Source: Pleurocapsa sp. CCALA 161 (GTDB lineage Bacteria; Cyanobacteriota; Cyanobacteriia; Cyanobacteriales; Xenococcaceae). Taken from it: a stretch of DNA of 49,662 nucleotides. Each line of letters opens with the position of its first letter. Position 1 is the first letter of the stretch. Under the pieces are notes generated by a model, which was given only the letters and a program-made list of their open reading frames with translations, did not search any database and was not told where the DNA came from. The translations under genes and the position numbers were made by a program. Positions 1-49,662 of this stretch are shown here, in pieces. Where the stretch lies: NCBI RefSeq assembly GCF_003003995.1, contig NZ_PVWF01000029.1, positions 1 through 49,662 on the forward strand. Direction: 5' to 3'.

Positions 1-77
1 GTAGTAGGTAGTAGGTAGTAGGTAGTAGGTAGTAGGTAGTAGGTAGTAGGTAGTAGGTAGTAGGTAGTAGGTAGTAG
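1..77. repeat. Heptanucleotide tandem repeat, 11 x GTAGTAG
   Basis: Eleven perfect copies of the 7-bp unit GTAGTAG run from the window edge to 6 bp before the glpK stop codon, so the true length is unknown. This matches the short tandemly repeated repetitive (STRR) heptamers described in cyanobacteria. Copy number of such tracts usually varies between strains. Confidence 0.95.
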
Positions 78-83
78 CATTCT

Positions 84-1577
84 TTATTCAATCCAATTCT
101 TAGCCCTGGCAACCGCTTTTGACCACATGGCAAAGTTTTCCTGTGCCTGGGCTTGTCCGATACCTGGCTCGATCTTTTCTACTTGGCGATCGCTAACTAA
201 TTTTTGATAGTCAGACCAAAAGTTAATAGTTAATCCTGCACCAAAGGCTGCTCCTTGAGCGGTAGCATCAAGCATTTTGGGGCGCTCTAAGGTCACTCCT
301 AAGACATCTGCCTGGAACTGAGTCAAAAAGTTATTTTGCGCCACTCCACCGTCAATTTTAAGCAGGGTCACAGGACAATCACTATCTTGATTAATAGCAT
401 CAACTACTTCCTTGACCTGATAGGCGATCGCTTCTAAAACTGCCCGTACCATATGTTCTCGTTTAACACCCCCTGTAATACCCATAAAAGCTCCCCTAGC
501 TTTCATATCCCAATGAGGCGCACCCAAACCACTAAGAGCGGGAACAAAGTAGACTCCATGGGTATTTTCTACCTGATTACATAAAGCCTCAGTTTCCGTT
601 GCATCGTTAATCAGCTGTAAGCCATCCCGTAGCCACTGAATCGAAGCTCCTGTTGTAAAGATTGCCCCTTCCAGGGCATAGTTAGTTTGCTCTTTAGTAC
701 TCCACGCCACTGTAGAAAGAAGCCGATGATGCGATCGCGTTATCGTTGTTCCTGTCTGCGCCACGATAAAACATCCCGTGCCATAAGTACATTTAACTAG
801 TCCAGGGCGATCTCCACCGTGGGCAAATAAAGCAGCCTGTTGATCGCCAAAGATTGCCGTAATCGGAATTTCAGCATTTAAGATATTGCGTTCGCTCTTG
901 CCAAATATACCCATACTGGGTTTAATTTCAGGCATAATCTGGCGAGGAATGTTAAATAATTCCAGTAAAGACTCATCCCAGTCTTGGGTATCGAGATTCA
1001 TTAACATAGTACGGCTGGCATTACTCACGTCTGTAGCGTGAACTTTTCTACCTGTTAAATTCCACAATGCCCAAGTGTCAATTGTTCCAGCCATGACGTT
1101 ATCCCAATTGGTATCAGGTTGATGCTCCTTAACCCAATCAATTAGCCAGCCTAACTTAGTCGCCGAAAAATAAGCATCTAAAACCAAACCTGTAGTTTGC
1201 TCGATCACTTCGGCTTTGCCTTGGGCTTTTAGGCGATCGCAGCGATCGGCAGTACGGCGATCCTGCCAGACAATTGCCTTATGCAATGGTTTTCCTGTGG
1301 TTTTATCCCAGAGTAAGCAGGTTTCTCGCTGTACCGTTAGACCAATTGCGGCAATTTCTTGAGGGTTTACTTTTTTCTCTGTAATCACCTGCTGCATACA
1401 GCTACTAACAGCTTGCCAAATCTCAGCTGCATCGTGTTCTAACCACCCTGGTTGGGGATAATATTGGGTTAATTCTTGATATGCCTGATCGACAACATTC
1501 CCTTGGCGATCGAATAAAATGGCTCGATTGCCTGTAGTACCAAGATCGAGAGCGAGAATATATTTACTATCGGTCAT
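84..1577 (-). CDS. glpK: Glycerol kinase
   Basis: ATP-dependent phosphorylation of glycerol to sn-glycerol 3-phosphate in the cytoplasm, linking glycerol to phospholipid and central metabolism. The 497-residue product has the FGGY-kinase fold. It shows the N-terminal phosphate loop LALDLGTTGNRAILFD, a GDQQAALFAHG segment carrying the likely catalytic Asp near residue 243, YGTGCFIV, and the C-terminal FGGY signature around DGGVAQNNFLTQFQ. Length is normal for GlpK. The frame can be extended to a TTG at 1589, but the ATG at 1577 (MTDSKYILALD) fits the family better. It stands alone, divergent from the ABC exporter, and ends 6 bp from the heptad repeat. Confidence 0.96.
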   Translation of the reverse strand: MTDSKYILALDLGTTGNRAILFDRQGNVVDQAYQELTQYYPQPGWLEHDAAEIWQAVSSCMQQVITEKKVNPQEIAAIGLTVQRETCLLWDKTTGKPLHKAIVWQDRRTADRCDRLKAQGKAEVIEQTTGLVLDAYFSATKLGWLIDWVKEHQPDTNWDNVMAGTIDTWALWNLTGRKVHATDVSNASRTMLMNLDTQDWDESLLELFNIPRQIMPEIKPSMGIFGKSERNILNAEIPITAIFGDQQAALFAHGGDRPGLVKCTYGTGCFIVAQTGTTITRSHHRLLSTVAWSTKEQTNYALEGAIFTTGASIQWLRDGLQLINDATETEALCNQVENTHGVYFVPALSGLGAPHWDMKARGAFMGITGGVKREHMVRAVLEAIAYQVKEVVDAINQDSDCPVTLLKIDGGVAQNNFLTQFQADVLGVTLERPKMLDATAQGAAFGAGLTINFWSDYQKLVSDRQVEKIEPGIGQAQAQENFAMWSKAVARAKNWIE

Positions 1578-1924
1578 AAGAAATACCAAAAGTCTGCTTA
1601 TTGTAGATTTACAGCAAAGTTATGGTTAAAAAACATTATCTTAAGTTTTTTTAGCAATCTTGACAAAAATGTTACATAAATACTTAATCAATTGATAATT
1701 CAGCCAAAAGGACTGAGAAACTTGTCACCTACTAGCAAAAATGATACATTAACCACTAGTAATTTCCATTTGTGAGTCTATTAAGTAGAATATTGCAGCC
1801 ATGAAGTAGTTCCTGCACCCCTCAAATATTTACTAGGTACAAAAAGACGCAGATATTAAAGGTATAACAGTTTGCTTTTGTGCCTAATTGCAGGACATAG
1901 TTTGAGTTTTAAAGTTTAAAACAA
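1578..1924. other. Divergent intergenic spacer glpK / ABC exporter
   Basis: An AT-rich 347-bp spacer that must hold the promoters for both flanking divergent genes. A TTGACA sequence near 1659 resembles a -35 box, but I see no well-spaced -10 to pair with it. No ORF, RNA gene or repeat is evident. Confidence 0.5.
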
Positions 1925-3736
1925 ATGCAATATTTCAATTTATTCGCTAAATATAGCCAAATTTTGCTACGTTCGTTGCCCTTGATCTGGCAATCTGCTC
2001 CCAAAGAAGTCGCGTTTATAACTTTTACTATGTTGGTAAGAGGTATCTTTCCTGGGTTCGGTATCTGGATTAATAAACAAATAGTTGACGCTGTAGCAGG
2101 TGGTCTAAACTCTCAGCAACTAGACAATTATCAGAGTTTATTTTCTCTAGTTATTGCTTGGGTAGGAGCAATTTTATTACAAAGTATTCTAGAGCCATTT
2201 TATGATGCTAGTTTGAGAAATACCACTGAAAAACTTACGGTACATATTAATCTACTAATTCTTAATAAAGCTAATAGCTTTGTTGATTTGATTTATTTTG
2301 AGGACGCTAATTTTTACAATGAAATTCAATTAATTGAAGAAGAAGTAAACCAACAACCCTTTAATCTAATTCTGTTTTTTGGTAATGGCTGTCAATATTT
2401 GCTCAATCTCGTGACAATGTTGGTTTTGCTATTTCCTCTTGGCTGGTGGATTCCTCTATTACTTTTAGCTACATCATTCCCCCAGGTTTATTTTACTTTT
2501 AAAATTCAATGGGATCTTTGGACAACAATGTCATCAAAAAGTCCTCAATCTCGTAGGATGAAATATTATTCTTCCGTACTTTTAACAGATACTTATGCCA
2601 AAGAAGTGCGTCTGTTTGGATTAGGTTCATTATTTAGGCAACGCTATCAAGAAGCTTTTGACGATAAATATCAAGCCATGCGTAAGATAAGAGGTAAAAA
2701 GGCTTTGAGCTTAAGTATCTGGGAAATTTTAAGTGCTGGGGGTAGCGCGATCGCCTTTTCTCGAGTAGTAGTACAAGCAGTAAATAAGCAGATTACCGCA
2801 GGAAATATCTTGCTATTTATTCAAGCTTTAAATTCGATTCAAACCAGCTTGCAGGTTTTGGTTTCAGAATTTTTGGGTTTGCAAGAAGCTCTAATATTTA
2901 TGGAGCGTGTGTTTAAGTTTTTAGACAGCAAGCCAACGATGGATCTTACTGTCAGTAATAAAAATATTCCCAACCCAATCGCCTCAGCAATTGTCTTTGA
3001 TAATGTATCTTTTGCTTACCCCGATGGCAGGCTGGCATTAGAGGGGGTTTCTTTTTCCCTCAAAGCAGGTGAAACATTAGCTTTAGTGGGGGAAAATGGT
3101 GCAGGAAAAACCACCATCATTAAACTTTTAGCTCGACTTTACGATCCTAGTGCAGGCAGAATTTTAGTAGATGGGATCGACCTCAAACAGCTAGATATAG
3201 ATCGGTGGCGACAACAAATAGCAGTAGTGTTTCAAGATTTCTGTCACTATAGTTTAACTGTCGGCGAAAATATTGCCTTGGGAAATTTAACCGCCATAGA
3301 TAAATTAGATCACCTAAAATTGGCAGCAACAAAAGCGGGAATTGCCGAAAAGATAGAGCGCCTAGAACACCAATACCAAACCTTGTTAGGTAAACAATTT
3401 GATGGGACAGAACTTTCTGGAGGAGAATGGCAAAAAATTGCGATCGCCAGAGCCTTTATCCGCGAACAACAAGCACAGCTATTAGTCTTAGATGAACCGA
3501 CGGCAGCTTTAGATCCTCGCAGCGAATACGAAATCTACAGCCGTTTCTCAGAATTAGTCAAAGGTAAGACAGCGATTTTAGTTACTCATCGCCTTGCGTC
3601 TGTTTCTATGTGCGATCAAATTATAGTTCTCAAAGCAGGTAAACTCATAGAACAAGGAACTCACGAGACATTGTTACAGCAGCAAAAAGAATATGCTTAT
3701 CTTTGGCAAATGCAAGCTCAAGCTTATCAAATTTAG
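1925..3736 (+). CDS. ABC exporter half-transporter (membrane plus ATPase)
   Basis: A 603-residue ABC exporter protein that probably works as a dimer in the cytoplasmic or thylakoid membrane. The N-terminal ~330 residues contain several hydrophobic helices of an ABC transmembrane domain. The ATPase domain follows, with Walker A GENGAGKTT near residue 388, signature LSGGEWQ near 496, Walker B LLVLDEP near 519 and the H-loop in LVTHRLAS. The membrane domain has no recognisable substrate signature, so lipid, peptide and drug are all possible cargo. No partner ABC gene lies beside it. In several cyanobacteria an ABC transporter gene lies near the psbX/ycf66 cluster, as here. There is no clear Shine-Dalgarno before the ATG. 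Confidence 0.9.
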   Translation: MQYFNLFAKYSQILLRSLPLIWQSAPKEVAFITFTMLVRGIFPGFGIWINKQIVDAVAGGLNSQQLDNYQSLFSLVIAWVGAILLQSILEPFYDASLRNTTEKLTVHINLLILNKANSFVDLIYFEDANFYNEIQLIEEEVNQQPFNLILFFGNGCQYLLNLVTMLVLLFPLGWWIPLLLLATSFPQVYFTFKIQWDLWTTMSSKSPQSRRMKYYSSVLLTDTYAKEVRLFGLGSLFRQRYQEAFDDKYQAMRKIRGKKALSLSIWEILSAGGSAIAFSRVVVQAVNKQITAGNILLFIQALNSIQTSLQVLVSEFLGLQEALIFMERVFKFLDSKPTMDLTVSNKNIPNPIASAIVFDNVSFAYPDGRLALEGVSFSLKAGETLALVGENGAGKTTIIKLLARLYDPSAGRILVDGIDLKQLDIDRWRQQIAVVFQDFCHYSLTVGENIALGNLTAIDKLDHLKLAATKAGIAEKIERLEHQYQTLLGKQFDGTELSGGEWQKIAIARAFIREQQAQLLVLDEPTAALDPRSEYEIYSRFSELVKGKTAILVTHRLASVSMCDQIIVLKAGKLIEQGTHETLLQQQKEYAYLWQMQAQAYQI

Positions 3737-3821
3737 CTGCAATTGAGCGAAAATTTAAAGCGATCGTTTTTATTAGGGTGTCTAAGTAGATAGTATATCC
3801 ATACTTTGTGTTGTGCTTTAA

Positions 3822-4976
3822 TTAGTCGTAGTTGTTGTTGAAATTGATTGGTGTGCGACGTTGAGGTGAGTCATTATAGTCGTCATAATCATCTTGCTCA
3901 GAGTCACTATTTTCTGAATCATAGTCATTATCGTAATCATCCTGTGCAGAGTCATCGTAATCATCGTCTGCATAATCAGTTCCTCCGTTGTCTAGAGGCT
4001 GATAATCGACAACATAATCTCCAGGAATCGGCTTTTGCTCATCATCATAACTTCTTCCTATGTCAGAATCATTGTAATTATCCCCTGCATCATTCTCAGG
4101 GTAATCCTCGTCTGGTTCATAGCTTCTACCTAAATCCGCTGGGTTTGGTCTGCGTCTAGGTTCAGTGGGGGGAGTATAGCTTTCACGAACAGGTTTGCGA
4201 TCGCGTTCATCGTAACTATCTACAGCAGGGTTCGTGGGACGACGAGGACGGGAAGCAGGTTTAGGAACATCATCCCACTCATCATAGGCATCTCTAGCGG
4301 TTGCCGCAGGACGACGACGGGGAGAACGACTATTAGGTTCTTCGTTGCCATAACGATCGCGTAGCGGACGCGAAGTTTCATCGCGAGGTGTACCAGTAGG
4401 ATAATCTCCTTGAATGTCTCTGGCTACAGAATCTCTATTTTCAGGACGGCTACGAGGTGATCTACGTCTAGGTGCTTCATCCCTCAGATCTGCTGCTGGT
4501 GCAGTTCTAGTTCGGCTGGCAGGACGACGATTAGAGCGAGGTGTTGGATCGTCGTAGCCTCTTAATCTAGGACTGCTGTAGTTAGGCTCGGCCCCTTCAT
4601 AAACATTATCATAAGGGTCGATTTTATCTAATTCCGCCTCAGTATAGACTCTAGTGCGACTCACAGGGCGATCGCGATCCACAGTGGCTGTGTTGCGTCT
4701 AGCTTGTTCCGTTGCTACACCGCGCATTCTCACACTCTCAAAAGCAAAGAAAACTGCTGTACCCGCTAGCAAAAATTGGCTAAATTGTAAAATCGGGTCG
4801 AGTCGCCAACCATTAAAAATTAAAATAACGCCACATAATAAACCTACAGCAGCAAAGAAGATATCATAATCCCTTGCCAACTCTGGGCGAATTGAGCGCA
4901 GGAAGAATAAACCTGCCCCTGCTATTGCTAAAAACAGACCCAAAATAAAAGCTGGGCCGCCCCCTAAATTGACCAT
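3822..4976 (-). CDS. Ycf66 family protein with long disordered tail
   Basis: The first ~95 residues are hydrophobic (ILGLFLAIAGAGLFFL, DYDIFFAAVGLLCGVILIF, FLLAGTAVFFAF) and match the conserved Ycf66 membrane domain of cyanobacteria and some plastids; its function is unknown. The remaining ~290 residues are low complexity: first Arg/Pro rich with repeated RRRP-type runs, then very rich in Asp, Tyr and Asn near the C terminus. This looks intrinsically disordered. It lies downstream of psbX on the same strand, a common cyanobacterial arrangement. A perfect 12-bp palindrome, GGTAATATTACC at 5150-5161, sits between the two genes. Long ORFs on the opposite strand here are shadows of the biased composition. 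Confidence 0.88.
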   Translation of the reverse strand: MVNLGGGPAFILGLFLAIAGAGLFFLRSIRPELARDYDIFFAAVGLLCGVILIFNGWRLDPILQFSQFLLAGTAVFFAFESVRMRGVATEQARRNTATVDRDRPVSRTRVYTEAELDKIDPYDNVYEGAEPNYSSPRLRGYDDPTPRSNRRPASRTRTAPAADLRDEAPRRRSPRSRPENRDSVARDIQGDYPTGTPRDETSRPLRDRYGNEEPNSRSPRRRPAATARDAYDEWDDVPKPASRPRRPTNPAVDSYDERDRKPVRESYTPPTEPRRRPNPADLGRSYEPDEDYPENDAGDNYNDSDIGRSYDDEQKPIPGDYVVDYQPLDNGGTDYADDDYDDSAQDDYDNDYDSENSDSEQDDYDDYNDSPQRRTPINFNNNYD

Positions 4977-5232
4977 GAATACTCTCCCAATCTAAATTCT
5001 CTTGGTTTTAATTAACACCTATTCTATCCATACCTAATCTTAAGTAGTGTATCTTCTCTGATTACCCAATCTCTTTTGGCATTAAATTGGGACGTTAAAA
5101 CTAGTTTCTAAAACTAAAATTCCAACTTAAAATACAACGGCGAAACCTTGGTAATATTACCTTTTCTCTAATTTAGAGATGATTCCGCCGTCTAATTGCT
5201 TATGTTTTGGTAGCTAGAATCAGCCAGCTAGT

Positions 5233-5352
5233 TTATCCCCGTTCGATTTTATCGCTTTGACTCAGGACGATTAAAGCAATGGTTGCGGGAATAACTACGA
5301 TTACTGCACCCAAACCGATACTTAAAAGAAAATTGAATAGAGAAGGGGTCAT
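5233..5352 (-). CDS. psbX: Photosystem II protein PsbX
   Basis: A 39-residue ORF beginning MTPSLFNFLLSIGLGAVIV and ending SQSDKIERG. This is a close match to the cyanobacterial PsbX pattern: MTPSL start, one hydrophobic helix with an IPATIALI segment, then a short charged SQxDKIxR tail. PsbX is a single-helix low-molecular-weight subunit of photosystem II in the thylakoid membrane, near the quinone-binding side. Position supports the call: upstream of ycf66 on the same strand and next to the divergent yggT. The gene is too short for many gene finders. Confidence 0.95.
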   Translation of the reverse strand: MTPSLFNFLLSIGLGAVIVVIPATIALIVLSQSDKIERG

Positions 5353-5592
5353 AATTTTTTATCCTGACTATATTTTGGTTTTAACTTTAATAGTTAATAG
5401 TTTACGTTCTTTTATAATTCTAAAAGTTTTTTAACCAAAACTAAAGTTTATTATGATGTTGGCTGTTCGATTATTTTTATTGGATTTATTTTGCCTTAAA
5501 GGCATCGAGGTTCTCAAACAACAGTACAATACATAATATATATTTACATTAAGTAATCTTTATCTCTGGCATTTAACATTTAGTTTGAGATT

Positions 5593-5880
5593 ATGAATTC
5601 AACTATCACCACCCTCGGCCTTAGCTTGCTATTAGGATTAATGACAATTTTGTTTATTTTTAGAATTGTCCTTACTTGGTATCCTCAAGCAGAGCTAGGC
5701 AAGTTTCCGTTTAGTCTAGTGGTTTGGCCAACTGAGCCTTTTCTTCAGCCTCTACGTAAGCTAGTTGCGCCGATTGGGGGAGTTGATATTACACCAATTA
5801 TTTTAGTTGGGGTGTGTACTCTGCTGAGAGAAATTTTAGTTGGTCAGCAAGGATTGATTACTATGGCTCTAAATCATTAG
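5593..5880 (+). CDS. YggT/Ycf19 family membrane protein
   Basis: A 95-residue protein with an N-terminal hydrophobic helix (TTLGLSLLLGLMTILFIFRI), the family motif RIVLTWYPQ, the central FLQPLRKLVAPIGGVDITPI and a second C-terminal helix. This is the standard YggT/Ycf19 pattern. In cyanobacteria and plastids these proteins sit in membranes and have been linked to thylakoid or nucleoid organisation; the molecular activity is not settled. It is divergent from psbX and close to accC, as in other cyanobacteria. Confidence 0.92.
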   Translation: MNSTITTLGLSLLLGLMTILFIFRIVLTWYPQAELGKFPFSLVVWPTEPFLQPLRKLVAPIGGVDITPIILVGVCTLLREILVGQQGLITMALNH

Positions 5881-6074
5881 ACTTTACCGACAAAGCGATC
5901 TTAGAGTGTGAGCTACAGTTCCACAATCAATCAACCGTTCGTTACTGTAGGGTAATCGCATCAAACAGAAAAGTAGTTTTGTATAAGTCGAGATACTATA
6001 GGCTTGTTTAGTATACGCATTTTCCCTTGGGCGATCGCCAATATTTAGACATTAAGATAATTAATATTTAATAT

Positions 6075-6437
6075 TTATCTCATTGATTGAGTTGAGATTT
6101 TTTTAATTTTTATTAATTGAGAGAAGACAAAAGACCAAAATCGATCATGAATGGGCATTGTTCCGTAGAATACAGCCATCGCCAGACTAAATCTGTTGAG
6201 TTGAGCAGTAGTTGTGGAAGTATCCCAAATAGCTAAGACAAAGGTTGTTGCACCATTAATAATTGAATATGTAAAACTTAGATAAAAAAACTTATTGATT
6301 AACTTTTTTAAACTAACTGTCTGTTGTTCTGTCCTAATTTTTTTTAAAAAGTGTTCCAGAGCAAAATTAAATGAGCCAGCAATAAAGCCACAAATCATTG
6401 CTACTAATGTAATTCGATTTAGCTCGATTAATATCAT
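6075..6437 (-). CDS. Hypothetical membrane protein
   Basis: Not recognised. The 120-residue product has about three hydrophobic stretches (ITLVAMICGFIAGSFNFAL, FFYLSFTYSIINGATTFVLAIW, FSLAMAVFYGTMPI) joined by basic segments (LKKIRTEQQ) and a Lys/Ser tail. ATG start with no strong Shine-Dalgarno. It follows accC on the same strand with a ~110-bp gap. Base composition is more AT rich than its neighbours. Confidence 0.6.
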   Translation of the reverse strand: MILIELNRITLVAMICGFIAGSFNFALEHFLKKIRTEQQTVSLKKLINKFFYLSFTYSIINGATTFVLAIWDTSTTTAQLNRFSLAMAVFYGTMPIHDRFWSFVFSQLIKIKKISTQSMR

Positions 6438-6548
6438 ATACCTTGCAACTTACTACAGAATACTTCATTTGTGTCTTATAAATTGAATTACATAACCTAC
6501 AAACATAGTTAGCGATCTCATTTGGATTGATCTCATTTTAGTGATTGA

Positions 6549-7904
6549 TTATGAAATCGCATCACTAAGATGCTCGGCAATGAAATTGGTGTAAATTTCT
6601 CCTTTAACAAAGGCGGGAGTTTCTAAAATTCGCTGATGAAACTCAATGGTAGTAGGAACTCCTGTAATCGCGCATTCTCTTAAAGCTCGTCGCATCCGCT
6701 TAATTGCTACATCACGGTTTTCACCCCAGACAATTAGTTTGCCAATCAAAGAGTCATAATACGGAGGAATCTCATAATCAGTATAAACATGAGAATCCAT
6801 TCTTACTCCTGGTCCTCCTGGCGGTAAATAGGCACTAATGCGTCCAGGTTGGGGACGGAAATTGTGCTTAGGATCTTCAGCATTAATTCGACATTCGATC
6901 GCGTGACCACGAAGTTCCACTTGCTCTTGGGTAAATCTTAGTTTTTCTCCTTGAGCCACCCGAATTTGTTCGGCAATCAAGTCTATGCCTGTGACCATTT
7001 CGGTTACAGGGTGTTCTACCTGAATACGGGTATTCATTTCCATAAAGTAAAAATCCCCCGATTTGTCGAGCAGAAACTCAATTGTCCCTGCACCAACGTA
7101 ATTAATTGATTTAGCTGCTCTAACCGCAGCGTCTCCCATTTTCTGGCGTAGTTTCGCGCTTAATACCGCGCTGGGGGCTTCTTCCAAGAGTTTCTGGTGA
7201 CGACGCTGAATCGAACAGTCTCGCTCTCCCAGATGAACGACATTACCGTGACTGTCAGCCAGAATTTGAAACTCAATGTGTCGCGGATTTTCGACAAACT
7301 TCTCTAAATAAACCCCGCCGTTACCAAAAGCAGCCTCCGCCTCACCCTGAGCAGCCTGAAACATTCTAACTAGCTCCGCTTCTTCTCGTACCAAGCGCAT
7401 TCCTCGACCACCACCGCCTGCGGTAGCTTTAATCATCACAGGATAACCAATTTGAGAGGCGATCGCTTTAGCTTCTGACTCATCCCGTAGTAGACCATTA
7501 CTACCAGGGACAGTAGGTACTTTTGCCTGCTGCATCGTTTTCTTGGCGGTCGATTTATCCCCCATCGCCAACATCGCTTCTTTTGAGGGACCGATAAAAG
7601 TTAGCTGGTGATCGTTGCAAATTTCCACAAAGCGAGCATTTTCTGCCAGAAAGCCATAGCCAGGATGAATCGCCGTGGCATTACGAGTTAAAGCAGCAGC
7701 AATAATATTGGGAATGTTGAGATAGCTTTTACCCGATGGAGGAGGTCCAATACAGACACTTTCATCGGCCAACTGAACGTGAAGAGCTTGGCGATCGATA
7801 GTAGAGTGTACGGCTACAGTAGCAATGCCCATTTCAGCACAGGTGTGTAAAATACGTAGAGCAATCTCTCCTCGATTGGCGATCAGAATTTTGTCAAACT
7901 GCAT
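6549..7904 (-). CDS. accC: Acetyl-CoA carboxylase, biotin carboxylase subunit
   Basis: ATP-dependent carboxylation of biotin on the BCCP carrier, the first half-reaction of malonyl-CoA synthesis for fatty acids. At 451 residues it is full length. Motifs in order: N-terminal [25 protein letters not shown] (ATP-grasp glycine loop), [19 protein letters not shown], and [18 protein letters not shown] with metal- and bicarbonate-contacting residues. It is cytoplasmic and partners with AccA, AccB and AccD, none of which is in this window. It lies next to yggT and psbX, a conserved cyanobacterial cluster. Confidence 0.97.
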
Positions 7905-7970
7905 TCTTTGAGTAGGTAACTAGAGTCATATCTTAGAATAGAGCCTTTTTGGGTACTAAAAAAGCCAAGC

Positions 7971-8210
7971 TTAAGTATCGCTCAATTCTGAGGGCGGACG
8001 ATCGTCACTCCAGCCCCACCAAGCAGTACCACAGTTACACTGATAAAACTCTTGATATTTGCGTTTATTAGCGACGCTTACAGGAGCGCGACGATTTAAC
8101 CAAACACTTTGTGCCTTTGCTGGTACTGCTTGACAATTGGGACAACAAAAATTGAGGGCATGACCTGCGGATTTTGTCCATTCTGGTGGAACTAAGGCAA
8201 AAGCATCCAT
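7971..8210 (-). CDS. Small zinc-ribbon-like protein, function unknown
   Basis: A 79-residue soluble protein with two Cys pairs, FCCPNC near residue 23 and QCNCG near residue 58, spaced as in a zinc ribbon. It also has a Trp-rich GTAWWGWSDDRP segment and a conserved-looking MDAFALVPPEW N terminus. I cannot assign a function. It sits 66 bp upstream of accC on the same strand and may be co-transcribed with it. ATG start. Confidence 0.7.
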   Translation of the reverse strand: MDAFALVPPEWTKSAGHALNFCCPNCQAVPAKAQSVWLNRRAPVSVANKRKYQEFYQCNCGTAWWGWSDDRPPSELSDT

Positions 8211-8316
8211 AAAGCTGGTTCAAGATTATGTAAGAGATATGTAGGGTAACTTATCTAGCTTAAGTGTAGAAATAAGTTATGGTTTACTCGTATTATTGTA
8301 CTTTGCTTTAATCAAA

Positions 8317-8337
8317 AAGCTTTAAGCTCTAAGCTTT
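8317..8337. repeat. Short degenerate heptad repeat (AAGCTTT-like x 3)
   Basis: Three adjacent 7-bp units, AAGCTTT, AAGCTCT and AAGCTTT, in the spacer before the flavin reductase gene. It is short and could be chance, but it shares the 7-bp period of the other tracts in the window. Confidence 0.35.
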
Positions 8338-8488
8338 CAGATGAACCACCTGCGATCGCCTAATGTTTGTTAGTTTTGAGCATTTACTATCTGAAGAACA
8401 ATATAAATCCGCTTGAAACGTTTTTGCTTTGACTTAAAAGTATTTTTTGTCCACCTTCATGTCAGCACTGATATATTTTGTTACTCAA

Positions 8489-9013
8489 ATGAAAAATCTG
8501 CAAATCTTAGCTATCTCAGGTAGTTTGAGAGCCAAATCGTCTAATACGGCTGTTTTACAGGCTGCCAGTATTTTAGCTCCAAAGGAAATAGAAATTATTC
8601 TTTACTCTGGACTGGCAAACTTACCACACTTCAATCCAGATTTAGATTGTGAGCCTTTACCCGATGCAGTGATTTCTCTGCGTCAACAAATCAAATCTAG
8701 TGACGCAATTATGATCTCTAGTCCAGAGTATGCTCATGGTGTTCCTGGTTCATGCAAAAATGCTCTTGACTGGCTAGTAAGCAGCACCGAATTTCCTGGC
8801 AAACTCGTAGCGTTAATTAATACAAATCCCAGGGCGACTATTGCTTTGAGTTCTCTTAGAGAAATATTAGTCACCATGTCGGCTCAAATTGTTGAACCAG
8901 CTAACCTAACTCTCAACCTTGCAGGTAGAGGTTTAAATACAGAGGGAATTGTCGCAGATGAAGAATTATCAAAGTCTCTAGGCAAGGCGATCCGAAGGCT
9001 GGGCGAAGCCTAA
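8489..9013 (+). CDS. NADPH-dependent FMN reductase family (flavodoxin-like)
   Basis: A 174-residue flavodoxin-fold oxidoreductase. LQILAISGSLRAKSSNT gives the FMN phosphate-binding loop near the N terminus, and ISSPEYAHGVPGSCKNALDW is the typical flavin ring-binding region of this family. Likely role: NAD(P)H-dependent reduction of flavin, quinone or azo compounds in the cytoplasm; the substrate cannot be read from sequence. The frame is open further upstream (TTG 8447, ATG 8459). The ATG at 8489 puts the start a few residues before the first beta strand, which fits the family best. It converges with the chemoreceptor gene. Confidence 0.85.
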   Translation: MKNLQILAISGSLRAKSSNTAVLQAASILAPKEIEIILYSGLANLPHFNPDLDCEPLPDAVISLRQQIKSSDAIMISSPEYAHGVPGSCKNALDWLVSSTEFPGKLVALINTNPRATIALSSLREILVTMSAQIVEPANLTLNLAGRGLNTEGIVADEELSKSLGKAIRRLGEA

Positions 9014-9065
9014 TCGCTCTGTTGGCGGAAGCTATAGTTGAGATTAATTATAGAGTAGCTTTGGT

Positions 9066-11567
9066 TTACGATTCTCCCTTATCAATACGAAATCTTTCTA
9101 CAGAAGAAAGTAAACCACGAGCAATACCTACAAGACTTTGTAGCGCACCACCAACCCTTTGTGACTCATGAGAGGTAGCTTGAGCAGTCAATTCTACTGA
9201 CTGCATTACCTGCGCTACCGCCCGCGAGTTTTCTCGTTGTTCGACAGTATCAGCAGTAATGGAGCGTACCAGGGTATCAATGCGATTCGATACCTGAATA
9301 ATATCTTCTAGGGCAGTTTTCGCCTGTTCCGCTCTTTCGGTTACGTCAATTACCTCCTGAATACCTTCTTCCATGGCAGTCATTACCGACCCCGTTTCAC
9401 TTTGAATCTGTAGTACGATTTGCTCAATTTCTTTCAAAGATTTACCAGAGCGATCGGCAAGCTGTCTAACTTCATCTGCAACCACTGCAAAACCTCGACC
9501 TGCTTCACCCGCTTTTGCTGCCTGAATTGAGGCATTAAGAGCTAGTTGGTTGGTTCTTTCGGCAATTTGGGAGATCAATAGCACAATTTTGGAGATTTCT
9601 TGCGATGCTTCGGCTAGTCGTTTTACTTTACGAGCCGTTTCTGATACCGTTTCTCTAATTTGGAAAATCCCTGATACAGTACGTTCTACCGCCTTACCAC
9701 CTTTGAGCGCAGTTACCGACGACGAACGAGCAACTTCCTCTGCTTCACGAGCATTTTCAGCTACCCTTTCAATCGATTCAGTCATCATCTGGACTGAATT
9801 TAAAGTAACTGCTAATTCTTCTGCCATCCGTAACGCTTCACTCGATTGGTTACGGGCAAATAGTTCACTATCAGTCGAACCTTGGTTCACCTGTTCGGCA
9901 GCTTGTTTTACCTGGCGCACAATTTCGCGTAGACTTTGAATAGTCAAGTTAAAGGCATCAGCAACTGCCCCCAGAACGTCGGCGGTAACGGTTGCTTGTA
10001 CGGTTAAATCTCCTCTGGCTGCACCTTCTACATCATCTAGTAATCGAATCACCTGGCGCTGTAAATCTTCTTTTGCCTGTTCGGTTTCTTCCGCTCTTCT
10101 TTGTGCTTCCTGGGTGGTTGTCAAGATAACTCGTGTCATGCGGTTAAAGCCTAACGCTAACTTACCAAATTCATCTTGAGAATAGATTGTCGCTTTAGCA
10201 TTAAGATTACCCTGATAAACATCATCAAACTGACTTTGTAGATCTTGACTGGTTTTAGTAACATGTTTGGCGGTAATATTACCAATCGCAGCAGCTGTCC
10301 CCGCACTGGATAATCCAGCCACCAAAGCTAACAAAATGTTATTGGGAATAGCTTCTTGCATAGTTCGGTCTGGATTACGTGCCGTAACACTAGAACCAAT
10401 TAACCCAATTATTAAAACGGCGATCGCTGAAACTAAGCCTGTAGCACCAGCCGTAGCTAGCTGCTTTTGCTGCATAGGAGCATTAATAAACTTAGCTAAA
10501 GCTCCCTGTTTAACTTCAATTTCTGGTTTTTCCTGGGAACTAATAAAAGAAGTTGTAGTAGTAGGACTAACTTCACTGATGGCAATTTCATCAGGCTCGA
10601 TGGAATCAGATTCAGCAACCAGGCTACTCGAAAAATTCGTACTGCCACTACTTGGATCTTCTACTACGTTGAACAGTCCAGTATCGGGAAGTCCTTGTTC
10701 TAATTCTTCAAGATCGAAAAAGCTACTATCAATTTCATCAAATTCCAACTCGTCTTGGTAATCTACTTCATCTTGTTCAGAAATGTTTTCCTGAGCGTAA
10801 TCTTTATCATTCCCCATGGCAAAGGGTTCAGTTAAAACAGTATCAATTTCTAGTTCCGAGCTGTCATCGTAGTCATTGTCATAATCATTTTGGCTGATAG
10901 CAAAATCTTCTGCCGTATAGTTGGGTAAATTATGGTTGTCTTCTTCATCCATCATAAAAGCAGAACTATGATCAACACTGGGTTGTTCTACTTCAGGGAG
11001 AGGATTGTCTAATGGAGGAGAAATGAGCTCTGATTCAAATGGAGCAAAAGGATCTTCGCCCTCATCTTGCTCCATTGAAACTAATTCTGCTTCTGCTGAT
11101 GACTGGTCGAAAGGATTACCATCAGCATCTCCATCTTCTAAATCCACCTCGTAATTTTGGTTGACAGCAGAATTGTCACTTTCAAAACCTTCTTCATAAG
11201 CTTGTTCATCAGGAAGAGCCATGTCGCTCAAATCATTTGCATACCCTAAATCTTCATTCTCAAATGACTGTTCATCTAGTTCGGACTGTTCCTGAAGCTG
11301 TTCTATCTGTTCAATCCCGCTACGGGCAAAATCGAGCAGATTATCTGAATCGCTTAAGCTTAAGACATTTTCATACTGCTGTTTTGCCAAGTCGTAGTTT
11401 TGAAAGCCATAGCAATAGATGTGACCACGCAGCAACAAGACATTTGGATCATTGGGAAATTCATCGGCTAAATGATCGATTATTTCTGCTGCTTGAGCGA
11501 AATTACTTTCTAGATAGGCTTTTTCTGCTTGTCCGTATTCCTGAGAATAATTAGTTCCTGATGCCAT
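9066..11567 (-). CDS. hmpD: Methyl-accepting chemotaxis protein, HmpD/PilJ type
   Basis: Chemoreceptor for type IV pilus taxis, 833 residues from the ATG (a TTG lies 15 nt upstream). Order: N-terminal TPR-like helices (residues ~10-85), a long acidic, probably disordered stretch (~90-340), hydrophobic segments around 370-435 ([20 protein letters not shown] and [13 protein letters not shown]), HAMP-like region, then the coiled-coil signalling domain with the hairpin tip [20 protein letters not shown]. No ligand or GAF domain is visible, unlike the photoreceptor PixJ. It is third in an hmpB-hmpC-hmpD run. The usual downstream CheA (HmpE) gene is missing, so this receptor must signal through a kinase encoded elsewhere. 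Confidence 0.88.
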
Positions 11568-11764
11568 GATGCTTTTTGCCAATTAAATCTAAATTTTTAT
11601 TGCTTGTACTGATGAGTTCCCACTTTAAGCTTTTAACTTGACGATGACTCTAAGTTTATATAAGTAACAAGAAAAGCAACAGAGGCTGTTTTTTTCAAAT
11701 AATGCTTAAAATGCTCAATAGGAAGAAGTTTTAACTTAATAATTAGAGATTAATTATCCTGGTA

Positions 11765-12295
11765 TCAAGATGCCCATCGTGCCGACCTTAAAATCTTGGC
11801 TGGATTTAACAAATTAATGAGCATTTTGTTCTCATCATCAGTTTGCCATTGAGCCTGGACAAAAGGAGCCATTGTGTCTGCTGGGGGTTGCTGAATTGCT
11901 AGTTGTTCGACATCTAGCCAATCCATCTCGCCAATACTATCAATTGCTAACCCAATAATTTGTTCTTGATCTTCAATTGCAATTACAGGAATACTAGGGC
12001 GATCGGTTTTCAAGGCTACGCTATCTCCCAAAAACTGTCCTAAATCAGCAACCCAAATCACCCTACCTCGTAAGTTAATAGTTCCCAATAGTAAAGGAGA
12101 GGCATTGGGAATTGGAGCAATCTGATCGGGAGTTTGCTGCATTACTTCGGCTATACCTGTAGCTGGAAAAGCACAGGCTTCTCCTGATGCCAAATAAAAG
12201 CGTAGATGTAGTTCTCCCTCTGGATTTTCGAGGGGTTTAATGTCTAGAGAAAGATCTAGACCGCTCTCAGTATATAATTCTGGATTATTAACCAT
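11765..12295 (-). CDS. hmpC: CheW-like scaffold protein, HmpC/PilI type
   Basis: A 176-residue CheW-domain protein that would couple the chemoreceptor to a CheA kinase. The CheW fold is marked by LRFYLASGEACAFPATGIAEV, then LLLGTINLRGRVIWVADL and a late AIDSIGEMDWLDV strand region. It lies between the response regulator and receptor genes on the same strand (69 bp and ~200 bp gaps), the same order as in the hmp and pix loci of other cyanobacteria. ATG start. Confidence 0.86.
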   Translation of the reverse strand: MVNNPELYTESGLDLSLDIKPLENPEGELHLRFYLASGEACAFPATGIAEVMQQTPDQIAPIPNASPLLLGTINLRGRVIWVADLGQFLGDSVALKTDRPSIPVIAIEDQEQIIGLAIDSIGEMDWLDVEQLAIQQPPADTMAPFVQAQWQTDDENKMLINLLNPAKILRSARWAS

Positions 12296-12364
12296 AAAAT
12301 TTTGTTGTAGTTGTAAATACTATTTACAGACTGCTAGCCAGATAACCTAAAAAATAATTTTGCT

Positions 12365-12730
12365 CTAAGCTCGAAGCAACTGCTTGACTGTTCCAATCAG
12401 TTCAACTGGTTGGAACGGCTTAGCTATGTAAGCATCTGCACCTTGCTTCATGCCCCAGTAGCGATCAAATTCCTCACCTTTAGAAGAACACATTACCACA
12501 GGAACATTTTGTGTTTTTGGATCAGATTTTAGACGACGACATAATTCATAGCCGTTCATTCTAGGCATAACGATGTCCATTACGACTATGTCAGGACTAA
12601 ATGTCTCTAAATGCTCCAAAGCTTCTACGCCATCGCAAGCAACCGTTACTTTAAGACCACTATCTTTTAAGAGATCTGAAATCATTTGTCTCTGCGCCAG
12701 ACTATCTTCTACGATTAGAACTTTGCTCAT
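12365..12730 (-). CDS. hmpB: CheY-like response regulator, HmpB/PilH type
   Basis: A single receiver domain of 121 residues with no output domain. Acidic pocket E8/D9, phosphoacceptor D52 in VVMDIVMPRMNGYELC, Ser at 82-83 and the conserved K104 in AYIAKPF are all present, so it should be phosphorylatable. It is first in the leftward hmpB-hmpC-hmpD run, presumably driven from the 700-bp spacer shared with hmpF. By family it would control pilus motor direction or polarity. Confidence 0.9.
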   Translation of the reverse strand: MSKVLIVEDSLAQRQMISDLLKDSGLKVTVACDGVEALEHLETFSPDIVVMDIVMPRMNGYELCRRLKSDPKTQNVPVVMCSSKGEEFDRYWGMKQGADAYIAKPFQPVELIGTVKQLLRA

Positions 12731-13429
12731 AACATGCTATCTACGAAAAGTCACACTTAAGTTAAGTCTACTTGGCAAATCATTAAATTAATAGAAGCTA
12801 AACCTGTACTTAAATTCACTTATTATTAATAAAATTACTTGATTCGTAACCTCTCCGCTTCAGAATATACTCTACTTTTTAACCAATCGCCACGTCATCA
12901 ACAACATATATTTTAAACAAGTTTCTTTTTTGGTTAACCCACTTTAGGTTTGATCTAAATTTAAGCGAAAATGTCTTATTACCCAACTAGCCTAAATGTA
13001 TGTTATTCATTGGTAGATCTAGATATCATAAAAATTTTGAAGTCCGAAAATATTTTAGACATGACATAATCTTGAGTTTTTATTTTTGGCAAAAACAGTT
13101 TAATTAAACTTTAATTAAACTTGAGTTTATTCTAGGCATTAATTGCTGGGTAGCTATTGATCATTTAAGTAAAATAAAATTAGTTAACTATGACTCTATG
13201 ACTTATTATTCTTGCTTTAGCTTAAATTATAGTTATCAACACTAACGTCATGAATAACATATAAATGCTCGTTATGTAACAAATATTCAATTCCCTGAAG
13301 TTTTACGCCAAAGTCAAATTAGAGGTCGAAATTTAATTTAGTCTGGTTGTTTTAATAAATCAGCAGTAAACTGGAAAAGCTTAATTTTTCTGAGTTCCTG
13401 CACAGAAGAAATCAAGAGGAAGGCGCATA
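12731..13429. promoter_or_regulatory. Long divergent regulatory spacer hmpB / hmpF
   Basis: 699 bp of AT-rich DNA without a credible ORF, between the starts of hmpB and hmpF. Its length is unusual for this window and suggests long leaders or several promoters. The most visible structure is the TTTAATTAAACT direct repeat at 13097-13121. I found no tRNA- or riboswitch-like fold by eye. Confidence 0.55.
13097..13121. promoter_or_regulatory. Palindrome with 11-bp-period direct repeat, possible operator
   Basis: AGTTTAATTAAACT at 13097-13110 is a perfect 14-bp palindrome. The string TTTAATTAAACT occurs at 13099-13110 and again at 13110-13121, a period of 11 bp, about one helical turn. That would place two protein dimers on the same DNA face. 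Function is inferred only. Confidence 0.35.
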
Positions 13430-15148
13430 GTGCTATATCTGGCAGAAATACAAAAACAAAGTAAAGGGTTTATGAGTGGCGTAGAAACAAAGCTTAAGCT
13501 CATAGCTTGTCAACGCAACGATCAAAGTTGGGGTGTAGTTGGCAATGAATTAATTGCTGCTGAAGAAGCAAATGATTTTGGTGATGGCGCTTTAATTGTG
13601 GTCAATTTAGGCACTAATCGACAAGTACAAGGCAAAATCGAGTTGGCTTCGTCAAAAATCGTTGCTATTTTAAAAAATTTCTCTCGTTTAGTCGAAAAGA
13701 ACCAAGAACAAGAGCAAGAAATCAGTCAGTGGAAAGAGTCTTTGGCAATTCAAAGTGAAGAATTGAGTCGGCGACAGCTTGAAATGGAAGCTCGCCTCGA
13801 ACAGGTTGAGCAGATGGAAGAAGAGTTTAAGCAGTTTGAACAAGAAAAAGCTGAAATTGCTCAGGCTCAGGCAGAAACTGACAGCATTAGAGCAGATTTT
13901 GAGGCAAAAAGTGCTGAACTAGAAGGTGCTTGGGCGCAATTACGAGGTCAGCAAAATAGCTTGGATGAACGGCTAAAGCAGGCTAATACCTTGGATCACC
14001 ATCAAGCTGACGAACTTAAGCAACAGTTAAAAATTATTGCTAGTGCAAATGAAGCTGTTAATACTCTTCGTAACCAGCTTAAACAAGCCGAATCAGCCGT
14101 GGCAATTCAACAACAGACAATGAAGTCTCACTGGGACAATTTAACTCACAACTTAGCTGAGATTGATATCAAGCGACAAGATCTTGATAGTATGACTACA
14201 GAATTGAGCGCCAAAAAAGCACAACTTAAATCTTTGCAAGAAGCGATCGCCAAAGCGGAACAGCAATTAGAAATAGAACAAAAATCTTTAGATGTTCAAC
14301 AGGAGCTAATACAGTTTTTTAATCTTCAGTCAGAAAGTCATCACAAGATGTTCGAGATTTTATCGGGTTCGTCAACGGATGCTGAAGGTACAGCCAAAAT
14401 CGATCTCGAAAAATTAGAAAATATTCCTCTGCCTAACCTAGAAACTATCGTCGAAAGCCTGAAAAAAGATTTGGAGAAAGTAGCTCGATTTGTCAATGAT
14501 CAGGAAGAAGAACTGAGTTGGCAATGTAAGGCGGTTGAGGAATTAGAAGCTAAAATGTCTCAAGTTAATGATTTTGAGCGCTTGACTTTGGAGCAAGAAT
14601 TAGCCGATGAGAAAGAAGCGAAAAAGATGCTAGATCAAACTTTGGTCGGGCAACGGCGCTCTCTTAAAGAGAGGCATCAAGTTTTGTTGCAACACTCTAG
14701 AGTCTTAAAACGTCGCCAGGGAATTGTTGATTTTGATTTTGAGTCAGCAATTCAAGATATTGACTTAACTCCCATCAAACAAACTTTAGAACAGCAACAG
14801 CAAGAGCTACAACAACAGCAACAACAGTTAAACTCAGAAGTAAACCAGAGTAAACTAAATATTCAGGAATTGATAGCAAAGCTGGAGCAGGAAAGAACCC
14901 AGAAAAGCCAGCTAGAGCAGGAAATTGCTCAACTACAGGACAAATGGCATGAGCTAAATCTTCAGACAGCAGCAACGCAGTCCCAGATAGATTTTTATCA
15001 GCATGAGCTACAGCCTTTGCAAGATACTCTAGATCAGATTAATCATCAAGTTACCGAGATGGAAAAATTACTGATTGATAGTGAGGCTAGTAGTCCTGGT
15101 ATAGCTATAAGCAAAATTGAGCAACTAGTTGACGAATTAGCTACTTAA
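13430..15148 (+). CDS. hmpF: Pilus motility taxis protein HmpF (coiled coil)
   Basis: A 572-residue protein starting MLYLAEIQKQ, the conserved start of HmpF, a cyanobacterial coiled-coil protein needed for type IV pilus activity and taxis. The start codon is GTG at 13430, supported by family conservation and by a good Shine-Dalgarno (AAGAGGAAGG) 7-8 bp upstream. Residues ~1-85 form a small globular domain. From ~90 to 550 the sequence is almost continuous heptad coiled coil rich in Glu, Gln and Lys, including a poly-Gln stretch near residue 460 (QQQQQELQQQQQQL). It is divergent from hmpB-C-D, while in some relatives all hmp genes point the same way. Confidence 0.9.
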   Translation: MLYLAEIQKQSKGFMSGVETKLKLIACQRNDQSWGVVGNELIAAEEANDFGDGALIVVNLGTNRQVQGKIELASSKIVAILKNFSRLVEKNQEQEQEISQWKESLAIQSEELSRRQLEMEARLEQVEQMEEEFKQFEQEKAEIAQAQAETDSIRADFEAKSAELEGAWAQLRGQQNSLDERLKQANTLDHHQADELKQQLKIIASANEAVNTLRNQLKQAESAVAIQQQTMKSHWDNLTHNLAEIDIKRQDLDSMTTELSAKKAQLKSLQEAIAKAEQQLEIEQKSLDVQQELIQFFNLQSESHHKMFEILSGSSTDAEGTAKIDLEKLENIPLPNLETIVESLKKDLEKVARFVNDQEEELSWQCKAVEELEAKMSQVNDFERLTLEQELADEKEAKKMLDQTLVGQRRSLKERHQVLLQHSRVLKRRQGIVDFDFESAIQDIDLTPIKQTLEQQQQELQQQQQQLNSEVNQSKLNIQELIAKLEQERTQKSQLEQEIAQLQDKWHELNLQTAATQSQIDFYQHELQPLQDTLDQINHQVTEMEKLLIDSEASSPGIAISKIEQLVDELAT

Positions 15149-15190
15149 CGGCTGAGCAAAGCCGAATATTTGGGCGATCGCCAATTAGCT

Positions 15191-15219
15191 AATATTGATA
15201 AAAATATCAATATTTTTTT
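15191..15219 (+). terminator. Rho-independent terminator of hmpF
   Basis: Perfect 10-bp stem AATATTGATA / TATCAATATT with a 4-nt A loop, followed directly by a run of T. It lies 43 bp after the hmpF stop and 5 bp before the end of the convergent aminotransferase gene. Confidence 0.85.
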
Positions 15220-15224
15220 ACTGA

Positions 15225-15989
15225 CTATTCAAGTTGTTTAAGCATATAGCTAGTTGTTTTTGCTCCATTTATAACTGTTTTGATTGGCAGCCAATCTACC
15301 ACACAATTACTGTAGGCGATCGCTTCTAGGGTAGAGATAAATTCTGGATGCCAAATATTTTCAATCACCTTAATCTTTCGGCTTTGGCAGAAATCAAGCC
15401 AGCGCGATCGCGCAATTCCTGCTAAAATTCCTGAGTCTAAACCAGGAGTATACCAGCAATCATTTTTCCACCCCCAAAGATTGCCTGTACTGGTTTCTAG
15501 CCAATTACCCTGAGTATCGACCAAAATTGCTTCTTGAGCCTTACGACTTATTGCTTGATTACGCGCTAAATAGGCAGAGAGATAATTACCTGTTTTATAT
15601 TGAGGTAAATCTCGACGGTATAAAGAATCTTGAGCTACCCAGGCTGTAATACCAGTAGTTTGAAATTCCTCTAGATTAGCAGGTAAATTGCGTCCTGTGA
15701 TCCACTCTCGACCATCGGGAAATATTGCCATTCTTAAGACAGGAAAAAATTCCGCTAATATTTCTGCACCTTGCCTTAGCTGCTGCCAATCAGGTTGCTG
15801 CCAACCAAATGCTAATAAAGACGTTTTTAGGCGATCGCAATGAGCCAGCCAGCTAGTAAAAGGATGATTGAGGAACTTGTCATAGACACGCATTGTGGTA
15901 AAGCTAGTCGCCCCATAACATAAGCCAGGGTCATTAAGATCCAGATGTAACTGGGGAGCATCAATTAGCTGGCGATCATACCAAAACAT
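15225..15989 (-). CDS. pabC: PLP-dependent aminotransferase class IV (probable aminodeoxychorismate lyase)
   Basis: Fold-type IV PLP enzyme of 254 residues. The Schiff-base lysine is K132 in QYKTGNYLSAYLARN, and E165 in LETSTGNLWG is the cofactor-nitrogen contact expected for this fold. In cyanobacteria this gene is usually annotated as 4-amino-4-deoxychorismate lyase, releasing p-aminobenzoate and pyruvate for folate synthesis. Branched-chain or D-amino acid aminotransferase is the alternative, but the short length and GLDSGILAGIARSRWLDFC segment fit the lyase better. It starts 16 bp after the phosphatase gene, so the two are probably one transcript. Confidence 0.75.
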   Translation of the reverse strand: MFWYDRQLIDAPQLHLDLNDPGLCYGATSFTTMRVYDKFLNHPFTSWLAHCDRLKTSLLAFGWQQPDWQQLRQGAEILAEFFPVLRMAIFPDGREWITGRNLPANLEEFQTTGITAWVAQDSLYRRDLPQYKTGNYLSAYLARNQAISRKAQEAILVDTQGNWLETSTGNLWGWKNDCWYTPGLDSGILAGIARSRWLDFCQSRKIKVIENIWHPEFISTLEAIAYSNCVVDWLPIKTVINGAKTTSYMLKQLE

Positions 15990-16005
15990 TCTGTACGCTT
16001 TGTTG

Positions 16006-17913
16006 TTAAGAATTCGTTTCTGTAGGGTTGGGTAAAGGTGGCGTAAGGTCAGGGTCTGGATCTAAGGAGTCTTGTCGCAGTTTATAGGCGAATAAACCAA
16101 CAATTGTGGCTAGGACTAGGGCGAAAATGAGAATTTTCATCCATTTTGACTGTTTGGTAGTTGTTAAAGGTTCGCCAATTGGTTCAGAAATCTGTTTTTC
16201 TGTGATCTTAGTTGGTGGTAGGGATGCCTCACCAGGAGAAATATCTGCGGGATCAGAGTCAAATTGATCGTTTTCAGACCAGTGGGCAGATTCTGTCAAA
16301 ACAATTTCCAGGTCAGACCAAGAGACGGCAGCTTGTGAGCTACCAGGCAAAGGATTTACTTGACAGTGAACTAGCGCCACTGTTACGTTATCATGACCAT
16401 TTTTGTCATTGGCTAAAGCAATCAAATCTTTGACTGTGCTGGCAAGGTCTTGTTTTCCTTCTAAAAGTGGCAGAATACTTTGTCTCCATTGCTGTTCGAT
16501 CCGGTCAAAATCACTTAAACCATCGGTGCAAAGTAAGAAAACACATTCATCATCAATGATATATCGTTGCAAGTTTGGATGGAGCGCTGCCGAACCTCTC
16601 ATGCCCAGAGCCTGAATCAATGCACCCGCTGAAGGATATTGTAAAGAATCTCGATACAAGGCATAGCCCAAACGAACCTCTCTAGAAGCCAGATCGTCGT
16701 CAACAGTCATTTGATGACAACTATTACGAGTGATCCAATAAATGCGCGAATCACCAATATGACCCAGATACATTTCTTGGGCGCGAGCAAGAGCCATCAC
16801 TAAAGTTGTACCCATGCGCTGTCTTTCCTGACGATGTTCAGCGTCATTGCGCTGATTAATTAAATCGTTAGCATCTTTGATATATTGGGCTAACTTGCTA
16901 GAGATTTTGTGTGGTTTTAGTTTGTCTAGCTTCAGGGCAGAAATTTTACCTTGCAAATAATCGATTGTTTCTCCTGAAGCAATTTCGCCACCGTCATGAC
17001 CGCCTACACCATCACAAACGATCGCCAAGCCATTTTTACCATTTTGAGTCGCCGTAATCTCCTGAGGATGGGAAAAGAGGGGATAAGCTGCATCCTCGTT
17101 GTTACTACGGCTAGGACCAGAATCGCTTTGGGCATATGTCTGGTAAGAATATTGTTGAGTCTGACAATAAAGAGAGATTGCTCGATCAAGTAATCCCACT
17201 AGTTGATTTGCTTGAGCAATAACTCCTGTCTCTAAATTGCTAGCCAGCTTGAAGACTACTTCTTTAATATTGGGATGGGCATGAGTCGCCCATCGAGACC
17301 AAAGATTGCCTAAATCTTGAAGACTTGCAGCCCGATCAATATCTATCTGTAGCTGCTGTAACTGTAGGATCTGTCCGTTAACTCTAATCAGGTTAGGCTC
17401 TAATAAAGTAGCTGCTACACCCTTTTGTGAGAGAGGATGCCAAAGCTTGGCAATTTGCCAAAGCCAGTTTAACTGTTGTAGAGGGGTTGCACCAAACCAT
17501 AAATCTTGAGCTTTAGGAATTAACTCTTGAGGATACGCTAGTTCTCCTGTAGAACTGGCAGGGACAGTCCCGTAATCAAACAACCAAATCTGTCGATCGC
17601 TTAATAAACCATAAGGTTGAGGAATATGAGGATAATAGGAAAAAAGCTGGAGATAAACTACTATTTCTGGAGGAACTTCTTCAGGGGTCAAAGGTGGGCT
17701 ACTGGGTTGAGTATCCAGAAATATTTGCTCAGTTAAAGCTAAATATCGCTCCTGAATCAGGGTTTGCTTTTGCTCGCTCACGATCGCTTGGCTACTCCAT
17801 AAGTAGCGTCTAATTATGGGGGTATTACATCGATCACAAAGAATAGCTTCTAAATCATTAGAGGCTAGACATTGAGAGTTGGAGCATTGAATTCTAGGCT
17901 CAGGATGTGACAT
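16006..17913 (-). CDS. PP2C-type Ser/Thr protein phosphatase, zinc-ribbon and membrane-anchored
   Basis: A 635-residue protein. Residues 1-30 hold a zinc-ribbon-like Cys pattern (CSNSQC, then CDRC). Residues ~40-240 are an unassigned domain that may be a degraded kinase-like fold. Residues ~255-525 form a metal-dependent PP2C domain with DGVGGHDGGEIASG, MGTTLVMALA, HIGDSRIYW, LLCTDGLSDF and GHDNVTVALV, so all metal-binding Asp motifs are present. After an acidic linker there is one C-terminal helix (ILIFALVLATIVGLFAYKL) and a short Pro-rich tail, making it a tail-anchored phosphatase. Likely role: reversing Ser/Thr phosphorylation by Hanks-type kinases. Confidence 0.88.
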   Translation of the reverse strand: MSHPEPRIQCSNSQCLASNDLEAILCDRCNTPIIRRYLWSSQAIVSEQKQTLIQERYLALTEQIFLDTQPSSPPLTPEEVPPEIVVYLQLFSYYPHIPQPYGLLSDRQIWLFDYGTVPASSTGELAYPQELIPKAQDLWFGATPLQQLNWLWQIAKLWHPLSQKGVAATLLEPNLIRVNGQILQLQQLQIDIDRAASLQDLGNLWSRWATHAHPNIKEVVFKLASNLETGVIAQANQLVGLLDRAISLYCQTQQYSYQTYAQSDSGPSRSNNEDAAYPLFSHPQEITATQNGKNGLAIVCDGVGGHDGGEIASGETIDYLQGKISALKLDKLKPHKISSKLAQYIKDANDLINQRNDAEHRQERQRMGTTLVMALARAQEMYLGHIGDSRIYWITRNSCHQMTVDDDLASREVRLGYALYRDSLQYPSAGALIQALGMRGSAALHPNLQRYIIDDECVFLLCTDGLSDFDRIEQQWRQSILPLLEGKQDLASTVKDLIALANDKNGHDNVTVALVHCQVNPLPGSSQAAVSWSDLEIVLTESAHWSENDQFDSDPADISPGEASLPPTKITEKQISEPIGEPLTTTKQSKWMKILIFALVLATIVGLFAYKLRQDSLDPDPDLTPPLPNPTETNS

Positions 17914-18026
17914 GGATATTTTAAACTATTGAGCATCTTACTTAGCATTTAAGATTTCTCTATAGTAAATTAGAAATTTTATTTATGTTAGTTTTTAATG
18001 TCAAGATCTTAAAAAACTAGATAGTT

Positions 18027-18737
18027 TTAAGCTTTATACAGTTGTTCTAAACTCTCTTGTAAAGCTGCGGTTAGCTTTTGAGAGCTTTGGCGTAATGATT
18101 TGCCATGATATTCTTTGACTGCGATTGGTACACCAATATCTACCCTGACATCTGCTCCCCAGGTGGGGTAGGGCTGACTATAGCGTATACCTACAGGTAA
18201 TATTTTAACCCCTATCTCTGATTTATCTGTTTCTGCCTGAAGAGCGATCGCCGCTACACCTCTTTTAAGGGGATGAATTTGATAGTCATTAAAAATACCT
18301 CCTTCAGGAAAAATGACCAGCATTTCCTGGTTCGACTTTAATAGTTCAATACTATGACGCACACTATTTAACTGAGGTCGTTCAGTATCCACTGGAAAAC
18401 CGCCCATATGGCGGATTACCCAACCTTGAATACCTTTTACTTCATTAGCCGAAACCATAAACCGTAAATCTCGACCACTGACTAACCGACCAATGGCATA
18501 GGGTACAATAAAAGCGTCCCAGCGAGAACGATGTGTTGGGGCAACGATTACGGGGTCGTGTCGAGGAATATTTTCCTGTCCGAAAATTTCAATTTTGCCA
18601 AAAAAGCCTGGTATTACTAGATAACATCCAAGGGGATAGAGTAGTTTAGCTAACCAAGGAGATACACGCGAATTTAATTCATCTGTTCTGTTTGAGTCCA
18701 AAGTAGCTAAATTTTGCGGCGATTTTGACTGAGTCAT
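18027..18737 (-). CDS. plsC: 1-acyl-sn-glycerol-3-phosphate acyltransferase family
   Basis: Membrane-associated acyltransferase of 236 residues. The four PlsC motifs can be read in order: HRSRWD (the HX4D catalytic pair, near residue 69), GGFPVDTER, FPEGG near 145 and LPVGIRY near 180. The usual reaction is acylation of lysophosphatidate to phosphatidate in phospholipid and glycolipid synthesis. Cyanobacteria carry several paralogues, so exact substrate preference is open. It is monocistronic here, divergent from the ABC ATPase gene. Confidence 0.87.
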   Translation of the reverse strand: MTQSKSPQNLATLDSNRTDELNSRVSPWLAKLLYPLGCYLVIPGFFGKIEIFGQENIPRHDPVIVAPTHRSRWDAFIVPYAIGRLVSGRDLRFMVSANEVKGIQGWVIRHMGGFPVDTERPQLNSVRHSIELLKSNQEMLVIFPEGGIFNDYQIHPLKRGVAAIALQAETDKSEIGVKILPVGIRYSQPYPTWGADVRVDIGVPIAVKEYHGKSLRQSSQKLTAALQESLEQLYKA

Positions 18738-18938
18738 TAATGAATTGCAATTTGCTCCGTTCTCTCCATTGTATTTACTACCTTAATTTTTCTTTAATCG
18801 GATGTGTTTTAAATACTGGACACTTACTGAGTTGTCATTCAGATGAATCAAAATTTAAAGCTAAGGAATGAAAACTTTTGATACCCTTTTAGCTAAAATT
18901 GTCACGCACAGAATACAGAATATTGTTGAGGAAGTTAA

Positions 18939-19715
18939 GTGCAGTTAGATTCATCAACGGAGTTATTGCTCCAAGCAACAAATTTATCGAAAAGTTTTGG
19001 TGGGATCAAGGCAGTTAATAACGCTTGCTTAGAGGTTGAAAAAGGCAGCATTACAGGGTTAATTGGTCCTAATGGAGCAGGAAAAACAACTTTGTTTAAT
19101 TTGCTGGCTAACTTTATTCAGGCAGATCATGGTAAAATTTTGTTCGATCATCAGCCAATTGATCATCTACCATCCCATCAGATTGCCAAGCGAGGGTTTA
19201 TCCGTACTTTTCAAGTAGCCAGAGTCTTGTCCCGTTTGTCAGTGTTAGAAAATATGCTCTTGGCTACACCGAATCAGACAGGGGAAAATTTTGTTCAGGT
19301 TTGGTTGCAACAAAAAAAATTAAGAGTCGAGGAACGAGCTAATAAAGCTAGAGCAATGGATATTTTAGAATCTGTCGGCTTGGCAGCCAAGGCTCACGAT
19401 TATGCAGGAGCATTATCTGGAGGACAAAGAAAGCTGTTGGAAATGGCTCGAACTTTGATGACTAATCCCAAGCTGATCTTGCTGGATGAACCAGCAGCAG
19501 GAGTCAACCCCACCTTGATTAATCAGATTTGCGAACATATTGTTAACTGGAATCAGCAGGGCATTTCCTTTTTAATTATTGAACATAACATGGACGTGAT
19601 TATGAGTTTGTGCGATCGCGTTTGGGTCTTAGCCGAAGGAACTAATCTTGCATCAGGCACACCAGAGGAGATTCAAAGCAATGATTTAGTCTTAGAAGCT
19701 TATTTAGGTCAATAA
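18939..19715 (+). CDS. ABC transporter ATP-binding protein, LivG/NatA type
   Basis: A 258-residue stand-alone ATPase of the branched-chain or neutral amino acid uptake type. Walker A GPNGAGKTT near residue 43, LSGGQRKLLEMARTLM signature near 157, Walker B LILLDEPAAGVNP, and the family-specific RTFQVARVLSRLSVLENMLL Q-loop region are present. The GTG start is supported by GAGGAAG at 18928-18934. No permease or binding protein gene is adjacent, so it must pair with subunits encoded elsewhere; dispersed nat genes are known in cyanobacteria. Confidence 0.9.
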   Translation: MQLDSSTELLLQATNLSKSFGGIKAVNNACLEVEKGSITGLIGPNGAGKTTLFNLLANFIQADHGKILFDHQPIDHLPSHQIAKRGFIRTFQVARVLSRLSVLENMLLATPNQTGENFVQVWLQQKKLRVEERANKARAMDILESVGLAAKAHDYAGALSGGQRKLLEMARTLMTNPKLILLDEPAAGVNPTLINQICEHIVNWNQQGISFLIIEHNMDVIMSLCDRVWVLAEGTNLASGTPEEIQSNDLVLEAYLGQ

Positions 19716-19965
19716 TTTGATAGTAATCAAGTTTGAAAATTAACTTCTCGACTAGAAACTCCACTGGAATCAATTTAGTCAGGATGTATAACTCTGCACA
19801 ATTGACAAAATTTGTGGGTGTTTTGCTCAATTTACACCGTTGTGAGTGAGGAAAGCTGAGACGATAACCAAGGCTCTATTCGCTAAACTAAAGCAAGAAT
19901 CGGCATTTAAATTCAAATTTCTACAGAATGATATATTTCTATTTACCAGAGTTCTCAGCAACTAA

Positions 19966-20643
19966 ATGACAATTATCTTAACTAACGACGATGGCATTAA
20001 TGCCCCTGGGCTTCGAGCTTTGCAACAAGCTATCTCAGAAAGCACCACTATTGTTGCTCCTCATCAACCCATTTCTGGCTGTGGACATCAGGTCACAACT
20101 AATCAAGGTATCAAGCTCAAAAAAATATCCCCCAGTGAATATGTCTTAGAGGGAACTCCTGTTGACTGTACTCGCGTGGCTATTACCAAGATAGCGACTA
20201 ATACAAAGTTGGTTTTATCGGGGATTAATGCAGGAGGAAATCTGGGTATAGACGTTTATATTTCGGGTACAGTAGCTGCGGTGAGAGAAGCTGCAATTCA
20301 TGGCATTCCTGGTATCGCTATTTCTCACTGGATTAAAAATCCTCTGGTGATCGATTGGTCGGTGGCGACGCGCTGGACAAGTAGAGTGTTAGAAGATTTG
20401 CTAGCTCGTCCTTTGCCTCCTGGTAGCTTTTGGAACGTTAATTTACCCCACCTGGAAGCAGATCAGCCTGAACCCAAAATCATTTTGTGTGAACCAAGTA
20501 TTGCCCCCTTACCTGTGGATTATCGAGTTGAGGGGGACACTTATTATTATCAAGGAGAATATGCTAAACGCGATCGCACTCTGGGAACTGATGTAGATAT
20601 TTGTTTTGGCGGCAACATTGCTGTGACTTTAATTAGACTGTAG
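19966..20643 (+). CDS. surE: 5'/3'-nucleotidase SurE
   Basis: Metal-dependent nucleoside monophosphate phosphatase. The N terminus MTIILTNDDGINAPGLRAL carries the DD metal pair of the SurE family. VLSGINAGGNLGIDVYISGT with the following VAAVREA is the second metal and phosphate site. At 225 residues it is shorter than many SurE proteins (about 250-270), lacking part of the C-terminal swap arm. Its 3' end overlaps the convergent thioesterase gene by 11 bp. Confidence 0.93.
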   Translation: MTIILTNDDGINAPGLRALQQAISESTTIVAPHQPISGCGHQVTTNQGIKLKKISPSEYVLEGTPVDCTRVAITKIATNTKLVLSGINAGGNLGIDVYISGTVAAVREAAIHGIPGIAISHWIKNPLVIDWSVATRWTSRVLEDLLARPLPPGSFWNVNLPHLEADQPEPKIILCEPSIAPLPVDYRVEGDTYYYQGEYAKRDRTLGTDVDICFGGNIAVTLIRL

Positions 20644-21136
20644 TGTGTTTCACTAATGCTTCTTGAACTTTTGATGGTAGCTGACGCATAATCTTACCTT
20701 TTTCGCGATCTATTCCCACTAGGATGACTTTCCCCGTTAAGAATATTTCTTGTCGATCATAAGACTGTATTTCATAGTCCCAACTGATACGGACTCCTAT
20801 GCTTTCTACTAAGCGAACCTTGACTAGGGCAGATACTCCCAAACGAATTGGCAGATGATAGCGCAGGGAAAGTTCCACCACTGGTAGATCGCAACCCCTT
20901 GCCACTAAGTCGGCAAACTCAATTCCAATCGATCTTAAGTATTCTACCCTTGCTTCTTCCATCCAGGTTAAATAAGTACCATGCCAAACTATACCTGCAT
21001 AGTCAGTGTGGTGGGGTTGAGCTTTAACTGGATATTCAAACCAGCTTTGGGTATTTGCCTGTAAACCCTCTTCTGTCTCAATTGCGGAAGTTGGTAGTTT
21101 AGGTAGCTGAGGGGCTTGCTGTTCTCGATCTATCAA
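20633..21136 (-). CDS. Hotdog-fold acyl-CoA thioesterase, YbgC type
   Basis: A 167-residue 4HBT-family thioesterase. The catalytic loop HHTDYAGIVWHGTYLTWMEE contains the Asp (HTDYAG) that activates water in this subfamily, followed by ARVEYLRSIGI of the central helix. Residues 1-30 are a variable, probably unstructured extension. The substrate is unknown: short acyl-CoA, acyl-ACP or a 1,4-dihydroxy-2-naphthoyl-CoA-like ester are all possible. A quinone-pathway role is not supported by its neighbours. ATG start; convergent overlap with surE. Confidence 0.82.
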   Translation of the reverse strand: MIDREQQAPQLPKLPTSAIETEEGLQANTQSWFEYPVKAQPHHTDYAGIVWHGTYLTWMEEARVEYLRSIGIEFADLVARGCDLPVVELSLRYHLPIRLGVSALVKVRLVESIGVRISWDYEIQSYDRQEIFLTGKVILVGIDREKGKIMRQLPSKVQEALVKHTTV

Positions 21137-21204
21137 TTCCTAACACTCCTAACATATTTTTTTAGTAGTTTCTTACTTTTTTTATTTTAAGATTTTAGGC
21201 TGAT

Positions 21205-21288
21205 AATGAACAGTGAACAATGAACAATGAACAATGAGCAATGAGCAATGAGCAATGAGCAATGAGCAATGAGCAATGAGCAATGAGC
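21205..21288. repeat. Heptanucleotide tandem repeat, 12 units of AATGARC
   Basis: Eight perfect AATGAGC units (21233-21288) preceded by four variant units, AATGAAC, AGTGAAC, AATGAAC and AATGAAC. The gradient from AATGAAC to AATGAGC suggests recent expansion of one variant. The tract ends 5 bp before the stop codon of the DUF2993 gene, on its downstream side. STRR-type repeat. Confidence 0.95.
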
Positions 21289-21293
21289 AATCA

Positions 21294-22091
21294 TCATTCG
21301 TCATTTATTTGGGCGCTCATAGATTTTATTGATTGAGAAATGGAGTCGGGTAATCTTTTGATTTGGGTATTGCCTTTGATCATTAGTTGTTGGTCTTCGA
21401 TTTGAATGCTTGTAATATTTAAGGCTAAATCTTCATTGGCAAAGTGCCGCAGGTAAAGTAAGTCACGAACTTTATTCATAATCGCTATAATTTCGTCTAA
21501 ATCAAAAGTTTGATCCCCAAGATAGCGACTCCCCATAAATTTAATACCTAAACCAGCTTGGTAAAACTGTAAGGCGATTTTGAATCTTACAGTCTTAATC
21601 TGTTGTTCTCGATTTAAAACAATTGTGGTGTTTAAAAACAACTTTCCATCTTGCTCTAAGTTACATTCAGACTCTTGAAGATGAAAACTGGCTGATTGTT
21701 GATCGATTGTTAAAGATAAATTTTGTAAGAGAGTCCTGACATATTCAGAATTTAGTAAGCGATCGCAATCTGACTGGGTAAAGACTAGTTTGACTTGAAA
21801 GTTACCTGGCTGTTCAAAAGTGATTTTGCCTAAAAGCGCCTGGGTCAAATCCAGGGACAGATCCTGGGAACTGATATCTATTTTTTCCAGATGAATATCT
21901 TTAACCGCAATAATTTTTTCCCCCACTAATTTAAGAGAAGTTGTTTCTCCTTTGAGTAGTTGAGATATATTGCTTTCTAGGTTTACATCTATATTGCCAG
22001 CGGATTGTACTTGACTGGAGATGGCTGTTTCGGAAACTTTATTGATTAGTAGCTGCTTAAGATCCTGGTTAGCTTTTGATTCATTGCTCAT
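21294..22091 (-). CDS. DUF2993 (LmeA-like) family protein
   Basis: A 265-residue protein matching the cyanobacterial DUF2993 pattern: N-terminal NKVSETAISSQVQSAGNIDV, then repeated beta-rich segments with alternating hydrophobics (SLKLVGEKIIAVKDIHLEKI, FQVKLVFTQSDCDRLLNSEY). The actinobacterial member LmeA is a lipid-binding cell-envelope protein. I see no signal peptide here, so this protein is probably cytoplasmic or peripherally membrane bound. Its role is unknown. It ends against the heptad repeat tract. Confidence 0.78.
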   Translation of the reverse strand: MSNESKANQDLKQLLINKVSETAISSQVQSAGNIDVNLESNISQLLKGETTSLKLVGEKIIAVKDIHLEKIDISSQDLSLDLTQALLGKITFEQPGNFQVKLVFTQSDCDRLLNSEYVRTLLQNLSLTIDQQSASFHLQESECNLEQDGKLFLNTTIVLNREQQIKTVRFKIALQFYQAGLGIKFMGSRYLGDQTFDLDEIIAIMNKVRDLLYLRHFANEDLALNITSIQIEDQQLMIKGNTQIKRLPDSISQSIKSMSAQINDE

Positions 22092-22429
22092 GTTTTCAAT
22101 TTAGCTATGGGTAAATTTAATGTAGCTATATTTGAGCTTAAAACCAATCAAGATTAAAGAAGACGTTGAACATTAAGGGTAAATTTTTAATTAAAATACT
22201 CGATTATGATTCAACAACAAGAGATAAAAAGTCAGGCTCGAGCATGATAATGATCATCAGATTGTTGACTAAAATTTATTTTTTCTTAAGCACTTCACTG
22301 TTTAAAAAAATTGCTTTTGTGGATTTAATAGTGATTAAGCCCCAAAAACCGCAAGCAAGATTACTGGGGCAAACAAGCATTTTTTGATCTCACATATACC
22401 TGATACATAATTAATTTCAAGGAGTAATC
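22092..22429. promoter_or_regulatory. Divergent spacer DUF2993 / gap1 with a 5'-UTR hairpin
   Basis: A 338-bp spacer that must carry the gap1 promoter. At 22339-22370, GCCCCA and TGGGGC form an inverted repeat with a 20-nt interior, 60 bp before the gap1 start, which could fold in the leader RNA. An open frame of 73 codons from a TTG at 22166 has no Shine-Dalgarno and no recognisable protein character; I do not call it. AAGGAG directly precedes the gap1 start. Confidence 0.4.
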
Positions 22430-23467
22430 ATGGCAACCGTCAAAGTAGCAATTAATGGCTTTGGACGCATTGGTCGTTTGGTATTTCGGGCTGGAATAGA
22501 TAATCCACAGATTGAGTTTGTTTGCATTAATGATTTAGTTCCCGCAGAAGCGATCGCCTATCTCTTAAAATATGATTCTACTCATGGTCGTTTTAAGGGC
22601 AGCGTAGAAGCGCAGGATCAGGGAATTGTAGTTAACGAGCGATATATTCCCTGTATTTCGGTGAGAAATCCTGAAGAATTGCCCTGGAGAGAATACCAGG
22701 TAGATTATGTTGTGGAAGCCACTGGATTATTTACTACCTATGAGGGCGCGTCAAAACATTTAACTGCTGGAGCAAACAGAGTGGTGATCTCTGCCCCAAC
22801 TAAAGATCCTGACCAGGTTAAAACCCTCGTGATGGGAGTTAATCACAACCAATTCGATCCCCGCGTTGATGCGATCGTTTCTAATGCCAGTTGCACCACT
22901 AACTGTCTTGCTCCCATTGCCAAGGTGATTGATGACAACTTTGGTTTAAAAGAAGGTTTGATGACCACTATTCACGCCGTGACAGCTACTCAGCCAACGG
23001 TAGATGGCTTTAATAAGAAAGATTTGCGCTCAGGACGTGGTGCAGGTCAAAATATTATTCCCGCCTCCACAGGGGCAGCAAAAGCAGTGGCGCTAGTATT
23101 ACCACAGTTGGCAGGTAAGCTGACAGGAATGGCAATGCGAGTACCGACCCCTGATGTTTCGGTAGTAGATCTGACTTTTCATACCGAACAGGCGACGAGC
23201 TATGACGCAATCTGCCAAGCTATGGCGATCGCTTCCCAGGGGGAAATGCAGGGAGTTTTAGGCTACACCAGCGATCCCGTAGTTTCTACTGATTTTACTG
23301 GCGATCCCCACTCTAGTATTTTTGATGCGACTGCTGGTATGGAATTAAACAGTAACTTTTTTAAAGTTGTGGCATGGTATGACAATGAATGGGGCTATTC
23401 CAATCGAGCGATCGACTTAATTTTAAGCATGGCTGCCAAAGAAACAGAAATGTTGATTTCTGCCTAA
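22430..23467 (+). CDS. gap1: Glyceraldehyde-3-phosphate dehydrogenase, glycolytic type (Gap1)
   Basis: Oxidises glyceraldehyde 3-phosphate to 1,3-bisphosphoglycerate. At 345 residues it is a normal length, with [17 protein letters not shown] (NAD-binding loop) and the catalytic [12 protein letters not shown] near residue 155. The segments [12 protein letters not shown] and [20 protein letters not shown] resemble the NAD-dependent catabolic Gap1 of cyanobacteria rather than the photosynthetic NADP enzyme Gap2. Context agrees: enolase and glycogen phosphorylase follow on the same strand. Good Shine-Dalgarno AAGGAG 5 bp before the ATG. Confidence 0.93.
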
Positions 23468-23519
23468 TTTCTGCCTAAATCAATATTTAGAGAGGAGATA
23501 GTAGCTAAACTTTCAGTCA

Positions 23520-23540
23520 GGGCGAGCGGTTGTTCGTCCC
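23520..23540. repeat. Degenerate REP-like palindrome
   Basis: GGGCGAGCGGTTGTTCGTCC plus C is an imperfect hairpin closely related to the perfect palindrome at 34153-34172 (GGGCGAACGGCCGTTCGCCC). It lies 53 bp after the gap1 stop and may act as transcript-end structure or be a dispersed repeat. Confidence 0.55.
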
Positions 23541-23651
23541 GACAAATTTTGGAGGCTAGGTTTTAAATTAACGTTACAGTCACAAAAAAAGATATATTAA
23601 TTTTCGCCTGCATCTTTGTCGAGATGTCTCAAACTTTAAATAGGAGAATAG

Positions 23652-24944
<1,293 letters not shown>

Positions 24945-25206
24945 AGATTAGCTGCTTCGTTTCTCAACCCAAGATTTCTCAACCAAAAATTAAGGGTTGG
25001 GTCTTTCCCAGCCTTTAGGATTGAATCTAGTAGTAATCTATAAACAGTTAAATTAAATTTGACGTGACAATATAGAAGCGAGCTATACAAAACTATTTAG
25101 GCAGCGATCGCTTCTTGATGCAACCACTTCTAGGGGATGTCAAGTAGCAGATTGTCTGTTTATGCCTTAAGTAATCCTTTATATCAACATCATTTTTCAG
25201 GGAAAT

Positions 25207-27750
25207 ATGGACTCAAAAACTTCTCAACAGCTTGGTCAAACAGTTACTGCTAGTAATTCGGCTAATCGTACGATTCAGGTAGAGGACGACCGCACAGGAA
25301 TGAGTGTAGAGATTCTTAAACGAGCCTTTGCGGATAACCTGTTTTACCTCCAGGGAAAAGACCAATCCAATGCTACTCTGAATGACTACTATCAAGCACT
25401 AGCCTTCACTGTACGCGATCGCCTGTTACGTCGCTTTATTAAGACAGGTCGTACCTACTACGAAGAAGACGTTAAAGTAGTTTCTTATCTCTCTGCCGAG
25501 TTTTTAATGGGTCGCCATTTAGAGAATAATCTGATTTCTCTGGGAATCTATGAAAAGATGCGCGAGGTGGTCAGCGAATTTAATCTCAATATTGAAGATT
25601 TAGTCGAAGAAGAACCAGATCCTGGTTTGGGCAATGGTGGTCTAGGAAGACTTGCAGCCTGTTTTCTCGACTCTTTGGCTAACTTAGAAATGCCTGCTAT
25701 TGGTTATGGAATCCGCTATGAGTTTGGCATCTTTCACCAAGCTTTGAGAGATGGTTGGCAGGCGGAAATTCCTGATAACTGGCTGATGTTTAAAAATCCT
25801 TGGGAGATTGCTCGTCCTGAAGATTCCGTAGAAATCAAGCTGGGGGGACATACAGAAACCTATCGTGATGCCAAAGGACACAGTCGCACTTCCTGGATTT
25901 GCGATCGCAAAGTAAAAGCCGTCCCCTACGATACTCCTGTCCCTGGATATCGCACCAATACAGTTAACTCTTTACGTCTCTGGAAAGCCGAAGCCAGTGA
26001 ACAGTTCAACTTTGAAGCTTTTAACGCAGGTAATTATGACCGTGCTGTCGCCGAAAAGATGAGTTCGGAAACTATTTCCAAAGTACTCTATCCCAACGAC
26101 AATACACCCCAAGGTAAAGAATTGCGCCTAGCGCAACAGTATTTCTTTGTTTCGGCTTCCCTACAAGATTTAATTAAGATTCACCTCCATATTCATCCCG
26201 ATCTGACGAATTTTCACGAACGAGCAGCAATTCAGCTTAACGATACTCATCCTGCCGTAGCGGTTGCCGAATTAATGCGTCTGTTAATTGATGAACACGA
26301 CCTTGATTGGGATCTGGCTTGGGATATCACTCAGCAAACCCTAGCATATACCAACCATACATTACTGCCAGAAGCTTTAGAAAGATGGTCAGTTAGTCTC
26401 TTTGGTCGCATGCTGCCCAGACATATTGAAATCATTTATGAAATCAATCACCGTTTTCTCGAAGATATTCGCACTTGGTTTCCTAATGATGAAGAACTAG
26501 CATCAGAACTTTCGATTATTGAAGAAGGTTCCGAAAAGAAAGTTCGGATGGCAAACCTTGCCTGTGTTGGCAGTCACGCGATTAACGGCGTAGCTGCTTT
26601 GCACACTGAATTACTACAAAAGTATACCTTACAAGGCTTTGCTAAATTATGGCCAGAGAAGTTTTTCAATAAAACCAACGGGGTTACTCCTCGTCGTTGG
26701 ATCTTGTTGAGCAATCCCAGATTAGCCAAGCTGGTAACGGAACAAACGAACAGTGATAGTTGGCTTAAAAATCTCGATCAGATGAGGGTGCTAGAGAAGT
26801 ATATTGATGATGCCCAATTTTGTGAACAGTGGCGAGATATTAAGCGCCAGAATAAAGCTACTCTAGCAGCTCAAATCAAAAAACTGAAAAACGTTGATGT
26901 TAACGTTGATTCTATCTTTGATGTTTTGGTTAAAAGAATTCACGAGTATAAGCGTCAGCACTTAATGGTGTTGCATATTATCACCCTCTATAACCGCATT
27001 AAGCACAACCCAAATATTGATATTGTCCCCCGTACCTTTATCTTCGGTGGGAAAGCTGCTCCTGGCTACTTTATGGCCAAGCTGATTATCAAATTTGCTA
27101 ACGCGGTGGGAGAAGTTGTCAATAAAGATCCTGATGTTAAAGGTCGTCTAAAAGTGGTGTTCTTACCCAACTTTAACGTCTCTCTAGGACAAAAAATCTA
27201 CCCCGCTGCCGATCTATCAGAGCAGATTTCTACAGCAGGAAAAGAAGCTTCTGGGACTGGTAACATGAAGTTTGCTATGAATGGCGCTTTAACTATTGGC
27301 ACTTTAGACGGCGCTAATATTGAAATCCGTGAAGAGGCGGGTGCAGAAAACTTTTTCTTATTTGGTCTGACTGCGGAAGAAGTATATCAAATGAAAGCAG
27401 ATGGCTACGATCCCATGGCTTTTTATAACAATAACGAAGAACTTAAAGAGGTGATCGATCGCGTTGCTCATGGTGACTTTAGCTATGGGGACACTAAACT
27501 ATTTAAGCCCATCATCGATTCTTTGCTCTATGACGATCCTTACATGCTCTTAGCCGATTATCAAGACTATATCGACTGTCAGGAGCGAGTTTCTGAGACT
27601 TATAAAGACCAGCAAAAATGGACTAGAATGTCAATTTTAAATTCAGCGCGAATGGGTAAATTCTCTAGCGATCGCACTATCAAAGAATATTGTGAACAAA
27701 TCTGGGATATTGAACCCGTTAAAATTAATTTAGATGTCTACAATCGTTAG
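25207..27750 (+). CDS. glgP: Glycogen phosphorylase
   Basis: Releases glucose 1-phosphate from glycogen alpha-1,4 chains using phosphate and a PLP cofactor. The 847-residue product shows the family blocks EEEPDPGLGNGGLGRLAACF, NGVTPRRW, KRIHEYKRQHL and the PLP site EASGTGNMKFAMNGALTIGT, with the lysine near residue 688. It is full length and cytoplasmic. Together with gap1 and eno it makes a short carbohydrate breakdown group. The 262-bp gap after eno suggests its own promoter. Confidence 0.97.
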   Translation: MDSKTSQQLGQTVTASNSANRTIQVEDDRTGMSVEILKRAFADNLFYLQGKDQSNATLNDYYQALAFTVRDRLLRRFIKTGRTYYEEDVKVVSYLSAEFLMGRHLENNLISLGIYEKMREVVSEFNLNIEDLVEEEPDPGLGNGGLGRLAACFLDSLANLEMPAIGYGIRYEFGIFHQALRDGWQAEIPDNWLMFKNPWEIARPEDSVEIKLGGHTETYRDAKGHSRTSWICDRKVKAVPYDTPVPGYRTNTVNSLRLWKAEASEQFNFEAFNAGNYDRAVAEKMSSETISKVLYPNDNTPQGKELRLAQQYFFVSASLQDLIKIHLHIHPDLTNFHERAAIQLNDTHPAVAVAELMRLLIDEHDLDWDLAWDITQQTLAYTNHTLLPEALERWSVSLFGRMLPRHIEIIYEINHRFLEDIRTWFPNDEELASELSIIEEGSEKKVRMANLACVGSHAINGVAALHTELLQKYTLQGFAKLWPEKFFNKTNGVTPRRWILLSNPRLAKLVTEQTNSDSWLKNLDQMRVLEKYIDDAQFCEQWRDIKRQNKATLAAQIKKLKNVDVNVDSIFDVLVKRIHEYKRQHLMVLHIITLYNRIKHNPNIDIVPRTFIFGGKAAPGYFMAKLIIKFANAVGEVVNKDPDVKGRLKVVFLPNFNVSLGQKIYPAADLSEQISTAGKEASGTGNMKFAMNGALTIGTLDGANIEIREEAGAENFFLFGLTAEEVYQMKADGYDPMAFYNNNEELKEVIDRVAHGDFSYGDTKLFKPIIDSLLYDDPYMLLADYQDYIDCQERVSETYKDQQKWTRMSILNSARMGKFSSDRTIKEYCEQIWDIEPVKINLDVYNR

Positions 27751-27785
27751 GCTGAAAGCTTATTAATTGATTAAGATCACAAGAT

Positions 27786-27815
27786 AGATGTTCTACCAAG
27801 GGCATCTTTTTTTTT
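27786..27815 (+). terminator. Rho-independent terminator of glgP
   Basis: Stem AGATGTTC / GGGCATCT (8 bp including two G-U pairs) with a 6-nt loop, followed by nine T. It starts 36 bp after the glgP stop. Confidence 0.8.
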
Positions 27816-27865
27816 CTTTAAGTCCCTAGATAGTTTGCCTAAGGAAAACGCGATCGGTAATAATT

Positions 27866-28040
27866 TAACCTGAGTTCGGGTTAAGCAGATTAATTGGTGG
27901 AGATAGCTGTAAGCTAATAGCTAATAGCTAATAGCTTTTGAGATAGTTTGGATGCAACTCTACTATGAAAGAAGAACGGAAAATAGTATTTTTTAAATAC
28001 CTTCAAAATAAGGATTTGAGCTAATCCCGAACTCAGGTTA
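27866..28040. mobile_element. MITE-like element with about 21-bp terminal inverted repeats
   Basis: TAACCTGAGTTCGGGTTAAG at the left end matches the reverse complement of the right end (TAACCTGAGTTCGGGATTAG) with one small shift. The first 15 bases are identical. The 175-bp element has no ORF. Its interior holds a heptad AGCTAAT tract and short self-complementary AT stretches. No target duplication is obvious. It lies between glgP and mntP, both ending toward it. Confidence 0.72.
27912..27936. repeat. Heptad repeat AGCTAAT, 3.6 copies
   Basis: Three full AGCTAAT units and a partial fourth, inside the inverted-repeat element. Same 7-bp period as the tracts at 1-77 and 21205-21288 but with a different unit. 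Confidence 0.8.
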
Positions 28041-28123
28041 GGTACTTATATTTTATATAGTCAAGAATTTTTAGTTGAAGCGCGATCGCCTTTTAAGTTT
28101 GTTTTTTACTAATTGATAACAAT

Positions 28124-28684
28124 TTATGCGGTTAAATGCTCTAATAAAATTTTGCTACCAATAAATATCAAAATTAATCCGCCTACAAGCTCTATTTTAT
28201 GATTAAATTTATTGCCAATTCTGTGACCAATAAAAACGCCGATAAAAGATAAACCGAAAGTAATTGCTCCAATTAAAGTTGCTGTTAAAGTAATAGAGGT
28301 TTTTAATAAAGATAATCCTAACCCAGCAGCTAAAGCATCAATACTAGTGGCGATCGCTAATACTAAAAGAGTGGATGAATCTAAAGGATTAATTTTTTTT
28401 CGTTCATGCTCTGTTTGAAGAGCTTCATAGATCATCTTTGTGCCAACCAAGCTTAATAAACCAAAGGCAATCCAATGATCAAAGTTGGCGACAAGATTAC
28501 TAAAATTAATTCCTACCGCCCAACCAATTAAAGGCATTAAAAATTGAAAAAAACCAAAAAACAAAGCGATTTTTAAAGCTTTATTAATTTTGATTCTTTG
28601 TATTAGCAAACCGCAGGAGAGAGAAACGCTAAAGGCATCAGCAGCTAACCCTAAAGCTAAAAAAGTTGTTGACAAAAAATTCAT
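28124..28684 (-). CDS. mntP: Manganese efflux pump MntP
   Basis: A 186-residue integral membrane protein with six hydrophobic helices in two similar halves. Each half has the conserved Asp motif: GLAADAFSVSLSCGL in the first and AIATSIDALAAGLGLSLL in the second. The MntP family (formerly DUF204) exports Mn(II) across the cytoplasmic membrane and protects against Mn overload. I could not recognise a yybP-ykoY Mn riboswitch in the upstream 270 bp, so regulation is open. Confidence 0.9.
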   Translation of the reverse strand: MNFLSTTFLALGLAADAFSVSLSCGLLIQRIKINKALKIALFFGFFQFLMPLIGWAVGINFSNLVANFDHWIAFGLLSLVGTKMIYEALQTEHERKKINPLDSSTLLVLAIATSIDALAAGLGLSLLKTSITLTATLIGAITFGLSFIGVFIGHRIGNKFNHKIELVGGLILIFIGSKILLEHLTA

Positions 28685-29198
28685 TAACTATAATTTAGCA
28701 TCACTAAATATTTCAGACTATTGCTTAGTATAGTTCTTTATTTAGTTTTTTATTTATCATATTCGTCTCATTTTTTAGATATTATTTGCTCAGAGTTGAA
28801 CTATTAAATCAATGAATGATAATTAATGCTTGATGTGAATTAGTTCTCTTCAAATTTATTAGTTTTAGGCTTGGGAAAATTATGTAAAAAGCTTTGAGCT
28901 TAATTCTCCTAACTAATTTTCTCGTAACGGAGGAGATTTAGGAATGTATTTTAATATCTGGCGTTGCTGAAGGTAGAATGCTAATTATAATCAAGAAATC
29001 ACGTTTTTTAATCATTGATTTCTCTTAGACATTTGCATCAAAAATATTACGCACTCAGCAACGCTCAATATCTATTAAGTAGGTAGGTGGAATTAAATAT
29101 AAAATAACGGATTCTTATTTTTCTCCCCTATCTCCAGTACTCCACTACCTCACATCAGTCTTTAAATTAATTATGCCTATAGCTGCTTAGGTCATAGG
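28685..29198. other. 514-bp AT-rich intergenic region holding a MITE
   Basis: This spacer lies upstream of mntP and downstream of the small lipoprotein gene. It contains the inverted-repeat element at 28960-29066 and, just before it, TCTCC / GGAGA complementary stretches around 28904-28940 that could form a weak hairpin. No ORF is convincing. Confidence 0.5.
28960..29066. mobile_element. MITE-like element with TIR GCGTTGCTGA and 7-bp target duplication
   Basis: The left end GGCGTTGCTGA is mirrored at the right end by TCAGCAACGCTC. Both ends are flanked by the direct repeat AATATCT (28953-28959 and 29067-29073), consistent with a target-site duplication. An inner inverted repeat, AGAAATCA / TGATTTCT, lets the 107-bp element fold. 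It is non-coding and would need a transposase in trans. Confidence 0.75.
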
Positions 29199-29405
29199 TT
29201 AGTCATCTTCGCCTCCTTCGTCTCCTTCGCCTCCTTCACCTCCCTCGCCTCCTTCATCTTGAGTAGGAGCGGGTTGCTCAATTGATGTACCCTCTCCGTC
29301 TTCGTTCTCAGTATCTCCCGCATCACATCCTACTAGAGAGGACATCATACCTAGAGAAAGGAATAGAGCAATTACTTTTTTAGTTGTTGCTTGATAATTA
29401 TTCAT
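29199..29405 (-). CDS. Small acidic lipoprotein
   Basis: A 68-residue protein. Basic N terminus (MNNYQATTKK), hydrophobic core VIALFLSLGMMSSL and lipobox LVGC predict signal peptidase II cleavage with lipidation of Cys27. The mature part is only about 40 residues, all Asp, Glu, Gly, Pro and Thr. It ends in repeated GGE triplets (GGEGGEGGEGDEGGEDD), a flexible acidic tail that might bind cations. No family recognised. Confidence 0.65.
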   Translation of the reverse strand: MNNYQATTKKVIALFLSLGMMSSLVGCDAGDTENEDGEGTSIEQPAPTQDEGGEGGEGGEGDEGGEDD

Positions 29406-29522
29406 GGTGATTTTTGATCGCGTTAGAGTAAATTAAGAGCGTATTTTTATTTTGGAAAAATAGTTATACCAAAAGATAACTCTAGAATATCAAAAAACCT
29501 CGATTGTCTATAAAATATACTT

Positions 29523-29990
29523 ATGAACAAAGAGTTCCCTTCGCCCTCCCCCGCGGTTCAAGATCTCATTCAATCCTTGAATCTACAAATGCATCCAGAA
29601 GGGGGTTTCTATCGAGAGACATGGCGCTCAGATCTGATCTTGCCCCAATCTACTCTACCTCATGGTTATACGGGCGATCGAGTGGCTGGCACCGCCATTT
29701 TATTTTTGCTACCCACTGGTCATAGTTCACGCTGGCATCGAGTTAAATCCGCTGAACTCTGGTTTCATCAAGCTGGAGATCCTTTAGCATTAACTATTGC
29801 AGCCTCAATTGAGCCAGAATCACCATCAATCTATTTAGGTCGCGATCGCTGTTTTCAGGCAGTAGTACCCCCTCACTGGTGGCAAAAAGCACAACCGATA
29901 GGGGGGGATGCAGGATATTCTTTGGTCGCCTGTGTAGTTGTTCCAGGCTTCGATTTTGCTGATTTTGAGCTGATTAGTGAGGAGGAATAA
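29523..29990 (+). CDS. Cupin family protein (DUF985)
   Basis: A 155-residue cupin of the DUF985 type. MHPEGGFYRETWRS near residue 32 and GTAILFLLPTGHSSRWHRV / AELWFHQAGDPL form the beta-barrel with His and Glu metal-ligand candidates; a C-terminal GGDAGYSLVACVVVPGFDFADF closes it. Related proteins are often called sugar-epimerase-like, but no activity is established for most. It is monocistronic, with an ATG start and no strong Shine-Dalgarno. Confidence 0.85.
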   Translation: MNKEFPSPSPAVQDLIQSLNLQMHPEGGFYRETWRSDLILPQSTLPHGYTGDRVAGTAILFLLPTGHSSRWHRVKSAELWFHQAGDPLALTIAASIEPESPSIYLGRDRCFQAVVPPHWWQKAQPIGGDAGYSLVACVVVPGFDFADFELISEEE

Positions 29991-30038
29991 TTGTGCAAGT
30001 TGCTTTAAATATCTACAAAAATGTTTACAAAATAAAAA

Positions 30039-30058
30039 GGGGAATCAGCCCATTCCCC
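30039..30058 (-). terminator. Hairpin with T run on the minus strand
   Basis: GGGGAAT / ATTCCCC 7-bp stem with a CAGCCC loop. Read on the minus strand it is followed by TTTTTATTTT, so it would end leftward transcription. On the plus strand there is no T run. It lies between the cupin and TetR genes, both on the plus strand. Confidence 0.55.
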
Positions 30059-30179
30059 ACAATATAAGTCGTTTATCGCAATTGTTAACCTAATTAGTAA
30101 TATAGTACTTATTGATGTAATAGTCAACACAATATTTAAAGTTTTTCATAATAAATAAATGATGTTAAGGTAAACATAA

Positions 30180-30193
30180 AGACCAAGCGGTCT
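30180..30193. promoter_or_regulatory. Probable TetR operator 1
   Basis: AGACCAAGCGGTCT, inverted repeat AGACC / GGTCT with a 4-bp centre, 10 bp before the TetR start codon. It matches the site at 30824-30837 in 13 of 14 positions, which supports autoregulation. Confidence 0.8.
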
Positions 30194-30203
30194 GAAAAGT
30201 TAG

Positions 30204-30794
30204 ATGTCCAAAGCCGAACAAACTAAAGCACGTATAATTCAACAGGCAGCAGAGTTATTTAACCAACAAGGTTATGCAGGTTCTTCGATCGCCGATATTA
30301 TGCAGGCAACGGGATTAAAGAAAGGAGGAATTTATAATCATTTCAAAAGTAAAGATGAACTGGCTGTAGCAGCGTTTGACTATGCCGTCAGTCTAATGAG
30401 TCGAGAAGTGTGGAGTGCCGTGAAAACTAAACGTAATGCGATCACCAGACTACAAGCATTGGTATCCAGCTATTTGGTCTATATTGAAACACCGCCAATT
30501 GTCGGTGGATGTCCGATTTTAAATACGGCAATTGAAGCTGATGATACTGATTCCCCCTTACGAAATCGCGCGATCGCCGCTATTGATAATTGGCGTAATT
30601 TGATTGTGCGGATTATCAATCAGGGGATCAAAAAGGGAGAAGTTGCCACAACCATAGATCCCGATATAGTTGCCACAATTATCATCTGTAATATTGAAGG
30701 AGCGATTATGATGAGCCAGCTAGAAAAAAATCCTGTTCATTTAGAAAGAGCGATCGCTCATCTACAAAATTATATTCAGACTAATCTTGCCTAA
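30204..30794 (+). CDS. TetR/AcrR family transcriptional regulator
   Basis: A 196-residue TetR-type repressor. The N-terminal HTH is clear: AAELFNQQGYAGSSIADIMQ, then TGLKKGGIYNHFKSKDELAV (residues ~12-55). The C-terminal domain is all helical and would bind a ligand. CPILNTAIEADDTDSPLRNR resembles the AcrR group, whose ligands are often hydrophobic. Two nearly identical palindromes, one before this gene and one before the next, point to autorepression and control of the downstream thioesterase-patatin genes. Confidence 0.92.
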   Translation: MSKAEQTKARIIQQAAELFNQQGYAGSSIADIMQATGLKKGGIYNHFKSKDELAVAAFDYAVSLMSREVWSAVKTKRNAITRLQALVSSYLVYIETPPIVGGCPILNTAIEADDTDSPLRNRAIAAIDNWRNLIVRIINQGIKKGEVATTIDPDIVATIIICNIEGAIMMSQLEKNPVHLERAIAHLQNYIQTNLA

Positions 30795-30823
30795 ATCACA
30801 GCTAAATTTTTTTACCTTTAAAA

Positions 30824-30837
30824 AGACCAATCGGTCT
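30824..30837. promoter_or_regulatory. Probable TetR operator 2
   Basis: AGACCAATCGGTCT, inverted repeat AGACC / GGTCT, 23 bp before the start of the hotdog thioesterase gene and one base different from operator 1. Confidence 0.8.
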
Positions 30838-30860
30838 GTAAAATTAATCATTAATCTCAA

Positions 30861-31271
30861 ATGAAGAAACAACCCTTTGAAGTAGCTCTAGACTTACCAA
30901 TTAAAACCTATGACATCGATTTTGCAGGAATCGTCAGTAATATTGTCTATATTCGCTGGTTAGAAGATTTAAGACTGAAAATGTTAGAGTCTCATTTCCC
31001 GATAGAAAAGTTAATGTCAAAGGGATACTGTCCAACTGTTAACTCCACCGAAATCAAATACCAGAAAGCTTTAAGGTTAGGCGATCGCCCTATAGGCAAA
31101 ATGTGGATGTCTCAATTGGGGCGTTTACGCTGTACTTTACAAGCTGAGATATGTCTGGGGCAAGAAATAGCTGCTACTGCGACGCAAGTAGGATTTTTTA
31201 TGAGTTTAGAAACTATGCGTCCAATCGCTATGCCCGAAGAATTGAAAGGGATTTACGCTGAATATGATTGA
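30861..31271 (+). CDS. Hotdog-fold acyl-CoA thioesterase family protein
   Basis: A 136-residue 4HBT-type protein. IKTYDIDFAGIVSNIVYIRW is the catalytic-loop region with Asp in DIDFAG, followed by the helix LEDLRLKMLESHF. It lacks an N-terminal extension. Likely role: hydrolysis of an acyl-CoA or aryl thioester. It is the first gene after TetR operator 2, so probably induced by the same ligand as the regulator responds to, together with the patatin-like and membrane proteins. Confidence 0.82.
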   Translation: MKKQPFEVALDLPIKTYDIDFAGIVSNIVYIRWLEDLRLKMLESHFPIEKLMSKGYCPTVNSTEIKYQKALRLGDRPIGKMWMSQLGRLRCTLQAEICLGQEIAATATQVGFFMSLETMRPIAMPEELKGIYAEYD

Positions 31272-31273
31272 TG

Positions 31274-31347
31274 CTATGCAAGTGTTAATTGCATTTTTGA
31301 GAGATAGTTGTTATTTTGAGGATCGAAAGCAAGTGATACTTGCATAG
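31274..31347. repeat. Inverted-repeat element, 74 bp
   Basis: CTATGCAAGT at the left and ACTTGCATAG at the right form a perfect 10-bp inverted repeat. Match continues imperfectly (GTTAATTGC against ATCACTTGC) to about 20 bp. It fills most of the 101-bp gap between the thioesterase and membrane protein genes. It may be a small MITE or an intra-operon hairpin. Confidence 0.55.
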
Positions 31348-31372
31348 ACCTTGATAATTTTGGAAAAATACA

Positions 31373-31801
31373 ATGAATTTATCTCTACAACTGTTATTTC
31401 ATGGTGCAATTGTTCTGCTAATCGGTTTATTATCGGGAATTCCTTATGGTTCAGCTATTACTCAGAAAAAAGACGAAGAGGTTGTTAGGGCATGGCGTGT
31501 AGCTCATTCAGGACTATCAATGGGGGGAACGACAATGATTGCTTTTGCTGCTGCGATTAATCAGTTAGATATAAATGCGATCGCGTTATTAATCTTAGTT
31601 TGGTCGTCTGTTATTTCTGGCTATGGCTTTTGTGTTGCTTTACCTTACGGTGCTTGGGTGGGACATCGAGGGCTTTCTATTGGTCAAACGATTGAGAACA
31701 AAATTGTTTACCTGGGCAATATGGTAGGTGCTACTGGATCGTTAGTTAGCACTTTGGCACTGATCTTTGGCTGTTTAGAGTCGATGAATATTTTTAGTTG
31801 A
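31373..31801 (+). CDS. Four-helix membrane protein, possibly styrene-oxide-isomerase-like
   Basis: A 142-residue integral membrane protein with four hydrophobic helices. The motif AWRVAHSGLSMGG between helices 1 and 2, with the first helix starting LLFHGAIVLLIGLLSGIPYG, resembles the small StyC-type styrene oxide isomerases and their uncharacterised relatives. That resemblance is from memory and moderate. It sits in the TetR-controlled run. A role in handling hydrophobic or epoxidised compounds would fit the neighbours but is inference. Confidence 0.7.
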   Translation: MNLSLQLLFHGAIVLLIGLLSGIPYGSAITQKKDEEVVRAWRVAHSGLSMGGTTMIAFAAAINQLDINAIALLILVWSSVISGYGFCVALPYGAWVGHRGLSIGQTIENKIVYLGNMVGATGSLVSTLALIFGCLESMNIFS

Positions 31802-31821
31802 GAAAATGAAGAAGTAAATAA

Positions 31822-32715
31822 ATGTTAAACAATAACCATCAATCAATAGCGATTACCCAAGGGGGACGCTTTGCGATCGCCTGTGCATCAGGGGGTTTTA
31901 AAACCATATTTATTCACGGTGTGTTGAGTGCTTTTGAAGAGGCAAATATCAAGGCAGATGCTTATGCTTCCGCTTCAGGTTCAGTAATTCCCAGTGCTTG
32001 GGCAGCTATTGGTAAAGCCAGAGAATCGGGGGTGAAATATTGGCTGGAAGGTTTAAAAGTTCATCACCGAACTAAAAGTATGACTCAGGTAAGTCTGGGG
32101 GGAATCTCTTACTTTAACGCTCAAAGTGGTCAACAGCTTTTTGAATTAAATCAGCCAGATTTTTATATTGCTACCAGTGCAGTAACTAATGAAGAGGCTG
32201 CCGAACAAACTCAAGGAAAACAAGCAAGAAGATTAGGTAAAAAGCTATTAATATCGGCTGCGAAAAAAGACCGTAGTTGGGTGAATAAACATTTAAAAAT
32301 CGAGCTTTTTGGTAGTGCTAGAAAAGGCAATTTAGCTCTTAATCAAAACAATTTTCGTGAAGTTAGCTATGCATCCAGTAGAATGCTACACATTTATGAC
32401 ACACCAGCTTGGATTAATAACCAGCCTTATATAGATGCTTGCTATACCTGCGTTTGTCCTGCATTGGAAATGGTTGAACAGGGATATCAAACAGTAATTG
32501 CGATCGCTACTGAAGCGGGTAACTTTTATCGAGATTTATTCCAATCTCAAGTTATGCCCACACATTACCAACAAGTACCAATACGTATAATTCAGCCAGA
32601 TATAAATCCCAAAGATATGGGTGTAGACGTTTTCCAAGCTACGCCCGAAGGAATAGCAGCAGTTTATCAGCATGGTTTAGATAAAGGCAGAGAGTTTTTA
32701 GCGCAATTCAACTAA
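31822..32715 (+). CDS. Patatin-like protein with altered nucleophile motif
   Basis: A 297-residue protein with the patatin layout. An oxyanion-type glycine loop is at ACASGGFKTIFIHGVL (residues ~20-34), the nucleophile elbow region is YASASGSVIPSAW (48-60), and a late Asp is in YIDACYT near residue 204. The expected GxSxG reads A-S-A-S-G (49-53), so the central Ser is Ala51; neighbouring Ser50 or Ser52 might substitute, or the protein may be inactive. The Asp is DA rather than DG. It lies 20 bp after the four-helix membrane gene in the TetR-controlled run. Active relatives hydrolyse lipid esters. Confidence 0.78.
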   Translation: MLNNNHQSIAITQGGRFAIACASGGFKTIFIHGVLSAFEEANIKADAYASASGSVIPSAWAAIGKARESGVKYWLEGLKVHHRTKSMTQVSLGGISYFNAQSGQQLFELNQPDFYIATSAVTNEEAAEQTQGKQARRLGKKLLISAAKKDRSWVNKHLKIELFGSARKGNLALNQNNFREVSYASSRMLHIYDTPAWINNQPYIDACYTCVCPALEMVEQGYQTVIAIATEAGNFYRDLFQSQVMPTHYQQVPIRIIQPDINPKDMGVDVFQATPEGIAAVYQHGLDKGREFLAQFN

Positions 32716-32733
32716 CTACGGAGGATTTAACCA

Positions 32734-33144
32734 ATGCAGCAAAGTAAAATCTGGCTACTATCAACTTTAATTTTGAGCATTGCTATTACCAGTCTCCACT
32801 ACACCGATAACGCTATATATGTTCGTGAATATCCCGAACCAGAATGGTTTACAACTTCTGGCGTATTGATTACCTGGGTAGTCATGACTGCGATCGCGAT
32901 TATATCTTACTGGCTTTATAGCCGACAAAATTATTGGTTGAGTTATTTCCTGCTAGGTATGTATGCTGGCACGGGTTTATCTAGCCCAGCCCATTATTTT
33001 TATGGTGAACTGTCTCAGTTTTCTATAAAAATGCACATTCTTATTTGGACTGATGTAATTACAGGATTATCGGTAGTTGCATTCCTAACTTGGTCACTAT
33101 TAATTGCTCAAGAATGGCGTAGTAACAAGGAGATAGAAGGATGA
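32734..33144 (+). CDS. Hypothetical four-helix membrane protein
   Basis: Not recognised. 136 residues with hydrophobic helices at about 7-22, 43-62, 68-85 and 105-126 (for example VLITWVVMTAIAIISYWLYS and TDVITGLSVVAFLTWSLLIA). Several His and Tyr lie near membrane borders. Shine-Dalgarno GGAGG 11 bp before the ATG. It starts 18 bp after the patatin-like gene and its stop overlaps the next start as ATGA, so it is the last clear member of the TetR-controlled run. Confidence 0.75.
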   Translation: MQQSKIWLLSTLILSIAITSLHYTDNAIYVREYPEPEWFTTSGVLITWVVMTAIAIISYWLYSRQNYWLSYFLLGMYAGTGLSSPAHYFYGELSQFSIKMHILIWTDVITGLSVVAFLTWSLLIAQEWRSNKEIEG

Positions 33145-33431
33145 ACACAAAAGAATTACTTCGGGAAAAACGAGTGGAAATTCTCAAAATTGCTGCTCAA
33201 TATGGAGGTTCCAATGTACGAATTTTTGGTTCTGTAGCCAGAGGAGAAGCAACAGCAGATAGCGACATAGATTTCTTGATGGACATTCAAGCTGGACGTA
33301 GTTTATTAAATAGAATTGCTTTAATTCAAGATTTAGAAGATTTACTTGGGTGCAAAGTGGATGTTGCCAAACCAGAAATTCTACATGAAAGTATTCGCGA
33401 ACAAGTATTAAAAGAAGCTGTACCCTTATGA
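33141..33431 (+). CDS. MntA-like nucleotidyltransferase antitoxin
   Basis: A 96-residue minimal nucleotidyltransferase. The active-site pattern GSx10DxD is exact: GSVARGEATADSDIDF, starting near residue 32, with a following Asp in the KVDVAKPE strand as third metal ligand. In HepT-MntA toxin-antitoxin pairs this enzyme AMPylates a Tyr of the HEPN toxin. Here it is ATGA-coupled both to the membrane gene before it and to the truncated hepT after it. With the toxin broken, it may be a leftover antitoxin. Confidence 0.88.
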   Translation: MNTKELLREKRVEILKIAAQYGGSNVRIFGSVARGEATADSDIDFLMDIQAGRSLLNRIALIQDLEDLLGCKVDVAKPEILHESIREQVLKEAVPL

Positions 33432-33637
33432 AGAATGATCTGCTCTATGTCAGTAATATACAAGAAAGTATTGAAGCAATAGAGTCTTATACCCTTGAAG
33501 GGAAAGAGACATTTATGCAAACTCGCATGATTCAAGATGCTGTAATTCGTAATTTTGAGGTGATTGGAGAAGCAACCAAAAGATTATCACCTGAATTTAG
33601 AGCCAATCTTGCATTATTTAGATACTATTGTCCCTAA
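33428..33637 (+). pseudogene. HepT (DUF86, HEPN) toxin, truncated
   Basis: The first ~58 codons are a normal HepT start: LLYVSNIQESIEAIESYTLEG, then VIRNFEVIGEATKRLSPEFR. After FRAN the sequence leaves the family and stops 10 codons later. The missing part would carry the RX4HXY catalytic motif, which is also the AMPylation site. The junction at about 33600 joins the body of a glutathione S-transferase gene in another frame. The product should be inactive. Confidence 0.85.
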
Positions 33638-34184
33638 TCAGCTTTATGCCCAAGATCCAGAATTACGCCAGCAAGCAGAAACCTTAGAAGCATTATTTGA
33701 TGACAAATTAGGAGTAGCAACGCGCAATTGGGCTTATTACTATGCTATCCAACAACCTTGGTCAATTCTAGCTGCCTGGAGTAAAGGAATAAGCTGGATG
33801 GAGAAAGTTAAAAGTGCGATCGCTTTTCCTGTATCAACTAAGATAATCAAACAAAAATACAACTTAACTTTAGAAGGTAAAGAAGCTGCTGTACAAGATA
33901 TTAGAGAAGTTTTCACCATAGTTGAGCAAAAATTAAATTCAGGTCAACAATACTTAGTGGGCGATTGCTTTTCCTCAACAGACATCACTTTTGCTGCTTT
34001 GGCTTCTCTCGTTCTTCGTCCTGAACATCATCCTTTTTATGATTCCCGACTAGCAAAACTGCCAGCGGAAATGGTTGCGTTAGTAGAAGAGTTACGGGCA
34101 ACCCCCGCAGGTGAATTAGTTATGCGTATGTATCGAGAACATAGACCCGTAGGGGCGAACGGCCGTTCGCCCTTACAGTATTAA
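33600..34184 (+). pseudogene. Glutathione S-transferase, N-terminally truncated
   Basis: From about EPILHYLDTIVPNQLY onward the frame reads as the end of a GST thioredoxin-like domain and a complete helical C-terminal domain (LVGDCFSSTDITFAALASL is the typical N-cap region). The first ~65 residues, with the catalytic Ser/Cys and most of the glutathione site, are missing and replaced by the hepT start. The open frame can be read from a TTG at 33564, but only inside hepT. The last residues come from the REP-like palindrome at 34149-34176. Confidence 0.82.
34149..34176. repeat. REP-like perfect palindrome
   Basis: GGGCGAACGGCCGTTCGCCC (34153-34172) is a perfect 20-bp palindrome within a longer GTAGG...TTAC context, of a type dispersed in many cyanobacterial genomes. 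It lies at the end of the GST fragment and contributes its final codons. A degenerate relative is at 23520-23540. Confidence 0.75.
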
Positions 34185-34207
34185 AGAAAATTTAAGTTTA
34201 TTCATTC

Positions 34208-34879
34208 ATGCTGCAATTTTATTACAATCCACTATCCCCCTTATCCCGTCGTGTATGGATCGCTTTGTTAGAAAAAGAAATTCCCTTTACACCGATAACC
34301 GTCAATCTTAAAGAAGGAGAACAATTTAAGCGCGAGCTTCTGGCAATTAATCCCTTTCATCATGTCCCAGTAATTATCGACGACGGTTTGCGAGTTTTAG
34401 AATCTTTGGCGATTTTAGATTATTTAGAATGCAAGTATACCCAAAATTCCTTGCTACCCAAAGATCCATCGCAATTAGCTAAAGTCAGAATGGCGCAAAT
34501 GGTAGCCAATAATGAATTATCTGCTTTGGTCATCCCGTTGATTAGCGAAACACAAGATTCACCAAATTTGAAAAAAGCAAAACGCAAAATTACTAGAATC
34601 TTGAGCTTTTTAGCAGAATTGTTAGCTAGTAATGCTTATTTTGGCGGAGATAGCTTATCTATAGGTGATATCGTTGCAGGAAATGCGGTGATTCTAGTTG
34701 GAAAATTAGGTTGCGATTTAAGTCAAATTGAGCAGATTGAACAGTGGCGCGATCGCCTTATGCAAAGGCAAGTCTGGCAGCAAACTCAACCTAATGATAG
34801 ACAATTAGCCATATTTAAACAAACAGTACAAGAATTAATTCAATTACAAGGCAAAAACCAGATTATTAGTAAGATATAG
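34208..34879 (+). CDS. Glutathione S-transferase family protein
   Basis: Complete 223-residue GST. The thioredoxin-like domain (residues 1-80) has FYYNPLSPLSRRVWIALLEK with Ser near residue 9-12 as catalytic candidate, HVPVIIDDG with the cis-Pro, and LESLAILDYLE for glutathione gamma-glutamyl binding. The helical domain has YFGGDSLSIGDIVAGNAVIL. Likely conjugates or reduces an electrophile; substrate unknown. It follows the GST fragment by 24 bp, and the two may be relics of a former tandem pair. Confidence 0.88.
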   Translation: MLQFYYNPLSPLSRRVWIALLEKEIPFTPITVNLKEGEQFKRELLAINPFHHVPVIIDDGLRVLESLAILDYLECKYTQNSLLPKDPSQLAKVRMAQMVANNELSALVIPLISETQDSPNLKKAKRKITRILSFLAELLASNAYFGGDSLSIGDIVAGNAVILVGKLGCDLSQIEQIEQWRDRLMQRQVWQQTQPNDRQLAIFKQTVQELIQLQGKNQIISKI

Positions 34880-34973
34880 TGATCGCACTAGAAATTAAAC
34901 AAAATTAAAAGCGATCACCTATTAATTAATCAGGATAATCATTTAATAGGCATCGCCCTAAGTTATTTTATCT

Positions 34974-35732
34974 TTAATTACGTCCCGCTGTTACTCCACC
35001 ATCTACAGGCAAAACAACCCCAGTAATCCAGCCAGAGCGATCGCTATCAGCTAGAAATAAGACTGCTTCGGTAATGTCTTGGGCTTGTCCATTGCGACCA
35101 AGGGGATGAAAATCATTAAACGAGGCTAATTGTTCAGATGTTAATAAAGAGTCAAATAAGGGAGTTTCCACCACAGCAGGAGCGATCGCATTTACTCTAA
35201 TTTGGTCAGGTGCAAATTCAATGGCTAGATTTTTAGTTAGTGCATGAACAGCGCCTTTGGCAGTCGAAGAACCACTACAGGGAGTAGCAGCTACAGCATG
35301 TAATGCCCACATTGAACCAGTATTAATAATCGCGCCACTACCTCTTTTTTGCATTTTGGCGATCGCAGCTTGTGACAGAAAAAAGTAGCCTCGGAGTAAA
35401 TTAAGATAATCTTCTAAATCTTTTTCTGTATGGTCAAGGAAATGTTTTGGCTCAAAGACACCTGCATTATTAAACAAAATATCTACCCCACCGAAATGTT
35501 CAACAGCAGCAAAAACTAACTTTTGTCGGATTTTTGCTTGACCGATATCCCCTGCAACCCAAGCAATGTGTTTTCCTGTCGGATCGATTTGTGCTGCGGT
35601 GTATTCCAATACCTCTGAACGACGACCATTTAAAACTACTTTTGCCCCTGCTTCAACAAATGCGCGGGCTGTATTTGCCCCAATACCACTACCACCACCA
35701 GTAATCAACACGACTTTATCTTGTAGGCTCAT
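34974..35732 (-). CDS. Short-chain dehydrogenase/reductase with Ser in place of catalytic Tyr
   Basis: Classical SDR of 252 residues from the ATG at 35732 (the frame extends to a TTG at 35765). TGGGSGIG (11-18) binds NAD(P), NNAG is at 88-91, catalytic Ser140 is in INTGSMW and Lys159 in STAKGAVHAL. The Tyr expected four residues before the Lys is Ser155; codon TCT could come from TAT by one change. The C-terminal NAIAPAVVETPLF and GVVLPVDGGVTA are typical. Unless a nearby residue compensates, redox activity should be poor. Confidence 0.88.
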   Translation of the reverse strand: MSLQDKVVLITGGGSGIGANTARAFVEAGAKVVLNGRRSEVLEYTAAQIDPTGKHIAWVAGDIGQAKIRQKLVFAAVEHFGGVDILFNNAGVFEPKHFLDHTEKDLEDYLNLLRGYFFLSQAAIAKMQKRGSGAIINTGSMWALHAVAATPCSGSSTAKGAVHALTKNLAIEFAPDQIRVNAIAPAVVETPLFDSLLTSEQLASFNDFHPLGRNGQAQDITEAVLFLADSDRSGWITGVVLPVDGGVTAGRN

Positions 35733-36145
35733 AATTTGATTTCTCTCAATAAATCTCGATCGCAATCATAATCAGCGATCAATTATGCTTACAAGCAGAC
35801 ACAAGTTTGTGAGGTAGGGTACTTTTATGAAAGAATTGCCGTCGTGTCAGGAGAAAATTAATCTGCAAAGAAATGTAAACGTAGCTACTTTCGTTCTCGT
35901 TTACTTTAATTGAAGCTATAAACGATATTATTCAAGATTTCAGACATCAAATTAGCAACGCCTTTTTAGTAATATTTTTATTTAAATTTTATTAATAAAT
36001 CAAATTGAGACTTATATTTATTGGATATGGTAGCATTTGCACCAATTTCTGACATTGAATTCAGAAATCAACTATATTATTTGAGGCTTATTTTGACAAG
36101 GAAAGATTGACAAACGTGGCTCCAAAAAATAACAGTAAAATACTC
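35733..36145. other. 413-bp AT-rich spacer, no gene seen
   Basis: This spacer lies upstream of the SDR gene and downstream of a hypothetical membrane gene. It contains a perfect 8-bp hairpin at 36045-36068 (ATTTCTGA / TCAGAAAT, 8-nt loop) and a TTGACAA direct repeat around 36094-36114. A 28-codon ORF from 35827 has no support. It marks the edge of the AT-rich island. Confidence 0.45.
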
Positions 36146-36460
36146 CTATAACTTAACAGAGTCTGCTGAACAAATATGAATGTAACCCTGAATAGATGCG
36201 AATATAACACAGCCAAGTATGATTGCAAAAAAGCAAAAAAATACTAAAAGAAATAGAAAAACAGATGGTTTTTCATCTTTGTACACGTACACCTTTTTAT
36301 GGACTCCATATGTGGGGGCGATGACTTCAATACATCCTGTTCTAATAGCATTAATAATATTGACTAAAACTGTAATTTCTAAAGTTATTAGTATAAGAAT
36401 ATATGTGATTAAACCTATTTTTTTTAATAGCATAAGTATGGCATTATTAGAATTGCACAT
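36146..36460 (-). CDS. Hypothetical two-helix membrane protein
   Basis: Not recognised. 104 residues with a first hydrophobic helix at ~10-37 (IGLITYILILITLEITVLVN), a charged middle (YGVHKKVYVYKDEKPS) and a second helix at ~68-90 (FLLVFFCFFAIILGCVIFA). ATG start. AT-rich and without recognised homologues, so it may be a lineage-specific gene of the island. Confidence 0.5.
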   Translation of the reverse strand: MCNSNNAILMLLKKIGLITYILILITLEITVLVNIINAIRTGCIEVIAPTYGVHKKVYVYKDEKPSVFLFLLVFFCFFAIILGCVIFASIQGYIHICSADSVKL

Positions 36461-36540
36461 AATAATTACTAATTTCCTTCTTATTTATTGATTAAACGAT
36501 CAATTTTGCCAAGTCAATTCATCTACACCTCCAGCTTTAA

Positions 36541-36628
36541 TAGACCTCTTGCATGAATAGTAGATTAAGGTTTTTTTTCCTTTACCCTTGCATCAAGATA
36601 GTTAATTACGATTCGCGCAAGAAGTCTA
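36541..36628. mobile_element. 88-bp MITE-like element with TA ends
   Basis: The left end TAGACCTCTTGCATGAATAG pairs with the right end, whose reverse complement reads TAGACTTCTTGCGCGAATCG, about 16 matches in 20. Both ends finish in TA, as expected for an IS630/Tc1-type insertion that duplicates TA. No ORF. Family assignment is inference. Confidence 0.6.
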
Positions 36629-36849
36629 ATAATTAAAAATGCTTTCTGATTAGGAAGATAGTCAATAATCCTAACTCAATCATTTTTTTGAGTTTTTTTA
36701 TTGCGCCCAATCTGCTAAATCAATAGTGATTACTTGAATAATTTTTTCTTGATTGTCGAAGAATAAAGCATCACTAGATTTATTCTTTTGAAGAGGTTTA
36801 TAACAAATTTTTGCATTAGATTTACCTTTTAACTAAATTGGCAAAAAGC
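36629..36849 (-). other. Possible gene remnant and hairpin
   Basis: On the minus strand a frame of about 44 codons is open from just after a stop near 36833 to TAA at 36698-36700, ending IIQVITIDLADWAQ. It has protein-like composition but no start codon, so it may be the tail of a lost gene. AACTCAA / TTGAGTT at 36673-36694 followed by T forms a plus-strand terminator-like hairpin with no plus-strand gene before it. Confidence 0.3.
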
Positions 36850-37107
36850 CTAATTTTGTCTTGAGTTTCGAGTGTTAATTTCAATTTTATTTAGCAGATC
36901 GATAACTACAATAATCGTTTGAGTTCCGATGTAGTTAGCGACGCATAACAATACAGATAAGACCAAAAAGACCAAAAATAAAGTTTTGTAGTTACTTTCA
37001 ATCGTATAAAGAGACGCAAGTTTTGCATACATGACTGCAAGAATAAGCGCACCAATATAGCCAAGAAGTTGGAAGAATTTGAGAATTGTAACTAGTTGAG
37101 AATACAT
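36850..37107 (-). CDS. Hypothetical two-helix membrane protein
   Basis: Not recognised. 85 residues with hydrophobic helices at ~8-30 (ILKFFQLLGYIGALILAVMY) and ~42-62 (LFLVFLVLSVLLCVANYIGT), then a short amphipathic tail ending KIEINTRNSRQN. Its ATG is 2 bp after the TAA of a 40-codon ORF, itself directly after the RTX gene, suggesting an operon. Confidence 0.5.
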   Translation of the reverse strand: MYSQLVTILKFFQLLGYIGALILAVMYAKLASLYTIESNYKTLFLVFLVLSVLLCVANYIGTQTIIVVIDLLNKIEINTRNSRQN

Positions 37108-37109
37108 AC

Positions 37110-37232
37110 TTATTTTTTATGATTTTGATATTGACCAATTACTCCAAGAATCGGTTCAATTAGTAAACATATAGCTGGAAAAAAGCCGATGATAGTAAAA
37201 AAAGCGCAATCACACCACGATGTTTCGATCAA
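37110..37232 (-). CDS. Very small membrane protein (40 aa), tentative
   Basis: Starts at a TTG one base after the RTX stop codon and ends 2 bp before the next ATG. The product has a Cys-containing N terminus (IETSWCDCAF) and one or two hydrophobic segments (FFTIIGFFPAICLLIEPILG), ending GQYQNHKK. The tight packing between two genes on the same strand and the membrane-like composition argue that it is real. The non-ATG start and lack of Shine-Dalgarno argue against. Confidence 0.4.
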   Translation of the reverse strand: MIETSWCDCAFFTIIGFFPAICLLIEPILGVIGQYQNHKK

Positions 37233-37233
37233 A

Positions 37234-38361
37234 TCAAATTAAACTTTGACTATCTACCGTATCAGGCAGAGCATAATAAGCAATTCCTTCAGATTGAAAA
37301 TCAGGTAAATTCTCAGTTACATTATCTCTTTCGGTTGCAGAAGGAGTATAAAAATGCGCTCCTGTAGTGGGATTAAAAAAGCGATAAATTGGAATTGTGC
37401 CTTCTACTTGAGTTTCATAAGCAAAGAATGCCTCTCCCTCAAAACTAAAGTTGTCCAAATTCTCAACTGCATCTCTTTCATCTTCAGAAACTGTATACAA
37501 ATGAACTCCCGTATCTTGATTAAGAAAACGATAAACTGGTACAGGTTCACCTGCTCCAGTTAAAGGATCTACCCCTCGATAAGAAGCTCCTTCACCTTGA
37601 AAATTAGTTAATTCATCTTCAATAAAATTTCTTTCTTCTTCGTTAGCGGTATAAAAATGAACTCCTGTATCGGTATTAAAAAAGCGATAGACAGTTGTTC
37701 CTGAATCTCCGCCATCTATAGGCGTAGAATTAGCAAAAAAGTCAGCAACATCCTGATGTTCTGTCTCTATAATATTGTTAAGAACTACAGGCGCACCCGC
37801 TCCTAAATTTCCTTGCCCATCAAAGTAATTAACAATTGTTAGATCATTATTTGCCTCAGCGACACCGTCACGATTAAGATCGACGATTAAATTAGTGCCA
37901 GATTTTTCTAAGCCGACAATTCCCTGTTGAGGACTAGATATTTCTATCGCAGCATCACCCCAAGTATTGGGATCGTTAAAAAGTTTAACACCTTCATTAA
38001 TTTCATCAATAGTGCTTATATCTGCTAAACTCGCTAAAGATGCAACATCGGTATTTCCTGCAATAATTAAAATACCATTATTACTACCCTGCTCATCTTG
38101 AATAACACTGCCTCCTCCTGTTTCTAAGGCAATAGTGTAAAAATCATCGCCTTCTCCTCCTTTTAAGGTATCGCTGCCACCGACATCAATAATAGTTTCA
38201 CCTTTACCACCACCATACAAAAAGTCATTTCCTGCTCCCCCAGTTAGGCTATCATTACCACCAAAGCCGAAGAGAACGTCATTTCCTAAACCACCTTCAA
38301 TAGTGTCGTTTTCTGCTCCACCATTAAGAGTATCATTGCCAACAGTTCCAATCAGATTCAT
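37234..38361 (-). CDS. RTX calcium-binding protein with DUF5648-like repeats
   Basis: A 375-residue, likely secreted protein. Residues ~8-60 hold hemolysin-type nonapeptides (GGAENDTIEGGLGND, GFGGNDSLTGGAGNDFLYGG) that bind Ca. A middle domain of ~150 residues includes a dockerin- or EF-like VDLNRDGVAEANNDL. Residues ~222-370 are three copies of a 45-residue unit of the form VYRFFNTDTGVHFYTANEEE, ending FQGEGASYRG, recognisable as DUF5648. Proteins of this kind usually leave by type I secretion. No secretion genes are nearby. It heads a run of tiny membrane genes. Confidence 0.85.
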   Translation of the reverse strand: MNLIGTVGNDTLNGGAENDTIEGGLGNDVLFGFGGNDSLTGGAGNDFLYGGGKGETIIDVGGSDTLKGGEGDDFYTIALETGGGSVIQDEQGSNNGILIIAGNTDVASLASLADISTIDEINEGVKLFNDPNTWGDAAIEISSPQQGIVGLEKSGTNLIVDLNRDGVAEANNDLTIVNYFDGQGNLGAGAPVVLNNIIETEHQDVADFFANSTPIDGGDSGTTVYRFFNTDTGVHFYTANEEERNFIEDELTNFQGEGASYRGVDPLTGAGEPVPVYRFLNQDTGVHLYTVSEDERDAVENLDNFSFEGEAFFAYETQVEGTIPIYRFFNPTTGAHFYTPSATERDNVTENLPDFQSEGIAYYALPDTVDSQSLI

Positions 38362-38405
38362 ATTTAAATACCACCCTTTATTTTTTCTTTTCTTGTTTTT
38401 TGTCT

Positions 38406-39224
38406 TTAACTATTTGTCGATCGCGAGAAACCAGATACATCTTTTTGAATACCGAGTCTAAAAGACTGCTGGCTCGACTTTGAACCAATACTAATATTCA
38501 TGCTGTTAATCAAGTATTGACCGCTTTCCTTGACGATCTGAATTTCGATATTTGCCATGCTTTTTTCAAAGATTGCCACGATTTCATAGTTCATTAAAAT
38601 GAATTTCCAGAGTTTCATTGGCTCTGGCTTGATAGTAAAAAACTCCCACCACTTTGTTGTGGACGAACCATTGGCACGCTCACTTTTGAAACCTTCTCTA
38701 CTTACTTGATAACAAGTTAGTTTTCCAAGAGTTTTGGCACAAAGATCGAAGATTGTTTGCAACTCTTTTTCCTCTAAATATTTTAGAAAGTCAGATGAGG
38801 CTCTTTGAACAAGTTCTTGGTAATTCCAATTAGAAACAATCTCTGGAATAGCAGCGTTTAAATATTTGTCTACTTCCCCCTTGACTTTCTCAAAAGCTGT
38901 GTCATAGATCGGCATTGTTATAAAAAATAGTGGAATAATAATTAACCAGCTAAAGAGTAATAGAAAAGGGAAAATTAATAGGAGGAAAACCAATTTTAAT
39001 AGAAAGAAAATAATTCTTAATATTTTGATTAGCTTTTGTATTTTTCCAAGCTGATGGTAGCTTCTGTGACTGTTAGAATTGAGGTCACTATTATAAAAGG
39101 TATGGCGATCACTGCTGCTTACAACAAAATGACTGGAATGGCGACGAGAATTCATGCTTTTAACTGCATCAACAATTAACAACACAAAACCAATTACCAG
39201 TAAAAATAAAATAATAATTTTCAT
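38406..39224 (-). CDS. Hypothetical membrane protein (272 aa)
   Basis: Not recognised. N-terminal helix (MKIIILFLLVIGFVLLIVDA), a Ser/His-rich linker, then a long hydrophobic hairpin at ~66-106 (LRIIFFLLKLVFLLLIFPFL, then LFSWLIIIPLFFITMPIYDT). After that comes a soluble C-terminal domain of ~160 residues with mixed alpha/beta pattern (IFDLCAKTLGKLTCYQVSRE, WKFILMNYEIVAIFEKSM). It sits between the TPM remnant and the RTX gene on the same strand, so may belong to the PspA-led run. ATG start. Confidence 0.6.
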   Translation of the reverse strand: MKIIILFLLVIGFVLLIVDAVKSMNSRRHSSHFVVSSSDRHTFYNSDLNSNSHRSYHQLGKIQKLIKILRIIFFLLKLVFLLLIFPFLLLFSWLIIIPLFFITMPIYDTAFEKVKGEVDKYLNAAIPEIVSNWNYQELVQRASSDFLKYLEEKELQTIFDLCAKTLGKLTCYQVSREGFKSERANGSSTTKWWEFFTIKPEPMKLWKFILMNYEIVAIFEKSMANIEIQIVKESGQYLINSMNISIGSKSSQQSFRLGIQKDVSGFSRSTNS

Positions 39225-39364
39225 AACAGGTCTATTTAGTTCGATTAATAGTGAGTTTGAGACACTGCATCTAAAAAAATCTTGCTCGATTAAAGCGATC
39301 GCCTTGACTAACTACCTTAATATGTTCAATTGAAGTAAAACTAGACAAAGCGGAAATTATACTT

Positions 39365-39610
39365 TTAATAACTGCCCCCAGCACCGCCACCTCCACTTTC
39401 ACCACCATTGAGTTGACTTTCGGTGCGATTGCTGAGAATATCCGCTGAATCTGTAACCCAAGCATCATCAATCTGTTTAGGATTAATCTGTTTAGGATTC
39501 GGTACTTCTTCAAGGGTTAGAGCGTAGCTAGGTAATGAAGCCAACAAAGCGCTCGAGCTAGCTATACCTGTTCCTATTGTTTGTTTGTTTTTAAAAAGTC
39601 TTTTGTTCAT
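39365..39610 (-). pseudogene. TPM-domain (YgcG-like) protein with core deleted
   Basis: The 81-codon frame has a signal peptide (GIASSSALLASLPSYAL) and the start of a TPM domain, WVTDSADILSNRTESQLN. It jumps directly to a Gly-rich tail, GGESGGGGAGGSY, which is the usual C terminus of these proteins. The ~200 residues between are missing, in frame. A 15-bp tandem duplication at 39470-39499 gives the doubled NPKQI. Shine-Dalgarno GGAGC before the ATG. Intact relatives are membrane-linked and often occur near PspA or LemA genes. Confidence 0.7.
39470..39499. repeat. 15-bp tandem duplication in the TPM remnant
   Basis: AATCTGTTTAGGATT is repeated twice without a gap, adding five codons in frame. 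It looks like a recent slippage event. Confidence 0.85.
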
Positions 39611-39646
39611 CGTTTTTGCTCCATAAATAATTTATTTTTATGACAA

Positions 39647-39871
39647 CTACTCTTCGCTATTATCGGAACTATTTGGTGTTTCTAATTGATGTCGAATCAA
39701 GATTTGGTTTTGCTTTCTAATATCTCTAAGAAAAAGCTGAGTATCGTGAATATTTACGGCGATTTATTTTAATAAGTTGATGATTTTATCTGTCCCATAT
39801 ATCCATCTGGTAAGAGCAACATATACCAACAATAAAACCACCCAGAATACTAATAAAAATGTCAAGTCCAT
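39647..39871 (-). pseudogene. Small single-helix membrane protein gene with an in-frame TAA
   Basis: From ATG 39871, 35 codons encode a single-helix protein (MDLTFLLVFWVVLLLVYVAL, ending TDKIINLLK). A TAA stops it at 39764-39766. The same frame then continues for 38 codons with a coherent amphipathic helix (IAVNIHDTQLFLRDIRKQNQ) and an acidic tail, to TAG at 39647. The two parts read like one 74-residue membrane-anchored helical protein split by a nonsense mutation. It starts 8 bp after the preceding gene ends. Confidence 0.55.
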
Positions 39872-39879
39872 ATTTTTTA

Positions 39880-41262
39880 TTAATCTAAAGGTACAAAAGA
39901 ATAGCCAAATTCCGAATTAGAATCGACTTCAACCTGAACTAACTGCACTGCCTGATTGCGATCGCCTGAAGGCAAAAACTTAACTGTTCCCGATGCGCCA
40001 GTTATCGAAAAGTCTGCTTGTGATAAGGTTTGCTGTATTCCTTTACGGCTAGGATTATCTTCTATACCTGGAATCAAAGATTGAGTGGCATCATAAGCCA
40101 TCGCCGTGCGCCAGTTAACTTTTCCTTTCCAAAGATTATTTGCTGCTTGAATAAAGTCAGGGTTAGTATTTCCCTCTATGTGCCAAGGTACAGCTAACAC
40201 CATACCCACCATATTTTCTCCCGCACTCTCTAAAGTTTCGGGGATATAAAGATCATCACCACCCAATAAAGGTAATTGGCGATTGTTAACTTTAGCAATC
40301 TCGAAAGTTTGGTTAAGAGTCGTGGAATTGGTTAGCAAAACCAGTGCTTCTGCACCTTGATTCATTGCCTGCTGTACTGCCCGATCTGCATCAAAATTAG
40401 GATCGATAACGTCTAATTCGGCGACAATTTCGCCTCCATTGCTTAATAAACTAGTGCTAAAAGCATCTTTAAGGGATTTACTGTAATTACTCTCAGAATT
40501 ATAAAAAATAGCTGCCTTTTGCTTGCTTAGTTTTCCCAAGAAATATTCAGCTAAAGAATTCCCTGCCAGAAAATCGCTTGGTACAGTACGAAAGATATAA
40601 TCTCCAGCATCAGCAAGCGATGTAGAGGTACTGATCGGGGAAATAGCCACTAAACCATTTTGTTGATAGATAGGTGCAGCAGCTAAGGAGGCATCACTAG
40701 AATAATGACCTACAAGTCCCAGAATTGATTGATCTTTGACTAGTTGATTAGCAACCTCGATAGCAATTTTCGGTTCGTTTTCGTCATTGACAATTTCCAC
40801 CTGCAATTTACCACCTTGGGAATTAAATTCATTTTGTGCTTGTGCTACTCCTCTCAGCATTTCTTGTGCCAGATTTAAATCACTACTAATGGGAGCAACA
40901 ACAGCAATTTTGACAGGATTTAAAGTAGCTACTTGAGCATTATTTAAATAGATTAGTGTTTCTGGATCGTTAGGAAATTGTTCTAGAGATGCTTGAAAGG
41001 AAGCGATCGCACTTTGGTAATCTTGATCGGCGAAGGCGTTTATTCCTTCTTTTTTTTCATCAGTTGCTTTGGCCATAATTAATAAATGTTCTCCCAGACT
41101 GAAGCTTTTTTTTAGCAATTGAGGTTGAGCAATTGATGGTAACAAATTACTAACTTGCTGAGAATTTTGCTTGAGTAATTTAGTTCCACCAAAAATAATT
41201 AAGCCCATTAAAATAAAAACAATTGGGGGTGGGGCTTTTCTAGTTTTAGATTGATTAGTCAT
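39880..41262 (-). CDS. Membrane-anchored periplasmic binding protein-like receptor (Peripla_BP_6)
   Basis: A 460-residue protein from ATG 41262 with AAGAAGGG as Shine-Dalgarno; the frame extends to a TTG at 41286. An uncleaved N-terminal helix (PPIVFILMGLIIFGGTKLL) anchors it. A TPR-like pair of helices follows (~70-105, AFADQDYQSAIASFQASLEQ). The remainder is a type I periplasmic binding fold of the branched-chain amino acid type: PVKIAVVAPISSDLNLAQEM, ILGLVGHYSSDASLAAAPIY, LVAISPISTSTSL, AMAYDATQSL. No permease or ATPase gene is near, so a sensing role is more likely than uptake. It follows the PspA-like gene by 24 bp. Confidence 0.85.
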   Translation of the reverse strand: MTNQSKTRKAPPPIVFILMGLIIFGGTKLLKQNSQQVSNLLPSIAQPQLLKKSFSLGEHLLIMAKATDEKKEGINAFADQDYQSAIASFQASLEQFPNDPETLIYLNNAQVATLNPVKIAVVAPISSDLNLAQEMLRGVAQAQNEFNSQGGKLQVEIVNDENEPKIAIEVANQLVKDQSILGLVGHYSSDASLAAAPIYQQNGLVAISPISTSTSLADAGDYIFRTVPSDFLAGNSLAEYFLGKLSKQKAAIFYNSESNYSKSLKDAFSTSLLSNGGEIVAELDVIDPNFDADRAVQQAMNQGAEALVLLTNSTTLNQTFEIAKVNNRQLPLLGGDDLYIPETLESAGENMVGMVLAVPWHIEGNTNPDFIQAANNLWKGKVNWRTAMAYDATQSLIPGIEDNPSRKGIQQTLSQADFSITGASGTVKFLPSGDRNQAVQLVQVEVDSNSEFGYSFVPLD

Positions 41263-41286
41263 GACTAAACCCTTCTTTATAAACAA

Positions 41287-42009
41287 CTATACTTTTTGGT
41301 TTTTTAAATTTTCTAGACGACTATTTATTTGTTCATCTAGGGATAACTTATCGATATTATTTTGTATTTGCTCTGTTTCGTCTTCTGCCAATTCAGCTTT
41401 GGTAGTTTCATAGACATATCTTCCCTCAACGCTATTTTGTGCCTCTTCAAACTGCGATCGCGCTGAATCAATATCCAATTCTGTAGTAATGTCATGAATA
41501 TCTGCCATTATTTCATTTAGTTCCGACACAGCTTTAAGATTTGCCATGTCTAATTTATAAGCTTGGATTTTTTCTTTTTCTTTTTTCAGTTTTTCTGTGG
41601 CTGCCGTGGCGATTTGTTTAGCCTGTTCAACTTGCTGTTTTAATTGAGGCATAATCTTTTCAATGGCGATCGCTTTAGTGATTAATAATCTGGCTGCTTC
41701 TTCATCTCCTCGGCGATAGGCTAGTTCTGCTTGCTGTTCGGCTTCTCGAAATTCTTGCTGTTTTTTGTCATATCTATCCTGTGTCAATTTATATCCAGCC
41801 ACTACTTTTGAAACTCCTTCAGTTAGTTGTGCGATCGATTCTTGCATTGACTGTAAAGACTCTTGTGCTACTTTTTGGGCAATTTTGCCTCCAGATTCTA
41901 CAGGTAAACCCCAAACCCATTTCCAAGTTCCTACTAAGGTTCTTCCTGCTGTTTCACCCAATAGCCAATAGATAAATTTTTTAAAGGTAATTTTTTTCAT
42001 TTCTTTCAT
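41287..42009 (-). CDS. PspA/IM30-like membrane stress protein
   Basis: A 240-residue, nearly all-helical protein. Residues ~45-205 resemble the PspA/IM30 coiled-coil hairpin: MQESIAQLTEGVSKVVAGYK, then AELAYRRGDEEAARLLITKA, then a long Gln/Lys/Glu helix. The first 40 residues include a Trp-rich segment (RTLVGTWKWVWGLPVES), not the standard amphipathic PspA start, so membrane contact may differ. Canonical Vipp1/PspA have ~220-260 residues. It is the first gene of the leftward run and probably acts at the inner face of the cytoplasmic or thylakoid membrane. Confidence 0.75.
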   Translation of the reverse strand: MKEMKKITFKKFIYWLLGETAGRTLVGTWKWVWGLPVESGGKIAQKVAQESLQSMQESIAQLTEGVSKVVAGYKLTQDRYDKKQQEFREAEQQAELAYRRGDEEAARLLITKAIAIEKIMPQLKQQVEQAKQIATAATEKLKKEKEKIQAYKLDMANLKAVSELNEIMADIHDITTELDIDSARSQFEEAQNSVEGRYVYETTKAELAEDETEQIQNNIDKLSLDEQINSRLENLKNQKV

Positions 42010-42476
42010 TTTTTATAGTCAATTCAATAATTAGATCTTCTTCTTTTTGCTACTTTAAGATTTGACTATTTTATGTTATGAACTTTGTCACTGGAAAATC
42101 AATCCCCAAAAAAGTAGACAACTGTAATGAACTAATAATCATTTTTAATTGATGAAGTAGAAAAAGATGAAAATAAAAAGAACAAAAAAATATTCCCTAA
42201 CTCTTTCTTTGTTCTTAATCTCATTTTTATCTTTTTTTTAAATCTTTGTCGATACAAAAAAGTTAGTTAAAATAAGTAATTTTTGTTTAATTTACAATCT
42301 TTTTTTTAGTTTTTATTGTATTTTTTTTCGACAAATATTATAAAAAGTTATTTTTTGTTATAAAAAGTCAGATCTAGTTTTTCTCAAGGCAATAATTTTC
42401 CAATCTAAATAATAAGGCTTGCTTGCTCTAATTTCTTTGATAGTTTTATACTTTAAAGAGTTTGCAGATTAACAAT
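42010..42476. promoter_or_regulatory. AT-rich divergent spacer PspA-like / HTH-TIR-methyltransferase
   Basis: 467 bp with long T and A runs. Beside the direct repeat at 42338-42368 it has a widely spaced inverted repeat, TTTGTCGA (42245-42252) and TCGACAAA (42328-42335). It should hold promoters for both leftward and rightward genes. Poly-T tracts suggest intrinsic curvature. Confidence 0.5.
42338..42368. promoter_or_regulatory. Direct repeat TTATAAAAAGT, period 20 bp
   Basis: TTATAAAAAGT occurs at 42338-42348 and 42358-42368, two helical turns apart, about 110 bp before the start of the HTH-TIR-methyltransferase gene. This spacing would suit a dimeric regulator such as the HxlR-type protein encoded downstream or the HTH of the fusion itself. 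Function is inferred. Confidence 0.35.
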
Positions 42477-44333
42477 ATGTGTAAAAAATGGCTAGAGCGT
42501 GTAGAGAGAGGCTTTTATCAAGAGCATGGCAAGTATTTAGACGATATACAAAGAGAAATATTAATAAGATGCTATGATTCAAAACAAAGCTATGAAAAAA
42601 TAGCAACAGCATTAAACTATAGTCCCAGAACTATAAATTTACTCGCTTCTCAATTATGGAAATTACTCACGGATGTATTTAAAGAAAAAGAAAAAGAAAA
42701 AGTAAAAGTTACTAAAGCAAATCTTCGAGGAGCAGTAAAACGTTTTATAGATCAACAAGATCTAGAGGAGGTCGATCCGATCAACTCAACGACGACAAAA
42801 ACTTTTCAAATCTTCATCAGCGATCGCAGCAAAAACTCAGAACCCAGCATAGCCGAACAACTGCGAAAAACTTTACAGGACGCTAGACAAGCAACAACTA
42901 TCGGTCAGGATTGGCTGCAACGTAGTAACAAAGAACTAAATGAATATGATTGTTTCCTGCTGATCGTCTCCAGTCACTCAGTAGATGAAAGTGAGATCAT
43001 GATCGAAGAATTACAAAGAGCTAGGGAATCGCGCGAAACTAGACCAGACAAACCATTAACAATTTTACTCATTCACGCTGGTTCTCATCTGTCTTTACCG
43101 CTTAATCATCCTCTACATAAGCAGCTTCAGGATATTTCTCAATCAGAATGTTTATCGTCAAGCGATTTGCCAATTCTTGTAGCAGAAATCATGAAGTGCT
43201 TGGAAACGACGAATGAATCAACTTTACGGGGATTGTTATTATTAATACAAAAATTAGGTAAACTCAAAATCTCAGATAATTGGATGCTAACCTACGTTGG
43301 CGAAAATCAACTACATAAGCTAGGTGACTTAGTTCTTGATTTAAAGAATCGTAAAATTAGGTCTGGATACGCATACTGGGGCGTGGGTCCTACTAGAATG
43401 TGGACAACAGCTTGTACAGATCCCTGTTATCACATGAGGGAAAATATTGAAAGGTTTCCCGATCATGCTCGTCAACTCGCCAATTATGTCAATAAAGAGC
43501 AATACAACTTTGTTAGTCTTGGTGTGGGAGAAGGAAGCAAAGATAGCAATATAATTAGAGACTTTTTTAACCGAGACGATCAAGCCAAACCCAGAGATGA
43601 TTTTTCATATCTACCTGTAGATATGAGTCTCGATATGTTGAGGGTGGCGATCGGCAGAATTCAAGAATTACCATCTCATCGTCGTATTGCGATTCAACGG
43701 GATATAGAAACCAAAGAAGGTATGGCAGAAATAGCTCATATTGCTAAGGTACTCGGAGAAAATAGACCAATACTTTACGGATTTATAGGTAATACTATTG
43801 CCAATGTAGAAGACCCAGAACACGTTCTAAATAATATAGTTCAGGTCATGAAAAGCAATGATTTATTACTTTTTGAAGCTCAAATAATTAATGACTCTGC
43901 ATTAACGAATAATCAACTTCAGAAAACAATACAGTATGTTAAAGAAGAATACGAAGGAATTTCCTTTCGACAGTTTGCATTAAGCGCTCTTCTGCAAAAT
44001 TCAGACTTGTCAGTAGAACCAAAGGAAAGAGATTCATGCTATTTGGTTGAGGTATCCCTACAGCCTTGGAAATATGGACAGGTTTTACAAATAGGGTGTT
44101 GTTTTGAAAATAATACTGACAAGGAACTTTATCTGACATTCCCCAATGAAGATACAACTACACTGGGTTTAAAAGAAAAAATTCATCTTTATTGTTCGCG
44201 AAAATTTACCCAAGGCACTTTAGAACATTTTGTTCAAGCGACAAATCTCAGTATTCTAGGAAAAAGTTTGTATCTAACTAATAGAGGTACTGGATTTGTG
44301 GTGATGATGCTTCAAAGAAACTATCAGAATTGA
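42477..44333 (+). CDS. HTH - TIR-like - EgtD-like methyltransferase fusion protein
   Basis: A 618-residue multidomain protein from ATG 42477 (a TTG lies 15 nt upstream). Residues ~15-75 form the HTH seen at the N terminus of cyanobacterial conflict and signalling proteins: LDDIQREILIRCYDSKQSYE, ALNYSPRTINLLASQLWKLL, then KVTKANLRGAVKRF. Residues ~107-200 are a TIR-like domain: FQIFISDRSKNSEPSIAEQL, IGQDWLQRSNKELNEYDCFL, SEIMIEELQRARESRETRPD. Residues ~270-615 look like an EgtD-type (Methyltransf_33) SAM enzyme: FVSLGVGEGSKDSN as SAM loop, YLPVDMSLDMLRVAI as the acidic strand. No signal peptide or membrane helix. Paired with an HxlR-type regulator gene 40 bp downstream. Third-domain identity is the least certain. 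Confidence 0.78.
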   Translation: MCKKWLERVERGFYQEHGKYLDDIQREILIRCYDSKQSYEKIATALNYSPRTINLLASQLWKLLTDVFKEKEKEKVKVTKANLRGAVKRFIDQQDLEEVDPINSTTTKTFQIFISDRSKNSEPSIAEQLRKTLQDARQATTIGQDWLQRSNKELNEYDCFLLIVSSHSVDESEIMIEELQRARESRETRPDKPLTILLIHAGSHLSLPLNHPLHKQLQDISQSECLSSSDLPILVAEIMKCLETTNESTLRGLLLLIQKLGKLKISDNWMLTYVGENQLHKLGDLVLDLKNRKIRSGYAYWGVGPTRMWTTACTDPCYHMRENIERFPDHARQLANYVNKEQYNFVSLGVGEGSKDSNIIRDFFNRDDQAKPRDDFSYLPVDMSLDMLRVAIGRIQELPSHRRIAIQRDIETKEGMAEIAHIAKVLGENRPILYGFIGNTIANVEDPEHVLNNIVQVMKSNDLLLFEAQIINDSALTNNQLQKTIQYVKEEYEGISFRQFALSALLQNSDLSVEPKERDSCYLVEVSLQPWKYGQVLQIGCCFENNTDKELYLTFPNEDTTTLGLKEKIHLYCSRKFTQGTLEHFVQATNLSILGKSLYLTNRGTGFVVMMLQRNYQN

Positions 44334-44373
44334 TTTGTGGTGTCCTGAAGTTGTTGTGACAAAGCATAATTTT

Positions 44374-44724
44374 ATGAAAAAATCGCCGTCGCCTCGCAAA
44401 TCAAGCGATCTGCCCAAAAATATCAACATAGCTGCTGTAGTAGAAGCAGTTTTTGGCTGTAAATGGTCATTGAGTATACTAGGTTTAATTCGTCGTGGTG
44501 TATGTCGCCCTAGTGCGATTGAGCGAGAAATAGAAGGCTTGACTCCTCGCGTTAAAAACTATTATTTTCGTCGCATGATGAATTTAGGTATTTTAGAAAA
44601 GATTGTTTATCCTGAAGTCCCACCCCATGTAGAATATCGACTAACTGATTTTGGACGACGTTTTCTGCCAATTATTGATGCAATTGAAAAGCTACAAAAA
44701 GATCTAGAACAAGAAAATCAATAA
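44374..44724 (+). CDS. HxlR-family transcriptional regulator
   Basis: A 116-residue winged-helix protein. GCKWSLSILGLIRRGVCRPS, then IEGLTPRVKNYYFRRMMNLG and VPPHVEYRLTDFGRRFLPII are the HxlR blocks. The conserved Cys before KW is present and might sense redox or electrophiles, as in some relatives. It starts 40 bp after the fusion gene on the same strand (the frame extends to a TTG at 44335), so it is probably co-transcribed and may control the locus. Confidence 0.85.
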   Translation: MKKSPSPRKSSDLPKNINIAAVVEAVFGCKWSLSILGLIRRGVCRPSAIEREIEGLTPRVKNYYFRRMMNLGILEKIVYPEVPPHVEYRLTDFGRRFLPIIDAIEKLQKDLEQENQ

Positions 44725-44836
44725 TTTAAAGTAACAATATTTTTGATCGAATAAGCGATCGCCTGAGAAAAAATCTCTCACACCATTTGTCGAAAAATAA
44801 GAAAAGACTTGGTGAGCGAATACTAAAAATACTTGA

Positions 44837-46000
44837 TTACACCTTTAGCACTACCAATTTTTGTTTTGTTTCATCCCAATGCCAGCGCAATAGATTAGCC
44901 TGTTGCCCTACAGCAATATCTGGTAGGGCGATCGCTTGGCGGGGAGATTTTGTTGCCATGGCGATCGCTTTTTCAACATCGCAACCCCACTTCACTAAAT
45001 TCTCTACACCGACTAATAGCGGTAAGGTAGTACCCGATAACGTCCCATCCTCTAATCTGGCTGTGCCTTTGGTGACGGTAATTTGTCGTCGATCCCAAGG
45101 ATAAACCCCGTCAACTAAACCCATTGGAGAGAGGGCATCACTCACCAGAAAGATACCCTGTTCGTAGTTGCTAGCCTTGAGGATAATTTCGATTATGGTG
45201 GGACAGACGTGATTGCCATCGGCGATTAAACCACAGTAGACATTGGGGTTGACGATCGCTGCTCCTAATAATCCTGGTTGGCGATGGTGTAAACTAGGCA
45301 TGGCATTAAAAGCATGAGTTACCATTGATGCACCCTGCTGGAATGCTTCTTGTGCTTCAGTGACTGTCGCCTGGGAATGTCCTAAGCTAACGATGATATT
45401 TTGCTCTCTTAAATAGGGAATTGTTGTCTTGCTACTGTCTAACTCTGGTGCAAGGGTGATTAGCTTGACAATCTGGCTATAGTTGCCCAAAATTCGTTTA
45501 ATATTTTCAATGGTTAAGGGTAATAAATATTGTTCTGGATGAGCGCCTCGCTTCTGGTAATTTAAAAAAGGCCCTTCTAGATGAACTCCTAAAATTTGCG
45601 CTGTATTGACTGGATCTTGAATTGTCATAAATTGAGCGATGGTGGCAAGCGATCGCTGGATTTTATCTACGGAAGTAGTTACAATTGTTGGTAAAAAGCC
45701 ATCCACTCCCTGTTGCCATAAAAAATCGCAGATCTGCTTGAGTCGAGGTAAGTCGGTTGCTGCTAAATCAGGAAAAGCTAAACCCAAACCACCATTGATT
45801 TGAAGATCGATTCCCCCCAAAGATAGCCAATCTTTTTGCAGGTCTAGTATGGGAATGTCTGTTGCTCTTAGCTGGGTTGCATCGACGCTATTAGTCGCAG
45901 ACATCTGGTGAATTTTGCCCGCGGCGATCGCCACCTGGTACAGCCCTTCACGTCCTACAATCTGAGCATTTTGAATTAATAAATCCGCTTTCATCTTCAT
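44837..46000 (-). CDS. nagA: N-acetylglucosamine-6-phosphate deacetylase
   Basis: Removes acetate from N-acetylglucosamine 6-phosphate in amino sugar salvage and cell-wall recycling. 387 residues, full length. Amidohydrolase motifs: GVHLEGPFLNYQKRGAHP (metal Glu), SLGHSQATVTEAQEAF, THAFNAMPSLHHRQPG, ADGNHVCP and the catalytic Asp in LVSDALSPMG. Cytoplasmic. No nagB or transporter is adjacent. Divergent from purE. Confidence 0.95.
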   Translation of the reverse strand: MKMKADLLIQNAQIVGREGLYQVAIAAGKIHQMSATNSVDATQLRATDIPILDLQKDWLSLGGIDLQINGGLGLAFPDLAATDLPRLKQICDFLWQQGVDGFLPTIVTTSVDKIQRSLATIAQFMTIQDPVNTAQILGVHLEGPFLNYQKRGAHPEQYLLPLTIENIKRILGNYSQIVKLITLAPELDSSKTTIPYLREQNIIVSLGHSQATVTEAQEAFQQGASMVTHAFNAMPSLHHRQPGLLGAAIVNPNVYCGLIADGNHVCPTIIEIILKASNYEQGIFLVSDALSPMGLVDGVYPWDRRQITVTKGTARLEDGTLSGTTLPLLVGVENLVKWGCDVEKAIAMATKSPRQAIALPDIAVGQQANLLRWHWDETKQKLVVLKV

Positions 46001-46101
46001 CTTCCCTGTTGATTTCCTTCGTTTAAAGATAAAGCTAAATTTTGTCGAATTACGTCAATAAACAAGATAAAATACAGAACCTAAGAATTTTAACAACAAC
46101 C

Positions 46102-46626
46102 TTGAGTGAAACTACACCATTAATTGGCATTATTATGGGCAGCGATTCCGATCTGCCCACGATGGAAAAGGCGATCGCCGTTTGCGAAGATTTTGCTATA
46201 TCTTATGAGGTGGCAATTATTTCGGCCCATCGTACTCCAGACAGAATGGTTGAGTATGCTCGCAATGCTCACCAAAAAGGCATTAAAATAATCATTGCTG
46301 GGGCTGGAGGTGCTGCCCACTTGCCAGGAATGGTAGCTGCTTTGACTCCTCTACCTGTAATCGGTGTCCCTGTGACAACTCGTCAGCTACAGGGGGTTGA
46401 TTCTCTCTATTCTATTGTCCAGATGCCTAGAGGTATTCCCGTCGCGACAGTGGCGATCGGCAATGCTCAAAATGCAGGGTTGTTAGCCGTACAAATATTG
46501 GCGATCAGTGAACCGCAACTGCAAAATCAGATTCAACAATATCGCCAAAATCTAGCTCAAACTGTTCTTGACAAACAAGAGCGTCTTGATAAATTAGGTT
46601 ATCAAACCTACTTAACTCAGATGTAA
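46102..46626 (+). CDS. purE: N5-carboxyaminoimidazole ribonucleotide mutase
   Basis: Purine biosynthesis step converting N5-CAIR to [36 protein letters not shown] and [20 protein letters not shown] are the class I PurE signatures. No ATG is available before the domain. The TTG at 46102 gives 174 residues, normal for the family, while a TTG at 46042 adds 20 poorly supported residues. Cytoplasmic octamer by family. The usual partner purK is not in the window. Confidence 0.93.
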
Positions 46627-46665
46627 ATTTACCGCTCAATTTACCAAATTACACTGATTTTCAAA

Positions 46666-46689
46666 TTAAGATTTTAATTTAAATCTTAA
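46666..46689 (+). terminator. Hairpin after purE, weak terminator candidate
   Basis: TTAAGATTT / AAATCTTAA, a perfect 9-bp stem with a 6-nt loop, 40 bp after the purE stop. There is no proper T run after it, so termination is uncertain. Confidence 0.4.
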
Positions 46690-46838
46690 AATCATTAGGC
46701 AAATTAATTGTTATTTGACCGTTAAATGAGAAAATGCTGTAGAACACGTTACAATTCTTTACCCAGGATAGGAATTAGTGTAAACTACCTGAGAAAACTC
46801 GTATATCATATCAAAATTTAAAAGGAGCAAACGAAAAG

Positions 46839-47714
46839 ATGCAGTTGGCTCAAACACTGCGAACAGTACCTAGAGAGTATTTAAAAGCTCCTGGGGGATT
46901 TAATCCCAATGTGTTGATGGTGATTGCAGCGATCGCGTTGCTGATAATATCGACCACGGGATATTTTTGCTGGGGATTCCCAGATTGGTTCTCTTTTACG
47001 GCAAATGTCTTGGCACTACATTTATCAGGAACAGTTATTCATGACGCTTCTCACAATAGCGCCCACAGCAATCGTATAATTAATTCTATCTTGGGTCATT
47101 GCAGTGCCTTAATGCTAGGTTTTGCATTTCCCGTGTTTACCAGGGTACATTTACAACATCACGCCCACGTAAACGATCCTGAAAATGACCCTGACCATTT
47201 TGTCTCGACAGGAGGACCTTTATGGCTCATCGCTGCCCGCTTTTTTTACCATGAGTTTTTCTTTTTTCAAAGACGCTTATGGCGTAAATACGAATTGCTG
47301 GAGTGGTTTCTTAGCCGTCTATTTTTAGTAACTATAGTTATGTTGGGAATTCATTACGGCTTTATCGGTTATGTGATGAATTTTTGGTTTGTCCCTGCGA
47401 TGGTAGTGGGTATGGCTTTAGGTCTATTTTTTGATTATCTACCCCATCGCCCTTTTCAAGAGCGCGATCGCTGGAAAAACTCTAGAGTTTATCCTAGTCC
47501 GATTCTCAATCTACTCATTTTGGGGCAAAACTACCATTTAGTACATCACCTCTGGCCATCTATTCCTTGGTATAAATATCAGTCGGCTTATTACGAAACA
47601 AAGCCTTTATTAGATGCTAAAGGTTGCGAACAATCTTTGGGTTTATTAGATGGTAAAAACTTTTTAAACTTTTTATACGACATTTTTTTAGGTATTCGCT
47701 TCCATAAACATTAG
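46839..47714 (+). CDS. crtR: Beta-carotene hydroxylase CrtR
   Basis: Membrane di-iron hydroxylase that adds 3-hydroxyl groups to beta-ionone rings, giving zeaxanthin and, in some species, myxol or nostoxanthin-type products. 291 residues with several membrane helices. The fatty-acid-desaturase His boxes are present: HDASHN near 69, HLQHHAH near 106 and HLVHH near 231, plus HRPFQERDRW. The cyanobacterial CrtR is of this desaturase type, not the CrtZ type. Shine-Dalgarno AAGGAG 11 bp before the ATG. Confidence 0.95.
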   Translation: MQLAQTLRTVPREYLKAPGGFNPNVLMVIAAIALLIISTTGYFCWGFPDWFSFTANVLALHLSGTVIHDASHNSAHSNRIINSILGHCSALMLGFAFPVFTRVHLQHHAHVNDPENDPDHFVSTGGPLWLIAARFFYHEFFFFQRRLWRKYELLEWFLSRLFLVTIVMLGIHYGFIGYVMNFWFVPAMVVGMALGLFFDYLPHRPFQERDRWKNSRVYPSPILNLLILGQNYHLVHHLWPSIPWYKYQSAYYETKPLLDAKGCEQSLGLLDGKNFLNFLYDIFLGIRFHKH

Positions 47715-47745
47715 ATTTTATGAAGTAGTTAAAACTAATTCAATA

Positions 47746-48684
47746 ATGGACTATGAACTAAAGTTTCAATTTAAGCTATATCAAAATTATTTTAAACAGC
47801 CCTTGCAGACTAGCCATGGTGTTTGGTCAATACGTGAGGGCATTATTATTAGCCTGACAAATTCAGCAGGAGTTACCAGCAGAGGAGAAATTGCTCCTTT
47901 ACCTTGGTTTGGTTCAGAAACTTTGGCTCAAGCAGTAAAATTTTGTCAGCAGTTAGGAGAGGCTACTACTAAACAAGAAATTATGGCTATTCCCGATCAC
48001 CTTCCCTGTTGTCAGTTTGCCCTAGAATCAGCCTATCTGGCATTGACTCAAGATGATTTGGTTCGTTCCTCTCACACTTTAAATTTTTGTTATCTTTTAC
48101 CTGCTGGAAAAGAAGCCTTGACTGCTTGGCAAGATTTATATCAAGCTAATTCTGCCACTACTTTTAAGTGGAAAATTGGAATTTTAACTCTCGCTGAAGA
48201 AATCGCCATTCTCAAGCAGCTTACCCTGAATTTTCCCCCAGAGGTTAAATTAAGACTGGATGCCAACGGGGGATTGAATCTCACTCAAGCTCAACAGTTA
48301 CTCTCTGTCACAGATGCTTTGCCAGCAATAGAATTTATCGAACAACCTTTATCTCCAGACAAATTTACCGACGTTTTGCAACTCAGCCACAAACATACCA
48401 CTGTTCTAGCGTTAGATGAATCTGTTGCTAGTTTTCAACAGTTACAACAAACCTATCGACAAGGATGGCTGGGAGTATACGTAATTAAAGCAGCAATTAT
48501 GGGTTTCACTACTAGATTAAGGCAATTTTGTCAGGACAATGACTTAGATGTAGTTTTTTCTTCTGTGTTGGAAACAGAAGTTGGTCGTGAGGCAGTATTA
48601 AACCTAGTACAACAGTTGGATCATCCCCGTGCATTTGGTTTTGGGGTACAGCATATTTATAACAAATCTCTTACTCGATTATAA
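47746..48684 (+). CDS. menC: o-Succinylbenzoate synthase
   Basis: Enolase-superfamily enzyme dehydrating SHCHC to o-succinylbenzoate in the phylloquinone (vitamin K1) pathway, which supplies photosystem I quinones. 312 residues. Catalytic Lys pair in FKWKIG, metal ligands in LRLDANGG, FIEQPL and LALDESVAS, and the opposite Lys in VIKAAIMGF are all visible. It starts 31 bp after crtR on the same strand and may be co-transcribed with it. Other men genes are absent from the window. Confidence 0.92.
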   Translation: MDYELKFQFKLYQNYFKQPLQTSHGVWSIREGIIISLTNSAGVTSRGEIAPLPWFGSETLAQAVKFCQQLGEATTKQEIMAIPDHLPCCQFALESAYLALTQDDLVRSSHTLNFCYLLPAGKEALTAWQDLYQANSATTFKWKIGILTLAEEIAILKQLTLNFPPEVKLRLDANGGLNLTQAQQLLSVTDALPAIEFIEQPLSPDKFTDVLQLSHKHTTVLALDESVASFQQLQQTYRQGWLGVYVIKAAIMGFTTRLRQFCQDNDLDVVFSSVLETEVGREAVLNLVQQLDHPRAFGFGVQHIYNKSLTRL

Positions 48685-48852
48685 AGATTAATTATTTTTC
48701 CCCGCAAATTCTCTTTTTAGATCGTGGGAAAGATAACCGTATCTATATTTCAGCTTGATTTTTACTATGACAAATTAATTGAGCTTGTTTATTTTATGCT
48801 ATGAAATATCCAGGCGTTTTCTGAAGTTGCGGAGCAATATTTGACATTCTAG

Positions 48853-48880
48853 TTGATTTCTTTATTTTATATGCTACTAT
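48853..48880 (+). promoter_or_regulatory. Candidate promoter of tRNA-Asp
   Basis: TTGATT (48853-48858), 16-bp spacer, TACTAT (48875-48880), 28 bp before the tRNA start. A TTGACA at 48841 is an alternative -35 but has no better-spaced -10. Confidence 0.45.
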
Positions 48881-48908
48881 GTATTCCGTGGCAAATAAAA
48901 CACAAATT

Positions 48909-48982
48909 GGGACTGTAGTTCAGCTGGTTAGAATGCCTGCCTGTCACGCAGGAGGTCGCGGGTTCGAGTCCCGTCAGTCCCG
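48909..48982 (+). tRNA. tRNA-Asp (anticodon GTC)
   Basis: 74-nt cloverleaf. Acceptor GGGACTG / CAGTCCC with discriminator G, D arm with GTTCAGCTGGTTAGAA, anticodon stem CCTGC / GCAGG enclosing the CTGTCAC loop (GTC), short variable AGGTC and T arm GCGGG-TTCGAGT-CCCGT. CCA is not encoded. An open frame across it is a shadow. Confidence 0.97.
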
Positions 48983-49019
48983 TTCGCGCAAAAAGCGCTC
49001 ACCTTATAGACTCTCTCTT

Positions 49020-49046
49020 GCGACCTCCTGCGTGACAGACAGGCAT
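49020..49046 (-). repeat. Inverted partial copy of tRNA-Asp (27 nt, 1 mismatch)
   Basis: The minus strand here matches tRNA positions 48933-48959 in 26 of 27 bases, covering the end of the D loop, the whole anticodon arm and the variable region. It faces the tRNA at a distance of 60 bp. It could be an inverted att remnant, or it could pair with the tRNA precursor. Confidence 0.85.
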
Positions 49047-49149
49047 TTGCTCAAAACTTGCTCAAAAGTGAATATAGCAGCAGGACAAGTAGGAGTGCAA
49101 CAAGTACTTGTGTACCCCAATTATTTAAGCGCTTATATAGCTATGCAGT

Positions 49150-49183
49150 AATAGAGGCCATAAAAAATCATGACCTCTATTTT
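49150..49183 (+). terminator. Strong hairpin terminator downstream of tRNA-Asp
   Basis: AATAGAGGCCAT / ATGACCTCTATT, a 12-bp stem with one C-A mismatch and a short A-rich loop, followed by TTTTC on the plus strand. On the minus strand the stem is the same but the T run is weak. Confidence 0.7.
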
Positions 49184-49262
49184 CAATCTGCTTTTGACTA
49201 AATTAAGCTATAGCTGTTCAGTAGCCCCGACCTGGGAGATACTCCCCAGGCATCTAAAAAAA
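49150..49262 (-). ncRNA. Possible small non-coding RNA, minus strand
   Basis: A near-consensus promoter (-35 TTGACA, -10 TATAGT) points leftward with a predicted start near 49262 and no ORF after it. The transcript would contain a strong hairpin (CCTGGGGAG / CTCCCAGG, 49231-49250) and run into the 49150-49183 hairpin. I do not recognise an Rfam family. If transcription continued it would cross the inverted tRNA copy and then the tRNA antisense strand. Confidence 0.35.
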
Positions 49263-49268
49263 CCGCCT

Positions 49269-49297
49269 ACTATACCACTATTTTTCAGATCTGTCAA
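49269..49297 (-). promoter_or_regulatory. Near-consensus sigma-70 type promoter, leftward
   Basis: On the minus strand: TTGACA (49292-49297), exactly 17 bp spacer, TATAGT (49269-49274) preceded by TGG, i.e. an extended -10. This is the best promoter match I saw in the window, yet no protein gene lies downstream. Confidence 0.7.
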
Positions 49298-49662
49298 ACG
49301 GGCTAACCGACTCGTTTATAGAGCAGGAAAGCCTATTTGAATACTCATCTTAAGCGCTGTTTACTCAAGGTTTGATGACAATTAGATATCGCCCCTAGGA
49401 GGGGACAAGCCACCGTCTCATCTGAGAGGAGGATTTCTAGTTAGGGTGAGTTAAGCTTTTTTACTAGCCTTATTAAAGGCATATCTAGAAAGTGTTAAAC
49501 ACTTTGTTTAACACTTTTCAAAGCTGCCTCTTCTTTCTTTTTCTGTCTACTCGGATAATTGACCTTTCACTGGTAGCATGAGTACTGATACTGTTGGCGA
49601 AAGTAATCAATTGAAGTTTCAGACGTAATCTTCGGGAAGATAGTTAGTACAAGTACTCTGTA
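49298..49662. other. Gene-poor region with several compact hairpins
   Basis: No convincing ORF. Hairpins seen: CCCC-TAGGA-GGGG (49392-49404), TCTC-ATCT-GAGA (49416-49427), GCCTT-ATTA-AAGGC (49467-49480), a 13-bp GAAAGTGTTAAAC stem with 5-nt loop (49488-49518), and ATCTT-CGGG-AAGAT (49628-49641). Their density suggests a structured RNA or the regulatory edge of an integrated element. The region runs off the window. Confidence 0.45.

Follow-up and report, generated by a model that had tools for sequence, protein, structure and literature searches.

A divergent EgtD-like methyltransferase fused to a degenerate TIR domain in Pleurocapsa, and its apparent exchange of TIR and membrane-protein partners

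The window, by which we mean the whole 49,662-nucleotide stretch of Pleurocapsa sp. CCALA 161 DNA analysed here, holds on its forward strand a single open frame that runs from an ATG at 42477 to a stop at 44333 and encodes a protein of 618 amino acids; a TTG 15 bases 5' of this ATG is a possible alternative start (Table 1). In the predicted protein Pfam finds Methyltransf_33 (PF10017) at 54.1 bits against a cut-off of 23, TIR_2 (PF13676) at 28.4 bits against a cut-off of 28, and, at residues 18-54, a weak HTH_38/Sigma70_r4 match under cut-off. The AlphaFold2 model (27 sequences) has a mean pLDDT of 81.4 and a pTM of 0.59; it is ordered over three stretches, which span roughly residues 3-93, 110-243 and 268-614. 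Foldseek comparison of the whole model with the PDB places EgtD at all of ranks 1-15, with a best E value of 2.4e-13 and, at rank 1, an engineered EgtD variant (M252V,E282A) with tryptophan. For these matches TMt is 0.72-0.81 and TMq 0.39-0.44, the latter being low because the query holds further domains besides the EgtD-like one; with the whole model as query, no TIR is found among the best 50 rows. The preliminary description had read the protein as HTH, TIR and methyltransferase, and on this Pfam, AlphaFold2 and five cyanobacterial orthologues of the same domain order agree. Its EgtD-type SAM methyltransferase at the C-terminus is borne out by PF10017 and by the Foldseek ranks, and the TIR label also stands, at a score barely above the Pfam cut-off.

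Table 1. Features of the locus and their positions in the window.
Feature	Position	Strand	Evidence
HTH-TIR-methyltransferase fusion gene, 618 aa	42477..44333	+	Pfam, AlphaFold2, Foldseek, five full-length orthologues (L039-L043)
N-terminal helical HTH unit, residues 3-93	42483..42755	+	weak Pfam, AlphaFold2, relatives
Degenerate TIR domain, residues 110-243	42804..43205	+	TIR_2 28.4 bits, alignments
Candidate catalytic Glu178 of the TIR, kept	43008-43010	+	alignment
EgtD-like SAM methyltransferase domain, divergent family, residues 268-614	43278..44318	+	Pfam, AlphaFold2, Foldseek, alignment
HxlR-type regulator, judged a bystander	44374..44724	+	57.6 bits (Pfam); 40 bp downstream of the fusion
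Remnant of HxlR 5' end beside SDR gene	35807..35894	+	60/88 bases identical to 44354-44441
SDR gene	34974-35765	-	Pfam

The order HTH-TIR-methyltransferase is kept in orthologues from Aliterella (L039), Komarekiella (L040), Iningainema (L041), Rhizonema (L042) and UBA11370 (L043), to which the window protein is 51-52% identical overall and 62-66% identical in the methyltransferase. With the window included there are six full-length copies in six genomes. Five full-length orthologues at this overall identity speak against chance, and the fusion protein is real. Comparison of the five orthologue loci yields as shared neighbour cluster a divergent upstream gene at L041 and L043 only (35-39% identical), which has no Pfam match over cut-off and is matched by neither of the upstream genes of L040 and L042. 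The HTH-TIR half is common to cyanobacterial proteins with an AAA_35 ATPase at the C-terminus, encoded at at least 26 loci (L006-L031) in the 386 genomes searched. TIR_2 together with AAA_35 is found in all nine that were scanned of the 26 loci, and at the front these nine proteins carry a domain of guanylate cyclase, CHAT, trypsin or kinase type, an N-terminus that looks like an HTH but has no Pfam name, or no further domain.

When a profile of the TIR part (18 rows with relatives) is compared with solved proteins, Cat1 is matched at E 0.0017 and other TIR proteins at up to E 0.1, yet designed helical proteins are mixed among these matches and one scores the same as Cat1; the identification as a TIR therefore depends chiefly on the Pfam match, on the succession of strands and helices in the model and on what the relatives show. 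TIR_2 scores 28.4 bits in the window protein, 20.3 in L039, 19.4 in L041, 14.7 in L042 and 19.5 in L043, with L040 unlisted, as against 32-71 bits in the nine AAA_35 relatives. The usual context of the catalytic Glu in TIR NADases is a WxxxE motif. According to the alignment, the Glu at the catalytic position (Glu178 in the window) is kept in all six HTH-TIR-methyltransferase proteins and its Trp partner is lost, and the BB-loop region, judged from the alignment only, is seven to nine residues shorter in five of the six than in relatives such as L007. By these scores and alignments the window TIR is degenerate and seems to have decayed, and TIR catalysis, that is NAD cleavage, appears doubtful in the window lineage.

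From reading the sequences, L039 carries an HTH like that of the window, and L040-L043 carry one of Cro/C1 type, which Pfam scores at 17.6 bits in L040, 22.0 in L041, 22.6 in L042 and 17.7 in L043 (cut-off 22). In the three pairs formed by L040, L041 and L042, the HTH has a dN/dS of 0.63-1.05, compared with 0.35-0.49 in the TIR and 0.14-0.35 in the methyltransferase. On these ratios the methyltransferase and the TIR are under purifying selection in the three pairs, and the HTH value near 1 may reflect relaxed constraint.

The methyltransferase is one of a divergent, EgtD-like family with members in four phyla. Two short peptide patterns matched 71 times in a collection of 84,980 species genomes and gave 43 methyltransferase loci; three further loci (L034-L036) came from the 386 cyanobacterial genomes, making 46 in total (L034-L036 and L039-L081), a count that misses family members carrying neither pattern. 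The whole fusion protein used as query across genome contigs returned no relative, and it is the methyltransferase alignment that gave the 43 loci. Residues were mapped onto EgtD by our own count from the profile alignment; both this comparison and the tree below hold 43 rows, L077-L079 and L081 being left out. The equivalents of EgtD Tyr39, Tyr56, Gly86, Lys92, Asp113, Asp141, Gly161, Thr163 and Asn166 are invariant in all 43 aligned members, the invariance of the Asp113 equivalent being partly built in because it lies inside one of the search patterns, and the Ser284 equivalent is Ser or Thr throughout (43/43). Two positions are altered in every member, Phe47 to Trp and Ser162 to Asn, and the Phe142 equivalent is Ile in five of the 43, the window among those; the Tyr206 position is unsure in the alignment, an invariant Tyr492 lying nearby. 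Those for Lys92, Asp141 and Gly161 excepted, the roles of the SAM-site and amino-acid-backbone-site residues in EgtD, including the stacking of Phe142 on the adenine, are given in PMC8593015.

What is lost throughout the family is Glu282, whose equivalent is kept in none of the 43 aligned members and is replaced by Tyr in 35 and by Leu in eight. In EgtD, Glu282 contacts the imidazole. The window protein scores 32.2 bits against TIGR03438, and the five proteins scanned lie at 32-50 bits, far under the cut-off of 290.9; the genome of the window also encodes a separate canonical EgtD, at 373 bits. For these reasons a histidine substrate, and with it ergothioneine synthesis, is disfavoured, and histidine, which the initial look at the sequence had named among the substrates to try, is unlikely to be what this enzyme methylates. 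From its residues we infer that the protein binds SAM together with an amino-acid-like ligand that has a side chain other than that of histidine, and the best reading of the alignment and gene order is that of an N-methyltransferase acting on such a ligand and coupled to exchangeable effectors.

It is the company kept by the methyltransferase that points to such coupling. At 37 of the 46 loci its gene stands alone, and a small-membrane-protein gene lies downstream of it in the same orientation; at eight loci it is fused to a TIR and tblastn finds no downstream membrane-protein gene, this absence being less certain for L042, L043 and L059, where only 214, 904 and 978 bases of sequence follow the methyltransferase match. 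The remaining locus, L081, is cut by a contig edge. Measured between tblastn matches, the distance from methyltransferase to membrane protein is -101 to 1483 bp and falls below 200 bp in 33 of the 37; at L048 and L062 the membrane-protein gene lies more than 1.3 kb away. The 46 loci are not independent, as 18 of the 43 from the species-genome collection bear Kribbella titles, and the stand-alone methyltransferase genes of L077-L079 appear broken in their assemblies.

The TIR fusions come in three arrangements: HTH-TIR-methyltransferase in cyanobacteria (the window and L039-L043), methyltransferase-TIR in Dictyobacter (L044) and a Ktedonobacteraceae MAG (L059), with TIR_2 at 62.3 and 55.2 bits, and TIR-methyltransferase in a Burkholderiaceae MAG (L076), with TIR_2 at 37.3 bits. 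The window TIR matches that of L044 weakly by blastp (35% over 54 residues) and does not match that of L076. A tree of the 43 labelled members with EgtD implies that the partner changed at least twice; owing to the extreme length of the EgtD branch, the root was not used. The reverse test agrees with the rule, in that a profile of the membrane protein matches three of the 386 cyanobacterial genomes (G064, G103 and G125), all at stand-alone methyltransferase loci, and a methyltransferase profile finds in the same 386 genomes these three and that of the window. Elsewhere, the phylum of L044 gives a profile match in one genome out of 251 and that of L076 in one out of 398, the starting genome both times (E 1e-30), and the order of L044 gives matches in two genomes out of 47, which were already known (E 1e-20). 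All these genome searches, the cyanobacterial ones included, scored only a portion of their first-look candidates (8 of 28 in one case). Within the family of Pleurocapsa itself the intact fusion is found in one of 27 genomes, the window's own. At the level of sequence, alignment and gene order, the architecture, the partner rule, the retention of most SAM and backbone residues and the loss of Glu282 are shown.

The membrane partner is about 190-200 amino acids long and is modelled by AlphaFold2 as all-helical (mean pLDDT 80.4). One clear hydrophobic helix is seen in all six membrane proteins examined, the next candidate falling under threshold in all six, and the L074 protein has an additional hydrophobic stretch at 89-111. 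A PDB fold search with the model gives nothing at E <=0.001, Pfam gives no match over cut-off for seven sequences, NCBIfam a best E of 0.09 for three, and PADLOC no match for two. In several Nostoc loci the pair of methyltransferase and membrane-protein genes is followed by a CobN/Mg-chelatase gene (cluster c10, with Pfam run on L049 only), and the Kribbella loci of the stand-alone pair have clusters of neighbouring ORFs in common.

At the window, the regulator that follows the fusion gene had been counted as part of the candidate system, its conservation beside the fusion being proposed as a check. The HxlR gene is real, but its link to the fusion is unsupported: a tblastn search of the 46 methyltransferase loci, some with short flanks, gives a best E of 0.37, and the gene occurs at 77-91% identity in four other genomes of the family, none with an intact fusion. 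In G1067 and G1072 it adjoins an SDR gene, in G1060 it lies about 1.6 kb from one, and in G1070 it stands beside the same amidohydrolase gene as in the window (Amidohydro_1 by Pfam, nagA from reading), and directly before it a 32-codon 3' end of the fusion gene survives; the fusion gene seems to have been lost in this close relative. Within the window, the HxlR remnant and the matching bases at 44354-44441 bracket a low-GC segment that holds the fusion gene (34.7% GC for 35890-44366 and 36.5% for the fusion gene, compared with 39.9% for the rest of the window). Low GC, the HxlR and SDR context and the G1070 remnant together place the fusion in an acquired-looking segment beside an older HxlR gene. 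The AT-rich island with broken genes that was described earlier is seen in base composition and in one gene remnant, the 5' end of HxlR; that it is a defence island is not shown. HxlR as a functional partner we reject from gene context.

Carriage by phages or plasmids was also considered and is rejected, as neither the viral contigs nor the phage records searched hold a copy of the module, and the plasmids searched hold no stand-alone methyltransferase and a single AAA-like protein whose match is confined to the TIR part.

What, then, would a constant methyltransferase do beside an exchanged partner? That the methyltransferase is kept while the output differs suggests that its reaction, its product or the state of its ligand switches the effector. 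Our preferred reading, to which we give a probability of roughly 0.45, is that of a two-part module in which the methyltransferase acts on the amino group of an amino-acid-like, non-histidine ligand and thereby switches an exchangeable partner. The constant part would be the divergent EgtD-like enzyme and the variable part an output unit, either a TIR fused before or after it or a small membrane protein with a gene of its own downstream. The enzyme would bind SAM and the backbone of its non-histidine ligand and methylate the amino group of the latter, and the reaction or its product would switch the membrane protein in the stand-alone form or, in the fused form, the TIR, through NAD cleavage or assembly. 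In the window lineage the HTH in front could add recognition or control, and the decayed TIR may act through assembly and not by catalysis. Catalytic activity, ligand, direction of the switch and biological role are all things that we infer. Two ideas of the preliminary description change accordingly in weight: that one domain feeds the other is better recast as a constant methyltransferase with a variable partner, and a role of the TIR in producing or breaking down NAD-derived signals has little support in the window protein, given that its TIR is degenerate and that 37 of the 46 loci have a membrane protein instead.

The same residues can be read differently, with the EgtD-like domain as a sensor from which a change in SAM or in an amino-acid-type ligand, caused for example by a phage enzyme that depletes SAM, would release the partner. 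Most binding residues are invariant, Glu282 is lost, Phe142 has become Ile in five of 43 members, the partner varies among the loci, and HTH and TIR evolve fast in the three close orthologues, all of which would suit a sensor; yet Asn at Asn166 and Ser or Thr at Ser284 are retained jointly with most SAM contacts, as in an active enzyme, and no link to phages was found in the viral contigs and phage records, so that we consider a sensor improbable, if the nearest competitor. Slightly less probable again is a small-molecule pathway in which the enzyme would produce an amino-acid betaine for stress protection or as a natural product, with the membrane protein as its exporter or anchor and the fusions to TIR as a secondary development. 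EgtD relatives do make betaines, and stand-alone pairs lie in gene orders common to related genomes (CobN/Mg-chelatase in Nostoc, the clusters of Kribbella), but such a pathway leaves unexplained why a TIR replaces the membrane protein in three arrangements.

Two further explanations concern the window locus itself, and we give both little credence. The fusion could be an accidental, decaying gene product, as the low or unlisted TIR_2 scores of the six proteins beside those of the AAA_35 relatives, the presence of the fusion in a single one of the 27 family genomes, the remnant in G1070 and the possibly relaxed HTH would allow; six full-length copies in six genomes, and purifying selection on methyltransferase and TIR in the three pairs tested, make this very improbable. 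Even harder to defend is that fusion and HxlR form one signalling or defence unit: the genes are 40 bp apart on the same strand and G1070 keeps its 32-codon remnant beside HxlR, but the tblastn search of the 46 related loci and the four family genomes that have HxlR without an intact fusion stand against it.

Returning to the two-part module that we prefer, a role in signalling or defence is unproven. The exchange of TIRs, the patchy spread and the fast HTH favour it, and the gene orders of the stand-alone pair that are common to related genomes (Nostoc, Kribbella), together with the lack of copies in the phage and plasmid sequences searched, weigh against defence. Known bacterial immune messengers are mostly nucleotides or NAD derivatives (see also PMC11204291). 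It is conceivable, though we think it a long shot, that the module stands for a class of signalling or immune systems in which a methylated amino-acid-type messenger would switch interchangeable effectors, as nucleotides do in CBASS and Thoeris. If the reading is true, a methyltransferase core with exchangeable TIR and membrane partners would represent non-nucleotide signalling, or the sensing of SAM or amino acids, coupled to a TIR; the module is compact, with one or two genes, and occurs in several species, which makes it directly testable.

Several known systems resemble the module in part. Thoeris shares a TIR domain with the window protein, and one Thoeris type signals by a histidine conjugate, the His-ADPR described in PMC11204291; in contrast, the Pfam-scanned neighbours of the window locus, a part of its ORFs, hold no ThsA-like domain. 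The His-ADPR signal makes a TIR beside an EgtD-like enzyme suggestive by analogy, yet a straightforward account based on histidine is hard to square with the loss of Glu282 and with the existence of a form that has no TIR. The SLATT 2TM effectors found in conflict systems (PMC7159879) resemble the membrane partner in that both are small membrane proteins adjoining a presumed signalling enzyme; unlike them, the partner has no family or PDB fold match and its second membrane helix is unsure. The cyanobacterial TIR-AAA_35 proteins have in common with the window protein and its orthologues the TIR and, from reading the sequences, both HTH types, whereas they end in an AAA_35 ATPase in place of the methyltransferase and their TIR scores higher in all nine scanned. 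EgtD itself (PF10017, TIGR03438) shares with the family the fold, most SAM-site residues and the contacts to the amino and carboxyl groups, and differs in that the family lacks Glu282 (0/43), falls under the TIGR03438 cut-off and comes with partner proteins. PADLOC matches neither the fusion protein nor HxlR at E up to 1, and the literature searched, outside which most subscription papers lie, holds no description of the module; the earlier suggestion of an undescribed architecture is upheld to this extent, and the module looks undescribed as a signalling module. Its general kind, a core plus an exchangeable effector, is already known, and going by that literature an EgtD-like enzyme as the core of such a system looks new.

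In the window, the low-GC segment (35890-44366) is flanked on both sides by diverged copies of the HxlR 5' end, and this pair could mark an insertion or rearrangement next to the SDR gene. The gene for the DUF5648 protein sits within the same segment.

Coordinates of the features around the fusion gene and its relatives
Feature	Location	Remarks
HxlR 5'-end copies, 88 bases	window 35807-35894 and 44354-44441	diverged, 60/88 bases identical
DUF5648 protein	window 37234-38361	RTX calcium-binding repeats and three internal 66-base repeats
TPR-like periplasmic-binding protein and PspA/IM30-like protein	window 39880-42009	divergent, upstream of fusion gene
TPR-periplasmic-binding protein	L059:4297-6990	near MT-TIR gene
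Divergent upstream gene	L041:6444-6926 and L043:6287-6949 (-)	35-39% identical
Second HTH protein, own genome	G000:C44:12314-12622	32% match to HTH type of window protein

A TPR-periplasmic-binding protein is encoded near both the fusion gene and the methyltransferase-TIR gene of the Ktedonobacteraceae locus L059, perhaps a chance co-occurrence. Two of the five HTH-TIR-methyltransferase orthologues, L041 and L043, have a divergent upstream gene in common, and for the L043 copy only, a weak sigma-factor-type match is found.

In the second HTH protein of the window's own genome, the HTH region is followed by an apparent NTPase, judging from the sequence. Among the cyanobacterial TIR-AAA_35 proteins (L006-L031, 26 loci, of which the domain scan covered nine), the front part is exchanged: it can be HTH-like or a guanylate cyclase, CHAT, trypsin or kinase domain, or it can be missing altogether.
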